From: Myxococcales bacterium
Lineage (GTDB): Bacteria; Myxococcota_A; Polyangia; Polyangiales; Houyiibacteriaceae
Reading direction: 5' to 3'
Length of the DNA stretch: 45,652 nt
Assembly: GCA_024640845.1 (NCBI GenBank)
Contig: JAHEEE010000029.1
Span: forward strand, 1-45,652
Part shown: positions 1 through 45,652 of the stretch, in pieces
Position numbering within the stretch: position 1 is the stretch's first letter
How the letters are laid out: each line of letters starts with the position of its first letter
The notes under the pieces: model-generated
What the model was told of the DNA's origin: nothing
Databases searched by the model: none
Seen by the model: the letters and a program-made list of their open reading frames with translations, nothing else
Made by a program: the position numbers and the translations under genes

Positions 1-212
1 GGGTGGGCCTTTGCTTCGTCGCTTCCAGCGACTTGGTCGTAGAAGGTCCTTTTCCATTAATGAAAACGGCTTTCAAATCCATCAATCTGCGTGCTGGGTG
101 CCGCAAGCATGATCGAAGTGGCACACCCTGACTCACCGCGCCTCCTGAAATCATTGCTTTTTCTTCGGGCACGCGACTTGCTAGTCAGTAGATGCGTTAG
201 AGGAGGAATCGG

Positions 213-2318
213 ATGCGTGGTTTAATCAGTGCTCTTGGATTGGCGCTCGTCGTGGGCGCGCTTGGTTGTTCGAACGACTCGGAGGTCAGCGACTACGAAG
301 CTGCTCTTCGGAGGGCCAACACCTGCGAAGATGTGTTGGAGGCGATCCAAGACGACGCGATCGCCAAGGTCGACCTCGAGCTCAACTCGTTCATCGAACA
401 GGACTACTATGGCTGGGGCGGCCCCGTGGTGTTCGAGGACTTCGGCGAAGCCGCGAGCGGCGGCACGGGCGGTTTGCCCTCTGCACCAAGCAACGATGGC
501 GGTGATCGCGATGCGCCCTCCGGTTTCTCCGATACCAATCGACAGGTCGCAGACGTCGATGAGGCCGACATCGTCAAAGTCGGCGACGAGGGGCGGAAGC
601 TTTACGTCATTCGTGACAACGGGTTTCATGAGTTTGATTCCTGGCCAGCAGCAGAGACTTCCAAAGTTTCTGACGTCGAGATCGAAGGCCAGCCCATCGA
701 GATGTTCGTCGAGGGCAATCGCGCGGTCGTCTTTTCGAGCGTGTGGGGCGTCGAAGCGTTGGACGACGGCAGCCTATGCGAGGGCTATCGAGGCGGACCC
801 GAGCCCGCGCTCGGCGATGTCGACGGCTACTACTACTGCGGCCGTTCGTTCGTGAAGACCACCGTCATCGACCTGAGCTCCGATCCGCATCAAGTCGTTC
901 GCGAGATCTACGTCGACGGGTGGTACACGTCTTCGCGCCGCCACGACGGCATCGTGCGCGCCGTGGTCCAGAGCAACATGCAGCGGCCCGCGACGGTGCC
1001 GCACCTTTACGAGATTGTCTACAACGGGGAGACCTACCCGCAGTCGCGCGACGCCGAGATTCTTCTCGCCCGCGCGTGGGCGAGCCAGGCCAAACAGGCG
1101 ATTCGCCAGACCACTCTTCAGCAATGGCTTCCGGTTTGGGGCGAAACGATCGATGGCGAGATCCAGGCGCAGCCCCACCAGTGCGCCGACTTCTACTCCC
1201 CGGCGCCTGGTCTCACGAACTACGGGCTGACGCAGATTCTCGGGATCGACATCGAGAACGGCGGACCTGCGTCGATCGCCTCGATTCTCGGTCAGGCGTC
1301 GCAGGTCTATGCGAATGGCGAAACGCTGTTGTTGGCGCAGCCTGACTGGACTTGGTTCGAGCGCGACACCAACAGCGATCGAACGTCGGTCCATCGGTTC
1401 GTCGTATCGGCTGACGCGGAGCGCACCCCGTATCAAGGCTCTGGCTTCGTCCCTGGCGTCGTGAACGACCAGTTCTCGATCGACGAGCGGGACGGGATCA
1501 TCCGCATCGCGACCACGCGAACGACCTGGAACCATCAGGGCGGGGACGCGATCGCGCCCGAAGTGTGGGTTCCGCCGACGACGGACAACTTGGTGACGAC
1601 GCTACGCCTCGTTGGTGACGGCTTGGAGGTCGTTGGTCAAACTCCGGGTCTTGCGGAGGGTGAGCGGATCTTCTCTGCACGATTCCTGGGCGACATCGGC
1701 TACATCGTCACTTTCCGTCAGGTCGATCCGCTTTTCGCGATCGATCTGAGCAATCCCGAGAACCCACGGGTGCTTGGGGAGCTGAAGATCCCCGGTTTCA
1801 GCGACTACATGCATCCGCTCGGCGACAACCACCTGTTGACGATCGGGCGCGACATCGACGAAGCGACGCAGCGCGACAACGGAACTGCGCTTCAGATCTT
1901 CGACGTCACCGATCCAGCCAATCCGTTGGCTACGTTCAAAGAGGTTCTTGGCGAGGGATACTCCGAAGCCAACCACAACCACAAGGCATTCAACTTCTAC
2001 GCAAGGGAGGCCCCAGATACGGGTCTGCTGGCTTTTCCGTTCGTCTCTTACGAGGGGAGCTTCTCGAGCACGCTCGAGCTCTGGGATGTCAGCGCGAGCG
2101 CGGGCTTCAGCCGCCGCGGAGCGGTCGATCATTCGGACCTCGTCGTCGATGACTGTGGCTCGCCATACCCGGTCGAGGACTTCTACTCCTACTGCGGATA
2201 CGAGCCCCAGATCACCCGTGGTGTCTTCATCGACGAGTACATCTACTCGATCAGTCATGGTGGAGTGAGAGTCCACACGGTGGACGACCTCACCCCAGTC
2301 GCCACCGCAACGTACTAG
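213..2318 (+). CDS. Secreted beta-propeller domain lipoprotein (PF09826-like)
   Basis: 701-residue exported protein. Residues 1-18 form a hydrophobic signal peptide ending in GALGC, so Cys19 is a plausible lipidation site, although Ala at -3 makes the lipobox non-canonical. After a low-complexity Gly/Ser/Asp stretch, the motif RQVADVDEADIVKVGDEG (about residues 110-127) is the hallmark start of the PF09826 beta-propeller family. Repeated blade-like strands follow, with phrases such as FAIDLSNPENPRVLGEL and LQIFDVTDPANPLA. Cysteines in the blades (YYYCG, CGSPYPVEDFYSYCGY) suggest disulphides outside the cytoplasm. The start is fixed by AGGAGG at 201-206, six bases before ATG. Function is unknown; such proteins are probably surface or periplasmic binding or scaffold proteins. 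It stands alone, convergent with the ABC-F gene. Confidence 0.85.
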   Translation: MRGLISALGLALVVGALGCSNDSEVSDYEAALRRANTCEDVLEAIQDDAIAKVDLELNSFIEQDYYGWGGPVVFEDFGEAASGGTGGLPSAPSNDGGDRDAPSGFSDTNRQVADVDEADIVKVGDEGRKLYVIRDNGFHEFDSWPAAETSKVSDVEIEGQPIEMFVEGNRAVVFSSVWGVEALDDGSLCEGYRGGPEPALGDVDGYYYCGRSFVKTTVIDLSSDPHQVVREIYVDGWYTSSRRHDGIVRAVVQSNMQRPATVPHLYEIVYNGETYPQSRDAEILLARAWASQAKQAIRQTTLQQWLPVWGETIDGEIQAQPHQCADFYSPAPGLTNYGLTQILGIDIENGGPASIASILGQASQVYANGETLLLAQPDWTWFERDTNSDRTSVHRFVVSADAERTPYQGSGFVPGVVNDQFSIDERDGIIRIATTRTTWNHQGGDAIAPEVWVPPTTDNLVTTLRLVGDGLEVVGQTPGLAEGERIFSARFLGDIGYIVTFRQVDPLFAIDLSNPENPRVLGELKIPGFSDYMHPLGDNHLLTIGRDIDEATQRDNGTALQIFDVTDPANPLATFKEVLGEGYSEANHNHKAFNFYAREAPDTGLLAFPFVSYEGSFSSTLELWDVSASAGFSRRGAVDHSDLVVDDCGSPYPVEDFYSYCGYEPQITRGVFIDEYIYSISHGGVRVHTVDDLTPVATATY

Positions 2319-2460
2319 GGGACACGCTCCCCCTCACTAAGCCCCTGAAATCGTAGGGTTCTGACGCCGAAGATCGCAGCGACTCGCTCACGAGTACCTG
2401 CGATCTTTGGCTGAGGAACACAGTGATTTCAGTTGGTTGGGGACCCTGAGCGTGTCCCCT
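2317..2460. repeat. Nested multi-arm inverted repeat at convergent gene ends (REP-like element or bidirectional terminator)
   Basis: Four concentric inverted-repeat arm pairs are visible. AGGGGACACGCT at 2317-2328 pairs perfectly with 2449-2460. CTGAAATC (2345-2352) pairs with 2425-2432. AAGATCGCAG (2370-2379) pairs with 2398-2407, extending by CCG/TGG with one wobble. ACTCG (2382-2386) pairs with CGAGT (2391-2395) around a CTCA loop. The left outer arm includes the stop codon of the lipoprotein gene and the right outer arm lies in the last codons of the ABC-F gene, so both genes end in the same 12 bases. It may terminate transcription in both directions. The symmetry and the shared GGGGACACGCT termini also resemble a REP/BIME-type mobile palindrome. 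No T-tract is evident. Confidence 0.7.
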
Positions 2461-4399
2461 CGGCCTCTGTCCACTCCTCGAAGGCCATCTCCAGCTTCAC
2501 TTGTGCTTCGGCAACGTTGCGAAGCAAGGTGTCGCGGCGCTCAGCATCTTCGTAGACTTCAGGCTTGCTGAGCTCCTCGTTGTGTTCGGCGATCGTCTTT
2601 TCGAGCGTTGCGATCGTCTGCTCGAGCTCTTGGATGCGCTTTTCGAGCGGCTTCATCTTTCGGTTTCGTTGGGCGCGAAGCTCGGCAGCCTTGCGTCGCT
2701 CTTCCTTCCGCGCCTGGCGGCTCTTCTTCCGCGCCGCCGGTTTGATCGCGGCCTCGGTCGCCGGCGTGACGTCCCGGTCTTGGCAGGACCAGATGTAGTC
2801 GTCGAGCGTTCCCGCGTAGCTCTCGACGCCGCCGTCGTGCACGACCCACAGCTTGGTCGCGAGCCGGCGAATGAACGCTCTGTTGTGACTGACGAATAAG
2901 AGAGTCCCATCGTAGGTCGCGAGCGCGTCGGTCAGCGCTTCGGTGGTTTGCAAGTCGAGGTGGTTCGTCGGCTCGTCCATCAGCAATACGTTGCCGGGGT
3001 TGATCAAAATCTTCGCGAGCGCGACTCGGGCTCGTTCGCCGCCGGAGAGGACCGAAACCCGCTTGTCGACGCCGAGCGCATCGAACAAGAGCGCCCCAAG
3101 CACGCCTCGAACGCGCTCGTTCGCCGCCCCTTCACTCGACGTCGTGACCTCCTGAAGAACGGTATGCTCGAGGTTCAGGGCTTCTGCATGGTGTTGGGCA
3201 AAGTAGCGAACCTCGGACTGCCCGGGGAGGTGGATGCGACCCCCCGACGCTTTGATCTCCCCGGCCAAGATCTTCAGGAGTGTCGTCTTGCCTGCGCCGT
3301 TAGGACCGACGATCGCGACGTGGTCGCCTCTCTCGACTGCGAGCGAGACCTGGTCGAGGACCAAATTATCGCCGAAGGACTTGCTCAGCTCGTCGACACG
3401 CATCGGAATCCTCGCACCCCGCTCGGTCGGCGGGAACGAGAAATGCGCTTGGCGTGCCGAACGATGCAGCTCGACCTCGTCCATCTTCTCGAGCTTGCGA
3501 ACGCGGCTCTGGACCTGCGCTGCCTTGCTGGCCTTGGCGCGAAATCTTCGAACGAACTGTTCGAGGTGTGCCTTCTCCCGTTCCAGATTCTTGGCGCGGT
3601 TCTCGAGAAGCTGACTCTCTTCTTCGCGCTGCTGTAGGTAGCGCTCGTAGTTGCCCCGAAAGATGCGCACGCCTTCGGGCTCGAAGCTCACCACGCGGTT
3701 CACTTGCTCGTTCAAGAACTCCCGGTCATGCGACACGAGGAAGAGAGCCTGGTCGTAGTTGCTCAAGAATCTCGAAAACCAGGCGACAGATGGCATGTCC
3801 AAGTGGTTGGTCGGCTCGTCGAGGAGCAACAGGCCTGGCTTTTGAAACAAGAGCGAGGCTAAGACCGCCCGCATCTTCCACCCGCCGCTGAGCTCGGAGA
3901 GTGGGCGCTTGTGGTCGTTCTGCGAGAACCCAAGCCCGTGCAGAATGCGTTTGGCATCATGCTCCGAGAACCGTCCGTCGAGGGCGGCAATTCGTTCGTG
4001 AAGCTCCGCGACCTCGCTTGCAGCCGCGACGAGCGCGTCTTCGCCCCCCTGCCCAGAGGCTTGAAGCTCCGCAAGTCGGCGTTCGTGGCGTTCGAGATCC
4101 TCCCGAAGCTCCGTGCGTCCGGGCACGCTGTCATAGACGAAGGGAAAGACTGCTTGGTCGGGAAACGATTCGATCTCCTGCGGCAGAAATCCGACGTGGA
4201 CGTGAGGGGCCAACTTGATGTTGCCGCCATCCGCCTCGATCGTGCCGGCCAGCATTCGAAGGAGGCTCGACTTGCCCGAGCCATTTGGACCCACAAGGCC
4301 GATGTGGTCCCCTTCATGCACTTGCAACGACAGCCCATCGAAGAGCGTCTCTCCGCCAAGCGCCAACGTCGCGTTGTGGACGGTTGCCAGCGTCGTCAA
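2429..4399 (-). CDS. ABC-F family ATPase (Uup/EttA-like, ribosome-associated)
   Basis: 656 residues with two complete ABC cassettes and no transmembrane segment, the ABC-F layout of soluble translation factors that act at the ribosomal E site. Cassette 1: Walker A GPNGSGKS (37-44), signature LSGGW (about 170), Walker B LLLDEPTNHLD (191-201). A charged helical linker at about 250-320 is the P-site tRNA interaction motif of the family. Cassette 2: Walker A GPNGAGKTT (365-373), LSGGERARVALA (451-462), LLMDEPTNHLD (472-482). The Lys/Arg/Glu-rich C-terminus (about 555-640) looks like the coiled coil found in Uup-type members. Its start overlaps the upstream hydrolase-OsmC stop by four bases, so the two are probably cotranscribed. 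The exact subfamily cannot be assigned by eye. Confidence 0.93.
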   Translation of the reverse strand: MTTLATVHNATLALGGETLFDGLSLQVHEGDHIGLVGPNGSGKSSLLRMLAGTIEADGGNIKLAPHVHVGFLPQEIESFPDQAVFPFVYDSVPGRTELREDLERHERRLAELQASGQGGEDALVAAASEVAELHERIAALDGRFSEHDAKRILHGLGFSQNDHKRPLSELSGGWKMRAVLASLLFQKPGLLLLDEPTNHLDMPSVAWFSRFLSNYDQALFLVSHDREFLNEQVNRVVSFEPEGVRIFRGNYERYLQQREEESQLLENRAKNLEREKAHLEQFVRRFRAKASKAAQVQSRVRKLEKMDEVELHRSARQAHFSFPPTERGARIPMRVDELSKSFGDNLVLDQVSLAVERGDHVAIVGPNGAGKTTLLKILAGEIKASGGRIHLPGQSEVRYFAQHHAEALNLEHTVLQEVTTSSEGAANERVRGVLGALLFDALGVDKRVSVLSGGERARVALAKILINPGNVLLMDEPTNHLDLQTTEALTDALATYDGTLLFVSHNRAFIRRLATKLWVVHDGGVESYAGTLDDYIWSCQDRDVTPATEAAIKPAARKKSRQARKEERRKAAELRAQRNRKMKPLEKRIQELEQTIATLEKTIAEHNEELSKPEVYEDAERRDTLLRNVAEAQVKLEMAFEEWTEAEGTRSGSPTN

Positions 4400-5505
4400 A
4401 CCAGCTCCGACCGGATTTTGATCTCGTTCAGCAACGTCCGATGGACGGGGCAGCGCGCGGAGATTGCCAAAAGCCGCTCGCGTTGCTCCTCGCTCAAATC
4501 CCCTTCGAGCTCGAGCTTCTTGTCGATGATGTCGATCATCCCCTTATCGGTCTCGCAGTCCTCGCAGTCGTCGGCGTGGATGCGATCGTGCCGAAGCGTG
4601 ACCCGGACTGCGTCCAGCGGCCACTCCTTGCGGCCCGCGTAGAGCTTGAGAGTCATAGAGGTGCATGCGCCGAGTCCCGCCAGCAGTAACTCGTAGGGGT
4701 TCGGGCCGAGGTTGGCGCCCCCCTTTTCGAGCGGTTCGTCGGCAGTGAAGGTCCGGTTCCTCGCGCGGATGCGCTGCAAGAAACTCGTGGTCTTGCCCTC
4801 GACCACGACCTCCCCTTCCGGCATGTCTTCGGGGAGCTCCTCCTCGGGCTCCTCCGGAAGATAGCGGGTGGCCCAAGCGGCTAGGACATTCGCGACATAG
4901 CGCGCATCGCTCCGGCGGCCGAGCAAGTGGTCGGCCCCGTCGAGCGACACGAAGCTCTTCGGGTGCCGCGCCGCTACGAAGATCTCCCGCGCATCCTCGA
5001 TCGCGACCACGTCGTCTTGCGGGGAGTGGAAAATCAACAGGGCTTTCTTCAGCCGGCCGATTGCGTCGGTGTCGAGCGCGCCAGCGACTTCCGAGGAACG
5101 GAAGGGAGCGCCGATTGTCGCAACTCCGACGGCTTCCGGGATGTGGGAGGCCGCCGCAAGCGAGGCCGTGCCCCCTCGGCTGTGTCCGACGAGCAGGGCG
5201 GGAGCGCGGTAGCGCTCCCGAAGCGCATCTGCAGCTGCGACGATGTCTTCGACGTCCCGCGCGAACGTCGTCCCCTCGAACGCCCCCTCGCTTTCTCCGA
5301 GACCGGTGAAGTCGAATCGAAGCGTCGCGATCCCTTGCTCGGCAAGCGCAGCGCTGACGTAGCGGGCAGCCCGGCTCTCTTTCGAACACGAAAAGCAATG
5401 CGCGAACAACGCCCACGCGACCGGTGTCACGGCCGGCATGTGGATCTGGCCGGCCAGCGTCTGACCGGCGGCTCCCGAAAACTCAAATCGCTCGATTTCC
5501 GCCAT
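4396..5505 (-). CDS. Bifunctional alpha/beta hydrolase / OsmC-family protein
   Basis: 369 residues made of two fused domains. Residues about 1-215 are an alpha/beta hydrolase with nucleophile elbow GHSRGG (Ser109), acidic residues in SPQDD (about 161-165) and His193 in DGADHLL. Residues about 235-369 are an OsmC/Ohr-like domain with both peroxidatic cysteines, Cys281 (GACTSMTLK) and Cys352 (RCPVHRTL). OsmC proteins reduce organic hydroperoxides using two cysteines. The fusion is a known but uncommon architecture, and the substrate of the hydrolase half is unknown. A strong GGAGGT ribosome site precedes the ATG. It overlaps the ABC-F gene by four bases and lies 45 bases after the sulfotransferase gene, suggesting one minus-strand operon. 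Confidence 0.92.
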   Translation of the reverse strand: MAEIERFEFSGAAGQTLAGQIHMPAVTPVAWALFAHCFSCSKESRAARYVSAALAEQGIATLRFDFTGLGESEGAFEGTTFARDVEDIVAAADALRERYRAPALLVGHSRGGTASLAAASHIPEAVGVATIGAPFRSSEVAGALDTDAIGRLKKALLIFHSPQDDVVAIEDAREIFVAARHPKSFVSLDGADHLLGRRSDARYVANVLAAWATRYLPEEPEEELPEDMPEGEVVVEGKTTSFLQRIRARNRTFTADEPLEKGGANLGPNPYELLLAGLGACTSMTLKLYAGRKEWPLDAVRVTLRHDRIHADDCEDCETDKGMIDIIDKKLELEGDLSEEQRERLLAISARCPVHRTLLNEIKIRSELV

Positions 5506-5550
5506 GGGACCTCCGTGAGAATCCCACTTTACGACAGATACCGCGCTTCG

Positions 5551-6708
5551 TTACTCGGCCGCCTCGAGGTAGTCTGCCTCTTCGGGCGCGTCGTAGCCGA
5601 ACGCTTCGAAGACCTCGCGGAGCTCCGTCGAGACTTCCTCTCGGGTGATGCCGAAGAATTCGAGGTCGACCGTGCGAGCGCTTTCGTACTCCCGCTGGGC
5701 CGCCATCGCCTCGTCGAGCTTGGCCTCGAAAGCGTCGCTAACCGGCATGCCAAGACGCCCGTAGAGGCCGAGAATCGTTCTTTTAGGGTTCTCGACGAGA
5801 TCCTCGTAGCGGATCGTGATGAACTGGCCTTCGGGGATCTCTCTTCGGCACTCGAGCGCATAGCGATAATAGTCGTATCCAAGACGCTTCAGTGCTTGGA
5901 TTTCTTCGCCGTCCGGCCGAATGTTCGGAGAGTGCGCCTTCCATGCGCGGTAGAACATGTTGAGGAACGACGGCAGGCACTCGTGCGGATCACGAACCAG
6001 GTACACGAAAGCCGCGTCCGGGAATCGTTGATGAACCGAGCGGACCCGCGTCGAGAAGAAAACGTTCTTGTTCAGGAAACGCTTTCCGCCGGCCTCGTAA
6101 ACATGTCGCTTGATCGTGTTCTCGTATGAATCGAGAAACGCATCGCGTTCCTCCGGGTTGCGCCGATCGATCCAGGTCTGGCTGGGTATGTCGTCCATGA
6201 ACGGAAAGAGTAGACCTGATGCGGGCGAGCTGAGACTCCAGAGCAACGTGCACACGTCTTCTTCGGCCTGGTCGAGGCTGATGTGGTGCACGCCGTCCCA
6301 GCGGTTCTCGAGGGGTGCGTTCAAGAAGTCATACGCACGACGAAGGATGGACCCCACGCCCGTCTCGGACAGCTCCACGAGTCGCTTGAAGGTGCGCGTG
6401 GCGGTGACGGACGGAAAGATCGTTTGGTAGAGCTTGACCGTCGTGAAGACCTCGTCATCCAGGCTGATGAGCCGGTGGGCGAGGGTGGTCCCGCTTCGCG
6501 GGTTTGCGAACACGAAGACCGGTCGCTCGACCTTTTGGCTTCGGTACCCCGGGTACAGCCACTCATCGAGGGCTCGGAACGCCGACGCCGTTTGGCGGAG
6601 GCCAAGGTAGATGGGTGCGATCCATGCGGTGGTGACCAAACGACCCACGGTTGGCTTCTTGAAGAGCACGTTTCCGATCTCTTGGATGCCTCGTTTATTG
6701 ATGTACAT
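5551..6708 (-). CDS. Sulfotransferase family protein
   Basis: 385 residues from the chosen ATG. FVFANPRSGTTLAHRLI (about 65-81) matches the 5'-phosphosulfate-binding loop of PAPS-dependent sulfotransferases. YLVRDPHECLPSFLNMF (about residue 225 on) matches the 3'-phosphate-binding element. The family transfers sulfuryl groups from PAPS to hydroxyls of lipids, carbohydrates or small molecules; the acceptor cannot be told here. I chose the ATG at 6708 because AGGGGA lies about six bases upstream. A frame extension to 6741 adds 11 residues without a better ribosome site. It is probably the first gene of the operon continuing into the hydrolase-OsmC and ABC-F genes. Confidence 0.85.
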   Translation of the reverse strand: MYINKRGIQEIGNVLFKKPTVGRLVTTAWIAPIYLGLRQTASAFRALDEWLYPGYRSQKVERPVFVFANPRSGTTLAHRLISLDDEVFTTVKLYQTIFPSVTATRTFKRLVELSETGVGSILRRAYDFLNAPLENRWDGVHHISLDQAEEDVCTLLWSLSSPASGLLFPFMDDIPSQTWIDRRNPEERDAFLDSYENTIKRHVYEAGGKRFLNKNVFFSTRVRSVHQRFPDAAFVYLVRDPHECLPSFLNMFYRAWKAHSPNIRPDGEEIQALKRLGYDYYRYALECRREIPEGQFITIRYEDLVENPKRTILGLYGRLGMPVSDAFEAKLDEAMAAQREYESARTVDLEFFGITREEVSTELREVFEAFGYDAPEEADYLEAAE

Positions 6709-6793
6709 CGTGGTTCCCCTGCGGGCTTGCCCGACCCCCAATCTAGGGTGGCGCCACGAAATTGCCGGAAAAACCGGGCGAATGGTGCCGGTT

Positions 6794-6808
6794 CACCGTT
6801 GAACGGTG
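6794..6808. promoter_or_regulatory. Perfect 7-bp inverted repeat between ilvD and the sulfotransferase gene
   Basis: CACCGTT (6794-6800) and AACGGTG (6802-6808) form a perfect inverted repeat with a one-base centre. It lies just after the ilvD stop and about 85 bases upstream of the sulfotransferase start, both on the minus strand. The one-base centre suits a dimeric repressor site better than an RNA hairpin, and no T-tract follows to support a Rho-independent terminator. An operator for the sulfotransferase operon is the more likely reading, without proof. Confidence 0.3.
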
Positions 6809-6832
6809 TTCGGTAGCCCGTGAGCGGGGTCC

Positions 6833-8515
6833 CTACTCGTCGGTCACGCAGCCTTCGGAGGCGGATTTCACATTTTTGATGTACTTGTACAAGGTCCCGC
6901 GCGTGGCCTTTAGCGGAGGGGCCGTCCAAGCGTCGCGCCGTCGCGCCATTTCGGCCTCGTCGATCTCCACGTCGATGCTGCGCTTCTCAGCGTCGATGGC
7001 GATCACGTCACCATCGCGGATGAGCGCGATCGGTCCGCCCTCCTGGGCCTCGGGCGTCACGTGGCCGATGATGAAACCGTGAGAGCCGCCAGAGAAACGG
7101 CCGTCCGTGATCAGTGCGACGTCCTGGCCGAGCCCGGCCCCCATGATCACTGAAGTCGGGGACAGCATCTCGGGCATTCCCGGCCCGCCCTTCGGCCCCT
7201 CGTAGCGAATGACGACGATGTCCCCTTTGGCGATTTCATCGCGCTCCATCGCCCCAAGCATGTCTTCTTCGCAATCGAACACCTTGGCGGGTCCTCGGAA
7301 GTACAAGCCTTCCTTGCCTGTGATCTTGGCCACGGAGCCGCCGGGCGCGAGGCTGCCGCGCAGTATGGTGAGGTGCCCGGTCTTCTTGATCGGCGACTCC
7401 CAAGAATGAATGACATCCTGACCTTCGCGAAGGTCAGGAAGGTCGGCGAGGTTTTCTGCGAGTGTCTTTCCGGTCACCGTCATGCAGTTCCCGTGAAGGA
7501 CACCCTTCGCGAGCAGGTAGCGGAGCACGGCGGGTGTCCCGCCGACATTGTGAAGGTCTTCCATCACATACTGGCCGCTCGGCTTCAAATCGGCCAAGAA
7601 CGGGATGTGATTGCTCACCTCTTGGAAGTCGTCGAGAGAGAGCTGAATGTCGACAGCGCGCGCCATCGCGATCAAATGCAACACGGCGTTGGTCGAGCCG
7701 CCGAGCGCCATCACAGTGACCATCGCGTTCTCGAAGGCCTTTTGCGTCATGATGTCGCGCGGCTTGATGTCTCTTTCGAGAAGGATCCGAATCGCCTCGC
7801 CCGCGCGCAGGCACTCCTCGTGTTTCGCAGGGTCCTCGGCGGGTGTAGACGAGCTGTAGGGTAGGGACATGCCCATCGCCTCGATCGCAGAGGCCATCGT
7901 ATTCGCGGTGTACATGCCGCCGCACGCCCCAGCTCCAGGGCACGCGTGCTCCACGATATCCAGGCGCTTGTTCTCATCAATCGACTTGGCGAGAAGCTCG
8001 CCGTACGACTGAAACGCGGACACGATGTCGAGCTTTTCGCCGTCGTTACCGCGCCCCGCGCGGATCGTGCCCCCGTAGATCATCAGTGCGGGCCTGTTGA
8101 GTCGGCCGATGGCGATCATGCACCCCGGCATGTTCTTGTCGCAGCCCGGAATCGAGATGTTTGCGTCGTACCACTGGGCGCTCATCACCGTCTCGATCGA
8201 GTCCGCGATCAAGTCACGGGACTGAAGCGAGTAGCTCATCCCATCGGTGCCCATCGAGATGCCGTCGGACACGCCAATCGTGTTGAACCGCATTCCGACC
8301 AAGCCGGCGTCGGTGACACCACGCTTCACGACGGCCGCGAGGTCGTTCAAGTGCATGTTGCAGCTGTTGCCTTCGTACCAAACCGCAGAGATACCGACCT
8401 GCGCTTTGTCCATATCCGCACGGGTGAGGCCGGTCGCGTGCAGCATCGCCTGCGACGCGCCCTGTGAAGGAGGCTGGGTAATTCGACTGCTGTACTTGTT
8501 GAGTTTCTTGGTCAT
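6833..8515 (-). CDS. ilvD: Dihydroxy-acid dehydratase
   Basis: 560 residues, the usual length of IlvD. The enzyme dehydrates 2,3-dihydroxy-isovalerate and 2,3-dihydroxy-3-methylvalerate to the 2-keto acids in the third step of valine and isoleucine synthesis. The Fe-S cysteines are Cys52 (GNSCNMHL), Cys125 (GCDKNMPGC) and Cys198 ([14 protein letters not shown]). The C-terminal motif [18 protein letters not shown] is diagnostic of the IlvD/Edd family. The short form and motif spacing fit the [2Fe-2S] type known from plants and mycobacteria; this is inference. It is monocistronic, divergent from the GbsR-type regulator and separated from it by about 130 bases. No other branched-chain genes are nearby. 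Confidence 0.97.
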
Positions 8516-8582
8516 GTCCTGCTCTTCGGGGCTGCGGAGTCTAGCACCTGAAGTGTCCCCAACCGCCGCGCAGGGTCTCCGC

Positions 8583-8611
8583 TTGACGCTGCGAGGCCGG
8601 GGTCCTACGAC
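8583..8611 (+). promoter_or_regulatory. Candidate sigma-70 promoter of the regulator/menaquinone operon
   Basis: TTGACG (8583-8588) is a good -35 hexamer. After a 17-base spacer, TACGAC (8606-8611) is a weak -10 match with three of six consensus bases. It sits directly before the inverted repeat at 8612-8631 and 36 bases before the regulator's start codon. Only the position and the -35 match support it. Confidence 0.35.
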
Positions 8612-8631
8612 TGTTCAAGAAAATTTGAACA
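8612..8631. promoter_or_regulatory. Probable operator of the GbsR/MarR-type regulator
   Basis: TGTTCAA (8612-8618) and TTGAACA (8625-8631) are perfect 7-bp inverted arms around the A-rich spacer GAAAAT. The site lies 15 bases upstream of the regulator's GTG, right after the candidate -10 element, where binding would block transcription. Autoregulation by the adjacent gene is inferred from position. The site also lies in the divergent region shared with ilvD. Confidence 0.5.
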
Positions 8632-8646
8632 AACTGAGCCGCCCGA

Positions 8647-9222
8647 GTGTCCACCGCCGCCGCCAAACAAGAAGAACCCAATGATTCTCAGCCTTTATGG
8701 CGCGAGGCAGAGTTGCAAGCCGCGGACGCGATCGGAAGGCTCATGGAGTTCTGGGGTTTCCGGCGTCACATGGGGCGGCTGTGGACGGTCCTCTACCTTT
8801 CGCCCGAGCCAATGACCACCGCCGAGCTTTCGGACACGCTCCGCCTCAGCAGCAGCGCGGTGAGTCTATCCCTGGGGGAGCTCGTGCGATGGGGAGCGGT
8901 AAGAAAAACCTGGCGTCCGGGCGAGCGAAAGGACTTCTACGAGGCCGAGAACAGCGTCTGGAAGCTGCTTCGGCGCGTGTATGAGCGTCGCGAGCTCAAC
9001 CTGATCAAAGAAGCAGTGGACGCGTTCGCGGAAGCCCAAGCGCGCCTCGAGGCGGCCCGGCCGGGGCTCGGCCCCGAGGAGCGGCGTCGCGTCGACTTCA
9101 TGCGCAAGCGACTTTCTCGCTTGAGTGCGCTATCAAAGGTCGGCGAGAGGCTCGTCCGCCTGATTGTCGCCGGCCGTCCGATCAACCCCACCGACCTGCA
9201 ATCCGCGGAAGAAGAAGACTGA
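8647..9222 (+). CDS. GbsR/MarR family transcriptional regulator
   Basis: 191 residues. The core reads GRLMEFWGFRRHMGRLWTVL and then PMTTAELSDTLRLSSSAVS, a winged helix-turn-helix of the GbsR branch of MarR-like regulators, where the helix-turn-helix selects DNA and the wing follows (AVRKTWRPGERKDFY). Basic, helical C-terminal sequence (about 110-175) would form the dimer interface. The start is GTG at 8647, with no strong ribosome site, so the first 20-25 residues are uncertain. It is the first gene of the run leading into prenyl synthase, HMG-CoA reductase and the men genes, 31 bases upstream of the next start. It may therefore control isoprenoid/quinone synthesis. The ligand is unknown. Confidence 0.85.
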   Translation: MSTAAAKQEEPNDSQPLWREAELQAADAIGRLMEFWGFRRHMGRLWTVLYLSPEPMTTAELSDTLRLSSSAVSLSLGELVRWGAVRKTWRPGERKDFYEAENSVWKLLRRVYERRELNLIKEAVDAFAEAQARLEAARPGLGPEERRRVDFMRKRLSRLSALSKVGERLVRLIVAGRPINPTDLQSAEEED

Positions 9223-9253
9223 TGGTTCAGGGGAGACTCACCGGAGGCTTGCC

Positions 9254-10324
9254 ATGTCGTTGATCGCAGCGGTTCGAAGTGATGCTTCCTCCGACGTGCT
9301 GACGAGCCTCCAAGCTGTCTGCGATTCGCAAGGGCTCGACGACCTCTCCCAGCGCTTGGCCGACCTCGCTGATCTCGTGCGGTGGGACATGACTGCGCTC
9401 GAGCAAGGTATTCAGAGCCTTCCGGTCGGCGAGAGCGTCGTTCACAAGAGCGCGCATCACTTGCTAGAGATCGCAGGCAAGCGGCTTCGCCCGATGTGCG
9501 TCGTGCTCGCGTCCAGACTTGGCGAAGGACTCGATGACAAGACACGTGAGTTCGGCGTTGCGGTCGAGCTCGTGCACTGCGCCACGCTTCTACACGACGA
9601 CGTCGTCGATGCTGGCGACAAACGGCGCGGCGTTCCCGCTGCGCGCACGCTTTACGGAAACGCGGCTTCGATCTTCGCGGGTGACTGGCTGCTCGTCGAC
9701 GCGCTTCGGCGTGTCCGGGCCGCTGAGATGCCCGAGGTCTTGGTGCGCTTGCTCGACATCATCGACGAGATGATCTTCGCCGAGGCTATTCAGCTCGAAA
9801 ACCGAGGCAAGATGGACGCACGGATGCGGACCTACATGCGGGTGGTCGAGGGCAAGACCGCCGCGCTCTTCCGCTGGGCGATGTACGCGGGCGCCAAGGC
9901 CGGTGGGCTCGGCGCAGATGCCTGCCAGTCCCTCGAGGAATATGGTCGACATCTTGGGGTCGCGTTCCAGCTCATCGACGACCATCTGGATTATGCAGGC
10001 GACAGCTCGACGATCGGAAAGTCGCCCTTTACCGACTTGCGGGAGGGTAAGATGACGCACCCGGTGATCGTCGCCCTCGAGCGCGACCCGTCGTTGCGAC
10101 CGACGCTCGAGGAGCTGGTCACCGGTGACGGCAACGAAGTCTCCGCGCAAGCGAGGACGAGGCTGCTCAGCGCGCTCGACGAGACCGGCGCACTCGCATC
10201 GACCCGCGAGGTCGCAATTCGGGAAGCCGACGCCGCGTGCCAAGCGTTGACTGGCCTGCCGGAAAGTCGCGCGAAAGAAGCACTGTTTACGGTGGCGCGC
10301 GCCACCGTTCATCGGGAGTCCTAG
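9254..10324 (+). CDS. Long-chain polyprenyl diphosphate synthase
   Basis: 356 residues from ATG 9254, chosen because GGAGG (9243-9247) lies six bases upstream. The frame is open further upstream but starts inside the regulator gene. It is a trans-prenyltransferase that condenses isopentenyl units onto allylic diphosphates. First Asp-rich motif: DDVVD (115-119) followed by RRG. Second: DDHLD (242-246). The residues four and five positions before the first motif are small (Thr111, Ala110), which in this family permits long products such as C35-C50. With menA downstream, it most likely makes the menaquinone side chain. GKRLRP at about 75-80 is the conserved diphosphate-binding motif. Confidence 0.92.
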   Translation: MSLIAAVRSDASSDVLTSLQAVCDSQGLDDLSQRLADLADLVRWDMTALEQGIQSLPVGESVVHKSAHHLLEIAGKRLRPMCVVLASRLGEGLDDKTREFGVAVELVHCATLLHDDVVDAGDKRRGVPAARTLYGNAASIFAGDWLLVDALRRVRAAEMPEVLVRLLDIIDEMIFAEAIQLENRGKMDARMRTYMRVVEGKTAALFRWAMYAGAKAGGLGADACQSLEEYGRHLGVAFQLIDDHLDYAGDSSTIGKSPFTDLREGKMTHPVIVALERDPSLRPTLEELVTGDGNEVSAQARTRLLSALDETGALASTREVAIREADAACQALTGLPESRAKEALFTVARATVHRES

Positions 10325-10348
10325 CGAGCAAGGAAAAGAGAGGCATCG

Positions 10349-11563
10349 ATGTCCAAGCAACCACCAGCCGTGACGAGCCGAATCCCGGGCTTCTATCGCG
10401 AGCGCATCGAGGAACGGCTCCGCACGATGATCGAGACGGGCCTGCTTTCCGAGAAGTCCGTCCGGCACCTGGAGAGCGGCGGAGAGCTCACGCTCGACGT
10501 CGCCGATCGGATGAGCGAAAACGTCATCGCGGTGCACGGGTTGCCGCTTTCGATCGCACTGAACTTCCGGGTGAACAGCAGTGACGTTCTCGTGCCGATG
10601 GCAGTGGAAGAGCCGTCGGTCGTCGCAGCCGCATCCAACGCCGCGCGACAGGTCCGGATGACGGGAGGCTTCTTCGGCGAAGCAACCGCACCGATCATGA
10701 CGACCCAGGTTCAGTTCGACGATGTCCCGAACCCACACGAGGCCAAGGCGCGCGTGGAAAATGAGCGAGATCTCATCTTTCAGATCGCCGACGATGCCAT
10801 TCCAGGAATGGTGAAGCGGGGCGGGGGGTGCCGCGACATGGACGTCCGCGTTCTCCACGAAGACGACGGCGTGCTGGTCGTTCATCTCTACGTCGACGTG
10901 GGCGACGCGATGGGCGCGAACGTCGTCGACGCCGTGGCCGAGGCGGTTGCGCCGCGAATCCATGAGCTGACCGGTGGCAATGTCGGCCTGCGCATTTTGA
11001 GCAATCTGCCGCTCCGACGGCGGGTCAAGGTCGGCTGCGATGTGAGCGTGGATGCGCTCGGCGGGCCCGAGCTAGCAGATGGGATCATCAAAGCGAGCCG
11101 CTTTGCCGAGCTCGACCCGTTCCGCGCCGTAACCCACAACAAGGGTATCATGAACGGCGTCGACGCGGTCGCGCTCGCCATGGGTCAGGATTGGCGCTCG
11201 ATCGAAGCGGGCGCGCACGCGTTCGCCTCAATCGGAGGGCAGTACAAGCCTCTCGTCGTTTGGCGACGCACCGAGAGCGGCATTCACGGCGAGCTCGACA
11301 TGCCGATGGCGGTGGGCACGGTTGGAGGATCGACCCGCGTCCACCGGGGAGTTCGGGCCGCTTTCGAGCTCATGGGGGTACAGAACGCAGGCGAGCTCGC
11401 CATCGTCATGGGTGCGGCCGGCATGGCCTCGAACCTCGCCGCGCTTCGCGCGCTCGCCGGGGAGGGGATCCAGCGAGGACACATGCGCCTCCACTCGCGC
11501 AAGCAGGAAGTGCACGAGAGTGCTCGACTGCAGGCGAAGAAGGTCGAACGAGGTGCTCAGTGA
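10349..11563 (+). CDS. Hydroxymethylglutaryl-CoA reductase, class II type
   Basis: 404 residues, matching class II HMG-CoA reductases, which lack the membrane domain of the eukaryotic class I enzyme. Visible motifs: ENVIAVHGLPLSIALNF (57-73), VPMAVEEPSVVAAAS (82-96, catalytic Glu), DAMGANVV (186-193), RAVTHNKGIMNGVDAVALAMG (catalytic Lys265 and Asp near 281) and GHMRLHSR (catalytic His378). It interconverts HMG-CoA and mevalonate. Databases often call class II enzymes 'degradative', but several bacteria use them for mevalonate synthesis. Its place between a prenyl diphosphate synthase and the men genes argues for a biosynthetic role. The start of menG overlaps its stop by four bases. Confidence 0.95.
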   Translation: MSKQPPAVTSRIPGFYRERIEERLRTMIETGLLSEKSVRHLESGGELTLDVADRMSENVIAVHGLPLSIALNFRVNSSDVLVPMAVEEPSVVAAASNAARQVRMTGGFFGEATAPIMTTQVQFDDVPNPHEAKARVENERDLIFQIADDAIPGMVKRGGGCRDMDVRVLHEDDGVLVVHLYVDVGDAMGANVVDAVAEAVAPRIHELTGGNVGLRILSNLPLRRRVKVGCDVSVDALGGPELADGIIKASRFAELDPFRAVTHNKGIMNGVDAVALAMGQDWRSIEAGAHAFASIGGQYKPLVVWRRTESGIHGELDMPMAVGTVGGSTRVHRGVRAAFELMGVQNAGELAIVMGAAGMASNLAALRALAGEGIQRGHMRLHSRKQEVHESARLQAKKVERGAQ

Positions 11564-12291
11564 GCGAAGCCGTTCACCAAACTCCAGCGCCCAACCCCGG
11601 CTCGGGGGAGATGTTCGACCAAATCGCCGGCCGGTACGACATGTTGAACCGGTTGATGTCGATGGGCATCGACCAGTCGTGGCGGCGTAAGACGGTGGCG
11701 GCGATGGAGCTGCCAGCCGATGCTCGCGTGCTCGACTTGGCGACTGGCACTGCCGACCTGGCGATGATGATCGCGCGGGCCCACCCGTATGCGAACGTCG
11801 TTGGGAGCGACCCGTCGGCCCGGATGCTCGAGGTGGGGAACGACAAGGTCGAGCGCAGCGGCCTTTCCGATCGCGTGGCGCTCGAGCTCGGCGACGCACA
11901 GTCGCTTCCATACGATGACGACACCTTCGATGGCTGTTGTATCGCGTTCGGCATTCGAAACGTGCCCGACCGCGTAGCGGCCCTTCGAGAGATGGCTCGC
12001 GTGACCAAGCCTGGCGGCCGTGTCGCCGTGCTCGAGCTCGGCGAACCGAGCGTCGGCTGGCTCAGTCCCCTCGCTCGCTTTCACGTACGCAAGGTGATCC
12101 CCCGTCTCGGCGGCATGTTGTCCGGGTCGAAAGAGTACAAGTACCTTCAGGAATCGATTGCGGCGTTCCCCTCGGCCGACGATTTTGCGGCGCTCATGAC
12201 CGAGAGCGGCATGAAGGTGCTCGAGGTGAAGCCACTGACTTTCGGCGCGTGCACGCTGTTCGTCGCGCAACCGGAGGAGGCTCGGACATGA
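11560..12291 (+). CDS. menG: Demethylmenaquinone methyltransferase (MenG/UbiE)
   Basis: 243 residues from GTG 11560, which overlaps the HMG-CoA reductase stop (GTGA) with GAGG just upstream. Longer in-frame versions begin inside the preceding gene. It catalyses the last menaquinone step, S-adenosylmethionine-dependent methylation of demethylmenaquinol. Family signatures: FDQIAGRYDMLNRLMSMGID (19-38), SAM motif VLDLATGTADLA (57-68), FGIRNVPDR, and the KEYKYLQESI block near the C-terminus (typical UbiE, which also serves ubiquinone). The surrounding men genes make menaquinone the likely substrate. Confidence 0.94.
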   Translation: MSEAVHQTPAPNPGSGEMFDQIAGRYDMLNRLMSMGIDQSWRRKTVAAMELPADARVLDLATGTADLAMMIARAHPYANVVGSDPSARMLEVGNDKVERSGLSDRVALELGDAQSLPYDDDTFDGCCIAFGIRNVPDRVAALREMARVTKPGGRVAVLELGEPSVGWLSPLARFHVRKVIPRLGGMLSGSKEYKYLQESIAAFPSADDFAALMTESGMKVLEVKPLTFGACTLFVAQPEEART

Positions 12292-13643
12292 GGTCTCAGA
12301 GCGCCGCTTTCGCGTTCGACGGCGTGCCGACGAGGGAGACCTCCCGCGCCTTCCTCGGGCAGGCGCTTCGAAACCGGAGCGCCAAGTCCGCAAATCTCAT
12401 CGTGACCGTACCTGCGCCTATTGCCCCGCCGGATGCTCTGCTTCGCGCGTTCCCGCGGGAGGCGAGCGTTCTCTGGGATCCACCGGCGAGCGCGGCCTGC
12501 TCCGGATTGGGCGTCGCGACGAATCTGCCCCCGAATAGCCGTTCGATCACCGACTTCTTCGAACAGACCGAACACGTTGCGGATGTGGCCAGCCCGTCGC
12601 CCCGCTTCTTCGGGGGCACCTCGTTTGCGCCGGGTGCCGCTCGGACGATGCCGTGGGAGAGCTTCGGAGACGGCTTCTTGCTCCTGCCCACGTGGACCTA
12701 TCACGTCGACGAGCGCGCCTGGTTGTCCCTTGCCGTCTCAGGAGCCGACGCGCCGAGCGTCGAGTCGTTGCTCGATGCCTTCGACACCTTGTGGGGCAGC
12801 CTCGAAAGGCCGATCGGCGTGATTCCTTCTCCGGTGTCCGTTCGGCGCATCGACGAAGCGGACCGAGATACTTGGTCCCGTCAGGTCAGCGAGATCCGTG
12901 AGCGTATTCAGAAGGGCGACTTCGACAAGGTCGTCGCCGCTCGGCACTGCGTCGTGGAGCTGGAAACAGGCGCGGGCTCGCTCGACGTGCTCAAGCGCCT
13001 CGAAGAGCGTTTCCCGGGCTGCACACGCTTCGCGTTGTGGCGCGGCGATGCAGCGTTTCTTGGCGCCACGCCGGAGTTGCTGATCTCGCGGCGCGGTGTC
13101 GAGGTTTTGAGTGAGGCACTTGCGGGCTCGACCGCGCGCGGCGACGCGGCGCGAATGATGGAGAGCAACAAGGAACGCGACGAACACCAGATCGTGGTGA
13201 AGGCCATTCTCGCCGGCCTCGAGCCCTTTTGTGAATCGCTTCACTCCGATCCCGAGCCGAGTGTGCGCGAGCTCCCGAACCTCCTACACATGCAAACCGC
13301 CATCGAAGGACGCCTACGCGAGCCAACGCACATCTTGTCCCTCGTACGAGCGCTTCACCCAACTCCGGCCGTTGGAGGCGTGCCCACCAACGAGGCGATT
13401 CGCTGGATCCTGGCGCACGAGGGGCTTCCGCGGGGTTGGTACAGCGCTCCGATAGGTTGGACCGACTCGACGGGCGACGGAGAGTTCGTCGTTGCTCTCC
13501 GTTCGGGGTTGTTGCGTGACGGGAAGGCTTGGGTTTACGCGGGCGCTGGCATCATGGCGGACTCCGACCCTGCGGCAGAGTACGCCGAAACCGAGCTCAA
13601 GATGCAGGCGCTTCTAGGAGCGCTCCATGGCGACAGCCGCTGA
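12288..13643 (+). CDS. menF: Isochorismate synthase
   Basis: 451 residues from ATG 12288, which overlaps the menG stop (ATGA) and follows GGAGGAGG at 12273-12280. It converts chorismate to isochorismate, the entry step of the classical menaquinone route. Chorismate-binding enzyme motifs in the C-terminal half: FDKVVAARH, ATPELLISRRG, LAGSTARGDA, LHMQTAIEGRL, LHPTPAVGGVP and the closing VYAGAGIMADSDPAAEY. The N-terminal 150 residues are poorly conserved, as usual. Salicylate or anthranilate synthase is an alternative on fold alone, but the immediately following menD decides it. Confidence 0.95.
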   Translation: MRSQSAAFAFDGVPTRETSRAFLGQALRNRSAKSANLIVTVPAPIAPPDALLRAFPREASVLWDPPASAACSGLGVATNLPPNSRSITDFFEQTEHVADVASPSPRFFGGTSFAPGAARTMPWESFGDGFLLLPTWTYHVDERAWLSLAVSGADAPSVESLLDAFDTLWGSLERPIGVIPSPVSVRRIDEADRDTWSRQVSEIRERIQKGDFDKVVAARHCVVELETGAGSLDVLKRLEERFPGCTRFALWRGDAAFLGATPELLISRRGVEVLSEALAGSTARGDAARMMESNKERDEHQIVVKAILAGLEPFCESLHSDPEPSVRELPNLLHMQTAIEGRLREPTHILSLVRALHPTPAVGGVPTNEAIRWILAHEGLPRGWYSAPIGWTDSTGDGEFVVALRSGLLRDGKAWVYAGAGIMADSDPAAEYAETELKMQALLGALHGDSR

Positions 13644-15414
13644 GCGACAGACCGAGTGGGCGCGGCTGGTCATCGACAGCTTCGTCCGCGCTGGTGTCGA
13701 TGATGCGGTCATCAGCCCCGGCTCGCGTTCCACCCCGTTCGTCATCGCGGCGTTGCGGCACGAAGGGCTTCGGTGTACCAGCGCGCTCGATGAGCGCTCG
13801 GGCGCCCATTACGGGCTCGGTCAGGCGCGAGGCACGTTGCGGCCTTCGTTGCTCCTATGTACGTCGGGCAGCGCCGCCGCGAACTACTATCCAGCGGTTC
13901 TCGAAGCGAGCGAAGCCGGTGTCCCGCTCATCGTGCTTTCGGCGGATCGGCCGCCGGAGCTTCACCAGTGCGGTGCGAACCAGACCACCGACCAGGTCGG
14001 GCTCTTCGGAAAGCACGTTCGGTTCTTTGCAAACCTAGGCGAGCCTCGCGAAGATCTTCGAAGTCTTCGCGCCGCCCGTCGCCTGGTGGCTCAAGCGGTC
14101 AGCGAAGCAACCGGCGTCAGACCCGGGCCCGTTCACATCAACGCCCAAGCACGCAAGCCGTTGGAGCCGGCGCCTGTGAGCGACGAGTTTCGGAAGATCG
14201 TCGACGCCGTGCTCGACGAGCCGCTCACGCAAGTCCTTCGCGCGCGCCCTCTAGAGCCGACACTCGTCGAGCACGTTTCGCCCTTGGTGATCGATGCGGT
14301 CGTTGAGGCGCTCGATGCCGCCCGGCGGCCGGTGATCTTGTGTGGACCGGCTGACGCGCGGAGCGCGTTGTTCGTCGATGCGGTGACCGAGCTTTCCGAA
14401 CGCGCGGCTGCTCCAGTCTTGGCGGAAATGACGAGTCAGTTCCGCTGCTGGTCGCAGACCCGAGCACTCGGGGCGTTCGACACGATTTGGCGCACCGATG
14501 CGGGTCGCGCGTCGTTGGCTCCGGATTTCGTACTGCAGTTGGGCGCCGCCCCGATCTCGAAAGGCTGGGAAGACCTCAGCGCTCGGGCACCGATTCGACG
14601 GATGGTCGTTCACCCCTGGGCATGGGCGGACCCGACCTCCGACGCAGAGGCGATCATACAGGCAGACATCGGTTCGTTCCTCGCGGCGCTCAGTCGCGCG
14701 GACCTCGACCTCGAGCATCGGGACGCGAGCTTCCCGACGCGCTTTGCGCGAGCCGAGGCCCTCGTTTGGGAGACTGCGGAGCAGGTGCTCGCAGAGCAGG
14801 GCGACTCCCTCACCGAAGCTCTGGCCGTGCGCGCTGCGTTTGATGCGCTGCCTAATCCGAGCGCCGTCGTGCTCGGAAACAGCCTGCCGATCCGGGACGC
14901 GGAGACCTGGGTGCCGCCATGCGATAAGCTGCTCGTCGTGCATTCGCAGCGTGGCGTGAGCGGCATAGACGGCGTGGTGTCGGGAGCCGCAGGGGTCGCC
15001 TCCTGTGTCGACGGACCAACCACGCTGGTCGTAGGGGACGTCAGCTTCCTCCACGACCTCAATGGCCTTCAGCTCGCGTCTCGTGTCGAGGGACCGCTCG
15101 TCATCGTGGTGATCAACAATGGAGGCGGCCGCATCTTCGAGCAGCTCCCGATTGCTCACGACGGAGACGAGTCCTGGCTATCGTTTTTCACGACACCGCA
15201 CGACGCCGACCTTGCGAGTGCCGCCGCCATCCATGGCTGCGCGTACCAGCGGGTGAGCACGGTCACCGAGCTCCGGCGCGGACTTGCCGAGGCGTACGCC
15301 GCGGCAGACGGGTGCACCGTCGTCGAGGCCGTCGTTCCCCCGCAGAGTGCATTCGAGCAGAGCTCGGAGCTTCGCAGCCGTATTGGGCGGGCGCTCGTGC
15401 AAGAGGTCCCCTGA
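13627..15414 (+). CDS. menD: SEPHCHC synthase MenD
   Basis: 595 residues; 2-succinyl-5-enolpyruvyl-6-hydroxy-3-cyclohexene-1-carboxylate synthase, a thiamine-diphosphate enzyme joining 2-oxoglutarate to isochorismate. The N-terminus has the MenD-specific VISPGSRSTPFVIAAL and LDERSGAHYGLGQA, with the conserved catalytic Glu. SADRPPELHQCGANQT is another family block. The thiamine-diphosphate motif is GDVSFLHD (about 478) through INNGGGRIF. The start overlaps the last 17 bases of menF in another frame. Length and motifs are complete. Confidence 0.96.
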   Translation: MATAAERQTEWARLVIDSFVRAGVDDAVISPGSRSTPFVIAALRHEGLRCTSALDERSGAHYGLGQARGTLRPSLLLCTSGSAAANYYPAVLEASEAGVPLIVLSADRPPELHQCGANQTTDQVGLFGKHVRFFANLGEPREDLRSLRAARRLVAQAVSEATGVRPGPVHINAQARKPLEPAPVSDEFRKIVDAVLDEPLTQVLRARPLEPTLVEHVSPLVIDAVVEALDAARRPVILCGPADARSALFVDAVTELSERAAAPVLAEMTSQFRCWSQTRALGAFDTIWRTDAGRASLAPDFVLQLGAAPISKGWEDLSARAPIRRMVVHPWAWADPTSDAEAIIQADIGSFLAALSRADLDLEHRDASFPTRFARAEALVWETAEQVLAEQGDSLTEALAVRAAFDALPNPSAVVLGNSLPIRDAETWVPPCDKLLVVHSQRGVSGIDGVVSGAAGVASCVDGPTTLVVGDVSFLHDLNGLQLASRVEGPLVIVVINNGGGRIFEQLPIAHDGDESWLSFFTTPHDADLASAAAIHGCAYQRVSTVTELRRGLAEAYAAADGCTVVEAVVPPQSAFEQSSELRSRIGRALVQEVP

Positions 15415-16175
15415 TGTGGATGCTGTTGCATGGTTTCACGGGCTCGCCCCAAAGCTGGGATCCGGTCATCACTCGGGCAACGCTAGAGCAAGATCCGCAG
15501 CGACCCGCATTGCTGGGACACCGAAGTGACTGGCGAAAATTCGAGGTCGGATCGTTCACCGAAGAGGTGGAAAGGCTCTGCGCGCTCGCCTCATCACGGC
15601 GCCGACCCCGACTGCTCGCAGGCTACTCGCTAGGCGCGCGGGTGGCTGCGGGCATGCTCGCAACCGCTCCTGAGCTGTTCGACGGGGCCGTGCTGATCGG
15701 CGTGCACCCAGGGCTTTCCGACGAAGCCACCCGACACGAGCGGCGCGAGGCCGATGCGGCGAACGCGCAGGCGCTGCGAACCGAGGGGTTGTCCGCCTTC
15801 ATTTCTCGCTGGGAGAAGCAGCCGCTCTTCGCGACACAAGCAGCGCTTCCGGCCGAGATCACGGCGCAGCAGCGCGAGATTCGGCTGAAGCATGATCCGG
15901 AGGGCTTGGCACGGTCCCTCGAGATACTCGGCCTCGGCGCAATGCCTTGCTATTCCAGCGCCTTGCGAGCGACACCAGTCCCAGCAACCCTCATGGCCGG
16001 GGGCAAGGATACCAAGTTTCGGACCTTGGCGACGGACCTCGCGGCTCGCGGCGCCCACCTCGATGCGATCATCGTCGATGGCGCCGGGCACAATTTGCTG
16101 ATGGAAGCTCGCGAAGCGGTCGCCGAAGCGCTGCGTCGCGCGGAACGCCGCGCCGTAGGAGGCGCTTCCGTGTGA
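15414..16175 (+). CDS. menH: SHCHC synthase, alpha/beta hydrolase MenH
   Basis: 253 residues from ATG 15414, which shares one base with the menD stop (TGATG). Longer in-frame versions would read into menD. It eliminates pyruvate from the MenD product to give 2-succinyl-6-hydroxy-2,4-cyclohexadiene-1-carboxylate. LLHGFTGSPQSWD (4-16) is the oxyanion region, GYSLGAR carries the nucleophile Ser72, and GAGHNLLME holds the catalytic His near residue 225. The family is small and poorly conserved, so the position between menD and menA is the main support. Confidence 0.9.
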   Translation: MWMLLHGFTGSPQSWDPVITRATLEQDPQRPALLGHRSDWRKFEVGSFTEEVERLCALASSRRRPRLLAGYSLGARVAAGMLATAPELFDGAVLIGVHPGLSDEATRHERREADAANAQALRTEGLSAFISRWEKQPLFATQAALPAEITAQQREIRLKHDPEGLARSLEILGLGAMPCYSSALRATPVPATLMAGGKDTKFRTLATDLAARGAHLDAIIVDGAGHNLLMEAREAVAEALRRAERRAVGGASV

Positions 16176-17062
16176 GCGATATCACGCCCGGCTCGCTTCG
16201 CGCGTGGGTTCTCGCCGCACGGCCCGCGACCCTGACGGCCGCATTCGCGCCCGTTGCGGTCGGCACGGCTTGCGCATGGCACGTCGATGCGTTTCGTTGG
16301 GACGCGGCACTCGCCGCGCTGATCGGCGCCTTTCTAATCCAGATTGCGACCAACTTCGCAAACGACATGTACGACTTCCAGAAGGGCGCCGACACGGAGG
16401 AGCGACTCGGACCGTTGCGCGTCGCGCAAGCAGGCTTACTGACCGTCCGTCACCTTCGCCGGGGCATCGGCGCCGCATTCGCGCTCGCGCTCGGGGTTGG
16501 CGTGTATCTGACCTGGGTCGCGGGGCCGGCCGTCGTCGCGATCGGACTCTCCTCGATGGTGGCTGGTCTCGCATATACCGGGGGGCCGTTCCCTCTCGCG
16601 TACAACGGGCTTGGCGACGTATTCGTGATGGCGTTCTTCGGGTTCGTCGCGGTGTGTGGCACCGCTTTCGTCCAGGCGCTCTACGTTCCCGAGGTGGCGT
16701 GGTTTGCCTCGGTTCCAATCGGCGCGCTCGCGACCGCGATCCTAGCCGTCAACAATGTCCGCGACTTCGAAGGTGATGCGATCGCCCGAAAACGCACTGT
16801 CGTCGTCCGTTTCGGAAGGCAGGGTGGAGTGCTCGAATACGCGTTCCTGTTGGTGGTCGCCTACGTCACCCCCGTGACGATGCTCCTCTGCGGTGTGACC
16901 GGGCTGTGGGTGTGTCTTCCGCTTCTCACCATTCCGTGGGGAGCGAGGCTCACGCGGTCGGTGGCGCGCGATCAGGGCACGGTTCTGAATCAGACGCTCG
17001 CGGGCACGGCCAAGCTGTTGTCGGTCTTCGGCATCCTATTCGCGATTGGAATCGCGCTGTGA
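16172..17062 (+). CDS. menA: 1,4-dihydroxy-2-naphthoate polyprenyltransferase
   Basis: 296 residues from GTG 16172 (GTGA overlap with menH; AGGAGG at 16157-16162). It is a membrane UbiA-family enzyme with about eight or nine hydrophobic segments. It attaches the polyprenyl tail to dihydroxynaphthoate with decarboxylation. The first Asp-rich motif is [11 protein letters not shown] (64-74); the second, [16 protein letters not shown], begins near residue 195. The prenyl donor is presumably made by the synthase encoded at 9254-10324. Confidence 0.95.
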
Positions 17063-18132
17063 CCGACTTGCACGCGAAAATCGATCTCCTCGAGGGAGAG
17101 CTGCCGTCGGCGCTGGCAGGCGCAGCGTCAGGGCTCGCCCAACGTGCGTTTTCCGTGCTGACCTTGACGCGACGTGACGGCACTGCCGGCGTAGGCGAGG
17201 CGTCGCCGCTACCCGATTACTCGCCCGATTCGATCGACGAGGCTGTGGAGGAGCTCCACCGGCTTGCGGACCGACCGCTTCACGTCGACACGCTCGGGAG
17301 CCCTATCGAGGTGTTCGACGCGGTATTTTCCGACCATCCCGTTCGATGTCCGTCGTCGCGGTTCGCCATCGAATGCGCGCTCCTCGACTGGCTAGGCCAC
17401 GCGCGAGGCGAGCCTCTCCATCGGATTCTCGCGGGCGATGCCAACCGCCGTCCAATCCCCGTCGCCGATCTGCTCTTCGCGCACGACGCATCCGAGTGGC
17501 CCCGACGCATCGATCTACTGGTCGACGACGGCGCCACACACGTCAAGCTCAAGATTGGTGTAGACCTCGAGCGTGAGGTCGCTGCCCTGGGCGAGATCCG
17601 GAGGGCGCACCCCGACTTGCCGCTTCGCTTGGACGGGAACCAATGCGTCCCCGCGCACACGCTTCGACGCCACGCCGCAGCGCTCGAGGAGCTCGATCTC
17701 GAGCTGATCGAAGAGCCGGTCGGTCCCGACGATTGGGCAGAGACGTTGACCCTACCGTTGCCCTTCGCGTTGGATGAGACGTTGCGGGACGAGGAGCTCT
17801 CGACGCGCCTGCTCGGCAGCGGAAAGATCCGCGCGGTCGTCCTCAAGCCGATGGTGCTCGGGGGTTTTCGAGCATCGTTCGATGTCGCCGAGCGCGCGGC
17901 CGAATGCGGAGCCGACTACCTGGTTTCCCATACGTTTGACGGACCAATCGCGAGAGCTGCGACGGCGGAGCTGGGACTGGCGCTCGAAACCAGGCTGGCG
18001 GCGGGGCTCGGCTGGCACCCCGGCCTCGAGCTCTGGACCACTCATGAAACGGCGGCGATCCGAGGCCGTACGATCAGTCCGCACGACCAGCCCGGGTTGG
18101 GTCTTCAGTTCGAAGAAGGAAGCGATGCTTGA
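17059..18132 (+). CDS. menC: o-Succinylbenzoate synthase
   Basis: 357 residues from GTG 17059, overlapping the menA stop by four bases. An enolase-superfamily dehydratase converting SHCHC to o-succinylbenzoate. Visible active-site set: KLK (Lys163 and Lys165), metal ligands Asp192 (LDGNQ), Glu219 (IEEPV) and Asp239 (ALDET), and Lys263 (VLKPMVLGG). The superfamily also contains dipeptide epimerases and N-acylamino acid racemases, but position in the men operon favours MenC. Confidence 0.93.
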   Translation: MTDLHAKIDLLEGELPSALAGAASGLAQRAFSVLTLTRRDGTAGVGEASPLPDYSPDSIDEAVEELHRLADRPLHVDTLGSPIEVFDAVFSDHPVRCPSSRFAIECALLDWLGHARGEPLHRILAGDANRRPIPVADLLFAHDASEWPRRIDLLVDDGATHVKLKIGVDLEREVAALGEIRRAHPDLPLRLDGNQCVPAHTLRRHAAALEELDLELIEEPVGPDDWAETLTLPLPFALDETLRDEELSTRLLGSGKIRAVVLKPMVLGGFRASFDVAERAAECGADYLVSHTFDGPIARAATAELGLALETRLAAGLGWHPGLELWTTHETAAIRGRTISPHDQPGLGLQFEEGSDA

Positions 18133-19504
18133 GCTCAGCATCTTTGCAGCGGCGCGCGAAGCACCGACACGCGACTGCCTGCTGGCGGACGGACATGCGT
18201 GGTCCTTCGCCGACGTTGCGAGTCGCGTCGGCGCGTCAGTCGAGGCGCTCCTCGACCGCGGAGTGAAGAGCGGCGACGAAGTGGCGTTGACGCCGCGGGC
18301 CGATGTCGACTCCGCCGTCTGGCTCTACGCGCTGTTCGAGCTTGGCTGCCCCGCGCTGCTCATTCACCCGCGTCTCACCGGCCGCGAGCGCGCTGTCGTC
18401 CTCGAAGGCGCGGCGCCGATCGAGATCATCAGTGGTGAGGCGCCCGGAGGGCAGGGGCCGGCGCCCAACATCAATCCGATTCCCGAGGATCGGACGCTTG
18501 CCATCGTTTACACATCCGGCAGTCGTGGAGCGTCGCGCGGAGCCCGCCTCTCGCGGCGCGCGTTCGTGGCTTCCGAGGCCGCGCATGCGGCAAACCTCGG
18601 ATGGCTTCCAGAGGACCGGTGGTTGCTCGCGATGCCGCCCGCGCACGTGGGAGGCCTGTCGATCCTAACCCGATGTTTGATCGCGCGGAGGTGTGTCGTC
18701 CTCGATCCCGGGCCCTTCGATCCTGCAAAAACCATACGGACGATGGAGCGCGAGGCCGTCACACTTCTGAGCGTCGTGCCCACCATGCTGCACCGATTGC
18801 TCGAGAGCGAACACCCACGATGGCGCCCGTCGCCTGCACTACGAGCGGTGCTGGTCGGCGGTGCCGCATTTCCCGAGGCGCTGCGGAGTCGCGCCTCATC
18901 TCGAGGGATCCCGGCTTTGTCTTCCTATGGCTGCACGGAGGCCTGCTCTCAGATCTCGACGCAGACACCCGAGCAAGCGGGGCTGCCGGGCTCCGGGTCG
19001 CCCCTGCCTGGGATTGAGGTGCGCATCGTGGATGACGAGATTCAGGTGCGCGGCCCGACTCTGATGCAGGGCTATCTCGGCACGCGCCGTGCTGACGAGC
19101 CGTGGACGGAAGACGGTTGGTTTCGAACCGGTGACTTCGGTGGCTTCGCTTCGGACGGGCAGCTCGTCGTTCAGGGTCGGCTCGACGACATCATCGTGAC
19201 CGGCGGAGAGAACGTTGCGCCCCAAGAGGTCGAGGCTTGGCTCGAGAGCGTGCCGGGCGTGGCGGCGGCTTGCGTGTTCGGGGTCCCGGATTCCGAGTGG
19301 GGACAGCGCGTGGTTGGCGCGATCGTCGCCGAAACCCCCGACTACGACCCGGACACGCTTCGCGCGCGAATGAAGAGCGAGCTCGCCCCGCACAAACGTC
19401 CCAAAGATCTAGCAGTGCTCGACGCGTTTCCGCTCCACCGATCTGGGAAGATCGACCGGAGGAAGGTGCGTGCGCTCATCGATACCAAGCTCCGTCCGAT
19501 TTAG
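18125..19504 (+). CDS. menE: o-Succinylbenzoate-CoA ligase
   Basis: 459 residues from ATG 18125, overlapping the end of menC by eight bases. An adenylate-forming enzyme that activates o-succinylbenzoate to its CoA ester. Motifs: nucleotide loop YTSGSRGASRGARLS, SYGCTEACS, GWFRTGDFG, GRLDDIIVTGGENV and the C-terminal HRSGKIDRRKV with the adenylation lysine. Short length is typical of MenE. The next step (MenB) and DHNA-CoA thioesterase are not encoded in this window. Confidence 0.93.
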   Translation: MLELSIFAAAREAPTRDCLLADGHAWSFADVASRVGASVEALLDRGVKSGDEVALTPRADVDSAVWLYALFELGCPALLIHPRLTGRERAVVLEGAAPIEIISGEAPGGQGPAPNINPIPEDRTLAIVYTSGSRGASRGARLSRRAFVASEAAHAANLGWLPEDRWLLAMPPAHVGGLSILTRCLIARRCVVLDPGPFDPAKTIRTMEREAVTLLSVVPTMLHRLLESEHPRWRPSPALRAVLVGGAAFPEALRSRASSRGIPALSSYGCTEACSQISTQTPEQAGLPGSGSPLPGIEVRIVDDEIQVRGPTLMQGYLGTRRADEPWTEDGWFRTGDFGGFASDGQLVVQGRLDDIIVTGGENVAPQEVEAWLESVPGVAAACVFGVPDSEWGQRVVGAIVAETPDYDPDTLRARMKSELAPHKRPKDLAVLDAFPLHRSGKIDRRKVRALIDTKLRPI

Positions 19505-19557
19505 CGCTCGTGCTCCGGTTGAACTCTGTTAGGGTTCGAGCGGCGAGGGGAGAGCAT

Positions 19558-19878
19558 ATGGCAGACCAGATCAACGCTTCACACATTCTTCTCATGTACG
19601 CTGGTTCCGAGCGTTCTCGGGCGACGCGCAGCAAGGAGGAAGCCCAATCTCAGATCGCAGAGATCGCGCAGCAGCTTCAGGGCGGCGGTGATTTCGGCGA
19701 GCTGGCTCGCGCGCATTCGGACTGTGGCTCTGCGCAATCCGGAGGCGACCTCGGAAGCTTCGGCCGGGGGCAGATGGTCAAGGCGTTCGAGGATGCCGCG
19801 TTCGAGCTCAACGTCGGCGACACCAGCGAGATCGTCGAGACGCAGTTCGGGTTTCACATCATTCGTCGTACGGGCTGA
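19558..19878 (+). CDS. Small single-domain parvulin peptidyl-prolyl isomerase
   Basis: 106 residues from ATG 19558, preceded by AGGGGAGA. The whole protein is one parvulin (PpiC/SurA-type rotamase) domain: ASHILLMYAGS at the start, FGELARAHSDC in the middle, then GGDLGSFGRGQMVKAFEDAAF and the closing FGFHIIRRTG. No signal peptide, so it is probably cytoplasmic, like PpiC/Par10. It isomerises Xaa-Pro bonds during folding. It lies 53 bases after menE, so it may have its own promoter. Upstream in-frame extensions lie inside menE. Confidence 0.92.
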   Translation: MADQINASHILLMYAGSERSRATRSKEEAQSQIAEIAQQLQGGGDFGELARAHSDCGSAQSGGDLGSFGRGQMVKAFEDAAFELNVGDTSEIVETQFGFHIIRRTG

Positions 19879-19884
19879 TGCCCG

Positions 19885-20730
19885 TCATCCGCGCCGGCGT
19901 TCGCGCAGGAATTCGTCGATGATCGCAGGGTAGCCTTCTCGGAAGCTCGGGTAGCGGAATCTGAATCCACTCTCGCGGAGCTGCGCGTTGCGGCAGCGCT
20001 TGTTCAACCGACCGCTCTCGCCAGGCGGGGGGCCTGGTACGCCGATCTCGCGGCTCATCCAAGTCACGACTTCGGCGGTCGTTGCCGGCTCGTCATCTGA
20101 GCCGAGGTACAGCGGGTCAGGGTCGGCCAATCGCATCAAGTGGTGAAGGACGCCTGCGCAATCCTCGACGTGAATGCGGTTCGTCCAACTGCCGGTCGCC
20201 GTCGCTTCGCCGTCCCACACCTTGCGAACCAGTCGTGTTCTTCCCGGGCCATAGATTCCTGACAGCCTGACGTTGACGCCGGTCTCGGGTGCGGTGTCGA
20301 TGATCGCTTCGGCGTCGAGAAGGACGCGACCGTTGAAGCCCGAAGGCTCGGTCGCCGATCGTTCGTCGACCCATTCGCCCTCCGACTGCCCGTATACAGC
20401 GGTGCTCGACGTGAAGAAGACGCGGCGAAGTGGGCAGCCCGCCTTCCGGAGCATGCTCAACAGGTCACGGAGTGCGTCTACGTAGATCGCCCGGTATGCT
20501 TCTTCGTCCCGCCGATCCGCACTCGCAGTGTAGAACACGTAGTCAAAAGCAGCGGGCGGCTCCCCGGACGCGGCCGCGGCACGAAGATCGATGGGCCACG
20601 GGGTGATGCCCGGCGCAAGCGCCTCGACGCGGCGCCTCACGCCCCACACCTCGCACCCGTCCTCGAGCAAGCGGCCCGCCAGCGCATTTCCGACGTCGCC
20701 GCAGCCGGCGATCAAGACTTTGTTGGTCAT
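19885..20730 (-). CDS. NAD(P)-dependent SDR/epimerase-like protein (YeeZ-like)
   Basis: 281 residues. The N-terminus MTNKVLIAGCGDVGNALAGR has the GxGxxG Rossmann motif. FTSSTAVYGQSEGEWVDE and the later VRLSGIYGPGR match atypical extended SDRs of the YeeZ/NAD-binding epimerase-like group. The segment after the Tyr reads YGQSE, so the usual YxxxK pair is not obvious and activity is uncertain. It is convergent with the parvulin gene (6-base gap) and four bases downstream of the GGDEF gene, so it is probably cotranscribed with it. Substrate unknown. Confidence 0.8.
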   Translation of the reverse strand: MTNKVLIAGCGDVGNALAGRLLEDGCEVWGVRRRVEALAPGITPWPIDLRAAAASGEPPAAFDYVFYTASADRRDEEAYRAIYVDALRDLLSMLRKAGCPLRRVFFTSSTAVYGQSEGEWVDERSATEPSGFNGRVLLDAEAIIDTAPETGVNVRLSGIYGPGRTRLVRKVWDGEATATGSWTNRIHVEDCAGVLHHLMRLADPDPLYLGSDDEPATTAEVVTWMSREIGVPGPPPGESGRLNKRCRNAQLRESGFRFRYPSFREGYPAIIDEFLRERRRG

Positions 20731-20733
20731 ACC

Positions 20734-21789
20734 TCAACCACAAAGGCGGTTGCCGCCTTTTCTCTTGGCGGAGTATGCGAAGTCGTCGGCGCGCTTCAAG
20801 ACGGACGCGACGGTGTCTCCCGGGCGGGCGATGCTGAGCCCCGCGCTGGCAGTGACTGGGTTCCTGTCGTCGAACTGCGTCCCGACCTCGCGAATTGCCG
20901 CGACGAAACGATTGCCTGCGACTCGCCCCTCCTCTTGATTCGTATCCGCCAAAACGATGACGAATTCGTCTCCACCATATCGGCCGGCGACATCGACCTC
21001 TCGGGTCGAGCGCTGAAGGGCCTCGGCAACGAGCTGCAACACCTGGTCGCCCTCCAGGTGCCCGCGCGAGTCGTTGACGCGCTTGAACTGGTCTAGGTCG
21101 ATCATCACGACGGCCATCGGTCGCCCACGGTTGAGCCATGCAAGGCCTTGCTCGATATGACTCAGAATGTGTCGCCGGTTCCACAGCTTGGTCAATGGGT
21201 CCTGCCGCGAGAGCTCGGCGAGACGTTCGTTTGCGACGACGAGCTGCACCTCACGTTGGTTGATCTTTCGCACGAGGCTTGCGACGATCGCAGTCCCAAA
21301 CACCAACAGGAAGGTCACGAAGAACGATTGCAGGAAGGCCTCGAGGGCGTCGGGCTGCTTCGATTGCAGCCAGGCAGGCCCGTCTGGCGCAAACGGGAGA
21401 ACGCCTCGCACCTCTCCGATCACGACCGCCGTGTACATGGCGGCGCCAATGCTCGAAAGGAGCACCCCCATGCGGGGCGTGACGACCAGGGAGTTCACCA
21501 CCCCCGCGACGAAGTAGAGCGCGACCAGCACGGTTCTCGACGATCCGACCCGTTGGACGATGAAGGTGAGCAGTGCCATGTCGAGGACACCGCCGAGGAA
21601 CGGGCGCCACGCTCCCCCGATGTCGCGCCAGATCAGAAACTGCTCGACGACCGCGACACCGGCGTACGCGATGAAGACCCAGAAGTGGGCTTCCATCGGC
21701 GGATAGAGCTGCGGCGCCAGCCAGATCCCGCAGGCCGCCAACAGAAAGCGCACCCATGCAGTGCCAAACGCCAATTTGTTGGAGTTCAT
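20734..21789 (-). CDS. Membrane diguanylate cyclase (GGDEF)
   Basis: 351 residues. Six hydrophobic segments between about 10 and 175 form an integral-membrane sensor of unrecognised type. A short helix leads to the GGDEF domain beginning at SRQDPLTKLWNRR (about 194). The active site is RYGGDEF (270-276), and the inhibitory RxxD site is intact as REVD (263-266), exactly five residues before it. It therefore should make cyclic di-GMP from two GTP with product feedback. DLDQFKRVND is the metal-binding helix. No receiver or PAS domain is seen. It is divergent from metH. Confidence 0.93.
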   Translation of the reverse strand: MNSNKLAFGTAWVRFLLAACGIWLAPQLYPPMEAHFWVFIAYAGVAVVEQFLIWRDIGGAWRPFLGGVLDMALLTFIVQRVGSSRTVLVALYFVAGVVNSLVVTPRMGVLLSSIGAAMYTAVVIGEVRGVLPFAPDGPAWLQSKQPDALEAFLQSFFVTFLLVFGTAIVASLVRKINQREVQLVVANERLAELSRQDPLTKLWNRRHILSHIEQGLAWLNRGRPMAVVMIDLDQFKRVNDSRGHLEGDQVLQLVAEALQRSTREVDVAGRYGGDEFVIVLADTNQEEGRVAGNRFVAAIREVGTQFDDRNPVTASAGLSIARPGDTVASVLKRADDFAYSAKRKGGNRLCG

Positions 21790-21848
21790 CGACCTGAGTT
21801 CCAGTCTAAGAAGTGTAGCTTAATCCATCAGGAGTATATCAGCGGTCC

Positions 21849-21863
21849 GGAGGCGATGCCTCC
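21849..21863 (+). other. Short hairpin in the metH leader region
   Basis: GGAGGC (21849-21854) and GCCTCC (21858-21863) form a perfect 6-bp stem with a GAT loop, 64 bases upstream of the metH start in the 138-base divergent region. It could affect metH leader RNA or be a protein site. No match to a cobalamin or S-adenosylhomocysteine riboswitch is apparent. Confidence 0.3.
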
Positions 21864-21927
21864 CCGACGGGCGTGATTCGCATTTTGGGGTCATAGCGCG
21901 TGGTCCTAGTATTGAGATTGGCAAACC

Positions 21928-25601
<3,674 letters not shown>

Positions 25602-25602
<1 letters not shown>

Positions 25603-26870
25603 TGCAGAGGCTGCGTCTCCGGGACCTTCTGCCCGTAACGGTCCGGTCCTTCGACCCGGCCGAGGTGATGACCAAGAGCCATCGGGAAGTCGACCCCCGC
25701 GGCGTCGGACTCAGGATCGAGGATGTCGAGGCGATCTGGAGCTCCGTCGTTCGCTTCTACAAGACCGGGCTCCATCCGGCTATCGCGCTCTGCATTCGGC
25801 GACGGGGAGAGATCATTCTCGATCGCGCGATCGGACACGCGCGCGGGAACAGCCCCCAGGACCCCGAGGGGACCCCTCTGATCAAAGCAACGCCCGACAC
25901 CCTCTACAACTTCTTCTCCGGCTCGAAGTCGGTGACCGCGATGCTGATCCACCTACTCCAGCAAGAGGAGCAGCTTCACGTGGACGAACCGGTCGCCACG
26001 TTCATTCCCGAATTCGCTAAGCGCCGGAAACACAACATCACCATTCGCGATGTGCTCACCCACCGAGCCGGGATCCCCGCAACTCCCGAGGAAGCGATCG
26101 ACCTCGACCTGCTGTCGAAGCCGGACGAGATCGTCCGGGCGTTCTGCGAGCTCGAGCCGACGCACCGACCCGGCAGCGTGCAGGCCTATCAAGCAATCAC
26201 GAGCGGTTTCATCTTGGGGGAAATCGTTCGCCGCGTGAGCGGGCAGGACGTGCAGAACTTTCTGACGGCTCGCATTCGAGAGCCGATGCAGATGAAGCAC
26301 TTCAAGTACGGCGTGTCCCGAGATCAGCTCGACCGCGTTGCGATTGACGCGTTCACCGGTCCCACGCCGACCTGGCCCTACAAGAACTTGGTGAAAGTCG
26401 CGTTCGGCGCGTCGATGCGGGAGCTCGTCGACATGAGTAACGACCCGCGCTTCAGGACGGCGGTCGTGCCCGCGGCTAACATCATCGCGACACCGGAGGA
26501 GATCTCGAGATTCTTCGAGATGCTTCTGTGCGGCGGAACCTATGAGGACAGGCGCATCTTCGATCAACGCACCGTCTTCCGCGCGACCGAACCGCAGGTG
26601 ACAGGCCAGGTCGACCGCGTCTTGATGATGCCGATTCCGCTCTCCATGGGTTTCATGCTGGGCCTTCAATCATTTGGCTTCTACGGACCCCGCACCGCGA
26701 ACGCATACGGCCATCTCGGCTTCACGAACGTACTCGGCTGGGCCGACCCCGACCGCGACATCAGCGTTGCATTCATGAACACCGGGAAACCGCTATTGTC
26801 CGCGCGGATGGTAGCCTGGCTGAACGTCACCCGCGTGATTGGCACTCGCATTCCGCGCGATCGAGCCTGA
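25602..26870 (+). CDS. Serine hydrolase, beta-lactamase/EstB-like family
   Basis: 422 residues from ATG 25602, sharing one base with the metH stop (TGATG), so translationally coupled. The SxxK nucleophile motif is SGSK (106-109), within TLYNFFSGSKSVTAM. VLTHRAGIPATPEE is the conserved block of class C beta-lactamase/esterase relatives, and a Tyr in QAYQAITSGFILGEIV (about 204) is the likely second catalytic residue. GHLGFTNVLGWADP near 390 stands for the third (HxG) motif. No signal peptide is evident, so it is probably a cytoplasmic esterase or transferase, not a periplasmic lactamase. The link to methionine synthesis is unexplained. Confidence 0.88.
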
Positions 26871-26896
26871 GTTCCTCCTATGCTAGGCTCGGCTCG

Positions 26897-27772
26897 ATGA
26901 AATTCAGCGCTTCGATTGCGATGGCCCCTCCCGAGCACTACATCCCGGTCGCTCAAGAAGCCGAGCGGCTCGGTTACCACGCTATCGTCCTTCCGGATTC
27001 GATCTTCTACTCCGAGGAGGTCAGCAAACCCTATCCATACACACAGGATGGGAGCCGTATGTGGGACGGCGAAACACCGTGGATCGAGCCCATCGTCGGA
27101 GCCGCCGCGATGGCCGCGGCCACCAAAACGCTTTTCTTATACACCAGCGTGGTGAAGCTTCCCGTTCGGCATCCCGTGTTGATGGCGCGTCAGGTCGGTT
27201 CGTTGGCGGTCCTCTCGAACAACCGCTTCGGTTTCGGCGCGGGCCTCGGGTGGTTGCCCGAAGAGTTCAAGTGGTGCGGGACGGACTTTGAAACCCGGGG
27301 CAAGCGAATGGACGAGTGTCTCGAGATTTTGCGCCTGATCTGGGGGGGCGGAATGGTCGAGTACCACGGCGAGCACTATGACTTCGGTAAGATCCAGATG
27401 AGCCCCGCACCGAGCAAGCCGATCCCGATTTACATCGGCGGTCACAGCAAGCCCGGTCTCCGGCGTGCCGCGAAGTACGGGGATGGTTGGTCGTCGGCGA
27501 TGCTTCCCTCGAAGAAGCTTCTCGAGCTCATCGGTCAGATCGAGGGGTTTCGCAAGGAATACGGACGCGACCACCTGCCCATGGAGTACCAGGCCGTCGT
27601 GACCGACGTCTGGGATGCCGACGGGTTCAAGCGCCTCGAAGACGCAGGGGTCACCGACATCATCACCGTTCCCTGGCTGATGTACGGAACCCCGATGGTG
27701 GGTGGCACATTGCAGGGGCGCATCGACGGCTTGAATCGGTTCGCGGACACCGTTATCGCCAAGATGCAATGA
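26897..27772 (+). CDS. LLM class F420-dependent oxidoreductase (luciferase-like)
   Basis: 291 residues with a TIM-barrel luciferase-like pattern: AQEAERLGYHAIVLPDS (about 20-36), GFGAGLGWLPEEF (about 115), LIWGGGMVEYHGEHYDF and PIPIYIGGHSKPGLRRAAKYGDGW. Family members use F420 or FMN to oxidise or reduce small organic substrates. The adjacent cofG and cofH, starting within its stop codon, make F420 the likely cofactor. The substrate cannot be read from sequence. It is the first gene of the plus-strand F420 unit, 26 bases after the serine hydrolase stop. Confidence 0.88.
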   Translation: MKFSASIAMAPPEHYIPVAQEAERLGYHAIVLPDSIFYSEEVSKPYPYTQDGSRMWDGETPWIEPIVGAAAMAAATKTLFLYTSVVKLPVRHPVLMARQVGSLAVLSNNRFGFGAGLGWLPEEFKWCGTDFETRGKRMDECLEILRLIWGGGMVEYHGEHYDFGKIQMSPAPSKPIPIYIGGHSKPGLRRAAKYGDGWSSAMLPSKKLLELIGQIEGFRKEYGRDHLPMEYQAVVTDVWDADGFKRLEDAGVTDIITVPWLMYGTPMVGGTLQGRIDGLNRFADTVIAKMQ

Positions 27773-28911
27773 GCTTCACGCCGCCGATCCTGGAGCGCGC
27801 GAGTCTCGGACCAGTGAGCGACCGAATTGCCCATCAGCTCTCTCTGCTCGACACGTTCGCGCTTTGCGAGGCGGCGCGGGCGCGTCGGGATAGGGCTTGG
27901 GGCAACACGCTGACGTACTCGCCGAAGGTATTCCTTCCTGTCACCAATCTCTGCCGAAATCGGTGCGATTATTGCTCCTTCCGACGCTCACCGGGCGATC
28001 CGGGCGAGTGGACCATGAGCCCCGAGCAGATCCGTTCCTGGCTCCACCGTGCTCGTCAGCAGGGTTGTGTTGAGGCACTCTTCTGTTTGGGCGATACGCC
28101 CGAAATCGGCTTTCGGGAGTACCGCGCGCTGCTCCGTTCGTGGGGACACGAAACGACCGTGGAGTATCTTCGATGGGCTGCGGAGGAGGCGCTACGAGCA
28201 GGACTTCTGCCCCATACGAACGCCGGCATCCTCGGCCGCGACGACATGATCGCGCTCCGCCCCGTCAACGTCAGCCTCGGCCTGATGCTCGAAAACGTGA
28301 GCGAGCGTCTCTGCAAAAAGGGGATGCCCCATCATCGCGCACCCGACAAACGCCCGGCCAAGCGAGTTCAAATGACGCGGGAGGCAGGGGAGCTTCAGAT
28401 CCCATTTACCTCCGGGCTGCTGATCGGTATCGGCGAAACGGTCGAAGAGCGCGTCGACACCATTCTCGTGATTCGCGAGCTCCACCGAGAGTACGCTCAC
28501 ATCGGAGAAGTCATCGTGCAGAATTTCCGAGCACACCCCGCCACGCCAATGGGACTTGCCGCAGAGCCGACGCCGGACGCGCTGTCCGCGACCGTCGCCT
28601 TGGCGCGTCTCCTCCTCGACGACGACGTAAGCGTCCAAGCTCCTCCCAACCTCAACCCTGCTTCGATAGAGATGCTCATCGATGCCGGTATCAACGATTT
28701 CGGGGGCATTTCTCCGGTGAGCCCCGACTACATCAACCCGCAGCACCCTTGGCCTTATCTCGATCGCTTGCGACAGGTCTGTGACGCCAAAGGCTTTCGA
28801 CTCGAGCCGCGGCTGCCGGTATATCCTTCCCATCTGGACGCGCCGGGGTTCATCGATGCGTCGCTTCGGCCCCGGGTCGACCAGCTTCAAACGGAGCTTT
28901 CCGCGCGATGA
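27769..28911 (+). CDS. cofG: FO synthase subunit CofG (radical SAM)
   Basis: 380 residues from ATG 27769, overlapping the LLM gene stop (ATGA). A radical SAM enzyme with Cys62, Cys66 and Cys69 in LCRNRCDYCSF. Other family blocks: LFCLGDTPE, HTNAGIL, LMLENVSERL, HHRAPDKRP, FTSGLLIGIGE, IVQNFRAHPATPM and NDFGGISPVSPDYINP. With CofH it makes the deazaflavin chromophore FO of coenzyme F420. CofG handles cyclisation of the CofH adduct. It is a separate polypeptide here, not the CofG-CofH fusion FbiC found in actinobacteria. Confidence 0.96.
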   Translation: MSFTPPILERASLGPVSDRIAHQLSLLDTFALCEAARARRDRAWGNTLTYSPKVFLPVTNLCRNRCDYCSFRRSPGDPGEWTMSPEQIRSWLHRARQQGCVEALFCLGDTPEIGFREYRALLRSWGHETTVEYLRWAAEEALRAGLLPHTNAGILGRDDMIALRPVNVSLGLMLENVSERLCKKGMPHHRAPDKRPAKRVQMTREAGELQIPFTSGLLIGIGETVEERVDTILVIRELHREYAHIGEVIVQNFRAHPATPMGLAAEPTPDALSATVALARLLLDDDVSVQAPPNLNPASIEMLIDAGINDFGGISPVSPDYINPQHPWPYLDRLRQVCDAKGFRLEPRLPVYPSHLDAPGFIDASLRPRVDQLQTELSAR

Positions 28912-30185
28912 CGATCACGCTCGAAACCTGTCTGCAGGATGTCTCGTCGGGGGTACGCCTCATTCTCGAACGCAGCCTCGAAGGAGATGAAGTCAGCGTA
29001 GCCGATGGCGTAGTCCTCAGCGACGCGCGCGGCGCTGACCTCCACGCGCTTTGCCTCGTTGCGGACGAGCTGCGTCGAAGGCAGGTGGGTGACCGCGTCG
29101 CTTACGTCGTCAATCGCAACATCAACTTCACCAACGTTTGCATCAAGAACTGCAAATTCTGCGCGTTTGCCCGGACGGTCCGCTCGGAGCAGGGCTACTT
29201 CCTTCCCCACGAAGAGGTCGCGCGCCGCGTGCAACAGGCGTGGGAGATGGGCGCGACCGAGGTTTGCCTCCAGGCGGGTCTGTCCCCGAACCTGAGCGGC
29301 GAGAGTTACATCGAGCTCTGTCGGGTCGTGAAGGAGGCCGCGCCCGAGATTCACATCCACGCCTTCTCTCCGGAGGAGGTGAAGTTCGGGGCCTCGCTCA
29401 GGCGCGTGCCCTATTCGGAGTACTTGGCCGAGCTCAAGGACGCAGGGCTTGGCTCCTTGCCCGGGACGTCGGCGGAAATCCTCGACGACCGGCTGCGAAA
29501 GACGATTTCGCCGACGCGGATCACGACCCAAGAGTGGTTGGCAGTCGTCACCGCGGCGCATCGTCTCGGCATTCCTACCACGTCGACCATGATGTTTGGG
29601 CACGTCGAGACGATCGAAGATCGCATGCGCCACATGGACCTGCTCCGTCGGGTGCAGCGAGAGACGGGCGGCATCACCGAGTTCGTCCCGCTTTCGTTCG
29701 TGCACGAGGAAGCCCCCCTGTTCGCGAAGAGTGAGGTATCGGGTGTGCGTCCTGGGCCGACCGGGGACGAGGTCTTGCGCCTCTACGCGATCGCGCGCCT
29801 CATGCTCGGCCATGACATCCCAAACCTGCAAGCCTCTTGGGTCAAGGAAGGGCTACGCACTTCGCAGCTGCTTCTGAGCTGTGGGGTCAACGATCTCGGC
29901 GGCACTTTGATGAACGAGAGCATCTCGACCGCCGCAGGCGCCCGACACGGGCAGCTCATGACCCCGGCGACCCTGCGTCGGGTCATCCGGGACGCCGGGC
30001 GCCAGCCGGTTCAGCGCGACACGGCGTATCGGGTCGTCCGCGAATTCGGGGAGACACCCGATCAGGATCCCTGCGAGCCCCTCGACGATATCGTGGATGC
30101 GGACGCCATCTTCGGCTCGTACGACACCCTCACGCAGGACCCGCGCTTCCGCTACGAGCCGCGTGGCCTTCGGGTCGTCGGCTAA
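28908..30185 (+). CDS. cofH: FO synthase subunit CofH (radical SAM)
   Basis: 425 residues, ATGA overlap with cofG. Radical SAM cysteines Cys78, Cys82 and Cys85 in VCIKNCKFCAF, preceded by VNRNINFTNV, typical of CofH. Further blocks: EVCLQAGLSP, HIHAFSPEEV, GLGSLPGTSAEIL, STMMFGHVET and GVNDLGGTLMNESIS. It joins the tyrosine-derived 4-hydroxybenzyl group to 5-amino-6-ribitylaminouracil. The MqnC/MqnE futalosine enzymes are relatives, but the neighbouring cofG and the motif set favour CofH, and this organism has the classical men route. Confidence 0.95.
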   Translation: MTITLETCLQDVSSGVRLILERSLEGDEVSVADGVVLSDARGADLHALCLVADELRRRQVGDRVAYVVNRNINFTNVCIKNCKFCAFARTVRSEQGYFLPHEEVARRVQQAWEMGATEVCLQAGLSPNLSGESYIELCRVVKEAAPEIHIHAFSPEEVKFGASLRRVPYSEYLAELKDAGLGSLPGTSAEILDDRLRKTISPTRITTQEWLAVVTAAHRLGIPTTSTMMFGHVETIEDRMRHMDLLRRVQRETGGITEFVPLSFVHEEAPLFAKSEVSGVRPGPTGDEVLRLYAIARLMLGHDIPNLQASWVKEGLRTSQLLLSCGVNDLGGTLMNESISTAAGARHGQLMTPATLRRVIRDAGRQPVQRDTAYRVVREFGETPDQDPCEPLDDIVDADAIFGSYDTLTQDPRFRYEPRGLRVVG

Positions 30186-30214
30186 CCGCTGTTGTCGCGC
30201 TGTCTGCATGGTAC

Positions 30215-30232
30215 GCTCATCACGCGATGAGC
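30215..30232 (+). promoter_or_regulatory. Perfect hairpin covering the start codon of the downstream SDR
   Basis: GCTCATC (30215-30221) pairs with GATGAGC (30226-30232) around ACGC. The ATG at 30227-30229 lies inside the 3' arm, and no clear Shine-Dalgarno precedes it. In mRNA the start codon would be masked, which could limit translation or make it depend on ribosomes ending cofH at 30185. It may also be a chance palindrome or protein site. Confidence 0.4.
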
Positions 30233-31036
30233 AAGTTTGCCGAGAAGTATGGCCCCTGGGCCGTGGTAACGGGCGCCTCGGCAGGGATTGGGACTGAGTA
30301 CGCGCTCCGTATCGCAGAGCGGGGCGTCAACGTCGTGTTGGTCGCGAGACGTCGCGATCGCCTCGAGGAGCTCGCCTCGACCATCGAAGACATGTATCGG
30401 GTGAAAGCGCGCGTCGCGCCGGCCGATCTCACCAGTCGTGATATCGTCGAAGTCTTACAACCGGCGATCGCAGACCTCGATGTTGGGCTCTTGGTCAACT
30501 GTGCGGGAATGGGAACTACAGGCCCCTTTCTCGATCAGGACCCAGGGATCCAAGAGGCGATGCTCAACCTCAACTGCCGCGCACCGGCGCTGCTGACCCA
30601 CGAGCTCGCACAAGGCATGAGAGAGCGTGGACGCGGTGGGGTGATTGTGGTCTCGTCGCTGAGTGGCTTCTGCGCGGCCCGCGGGATGACCAACTACAAC
30701 GCCACCAAGGCGTATGATCTGATTTTCGCCGAGGGGTTGGCGTCCGAGCTCAAGGCTCATGGCGTGGACGTGCAAGCGATGTGTCCAGGCGGGACGTACA
30801 CCGAATTCCAGAGGGTCGCCGGTCTCGAACCGAAGAACTTCGGTCCGCTTCAGCGATTGATGTTCACCACGCCCACTGCGGTCGTCGCCATGAGCTTGGC
30901 TACGCTAGGAGGCCGCGTGACGGTCGTCCAAGGTTGGATGAACCGGTTGCTCGTGATTTCGATGAAGCTGATGCCTCGGCGGATCTCGACGTGGGTCTTC
31001 GGCGCCTTCATGGAGCGGTTTTCGGCCGGTCACTAG
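30227..31036 (+). CDS. Short-chain dehydrogenase/reductase
   Basis: 269 residues. Classical SDR: cofactor loop TGASAGIG (about 14-21), NCAG, VVSSLSG with the catalytic Ser, and YNATK supplying Tyr and Lys. ARRRDRLEEL after strand 2 suggests NADP preference. The C-terminus carries a hydrophobic and basic stretch (LLVISMKLMPRRISTWVFG), possibly membrane-peripheral. It is the last gene of the plus-strand F420 unit, 41 bases after cofH, and its stop overlaps the cofC stop on the other strand. No role in F420 synthesis is known for such a protein; it may act with the LLM enzyme or be unrelated. Upstream extensions run into cofH. Confidence 0.88.
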   Translation: MSKFAEKYGPWAVVTGASAGIGTEYALRIAERGVNVVLVARRRDRLEELASTIEDMYRVKARVAPADLTSRDIVEVLQPAIADLDVGLLVNCAGMGTTGPFLDQDPGIQEAMLNLNCRAPALLTHELAQGMRERGRGGVIVVSSLSGFCAARGMTNYNATKAYDLIFAEGLASELKAHGVDVQAMCPGGTYTEFQRVAGLEPKNFGPLQRLMFTTPTAVVAMSLATLGGRVTVVQGWMNRLLVISMKLMPRRISTWVFGAFMERFSAGH

Positions 31037-31629
31037 CCGCGACGGAGCCGGGCAAGGTCGCGTGGGTGGTCGACGTCGAAGCTAATGCCGCTTCGGAGCT
31101 GCACGCTGACCGTTAGGCCGAGATCGCGCGCGAGATCGCGGTGCCGTTGGAGGCTGTCGTCGTGGCCGAGGCAGCTTGGCAGTACGGTCGGTGGCTTCAG
31201 TGCGATCAGGTTCGTGCCTCGCTGGAGGAGGTCTGGCACGAGCACGACGTCTGCTTCTTCGAGCTGGCGGCCGACGCTCTCGACGTCCTCGGTGGCGAGC
31301 TCCGGCAGGTCACTCATGCAGACCAAGACGCTGGTCGCGCCTCGCGCCTCGAGGTCCCCCAACGCCGCGTCCACGACCTCTGCGAGACCTTGGTTGCCTT
31401 CTGGGTCTTCGAGTGCCACCGCGCCCAAGCGCTCGGCGTGTTCGCGCGCCTCCTGTGAATCGCTGACTATGGCGATGCCATCGATGCTTGGCGACTCGCG
31501 CAACACCCGCACGACGTGCTCGAAGAGCTCGCGGGTGAACGCGGCACGCTCGCGCGGCGGCAGCACGTCGGACAACCGGGACTTACCCCGATCGAAACCC
31601 TTGACTGGTATCAATGCCCAACGGCTCAT
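31033..31629 (-). CDS. cofC: CofC/FbiD-type guanylyltransferase
   Basis: 198 residues of nucleotidyltransferase fold. [17 protein letters not shown] (about 7-23) is the substrate-activation loop of the CofC family, [11 protein letters not shown] (about 100-110) carries the metal-binding Asp, and [13 protein letters not shown] is another family block. It couples GTP with phospholactate, phosphoenolpyruvate or 3-phosphoglycerate, depending on the organism, to give the GDP donor used by CofD. The sequence does not let me tell which substrate is used. Last gene of the minus-strand F420 unit, overlapping the cofD stop by four bases. Confidence 0.9.
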
Positions 31630-32555
31630 TCGAGGCCTTCAGCGAGCTCGAGCAGCTTGCGGGCAAAGACTACCCGATCTTCGCGTGCTTGAATCAGGAT
31701 GTTCGTTTGCAGAACGGGATAGGGCGCCTCGAAGCCGTCGCCGGGGTGCACTGCGTAGCCGTCCAGCAGATCTCCATAGTGGTTCGCAACCGCCTTCGCG
31801 GAAGGGGCCTGCCCGGAAAGCTGCGGGATCATCGCTGCAAGCGGGCCCTTGACCGCTCGGCCGTCGATGATTGGGCTGACCGCCACAACCGGAGTTTCCT
31901 CGAGCGCCTGGCGCACGCCCTCCAACTCGAGGATCGGGTCGATCGAGACATACGGGTTGGACGGGCAAATCACGATGAGATCGGCCTTGTCCAGCGCATC
32001 GAGCGCTCGGGGCGAGGCTTTGCCGTCTCCGCCGTGCCGGACGGCCTTAACCTCGGGAACGCCGCGAGCCCGAACGAGCCACTCCTGGAAGGCCAGCTGC
32101 GTGCCCTCGGTCGTGACTATCGTGGTTGGTCGAGGCGCATCAGCCATCGGCAAGACGGGGCGGTCGACGTCGAGGCCGCGACACAGGTTTTGCGTGACCT
32201 CCGTCAAAGACGCGCCTCTAGATAGCGCCGCGGTTCGCTCGAGATGGGTGACGAGGTCTCGGTCTCCTAGTTGAAACCAGTCCTCGAGCCCCCGACGGCG
32301 GGCCTCCCGAAGCGCGTGGAACGTGTCTCCATCGATCCCCCAGCCGCGGTTTTCCGGCGATAGGTCGGCGAGCGTGTACATGATCGTGTCGAGGTCGGGA
32401 CTGATGTGGAGCCCCCAGTGCTCGAAATCGTCGCCGGTATTGACGATCACCTGGAGCGCACCTGCGGGGAGGGCACGGTCCAGTCCGTAGACGAGGCGCG
32501 CGCCCCCCACGCCTCCTGCGAGTGCAACCACGTTTCCGTTGAAGATCGTGCTCAT
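31626..32555 (-). CDS. cofD: CofD: FO transferase (2-phospho-L-lactate transferase family)
   Basis: 309 residues. The N-terminus [17 protein letters not shown] (9-25) is the glycine-rich signature of Cof[23 protein letters not shown] continues the nucleotide-binding region, and [14 protein letters not shown] is another conserved block. It transfers the phospho-moiety from the CofC product to FO, giving F420-0 or its dehydro form. The start overlaps the cofE stop by four bases and its stop overlaps cofC, so the genes form one transcript. Confidence 0.96.
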
Positions 32556-33367
32556 GCGTAGAGGTCGTCTTCAGGGTTCCGAAGGAGTGCCTTTGACGAC
32601 TCGAGAGAGCGGGGGAACTGCAGGCCGCGCACCAATGTCAGGGGGCGGCTCTCGTCGGCCTGCCCCGCAACGAGATCCGCCGCGGCGGCGATCGAGTCGG
32701 CCACCGCGGACTCGGTGGACTCGAGCACGCGACCATGGCGGTCTGATGCGCCTCGCCTATCCCAGACCGCCGGAAGTCCTGCGACGCCCAGGGCGAAGCC
32801 TACGGTCCCCCGACGAAACGGCCGCCCCCATGAATCGGTGATCACGACCGCGATATTGGCCGAATACTGCGCTCCGAGCGTGTCGCGAAGCGCCGCGGCG
32901 CTCGCATCCGGATCCTGCGGCAACGTCAGCACCCAGGGACCCGAGTCTGGCGGTGCGTTCCCCGGGGCAGCGTTGCTGGCATCGATGCCTGCGTTGGCGG
33001 ATACGAAGCCGAGCCGGTGGCGGACGATGAGGGCGCCCTTCGTCTTGCGTGAGATACCAAGGCTCTCACGAAGGATGAGCTCGATGAGCCGAGGGTCTTT
33101 GTCGACCTCCTCGGCGAGCGCACGAGCGCGGCCGTCGGGCGCGACCTTAGCGAGGTCGACAAAGCAGCCTTCCGCCCGCGATACGACCTTGCTTGCCAGC
33201 ACGATGACGTCGCCGTCACGCAGGTCGATCCCCGCGTGATCGAATGCCGCAACGACGATCTCGGACAAGTCGTCGCCTGACTCCACCGTGGGAACGCCGG
33301 GGATCGCGCGAACCACCAGCTCCGAGCCGACTCGGAAGTCGCTCGCAGCGGGTTCGCGCTCGGTCAC
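32552..33367 (-). CDS. cofE: Coenzyme F420-0:L-glutamate ligase (single-domain)
   Basis: 271 residues from GTG 33367, which overlaps the npdG stop (GTGA). A longer frame to 33574 lies inside npdG and reads as low-quality sequence. CofE adds L-glutamates to F420-0 using GTP. Motifs: [45 protein letters not shown] in two blocks, and [21 protein letters not shown]. There is no C-terminal nitroreductase-like domain, so it is the short archaeal-type CofE, not actinobacterial FbiB. If CofD makes a dehydro-F420 form, the FbiB-type reductase would have to be elsewhere. Confidence 0.94.
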
Positions 33368-34020
33368 TCCGACTCCGGGATGCCCGTGATGCGGATACCC
33401 GAGCCGACGCTCTTGTACCTGCGGTTGATGTGCAGCAGCACCGGCGTCAGAGACTCGAGGGCGACGGCGTTTTTGAGCACGCCCGCGTCCACACCGCGAA
33501 GCCCGAGGTCGGAGATGAGCGATATGACCGTGGCCCGGGCGTCTTTGTCGTCCCCGCAGACCAACACGTCGCAATCAAACGCATGATCCGGGTCGCTCAG
33601 ATGCTCGGAGCTGATGTGGTGAAGCGCAGCAACCAGACGGGCGTCGTCATTCAGGTAACCCCGCGCTTCGAGCGCGGCCGCCTCTCCCTTCGGGAGATGG
33701 ACCGAGCGAACCTTCGGCGGCTGAAGCGGGACGGTGATGTCGACGACGACCTTGTCGCCCACCTGATCCTTGATCGACTCGAATGTACCTTGGTGCGCGC
33801 TGTAGGGAACGGTCACGATGATGAGCTCGGCGTGGTTGCATGCTGCCACGTTGTCCCCACCCTGGAGCGTGACCCCGAACTCTTTGGCAAACTCCGCAGC
33901 CTTGGCGACGCCTTTGTCGCTCTGGCGTGAGCCAATGAACACGTCGTGCCCCGCCTTTGCCCAACGAACGCCGAGGCCGCGACCTTCGCGACCCGTGCCA
34001 CCTACGATTCCAATCTTCAT
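33364..34020 (-). CDS. npdG: NADPH:F420 oxidoreductase
   Basis: 218 residues. MKIGIVGGTGREGRGLGVRW begins with the GxGxxG-type nucleotide loop, and GSRQSDK after strand 2 would bind the NADP 2'-phosphate. LIIVTVPYSAHQG and VVVDITVPLQPP match the family (Fno/NpdG), as do ALHHISSEHLSD and VLVCGDDKDAR. It moves hydride between NADPH and F420, setting the reduced cofactor pool. A GAGGGG ribosome site precedes the start. It is directly upstream of cofE in the same operon, and 8 bases after the LLM gene. Confidence 0.94.
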   Translation of the reverse strand: MKIGIVGGTGREGRGLGVRWAKAGHDVFIGSRQSDKGVAKAAEFAKEFGVTLQGGDNVAACNHAELIIVTVPYSAHQGTFESIKDQVGDKVVVDITVPLQPPKVRSVHLPKGEAAALEARGYLNDDARLVAALHHISSEHLSDPDHAFDCDVLVCGDDKDARATVISLISDLGLRGVDAGVLKNAVALESLTPVLLHINRRYKSVGSGIRITGIPESE

Positions 34021-34027
34021 GTTCCCC

Positions 34028-35071
34028 TCACGAGTTGAGCTCGGCCATGAACCTCAATGTGTCCATGTCCTGAGAGCCGACCAGCATGGTGCCAACCGGC
34101 GAATCTTTCCAGCGCTGGAAACGATCGCGAATGCGGTCCTTCGAGCCGACCAAGTAGAGGGCATCGACCATCTCGTCCGGCACGGCGGCCACCGCCTCAT
34201 TGCGTTTGCCGTCGAGGAAGAGGTCCTGAACCTTCTCACAGGCTTCCTCGAAACCAACGAGGCTCAAATAGTCCTTGTAGAAGTTCTTCTTCTTCGAGCC
34301 CATCCCCCCGATGTAGAGCGCAAGCTGCATCTTGCAAGGCAACATCGCGTGCTCGGGATCTCCGATGATCACCACTACTGTGGGCGCAATGTCGAAGCTG
34401 TCGATGCCCTTGTCCTTGCCGGCCTTTTCGAACCCTTCCTCGAAGTTCTTCATCAGCACCTCGGGGCGTTCCGGGTGCATGCAAGTGAGGAGGCACCCAT
34501 CCGCGATCTCGGCCGACATGGCTTGCGACTTCGGCGCCATGGAGCCCGTGTAGACCGGGATGTCGGGGCGGCTGCGAATCATGCTTCGAAGGGGCTTGCC
34601 TTGGCCGCTCGATCCTTCTCCGCGGTACGGGATCTGATAGCGCACGCCGTCGAACTCGAGCGGCGCCTGGCGTGCAAAGATTTGCTTCACGATCGTGACG
34701 TACTCGCGGAGCCACGTGAGCGACTTGTTGAACGGGACGCCGTGCCATCCCTCGACGACCTGCGGTCCAGATGTTCCGAGGCCCATGATGAAGCGTCCGT
34801 TCGACAGGATGTCCATCGTCATTGCGGTCATCGCTGCGTTTGCCGGCGACCGGCCTGGCAGTTGCATGATCCCGGTTCCGAGCTTGATCGTCGACGTCTG
34901 GCTGCCTACCCAAGCAAGCGGTGTGATTGCGTCGTTGCCCCAGGACTCGGCCGTCCAAATCGAGTCGTACCCGAGTCGCTCGACCTCTCCGATCTTCTCC
35001 ATGTTCACCAGGTCATGCACAGTCGTATTCAACTGCGGACCGGCGTATCCAATCGACAAACCGAGCTTCAT
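34028..35071 (-). CDS. LLM class F420-dependent oxidoreductase
   Basis: 347 residues. I chose ATG 35071 because AAGGAG lies about seven bases upstream; the frame could begin two codons earlier at TTG. Luciferase-like barrel pattern: GEVERLGYDSIWTAESWGND (about 28-47), KLGTGIMQLPGRSPANAAM, GRFIMGLGTSGPQVVEGWHG and RPDIPVYTGSMAPKSQAMSAEIADG. The GTSGPQVVEGWHG region is typical of actinobacterial F420-dependent oxidoreductases. It heads the minus-strand F420 unit (LLM, npdG, cofE, cofD, cofC). The substrate is unknown. It is not a close copy of the LLM protein at 26897-27772, which is about 55 residues shorter. Confidence 0.9.
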   Translation of the reverse strand: MKLGLSIGYAGPQLNTTVHDLVNMEKIGEVERLGYDSIWTAESWGNDAITPLAWVGSQTSTIKLGTGIMQLPGRSPANAAMTAMTMDILSNGRFIMGLGTSGPQVVEGWHGVPFNKSLTWLREYVTIVKQIFARQAPLEFDGVRYQIPYRGEGSSGQGKPLRSMIRSRPDIPVYTGSMAPKSQAMSAEIADGCLLTCMHPERPEVLMKNFEEGFEKAGKDKGIDSFDIAPTVVVIIGDPEHAMLPCKMQLALYIGGMGSKKKNFYKDYLSLVGFEEACEKVQDLFLDGKRNEAVAAVPDEMVDALYLVGSKDRIRDRFQRWKDSPVGTMLVGSQDMDTLRFMAELNS

Positions 35072-35121
35072 CAACAACTCCTTCTGCTGAGCGGCACGCT
35101 GTATCAGGTAGGGGAACGCCT

Positions 35122-35132
35122 TTCAATTTGAA
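35122..35132. promoter_or_regulatory. Short inverted repeat in the divergent promoter region
   Basis: TTCAA (35122-35126) and TTGAA (35128-35132) flank a single T, between the divergent LLM gene (start 35071) and the extended SDR (start 35163). The arms resemble the inner part of the operator at 8612-8631, but the spacing differs. Such a short repeat can occur by chance. Confidence 0.2.
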
Positions 35133-35162
35133 GCGGGCGCCGGCGCAGGGCAGCCTTCGAGC

Positions 35163-36140
35163 ATGCGGGTGCTGGTGACTGGGGCGTTTGGACGGCTCGG
35201 GCAGGAAGGGGTCGAGCGCCTTCTGACCGAAGGGCATTCAGTCATCGCATTCGACCTGCCAAATCGCCGCAATCAGCGCGAAGCCCGGCGCTTTGGGCAC
35301 CGGGTCCACACGGTTTGGGGCGATATCCGCGAATTGGAGGACATCGCGCAGTGCGTTGAGAGCTGTGACGCGATCATTCACAACGCCGGAATCCTCGCGC
35401 CGCTCTCCGAAAAGCGTCCCGACCTCGCCTACGCGGTCAACGTTGGGGGTACCAAGAACATCCTCGAAGCGATGAGGCGACGAAGCGAGCCTCCGGTCAT
35501 CATCTTTGCGTCCTCCCTCTCGGTTTGTGGGCTCCGCGAGCCGGGCGGCCCTCCGTTGACCGCGAACGACCCCACGCGCCCAACGGACAACTACACCTCG
35601 AACAAAGCCGAGTGCGAGCGGCTGCTAGCGGAGTCCGGGCTACCTCATGTCATCTTTCGCATCGGCGTTTCGGTAGGCGCCAAGGCGGCGGCCGGCGACC
35701 TGTCCCCCGATGTCTTCAGGCTGTTGTTCAGCATCAATCCGAAGGCTCGCCTCGAATGGGTCCACCCAGAGGACGTCGCCGTGGCGCAGGTACGCGCGAT
35801 TCAGACTCCTGCGGCAGTCGGAAAGATCTTGATGATCGGCGGTGGCGAACGATGCCGGCTCACGTTCGGGGAGTTCTACGGAGCGATGTTCGAGGCGACT
35901 GGGGTAGGGCGCTTTCCGCCCGAGGCGTACGGCTCCGGATTGTACTACTGCGACTGGCTCGACACGACGGAGAGCCAGGCATTGCTTCACTATCAGCGCA
36001 CCGACTTCGACGATCTGATCGTCGCGTTGCGCCGCGCGTCCCGCATCACCCGTGGGCCAACGCGGCTCATGTCGCCCATGATTCGACGGTTCATGCTGCG
36101 CTACTCCGACGCCTGGCAAGCCCACAAGAGCCGAACCTGA
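35163..36140 (+). CDS. NAD-dependent epimerase/dehydratase (extended SDR)
   Basis: 325 residues. N-terminal MRVLVTGAFGRLGQEGVERL has the TGxxGxxG loop of extended SDRs. FDLPNR supplies the NAD-binding acidic residue, FASSLSVCG the catalytic Ser region, and YTSNK (about 141-145) the Tyr and Lys. The family covers sugar epimerases and 3-beta-hydroxysteroid dehydrogenase-like proteins; no substrate can be assigned. It is monocistronic, divergent from the F420 unit and convergent with the catabolic operon. Confidence 0.85.
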   Translation: MRVLVTGAFGRLGQEGVERLLTEGHSVIAFDLPNRRNQREARRFGHRVHTVWGDIRELEDIAQCVESCDAIIHNAGILAPLSEKRPDLAYAVNVGGTKNILEAMRRRSEPPVIIFASSLSVCGLREPGGPPLTANDPTRPTDNYTSNKAECERLLAESGLPHVIFRIGVSVGAKAAAGDLSPDVFRLLFSINPKARLEWVHPEDVAVAQVRAIQTPAAVGKILMIGGGERCRLTFGEFYGAMFEATGVGRFPPEAYGSGLYYCDWLDTTESQALLHYQRTDFDDLIVALRRASRITRGPTRLMSPMIRRFMLRYSDAWQAHKSRT

Positions 36141-36152
36141 GCGCCTAGGCGC
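36141..36152. repeat. Perfect 12-bp palindrome at a convergent junction
   Basis: GCGCCTAGGCGC begins right after the stop codon of the extended SDR and includes the stop codon of the minus-strand reductase (36145-36147). Having no loop, it is a poor terminator hairpin. It could be a protein-binding site or chance. Confidence 0.3.
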
Positions 36153-36927
36153 GTTGGCTCGACACCGACAACACCTCACCGGTCATATACGAGCTGTAGT
36201 CGCTCGCGAGGAACACCATCACGTTGGAGATCTCCCACGGCTCGGCCCCCCGTCCGAAGGCTTCACGTTTCTCGAGCTCCTCGAGCAAGCCAGGCGGCGT
36301 AACCTTTGCGAGGAACGGGTGCATCGCGAGTGACGGTGCGACGCAATTCACGCGTACGTTGGCTGCGGCCGCCTCGATCGCCGAGCATCGCGTGAGCGCC
36401 ATCACACCGGCCTTGGCCGCCGCGTAGTGCGCTTGGCCTTCCTGCGCTCGCCAACCGAGCACCGATGCGTTGTTGACGATGGCACCACTGCCGCGTGGCA
36501 TCATGTGTTTCAGGGCGGCGCGGGTGCATCGGAAGCAACCGTTCAGCGTCACGTCGAGCACGGCGTTCCATTGCTCGTCCGTCATGTCGACGATCTTCGA
36601 GTAGCCGCCTAGGCCGGCATTGTTCATCAGGATGTCGACGTGCCCCAGCTTTTCGATCGCGTGCTCGAACATGCCCTGTACTTCGTTTTCCTTGGTGACG
36701 TTGCACAGCACCGTGTCGGGGCGCTTGCCGGTTTCTGCTTCGATCTTTTCGGCGGCTTCTCCAAGACGTCGCTCGTGAATGTCGCTGATGACGAGTCCGG
36801 CGGCGCCTTCTTCGAAGCAGCGAACGGAAGTAGCGAACCCGATCCCAGTGCCTGCGGCGGCGGTGACCAAGACGGTCTTACCTTCGAGCAGCCCGTGGCC
36901 GCCAACGTACCTTGGTGTGCTGCTCAT
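36145..36927 (-). CDS. ipdF: SDR closely resembling IpdF, a steroid ring C/D degradation reductase
   Basis: 260 residues from ATG 36927, which overlaps the upstream acyl-CoA dehydrogenase stop (ATGA), with AAAGGA before it. SDR motifs: VTAAAGTGIG (loop), NNAGLGGYSK, NNASVLGWRAQ (Ser) and HYAAAKAGVMALTRCSAIEAA (Tyr and Lys). The GGHGLLEGK lead-in, DIHERRLGEAAEKI, and the ending FLASDYSSYMTGEVLSVSSQ recall mycobacterial Rv3559c (IpdF). IpdF acts on the CoA thioester left after the steroid C/D rings are partly degraded. The identity comes from remembered family sequence, not from a search. Downstream of the FadE30-like gene, as in Mycobacterium. Confidence 0.75.
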   Translation of the reverse strand: MSSTPRYVGGHGLLEGKTVLVTAAAGTGIGFATSVRCFEEGAAGLVISDIHERRLGEAAEKIEAETGKRPDTVLCNVTKENEVQGMFEHAIEKLGHVDILMNNAGLGGYSKIVDMTDEQWNAVLDVTLNGCFRCTRAALKHMMPRGSGAIVNNASVLGWRAQEGQAHYAAAKAGVMALTRCSAIEAAAANVRVNCVAPSLAMHPFLAKVTPPGLLEELEKREAFGRGAEPWEISNVMVFLASDYSSYMTGEVLSVSSQRA

Positions 36928-38099
36928 CGTGGTTCCTTTGGAAGGCCGAGTCCCCGCTCGCCGATGATGTTGCGCTGAATCTGGTTCGAGCCCGCGTAGA
37001 TGGTGTCGGCCCTCGCGAACAGATACCACTTCTGCATGCGTGTGAGCTCGTACGGAGCCCCGTGGAGGATCTCTGCCTCCGGACCGAGAATGTCCATGGC
37101 GAGCTTGCCGAGGTCGCGATGCCAGTTCGACCAATAAAGCTTGCTGATCAGAGCTTCGCGATTCAGGTCGGCACCTTGATGCTCCAGCATGCGAAGCGCG
37201 TTGACCCGCATCACCTTCAGTCCGATCCATGCGTGGGCGAGGCGTTGCCGGATGATTGGGTCCTTAGCTGCTCCGCTCTTCTTGGCGGCTTCCACAACCT
37301 GTTCGAACTCCTGCTTGAAGAGATACTGCTGTCCCAGCGTCGAGGCTCCTCGCTCGAACGCAAGCGTCCCCATGGCGACTTTCCATCCATTGTTGACGCC
37401 GCCGACGACATGGTCCTTCTGCGCTTTCGCGCCGTCGAAGAAGACCTCCGCGAACTCGGCGCTCCCGCCCATCTGTTTGATTGGACGGACCTCGATTCCG
37501 TCCTGCTTCATCGGGACGAGGATGTAGCTGATCCCGCGGTGCTTGGGCGCCTCCGGATCGGTGCGACACAACACGAAGCACCAATCCGAGTATTGCGCTC
37601 CCGAGGTCCAGATCTTTTGGCCCTCGATGATCCATTCATCCCCCGCGAGCGTCGCCTTGGTTTGCACGTTCGCCAGATCCGAACCCGCGCCCGGCTCCGA
37701 GTACCCCTGACACCAGATCTCGTCGCCGGATACGATGGGTGGCAGGAACCTCTGCTGCTGCTCTGGTGATCCAAAGTGAATCAATGTCGGTCCGAGCAGG
37801 GTCTCACCGATGTGGCCTACGTTGCCCGGTCCGTTCGCGCGAACGTACTCCTCGTTGAAGATCGCCTCTTCTTTGATGGAGCATCCGCGCCCGCCGAACT
37901 CCTTTGGCCAGCCGATGCAATTCCAGCCGGCGGCCCCCATGGCTTTTCCCCAGGCGATTCGTTCCTCGATGTACGAGTCCTGATCTCCCGAGGCGCCCCG
38001 GCCTTGGAGGTCTTTGTAAGGGCCGTTTAGCTGCTCTTCCAGCCAGGCGCGTGCCGCACGTTGGAATGCCCGTTCTGCCTCGTTGAGCTGTAGCTCCAT
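36924..38099 (-). CDS. Acyl-CoA dehydrogenase, FadE30-like
   Basis: 391 residues from ATG 38099, which shares one base with the upstream gene's stop (TGATG); GTG 38102 is an equal choice. Acyl-CoA dehydrogenase motifs: WCQGYSEPGAGSDLANV (FAD/substrate loop), IEGQKIWTSGAQYSDWCF, FERGASTLGQQ and the C-terminal ADTIYAGSNQIQRNIIGERGLGLP. The order and wording (LGPTLIHFGSPEQQQRFLP, NWHRDLGKLAMDILG) recall mycobacterial FadE30 (Rv3560c), which acts in steroid ring C/D catabolism. It is immediately upstream of the ipdF-like gene. It may be a subunit of a heteromeric enzyme with the other acyl-CoA dehydrogenase. Confidence 0.85.
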   Translation of the reverse strand: MELQLNEAERAFQRAARAWLEEQLNGPYKDLQGRGASGDQDSYIEERIAWGKAMGAAGWNCIGWPKEFGGRGCSIKEEAIFNEEYVRANGPGNVGHIGETLLGPTLIHFGSPEQQQRFLPPIVSGDEIWCQGYSEPGAGSDLANVQTKATLAGDEWIIEGQKIWTSGAQYSDWCFVLCRTDPEAPKHRGISYILVPMKQDGIEVRPIKQMGGSAEFAEVFFDGAKAQKDHVVGGVNNGWKVAMGTLAFERGASTLGQQYLFKQEFEQVVEAAKKSGAAKDPIIRQRLAHAWIGLKVMRVNALRMLEHQGADLNREALISKLYWSNWHRDLGKLAMDILGPEAEILHGAPYELTRMQKWYLFARADTIYAGSNQIQRNIIGERGLGLPKEPR

Positions 38100-39238
38100 C
38101 ACAACCCCATGCGCATCGCGACTCGCTCGCGGTGAAAGGAGGGTTCGCCGAGAAGCACTTCACTTGCCTTGGCGCGCTTCAAGTACAGGTGGGCGGGGTG
38201 CTCCCAAGTAAAACCGATGCCGCCGTGGATTTGTATGTTCTCCGCGGCGCAGTGGAAGAACGTGTCGGAGCAGAAGGCCTTGGCGCTCGATGCGACTTCG
38301 CCCAAGTCGACTTCCCCTTGGCCCGCGACGGCGCTCGCGTAAAACGCCGCCGACCGAGCCGACTCGACCATGGTGAGCATGTCCGCGCATTTGTGTTTGA
38401 TCGCCTGAAAAGAACCAATCGGCCTTCCAAATTGTTTCCGAACCTTCGCGTACTCGACCGACATGTCGAGGCACATCTCGGCTGCACCCACCTGCTCGGC
38501 GGCGAGTGCGATGCGAGCGAGGTCCAGGGTGCGCTCGCACAACTCCCAACCGCGGCCTTCCTCGCCGATGAGCGCGCCGGCGGGCACAACAACCCGATCG
38601 AGCGTGATGGCTGCAAGCTTGCGAGTTTGGTCCATCGAGGGCGTCCAGGTGCGTGTTACCCCCCGGGTATTTGCGGGCACCGCAAACACGCTGACCCCTT
38701 CAATGCCGCGGCTGTGTTCGGAGCGCGCCGCAACGAAAATGAGATCCGCAGTGTGACCGTCGATCACGTAGCGCTTGTCGCCACGAAGCACGTAGCCGTC
38801 GCCGGCGTGCTCGTAGGTAGCCCGGATTGCATCGGCTCCGTTCTCTCGCCCCTTTTCGGCGTAAGCCAGCGTGGCGGTCGTCTTGCCGGCCGCGATGGCC
38901 GAAAGATGTTGCTCCTTTTGAGCCTCATTGCCGCCGACGAGCAGAACGTTGGCTCCGAGGCAGATCGTCGCGAAAAACGGCGAGCAGAGAAGCGCGCGCC
39001 CCATTTCTTCCATCACCGGGTGTAGGTCGAGGTAGCTCATGCCGAGCCCATCATAGGCCTCGGGAATGGTGAGCGCGGTCCATGCGAGCTCTTCCGAGAG
39101 CTGCTCCCAGACCCTCGAGTCGTAGCCCTGCTCGGTCTCCATCGCGCTTCGGACGCGCGCCTCCGAAGACTCGCTCTGCAGGAACCGTCGCGCGGCTCGC
39201 CTCAGCTCGTCTTGTTGTTCCGAGAACGAAAAATCCAC
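38099..39238 (-). CDS. Acyl-CoA dehydrogenase, second subunit type
   Basis: 379 residues from GTG 39238, chosen because GAGGAG (39248-39253 on the plus strand as CTCCTC) lies nine bases upstream and the protein then begins DFSFSEQQDELRR, a typical family start. A 19-codon extension to 39295 overlaps the upstream gene. Motifs: LTIPEAYDGLGMSYLDL, ALLCSPFFATICLG, RGWELCERTLDLARIALAAEQ, VRKQFGRPIGSFQAIKH and QIHGGIGFTWEHPAHLYLKRA. This pattern is shared with actinobacterial FadE29/FadE33-like subunits that pair with a partner, as in heterotetrameric ChsE enzymes. Here the FadE30-like gene is the obvious candidate partner. Confidence 0.85.
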   Translation of the reverse strand: MDFSFSEQQDELRRAARRFLQSESSEARVRSAMETEQGYDSRVWEQLSEELAWTALTIPEAYDGLGMSYLDLHPVMEEMGRALLCSPFFATICLGANVLLVGGNEAQKEQHLSAIAAGKTTATLAYAEKGRENGADAIRATYEHAGDGYVLRGDKRYVIDGHTADLIFVAARSEHSRGIEGVSVFAVPANTRGVTRTWTPSMDQTRKLAAITLDRVVVPAGALIGEEGRGWELCERTLDLARIALAAEQVGAAEMCLDMSVEYAKVRKQFGRPIGSFQAIKHKCADMLTMVESARSAAFYASAVAGQGEVDLGEVASSAKAFCSDTFFHCAAENIQIHGGIGFTWEHPAHLYLKRAKASEVLLGEPSFHRERVAMRMGL

Positions 39239-39242
39239 TCGC

Positions 39243-40025
39243 TCACTCTCCTCGATTGACGCTTGCGGCGGAGAGGAATGCTGGTGTCTCGCCACCGCCG
39301 TGCAGCACTAGATTTGCGCCGCTCACGTACGCGGCGAGGGGCGAGGCGAAGAACATGCACGCTCCTGCAACGTCGCCTCCTGTGCCCATTCGGCGGAGCG
39401 GAACCGTCTCCGCGACACGCGCCATGCCTTCGGCGTCGCCGTAGTGAAGATGTGACTGCTCGGTTTGAATGAGCCCCGCCGAAATCACGTTCACGCGGAC
39501 CTTGGGCGCCCATTCGATTGCGAGCGTGCCGGTGAGGTTGATGAGACCCGCCTTGGCTGCGCCGTAGGCCGCCGTCCCTGGCGATGGGCGGATACCCGAC
39601 ACGCTCGCGATGTTGATGATCGACCCGCCGCTCGGTTGCTGCTGCATGACGCGATTGGCCTGCTGCGCGCAGTGAAGCGCAGATGTCAGGTTGAGCTGGA
39701 TCACCTTTTCCGAAAACCGTGGCGACACTGTCGCCGCGTCGGCAAAAGGCGCTCCGCCCGCATTGTTCACCAGTATGTCGAGCCTGCCGAGGGTCGCGAT
39801 CACGGTATCGATCAGTCGCTCGACTTGTTCTGCGTCCCGTACATCTGCATTAAAGAACGTCGCGATCGCGCCGCCTACGCTCGGTAGGTCGTGTGGTTCC
39901 TTGCGTCCGCAGATCGCGACCTCCGCCCCGGCCGCGAGAAAGGCTTCTGCAATGCCGCGACCGATGCCCCGGCTCCCGCCAGTGACGAGCACGGCCTGAC
40001 CGCTGAAGTCGAGAGAGTTGTTCAT
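39243..40025 (-). CDS. SDR family oxidoreductase
   Basis: 260 residues from ATG 40025, overlapping the upstream SDR stop by four bases. Motifs: VTGGSRGIGRG, NNAGGAPFADA, INIASVSGIRPSPGTAAYGAAKAG in two parts, giving the catalytic Ser, Tyr and Lys. The C-terminus GANLVLHGGGETPAF ends with the family GG motif. ICGRKEP after strand 2 suggests an NADP or NAD reader without clear preference. It is one of two neighbouring SDRs in the catabolic operon; its substrate is probably a hydroxy- or ketoacyl-CoA, by context only. Confidence 0.88.
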   Translation of the reverse strand: MNNSLDFSGQAVLVTGGSRGIGRGIAEAFLAAGAEVAICGRKEPHDLPSVGGAIATFFNADVRDAEQVERLIDTVIATLGRLDILVNNAGGAPFADAATVSPRFSEKVIQLNLTSALHCAQQANRVMQQQPSGGSIINIASVSGIRPSPGTAAYGAAKAGLINLTGTLAIEWAPKVRVNVISAGLIQTEQSHLHYGDAEGMARVAETVPLRRMGTGGDVAGACMFFASPLAAYVSGANLVLHGGGETPAFLSAASVNRGE

Positions 40026-40927
40026 GTTCCGTACACTTTCACCAGCGGTTGGGCTTTGGAGAGAAGGGCTTCGACTGCGGGGCCGACCTCGGCCGCATCC
40101 CAACGTTTGCCGATGTCGACTGTCTGTTCGCGGCGGTACCCGTCGAAGACGCTAATGGTTCCGCCGAAGACCTCCCAGACACGCCCAGTGGCCTCGCGCG
40201 ATTGCGAGCTCGCGAGCCAGGCGACGAATGGCGAGACGTTTGCCGGGTCGTTTTCGTCGAATCCATGATCCGGCGCTTTCATCGAATCGCCAAATGCGCC
40301 TTCGGTCATCCGGGTCCGCGCGATCGGGCATATCGCGTTCGCGGTGACCCCATACCGGCCGAGCTCGGCCGCCTGCACGAGGGTCAGGGTAGCGATGCCG
40401 CCTTTCGCGGCCGAGTAACTCGATTGCCCGACGCTGCCGAGCACGCCGGCACCGGAGCTGGTGTTGATGATGCGCGCATCGACCTGCTCTCCGGCCTTGA
40501 CCCGACCGCGCCAGTAGGCGGCCGCGTGGCGTGCGATACAGAAGTGGCCTTTCAAGTGCACGCGGATGACGGCGTCCCACTCCTCTTCACTGCAACTCAC
40601 GAACATCCGGTCGCGGACGAAGCCGGCGTTGTTGACCACCACGTCGAGACCGCCAAACGCATCGATCGTCTGACGGACCAGGGCTTCGGTTTGTCCCCAG
40701 TCGGCAACGTCCGCCCCATTTGCAACTGCTTCGCCGCCCATGTCGAGAATCGCCCGAACGACCTCGTCCGCGGGACCGGTGCCTCCGCCTTCGCCGCTAT
40801 TGCTGACGCCCAAGTCGTTCACGACGACCTTTGCGCCCTGCCGCGCAAGCTCGAGCGCGTGCTCACGGCCGATGCCGCGGCCTGCGCCCGTTACGATTGC
40901 TACCCGTCCTTCACAAATGCCAGTCAT
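40022..40927 (-). CDS. SDR resembling mycobacterial Rv3548c (cholesterol-regulon type)
   Basis: 301 residues. TGAGRGIGREHALELARQGAKVVVNDLG matches the MFE-2-like SDRs that oxidise hydroxyacyl-CoAs. Asp/Leu after strand 2 fits NAD. The catalytic block reads INTSSGAGVLGSVGQSSYSAAKGG (in two parts), then YGVTANAICPIARTRMTEG. VRDRMFVSCSEEEWDAVIRVHLKGHF and the C-terminal ALLSKAQPLVKVYGT recall Rv3548c, from the mycobacterial steroid cluster. It lies three bases after the MDR gene and overlaps the next SDR. The match is recalled, not searched. Confidence 0.85.
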   Translation of the reverse strand: MTGICEGRVAIVTGAGRGIGREHALELARQGAKVVVNDLGVSNSGEGGGTGPADEVVRAILDMGGEAVANGADVADWGQTEALVRQTIDAFGGLDVVVNNAGFVRDRMFVSCSEEEWDAVIRVHLKGHFCIARHAAAYWRGRVKAGEQVDARIINTSSGAGVLGSVGQSSYSAAKGGIATLTLVQAAELGRYGVTANAICPIARTRMTEGAFGDSMKAPDHGFDENDPANVSPFVAWLASSQSREATGRVWEVFGGTISVFDGYRREQTVDIGKRWDAAEVGPAVEALLSKAQPLVKVYGT

Positions 40928-40930
40928 CGT

Positions 40931-41953
40931 CTAAACCTCTGGGTCGGCCAACTTGACCATGAGCTTGCCTCGGTGGTCTCCACGGAAAAGTCGAAGAAAG
41001 AGCGACGGGGCCTGGTCGATCCCTTCGACGACTTCGTCGCGATAGTGAAGCTTACCCTCGCGAATCCAATGTGCGAGGGCGATGCGCGCTTCTTCGTAAC
41101 GGCGCGCGAAATCCAGGGTCGTGAAGCCCTCCATCCGGGCGCTCTTGGCCAGCAGTTGGAGGTAATTGCTCGGGCCTGGCGGCGGCTCGGTCGCGTTGAT
41201 CTGCGAGATCGCACCGCAGAGTACAACACGCGCCCGCCGATTCAGGCGAGTGAGCACCGTGTTGAGAATCTCGCCGCCAACGCTATCGAAGAACACGTCG
41301 ACGCCATTTGGGCAAAGCTTCTTGAGAGCGAACCTTAGATCGGTCTTCTTGTAGTTCAGCGCACTGTGGTAGCCAAGCTCGCCGGTGAGCCACGCACATT
41401 TCTCGTCGCTTCCCGTGAGCCCGACGGCACGGCAACCTTTGATCCGAGCGATCTGGCCGGCGATCGATCCGACACCACCTGCGGCAGCGGACACGAGCAC
41501 AGTCTCGCCTTCCTTGGGTCGACCGACTTCCAACAGGCCGAAGTAAGCCGTCAGCCCATTGCCGCCGAGCACGCTGAGCATCGACTGCAAAGGAATGCCT
41601 TCTATCCTCTCGACCTTGCCATGGAGCTGGCCTGCCGGAACCACGCTGAACGATTCCCAGGTGCCGAGCGCCTGAACGATCTGCCCGACGGGCCAGCCAT
41701 CCGCGTTGGACTCGACGATTTGTGAGAGCGTGCCGCTGCGGATCGGCGCTCCGATCTGGATGGGGGGCAGATACGACTTCGCTTCGCTCATCCATCCGCG
41801 TATCGCGGGGTCGATCGAGAGATAGAGGTTCTTGAGGAGCACTTCACCCGGCCCGGGCGACGCCACAGGGCCCTCGCTGGCCTCGAAATCGTCGGCTCGT
41901 GGCACCCCGACCGGCCGCTTACTCAACAAAATCTGCCTATTCAAGTGCTTCAC
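40931..41953 (-). CDS. NADP-dependent MDR oxidoreductase (PTGR/CurA-like)
   Basis: 340 residues from GTG 41953, with GGAG five bases upstream. Zinc-independent medium-chain reductase: YLSIDPAIRGWMSE near the start, GGNGLTAYFGLLEVGRPKEGETVLVSAAAGGVGSIAGQ in two parts (AxxGxxG nucleotide loop) and VFFDSVGGEILN. These match alkenal/one double-bond reductases such as leukotriene B4 dehydrogenase and CurA. It is the first gene of the six-gene catabolic operon and directly downstream of the KstR-like site. The likely role is NADPH reduction of an unsaturated ketone or enoyl intermediate. Confidence 0.88.
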   Translation of the reverse strand: MKHLNRQILLSKRPVGVPRADDFEASEGPVASPGPGEVLLKNLYLSIDPAIRGWMSEAKSYLPPIQIGAPIRSGTLSQIVESNADGWPVGQIVQALGTWESFSVVPAGQLHGKVERIEGIPLQSMLSVLGGNGLTAYFGLLEVGRPKEGETVLVSAAAGGVGSIAGQIARIKGCRAVGLTGSDEKCAWLTGELGYHSALNYKKTDLRFALKKLCPNGVDVFFDSVGGEILNTVLTRLNRRARVVLCGAISQINATEPPPGPSNYLQLLAKSARMEGFTTLDFARRYEEARIALAHWIREGKLHYRDEVVEGIDQAPSLFLRLFRGDHRGKLMVKLADPEV

Positions 41954-41971
41954 GGGGCTCCGCCGCTAGAC

Positions 41972-41985
41972 TGAAACACGTTTCA
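41972..41985. promoter_or_regulatory. KstR-like operator upstream of the catabolic operon
   Basis: TGAAACACGTTTCA: perfect 6-bp inverted arms TGAAAC/GTTTCA around AC. It satisfies every fixed position of the published KstR consensus TnnAACnnGTTnnA (mycobacterial cholesterol repressor). It lies 18 bases upstream of the MDR start codon, in the only intergenic gap (72 bases) of this run. On the minus strand TTGCAA (41990-41995) could be its -35 element. TetR-family repressors other than KstR can bind similar palindromes, and no regulator gene is in the window. Confidence 0.5.
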
Positions 41986-42025
41986 CTTTTTGCAAGGAGA
42001 CGGCGATCTCGGCAGAACCAAACGC

Positions 42026-43246
42026 TTAGCCGAGCCTCTCGATCACGGCGGCCATGCCTTGACCGCCACCGACGCACATCGTCTCGAGGCCGTAACGGCC
42101 GTCGCGCGACTGCAGGTTGTGGATCAGGGTCGTCATGATGCGAGCGCCCGTTTGGCCGAACGGGTGGCCGAGCGCGATCGCGCCGCCATTGACGTTGAGC
42201 TTATCGAACGGAATCCCGAGCTCCCATGCGGACGGGATGACCTGGGCCGCGAAGGCTTCGTTGATTTCGACGAGGTCGATGTCGTTGATGCTGAGGCCGG
42301 CCCGTCCGAGGGCTTGTTTGCTCGCCTCGATCGGCCCGAGGCCCATGATCTCGGGGTTGAGGGCCGAAACCCCGGTCGATACGATGCGGGCAAGCGGCGT
42401 GATGCCCAGCTCTTTGGCGCGCTTGTCGCTCATGACCACCACCGCGGCAGCCCCGTCGTTGAGCGGGCACGCGTTGCCCGCCGTGACGGTCGCCTTCTCG
42501 CCGAGCTGCGCGTGCAGCACGGGCTTGAGGCCAGCGAGCTTCTCTGCCGTGGTCCCGTGGCGTGGGCAGTCGTCCGTGTCGACAATCGCGCCGCTCGGCG
42601 TCGTGACGGGGGTGATCTCTTCGGCGAAGTACCCGGACTTCTGCGCTGCCTCGGCGCGTTGCTGGGAAAGCGCTGCAAACTCGTCTTGCTGCTCGCGCGA
42701 GACGGCCATGTACTGTGCGACGTTCTCGGCGGTCTGGAGCATGGTGATGTAGACGTCAGCCAAGCCGCTGGTGGGCTCCCACGTGCCGCCGTCAGGCGTC
42801 ATGAGCGCGGCCATGCGCGCCTCGGCCTCCGCAAATTTCGGGTTCTTGGTGTTCTCCATCCCGTCTGACTTGCCGAAGCCGAATCGGCTCACGCACTCCA
42901 CGCCAGCTGCAACGAACACTTCTCCCTCGCCGGCCTTGATGGCGTGCGCTGCCATTCGAATCGTCTGAAGCGATGAAGAGCAGTAACGGTTCACGGTCGT
43001 GCCTGGGGTGTCGATTCCCGCCAACAGGCTCACGACACGCCCCATGTTGTACCCGTGCTCCCCCGCGGGTTGCGCGCAGCCGATCATCAGATCCTCGACC
43101 GTGGTCGGATCGAGGTTCGGCACTTTCCCGAGGGCGGCCCGTACCGCGATCGCAGCGAGGTCGTCTGGGCGCATCTCGATCAACGACCCTTTGAAGGCGC
43201 GGCCGATCGGCGTCCGCGCAGTGGAAACGATCACGGCTTCAGGCAT
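42026..43246 (-). CDS. Acetyl-CoA C-acyltransferase (thiolase), FadA3-like
   Basis: 406 residues, the normal thiolase length. Catalytic Cys89 in NRYCSSSLQT, GGAIALGHPFGQTGARI with the His, and CVGGGQGMA with the second Cys near the C-terminus. EINEAFAAQVIPSAW and ASKQAL complete the family set. It cleaves 3-ketoacyl-CoA to acetyl-CoA and a shorter acyl-CoA, or the reverse. The N-terminus MPEAVIVSTARTPIGR and the overall wording recall FadA3 (Rv1074c) of Mycobacterium. GAGGAG lies six bases before the ATG. It is three bases after the ligase stop. Confidence 0.93.
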   Translation of the reverse strand: MPEAVIVSTARTPIGRAFKGSLIEMRPDDLAAIAVRAALGKVPNLDPTTVEDLMIGCAQPAGEHGYNMGRVVSLLAGIDTPGTTVNRYCSSSLQTIRMAAHAIKAGEGEVFVAAGVECVSRFGFGKSDGMENTKNPKFAEAEARMAALMTPDGGTWEPTSGLADVYITMLQTAENVAQYMAVSREQQDEFAALSQQRAEAAQKSGYFAEEITPVTTPSGAIVDTDDCPRHGTTAEKLAGLKPVLHAQLGEKATVTAGNACPLNDGAAAVVVMSDKRAKELGITPLARIVSTGVSALNPEIMGLGPIEASKQALGRAGLSINDIDLVEINEAFAAQVIPSAWELGIPFDKLNVNGGAIALGHPFGQTGARIMTTLIHNLQSRDGRYGLETMCVGGGQGMAAVIERLG

Positions 43247-43249
43247 GTC

Positions 43250-44923
43250 TCACTCCTCGATGAACATCGGGTTGCGCGCATCGCGCAGCACATCCTTTAG
43301 CACCTTTCCGGTCGCGTTGCGGGGAAGGGGTGCGTTCCGACGCTCCCAAACCGTTGGGACCTTGTAGTACGCTAGAGTCTCGGCGACCCAACTGCGGAGT
43401 CCTTCGTCGGAGACGTCCCGGTCCGCGTGGAAGACGACGATCGCCTTCACCTCTTGTCCGAGCTCTTCGTGATCGATACCGATGACGGCGGCTTCTGCGA
43501 TATGCGGGTGCGCCTCGAGTCGTTGCTCGATTTCGAAAGGGTAGACGTTTTCGCCACCACGGAGGATCAAGTCGCGCTTCCGAGAGGCGATGTAGAGCTT
43601 GCCGTTTTCGAGATGACCCACGTCGCCCGTGCTGAGCCAACCGCCTGGCTTGATGGCGGCGTCCGTTGCCTCGGGGTCGTCCCAGTACCCCTGCATCACG
43701 AGCGGACCACGAAGATGGATCTCGCCTTCTTCGCCGTCGGGCAACGGCTGGTCAAGCTCGTCGCGAATCTCGATATCGACAATCGGGACGGGGCGGCCGA
43801 CGGAAGCGGGATCGTCGGCGAGCTCGTGGCCGGCGTTGAGCGTACCGAAGGCCGTGCCCTCCGTGAGACCGTAGCCCACCCCCATGGTGTGGCTACACTG
43901 CGGAAAGAGGTCGCGGGCTTTCTCGATAAGGGGCGGCGGGATGGGCGAACCGCCGCCACCAACGGAGCGGAAAGAGCTGAGGTCGTACTCGCCGACCCTT
44001 GGGTGGTTGAGCAGCCGGTGAAGGACGGTCGCCGTATAGCCCCAGCCGGTCACCTTCTCGCTTTCGATCAGGCCGAGCGCCGTTTCGGGATCGAAACGGC
44101 CCATGGGCCACACGGTCTTCGCCCCCGCAGCCAAGGCGGTGACTGCGCCACAGTGAAGCCCCGAGACGTGAAAAAGCGGGCTCGTCACCAACACGCTGTT
44201 CGGAAGCTGAGGCAGGTCGGCCTGCTTTGGGTTCGCCATCATCAGCCTTGCGCCGTGGAAGAAGCTGACCATGACCATGTTGGTGACGTTCGCGTGCGTA
44301 TGAACCACGCCTTTTGCGCGACCAGTCGTGCCGCTGGTGTACAAGATGATCGCGGGGTCGCTTTCCGCGATCGGCTGGGTCGGAAGCTTGGCGTCTGGAT
44401 AGGCCTCGAGGAGAGAGTCGAAGTCGTCTTCGATGATGAGCATGGGCACGCCGAGATCAGCGGTGATGCGGGCGGCCCGTTTTCGGTCTGCGAGGACGAG
44501 CTTTGGTCGGCTGTTGGCGACGGCGTAGCGGATCTCGTCTTCGGTCCACCATCCGTTCAGACCGACGCAAATGGCGCCTGAGCTCACCGCGGCCCAGAAC
44601 GCGATGACCCATTCGGGGCAGTTCGCCGCTAGGATCGCTACTCGGTCGCCAGACTCGATCCCGAATCTGGCGCGGAATGCGGCTGCTGCGCTCGCCACGA
44701 GCCTCTCGTGCTCGGCAAACGTGTATCGGCGATCGCGCTCGCCATCGCGGAAGACCATGTACTCCGCCTCGCCGAACTCCCTTGCCCGCAACAGCACATC
44801 GCGCAACGATCGTGCGCGGTTCGCGAACATCCGGACCGGTGTCCCGGACGCTTCATGCTCCTCCAGCGCGAACGGTGCGCCTGGCGCCAGCAGCTGCGCT
44901 TCGATCGCCTCCAAGCGGCTCAT
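43250..44923 (-). CDS. AMP-forming acyl-CoA ligase (FadD-type)
   Basis: 557 residues from ATG 44923, which overlaps the small upstream gene's stop (ATGA). A 32-codon extension lies inside that gene. Adenylate-forming motifs: ILYTSGTTGRAKGVVHTH (about 200), GVGYGLTEGTAF, GGWLSTGDVGHLE and SRKRDLILRGGENVYPFEIE, with the adenylation Lys in PRNATGKVLKD near the C-terminus. It activates a carboxylic acid to acyl-CoA. The context (thiolase, dehydrogenases, SDRs) points to a lipid, steroid or aromatic-chain acid. FadD3 identity is not supported strongly enough to claim. Confidence 0.92.
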   Translation of the reverse strand: MSRLEAIEAQLLAPGAPFALEEHEASGTPVRMFANRARSLRDVLLRAREFGEAEYMVFRDGERDRRYTFAEHERLVASAAAAFRARFGIESGDRVAILAANCPEWVIAFWAAVSSGAICVGLNGWWTEDEIRYAVANSRPKLVLADRKRAARITADLGVPMLIIEDDFDSLLEAYPDAKLPTQPIAESDPAIILYTSGTTGRAKGVVHTHANVTNMVMVSFFHGARLMMANPKQADLPQLPNSVLVTSPLFHVSGLHCGAVTALAAGAKTVWPMGRFDPETALGLIESEKVTGWGYTATVLHRLLNHPRVGEYDLSSFRSVGGGGSPIPPPLIEKARDLFPQCSHTMGVGYGLTEGTAFGTLNAGHELADDPASVGRPVPIVDIEIRDELDQPLPDGEEGEIHLRGPLVMQGYWDDPEATDAAIKPGGWLSTGDVGHLENGKLYIASRKRDLILRGGENVYPFEIEQRLEAHPHIAEAAVIGIDHEELGQEVKAIVVFHADRDVSDEGLRSWVAETLAYYKVPTVWERRNAPLPRNATGKVLKDVLRDARNPMFIEE

Positions 44924-45315
44924 GACCCCAACTTCGCCGCGATCTGTTCCTGGACCCAGCCCTCCGCCGAGGGGAGGTCTCGAAAGATCTTCACCGGGAT
45001 GGGGCTCGGCGTCACCCACGAGATCGCTGTCCAGAAGCCCTGTTGGAGCGGGCTGGCAAAGACGAGCCCGCCTCCCGCGCAGTTCGCTCTGAGGTGCTGC
45101 TTGTCGCGCGTGATCCAGTCCATGATGCCGCGGCGTTGCGTCGGCGAGACTCGACCGACTTCACGGGCATCGATCACGACGCCGTACAACTCGCCGCGTC
45201 GCGCCCACTCCGACATGATGTCGATGTGCCGCTGCCATTCCGCATCGTCCGGGACCCCTTGATAGGTCATCCGCATCAGTGGCTTCTCCCGTTCGTCCAT
45301 GATGACTTGGCCCAT
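44920..45315 (-). CDS. Small STAS/SpoIIAA-like protein of unknown function
   Basis: 131 residues from ATG 45315; upstream codons to 45492 run into the neighbouring SDR. No clear family assignment. The alternating strand-helix pattern with GVVIDAREVGRVSPTQRRGIMDWI in two pieces, and a later SPIPVKIFRDLPSAEGWVQEQ, resembles the STAS/SpoIIAA fold used for protein-protein signalling or lipid binding. No signal peptide or transmembrane segment. Its stop overlaps the ligase start by four bases, so it is translated with the ligase. A regulator or partner of the ligase is possible, without evidence. Confidence 0.65.
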   Translation of the reverse strand: MGQVIMDEREKPLMRMTYQGVPDDAEWQRHIDIMSEWARRGELYGVVIDAREVGRVSPTQRRGIMDWITRDKQHLRANCAGGGLVFASPLQQGFWTAISWVTPSPIPVKIFRDLPSAEGWVQEQIAAKLGS

Positions 45316-45352
45316 GTTCCCCCCGTGTGAGCGTTGCCCAGCCTCGCGTAGC

Positions 45353-45652
45353 CTACAACGTGTATCCGCCGTCGACGAACAGTGTCTGTCCCGTGATGTA
45401 GCGGGCCCGTTCCGAGGCCAAAAACACCACAGCGTCGGCGATCTCACTGGGCTTCCCGAAACGTCGGAGCGGCGTGTTTCGAAGGGCCGCATCGACCCAT
45501 GCTTGACTCAACTCTCCGCGCTCGACCAGCTTCGGAAACATCCCGGCGTCGACGACTCCGACCGCCACGTTGTTCGCGCGGATGCCATGTCGGCCTTCTT
45601 CACGGGCAACCCCACGCATGAGCGCTTCGATGGCTCCTTTGGGGGCCACCGA
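45353..45652 (-). CDS. SDR family oxidoreductase, 5' end outside the window
   Basis: Only the C-terminal 99 residues are present; the gene continues beyond the right edge. The visible part has the second half of the SDR fold: SVAPKGAIEALMRG, RANNVAVGVVDAGMF, LRRFGKPSEIADAVVFLAS, YITGQTLFVDGGYTL. The Lys of the usual YxxxK is present, but the residue four positions before it is Ser, encoded by the last three bases of the window. It is the most upstream visible gene of the minus-strand catabolic run and lies 37 bases from the small STAS-like gene. Confidence 0.85.
   Translation of the reverse strand, partial: SVAPKGAIEALMRGVAREEGRHGIRANNVAVGVVDAGMFPKLVERGELSQAWVDAALRNTPLRRFGKPSEIADAVVFLASERARYITGQTLFVDGGYTL

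Follow-up and report, generated by a model that had tools for sequence, protein, structure and literature searches.

The window (the whole stretch of 45,652 nt that was analysed) includes a leftward operon of six tightly packed genes (41953–36145) encoding an MDR-family oxidoreductase, two SDRs, two acyl-CoA dehydrogenases and a further SDR, and the palindrome TGAAACACGTTTCA, read as TGAAACGTGTTTCA on the reverse strand, precedes the first of these genes. The features are listed in Table 1. An initial annotation had described this palindrome, located at 41972–41985, as fitting all fixed bases of the KstR-type pattern TnnAACnnGTTnnA, 18 bases before the first operon gene and with no second full match among the intergenic gaps of that part of the window. 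The sequence and the coordinates were found to be exact, the distance to the GTG start at 41953 is 18 nt, and no other exact TnnAACnnGTTnnA match is present in the whole window. As 0.21 chance matches to TnnAACnnGTTnnA are expected in the window, and at least one was found in 19 of 100 shuffles, the window alone provides weak evidence and no proof of an operator.

Table 1. Features at and around the KstR-type palindrome (window coordinates)
Feature	Coordinates	Strand	Remarks
KstR-type operator	41972..41985	-	palindrome; retained in G026 and in all 12 same-genus orthologues
-35-like box TTGCAA	41990..41995	-	4 nt 5' of operator; TTGCA(A/G) in orthologues; promoter inferred
-10-like TCTAGC	41965..41970	-	tentative; immediately 3' of operator; TCTAAT/TCTAAG in some orthologues
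NADPH-dependent MDR-family oxidoreductase	40931..41953	-	GTG start; operon gene 1
SDR, PRK07791 family	40022..40927	-	461 bits, above cut-off; PDB relatives 17-beta-HSD4-like
SDR, PRK07856 family	39243..40025	-	above family cut-off
Acyl-CoA dehydrogenase, first of adjacent pair	38099..39142	-
Acyl-CoA dehydrogenase, second of pair	36924..38099	-	PDB best Tcur3483 (6wy9), then 4x28
SDR, PRK07831 family	36145..36927	-	above family cut-off; final operon gene
Thiolase, PRK07851	42026..43246	-	5' of operator, same strand
CasG-like steroid-24-oyl-CoA synthetase	43250..44923	-	660 bits vs cut-off 750

The same-genus orthologues of the first operon gene are 75–80% identical, and the operator lies at the same place in each; in G026, it also precedes the same gene. 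The 12 orthologues align with the MDR protein from residue 3–4 and have the same spacing region, in support of the GTG start. On the flanks of the operator, the 5' TTGCA(A/G) box is conserved in the orthologues and the 3' TCTA is mostly conserved. The location of the operator between the -35-like and -10-like boxes fits a repressor that blocks the promoter, with the -10-like assignment and the promoter tentative as the spacer is 19 nt.

A related arrangement was seen in genome G021 (L134:8425), where a ligase-thiolase-MDR run has the operator in front of it; the window has it between the thiolase and MDR genes. The operon layout is shifted around an operator that has been kept. As the operator in G021 heads the run that includes the thiolase gene, the thiolase gene in the window probably belongs to the regulon of the operator.

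The window also contains an F420 operon (31033–35071) encoding an LLM oxidoreductase, an F420-dependent NADP oxidoreductase, CofE, CofD and CofC. A perfect KstR-type operator was found in front of this operon in G016 and G018 only (L126:6323 and L221:8510), and a full operator was absent from this position in the window genome, G001, G012 and G007. The F420 operon was therefore rejected as a further target in the window, and the patchy distribution suggests that its operator was gained or lost recently.

Operator sites in the host genome and the genes behind them

The window is contig C132 of an assembly of 4.14 Mb in 145 contigs (95.6% complete). The loose consensus occurs at 31 places in the whole genome compared with 28 for a reversed control pattern, and is thus not enriched and uninformative as a scan. 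The tighter pattern TRRAACRYGTTYYA was found at 18 sites with none for the reversed control, which is a strong enrichment, and the tightened pattern TRRAACNNGTTYYA gave 19 sites versus 4. The form (TAG/TGA)AACRYGTT(CTA/TCA) matched 17 sites where ~0.06 would be expected from base composition. When one mismatch was allowed in the tight form, the signal was lost in the genome scan (46 versus 77 for the control). The genome scan proposed in the initial annotation was therefore uninformative with the loose consensus but productive with the tightened form, the sites of which lie mostly before steroid catabolic genes. As the tight patterns were defined after the matches in this genome were known, independent support comes from their enrichment in other genomes.

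Genes around each site were called with a codon-usage script, and the encoded proteins were then scanned against protein families. Sites were identified before genes for a kstD-type 3-ketosteroid dehydrogenase (ATG 18 nt from the site), KshA-type Rieske oxygenases (KshA_C) and an HsaD-like hydrolase, and before operons for HsaA-, HsaE-, HsaG- and HsaF-like proteins and for ChsH2-like and Ltp proteins. Genes of the kind targeted by KstR, for the sterol side chain and rings A/B, are thus represented by kstD, kshA, hsaA/E/F/G, hsaD, ltp and ChsH2, with several of the Hsa and KstD matches assigned to their best family, yet under the curated equivalog cut-offs. Placement of the site at C130:28562 inside a gene was rejected as an error of gene calling: kstD begins 18 nt downstream, in agreement with Nocardia kstD.

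Two longer operons were also found behind sites. One on contig C91 has the gene order SCP2, ChsH2-type, Ltp2-like, Ltp, FadD, KshA, TetR, and the other encodes EchA20-like, IpdA, IpdB and IpdC-like proteins, acyl-CoA dehydrogenases and a FadA6-like protein. The IpdA and IpdB products match solved actinobacterial CoA-transferase pairs (PDB 6co6 and 6con, which we take to be IpdAB) with 351 and 275 bits compared with 93 and 66 bits for the next family. The names EchA20, IpdC, FadA6, Ltp2 and FadD stand for PRK-numbered models and are in part presumed. Further sites precede a pair of acyl-CoA dehydrogenase genes, the first product being 49% identical to one encoded next to Nocardia kstR, as well as a thiolase-FadJ pair, a gene for a 618-aa FAD protein and a P450 gene. 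A few sites precede genes with no clear link to steroids (e.g. C27, C53 and one side of C89:78891), and the TAAAACGCGTTCCA place on C1, which is inside a gene, is probably a chance match.

A KstR-like TetR and its co-occurrence with the operator

The genome includes 25 TetR_N matches, and the candidate reader of the operator is the TetR encoded at C91:16677–17255 by the final gene of the operator-headed SCP2-to-KshA operon. The best PDB match of this protein is KstR over its full length (E 2e-21), with the next different protein at 5e-13. It is ~30% identical to Mtb KstR and was ranked first when Mtb KstR was used as a query against the TetRs of this genome (79.8 bits; runner-up 44.6). The sole NCBIfam match of the C91 TetR was NF033703 KstR (123 bits, E 7.5e-36), the top match to this family in the genome, where no protein passes the curated cut-off of 280 bits. 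As it falls under this cut-off, the C91 TetR represents a sister lineage of KstR and not a KstR equivalog. The initial annotation had made its reading dependent on a KstR-type TetR and had proposed a search for one near the ring-cleavage genes. Of its two refuting conditions, a motif not enriched before catabolic genes and the absence of a KstR-like TetR, neither applied, as the tightened motif is enriched and a relative of KstR is encoded within a steroid operon headed by the operator, although this relative scores below the curated KstR cut-off.

An AF2 model of the C91 TetR (pLDDT 92.7) was compared with known structures, and KstR entries, including DNA-bound ones, gave Z scores of 22–24 with rmsd values of 1.6–2.1. 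Rhodococcus 3bjb gave a Z score of 20.9, and all other TetRs gave 16.5 or less. In a tree, 41 non-actinobacterial homologues and the Acidimicrobiia homologues were joined with actinobacterial KstR, apart from 20 other TetRs of this genome (97/93, with the bootstrap not fully settled). The C91 TetR is therefore the closest to KstR among these TetRs by sequence, fold and tree. Autoregulation is also suggested by sequence, as in its own genus the operon in which the TetR gene comes last has an operator at its front, with gaps of no more than 27 nt.

The TetR gene and the counterpart of the window operon are ~20–22 kb apart on one contig in G016, G018, G001 and G012, and the region in G016 reads as a single cluster with five operators. 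The TetR gene and the operon fall on separate contigs of the window genome, for which a break in the assembly is the simplest explanation.

Homologues of the KstR-like TetR in named genomes assign the host to Myxococcota, among SG8_38-type MAGs (relatives of 'Myxococcales bacterium SG8_38'). Across 77 KstR-like loci (1.15 Mb), there were 88 tight operators compared with 1 match to the reversed control, and ~24 of the 77 have an operator no more than 170 nt 5' of the TetR gene. Of 289 genomes sampled across the class, 34 were operator-rich (at least 8 operators), and the TetR was encoded in 31 of these versus 24 of the 255 others (p 3e-23) and, when counted by genus, in 16 of 16 versus 15 of 129 (p 4e-13), both p-values being indicative only as genera are not fully independent. 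No TetR homologue was found in G013, G029 and G232, which are operator-rich genomes of this sample that are perhaps incomplete.

Seven members of the family with homologues that are 53–57% identical showed no operator enrichment. Direct repeats resembling GNGAACCGTC were seen ~160 nt 5' of the KstR-like gene in five operator-less members (L153, L156, L159, L162 and L168), and this subgroup may have switched its operator to the GNGAACCGTC-like element. Two genomes, G269 (53 sites versus 0 for the control) and G202 (39 versus 1), carry far more sites than the window genome, indicating that the regulons there may be much larger. Tight operators were also located ~1.2–1.3 kb 5' of the genes for Acidimicrobiia homologues (L204, L206 and L209).

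Proposed regulation and relation to known steroid regulators

The site at 41972 is very probably the operator at which the C91 KstR-like TetR represses the six-gene operon, which is of the steroid beta-oxidation type. As a probable dimer, the C91 TetR would occupy the palindrome, which lies between the -35-like and -10-like boxes, and keep the genes from 41953 to 36145 from being transcribed; a steroid acyl-CoA intermediate would probably release it. In the KstR system, the repressor binds its operator as a dimer and is released by ligands of the 3-oxo-cholestenoyl-CoA type. The host is also predicted to grow on steroids. The C91 TetR would also control ~15 further promoters, including that of its own operon, which would place the upper and lower steroid pathways in one regulon. 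Points against this reading are the low identity to Mtb KstR and the score under the NCBIfam cut-off, the seven family members with no operator enrichment, the three operator-rich genomes with no homologue, and the location of the TetR gene and the operon on different contigs.

A palindrome that arose by chance and has no regulatory role would be in keeping with the number of matches expected in the window and in its shuffles, and with the absence of enrichment of the loose consensus in the genome. However, the 18 versus 0 result for the tight form, the retention of the site in all 12 orthologues and the positions of the sites before steroid genes leave a chance match scarcely credible. The shared operator and similar TetR could also have come about by convergence, without common descent with the KstR system. 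This is hard to reconcile with a full-length match to KstR, a wide margin over every other TetR structure and a place in one clade with actinobacterial KstR (97/93, with the bootstrap not fully settled). Identity of only ~30% to Mtb KstR and the general likeness of TetR HTH regions are points in favour of convergence, but it is considered highly improbable given that the 14-bp operator and the target genes are also the same.

The operator may alternatively be real but read by another protein, such as the TetR encoded on contig C41 (L024) near kshA, which is the second KstR-family match in the genome (63 bits versus NF033703) and has two sites on its contig. However, the best PDB relative of the C41 TetR is Thermus FadR (3ang) and not KstR, none of the sites is at its own gene, and it falls outside the KstR clade in the tree. 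It is the C91 clade, not C41, in which many relatives have operators at their own promoters and which tracks the operator-rich genera. The C41 TetR was therefore rejected as the reader, and control by a protein other than the C91 TetR is thought to be very unlikely.

Work on KstR has treated it as the switch for cholesterol genes in mycobacteria and related bacteria, and the palindrome at the mycobacterial kstR promoter is TAGAAC(N2)GTTCTA (PMC1995591). The system predicted here shares with the KstR regulon of M. tuberculosis and M. smegmatis (Kendall 2007, PMC1995591) this 14-bp palindrome (TnnAACnnGTTnnA), a TetR reader whose fold matches that of the C91 TetR model, kstD, kshA, hsa and ltp targets and, as judged here by sequence, autoregulation. 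It differs in its Myxococcota host, in a regulator that is ~30% identical and under the curated cut-off, in the common use of a TGAAAC half-site beside TAGAAC, and in the position of the regulator gene, which is last in a target operon whereas mycobacterial kstR is divergent from fadE34.

In mycobacteria, the KstR regulon covers genes for uptake, the side chain and rings A/B, and the KstR2 regulon, with the motif AnCAAGnnCTTGnT, covers C/D-ring genes including ipdAB, ipdC and fadD3 (PMC3068626, PMC5380842, PMC6678751). Genes of the ipdAB, ipdC, echA20, fadA6 and fadD3 type from the KstR2 regulon (Kendall 2010, PMC3068626; Crowe 2017, PMC5380842) are also present here, but the ipdAB operon is behind a KstR-type operator. 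The KstR2 motif was not enriched in the genome (8 versus 7 for the control) and did not occur at the ipd or window loci, so that an organisation in two regulons, with a separate KstR2 motif on C/D-ring genes, was not found. An NCBIfam scan of 22 other TetRs of this genome brought up no KstR2-like model, though NCBIfam may hold none. As a KstR-type site heads the ipdAB operon and the KstR2 motif stays at the background level, a single regulon for the entire pathway is the simplest reading of the sequence. The view of the initial annotation that regulation as well as enzymes would be shared with mycobacteria is supported by the operator enrichment, the C91 TetR and the steroid gene set, with the qualification that the regulon differs in having ipdAB behind a KstR-type operator. 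On balance, it is more likely than not that a single repressor of the KstR lineage governs aerobic steroid breakdown as a whole, both upper and C/D-ring parts, across scattered Myxococcota lineages. In that case, the division between KstR and KstR2 in mycobacteria would represent a later or a separate development. TesR/TeiR of Comamonas testosteroni (reviewed in PMC6678751) controls the degradation of steroids by the 9,10-seco route, also in a Gram-negative organism, but, unlike the TetR here, is a LuxR-type activator with reported kinase activity and no reported KstR operator.

A survey of more than 8,000 genomes found steroid degradation in Actinobacteria and Proteobacteria only, and Myxococcota is absent from this published list of steroid-degrading phyla (PMC4810484). 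The main text of a metagenome survey (PMC5790920) does not include Myxococcota, Deltaproteobacteria or KstR. No earlier report of KstR or steroid degradation in Myxococcota was found in the open-access literature, to which the search, covering few subscription papers or preprints, was mostly directed, and novelty is therefore provisional. That this operator occurs in Myxococcota alongside a relative of its repressor and an extensive set of steroid genes suggests that both regulation and enzymes are shared between phyla, and the operator could serve as a sequence-only marker for uncultured steroid degraders. Homologues of the TetR are also encoded by cultured Nannocystis (L185, L194–L198), mostly with paired operators ~1.48–1.50 kb 5' of the gene, and Nannocystis is a possible experimental host for the KstR-like system.
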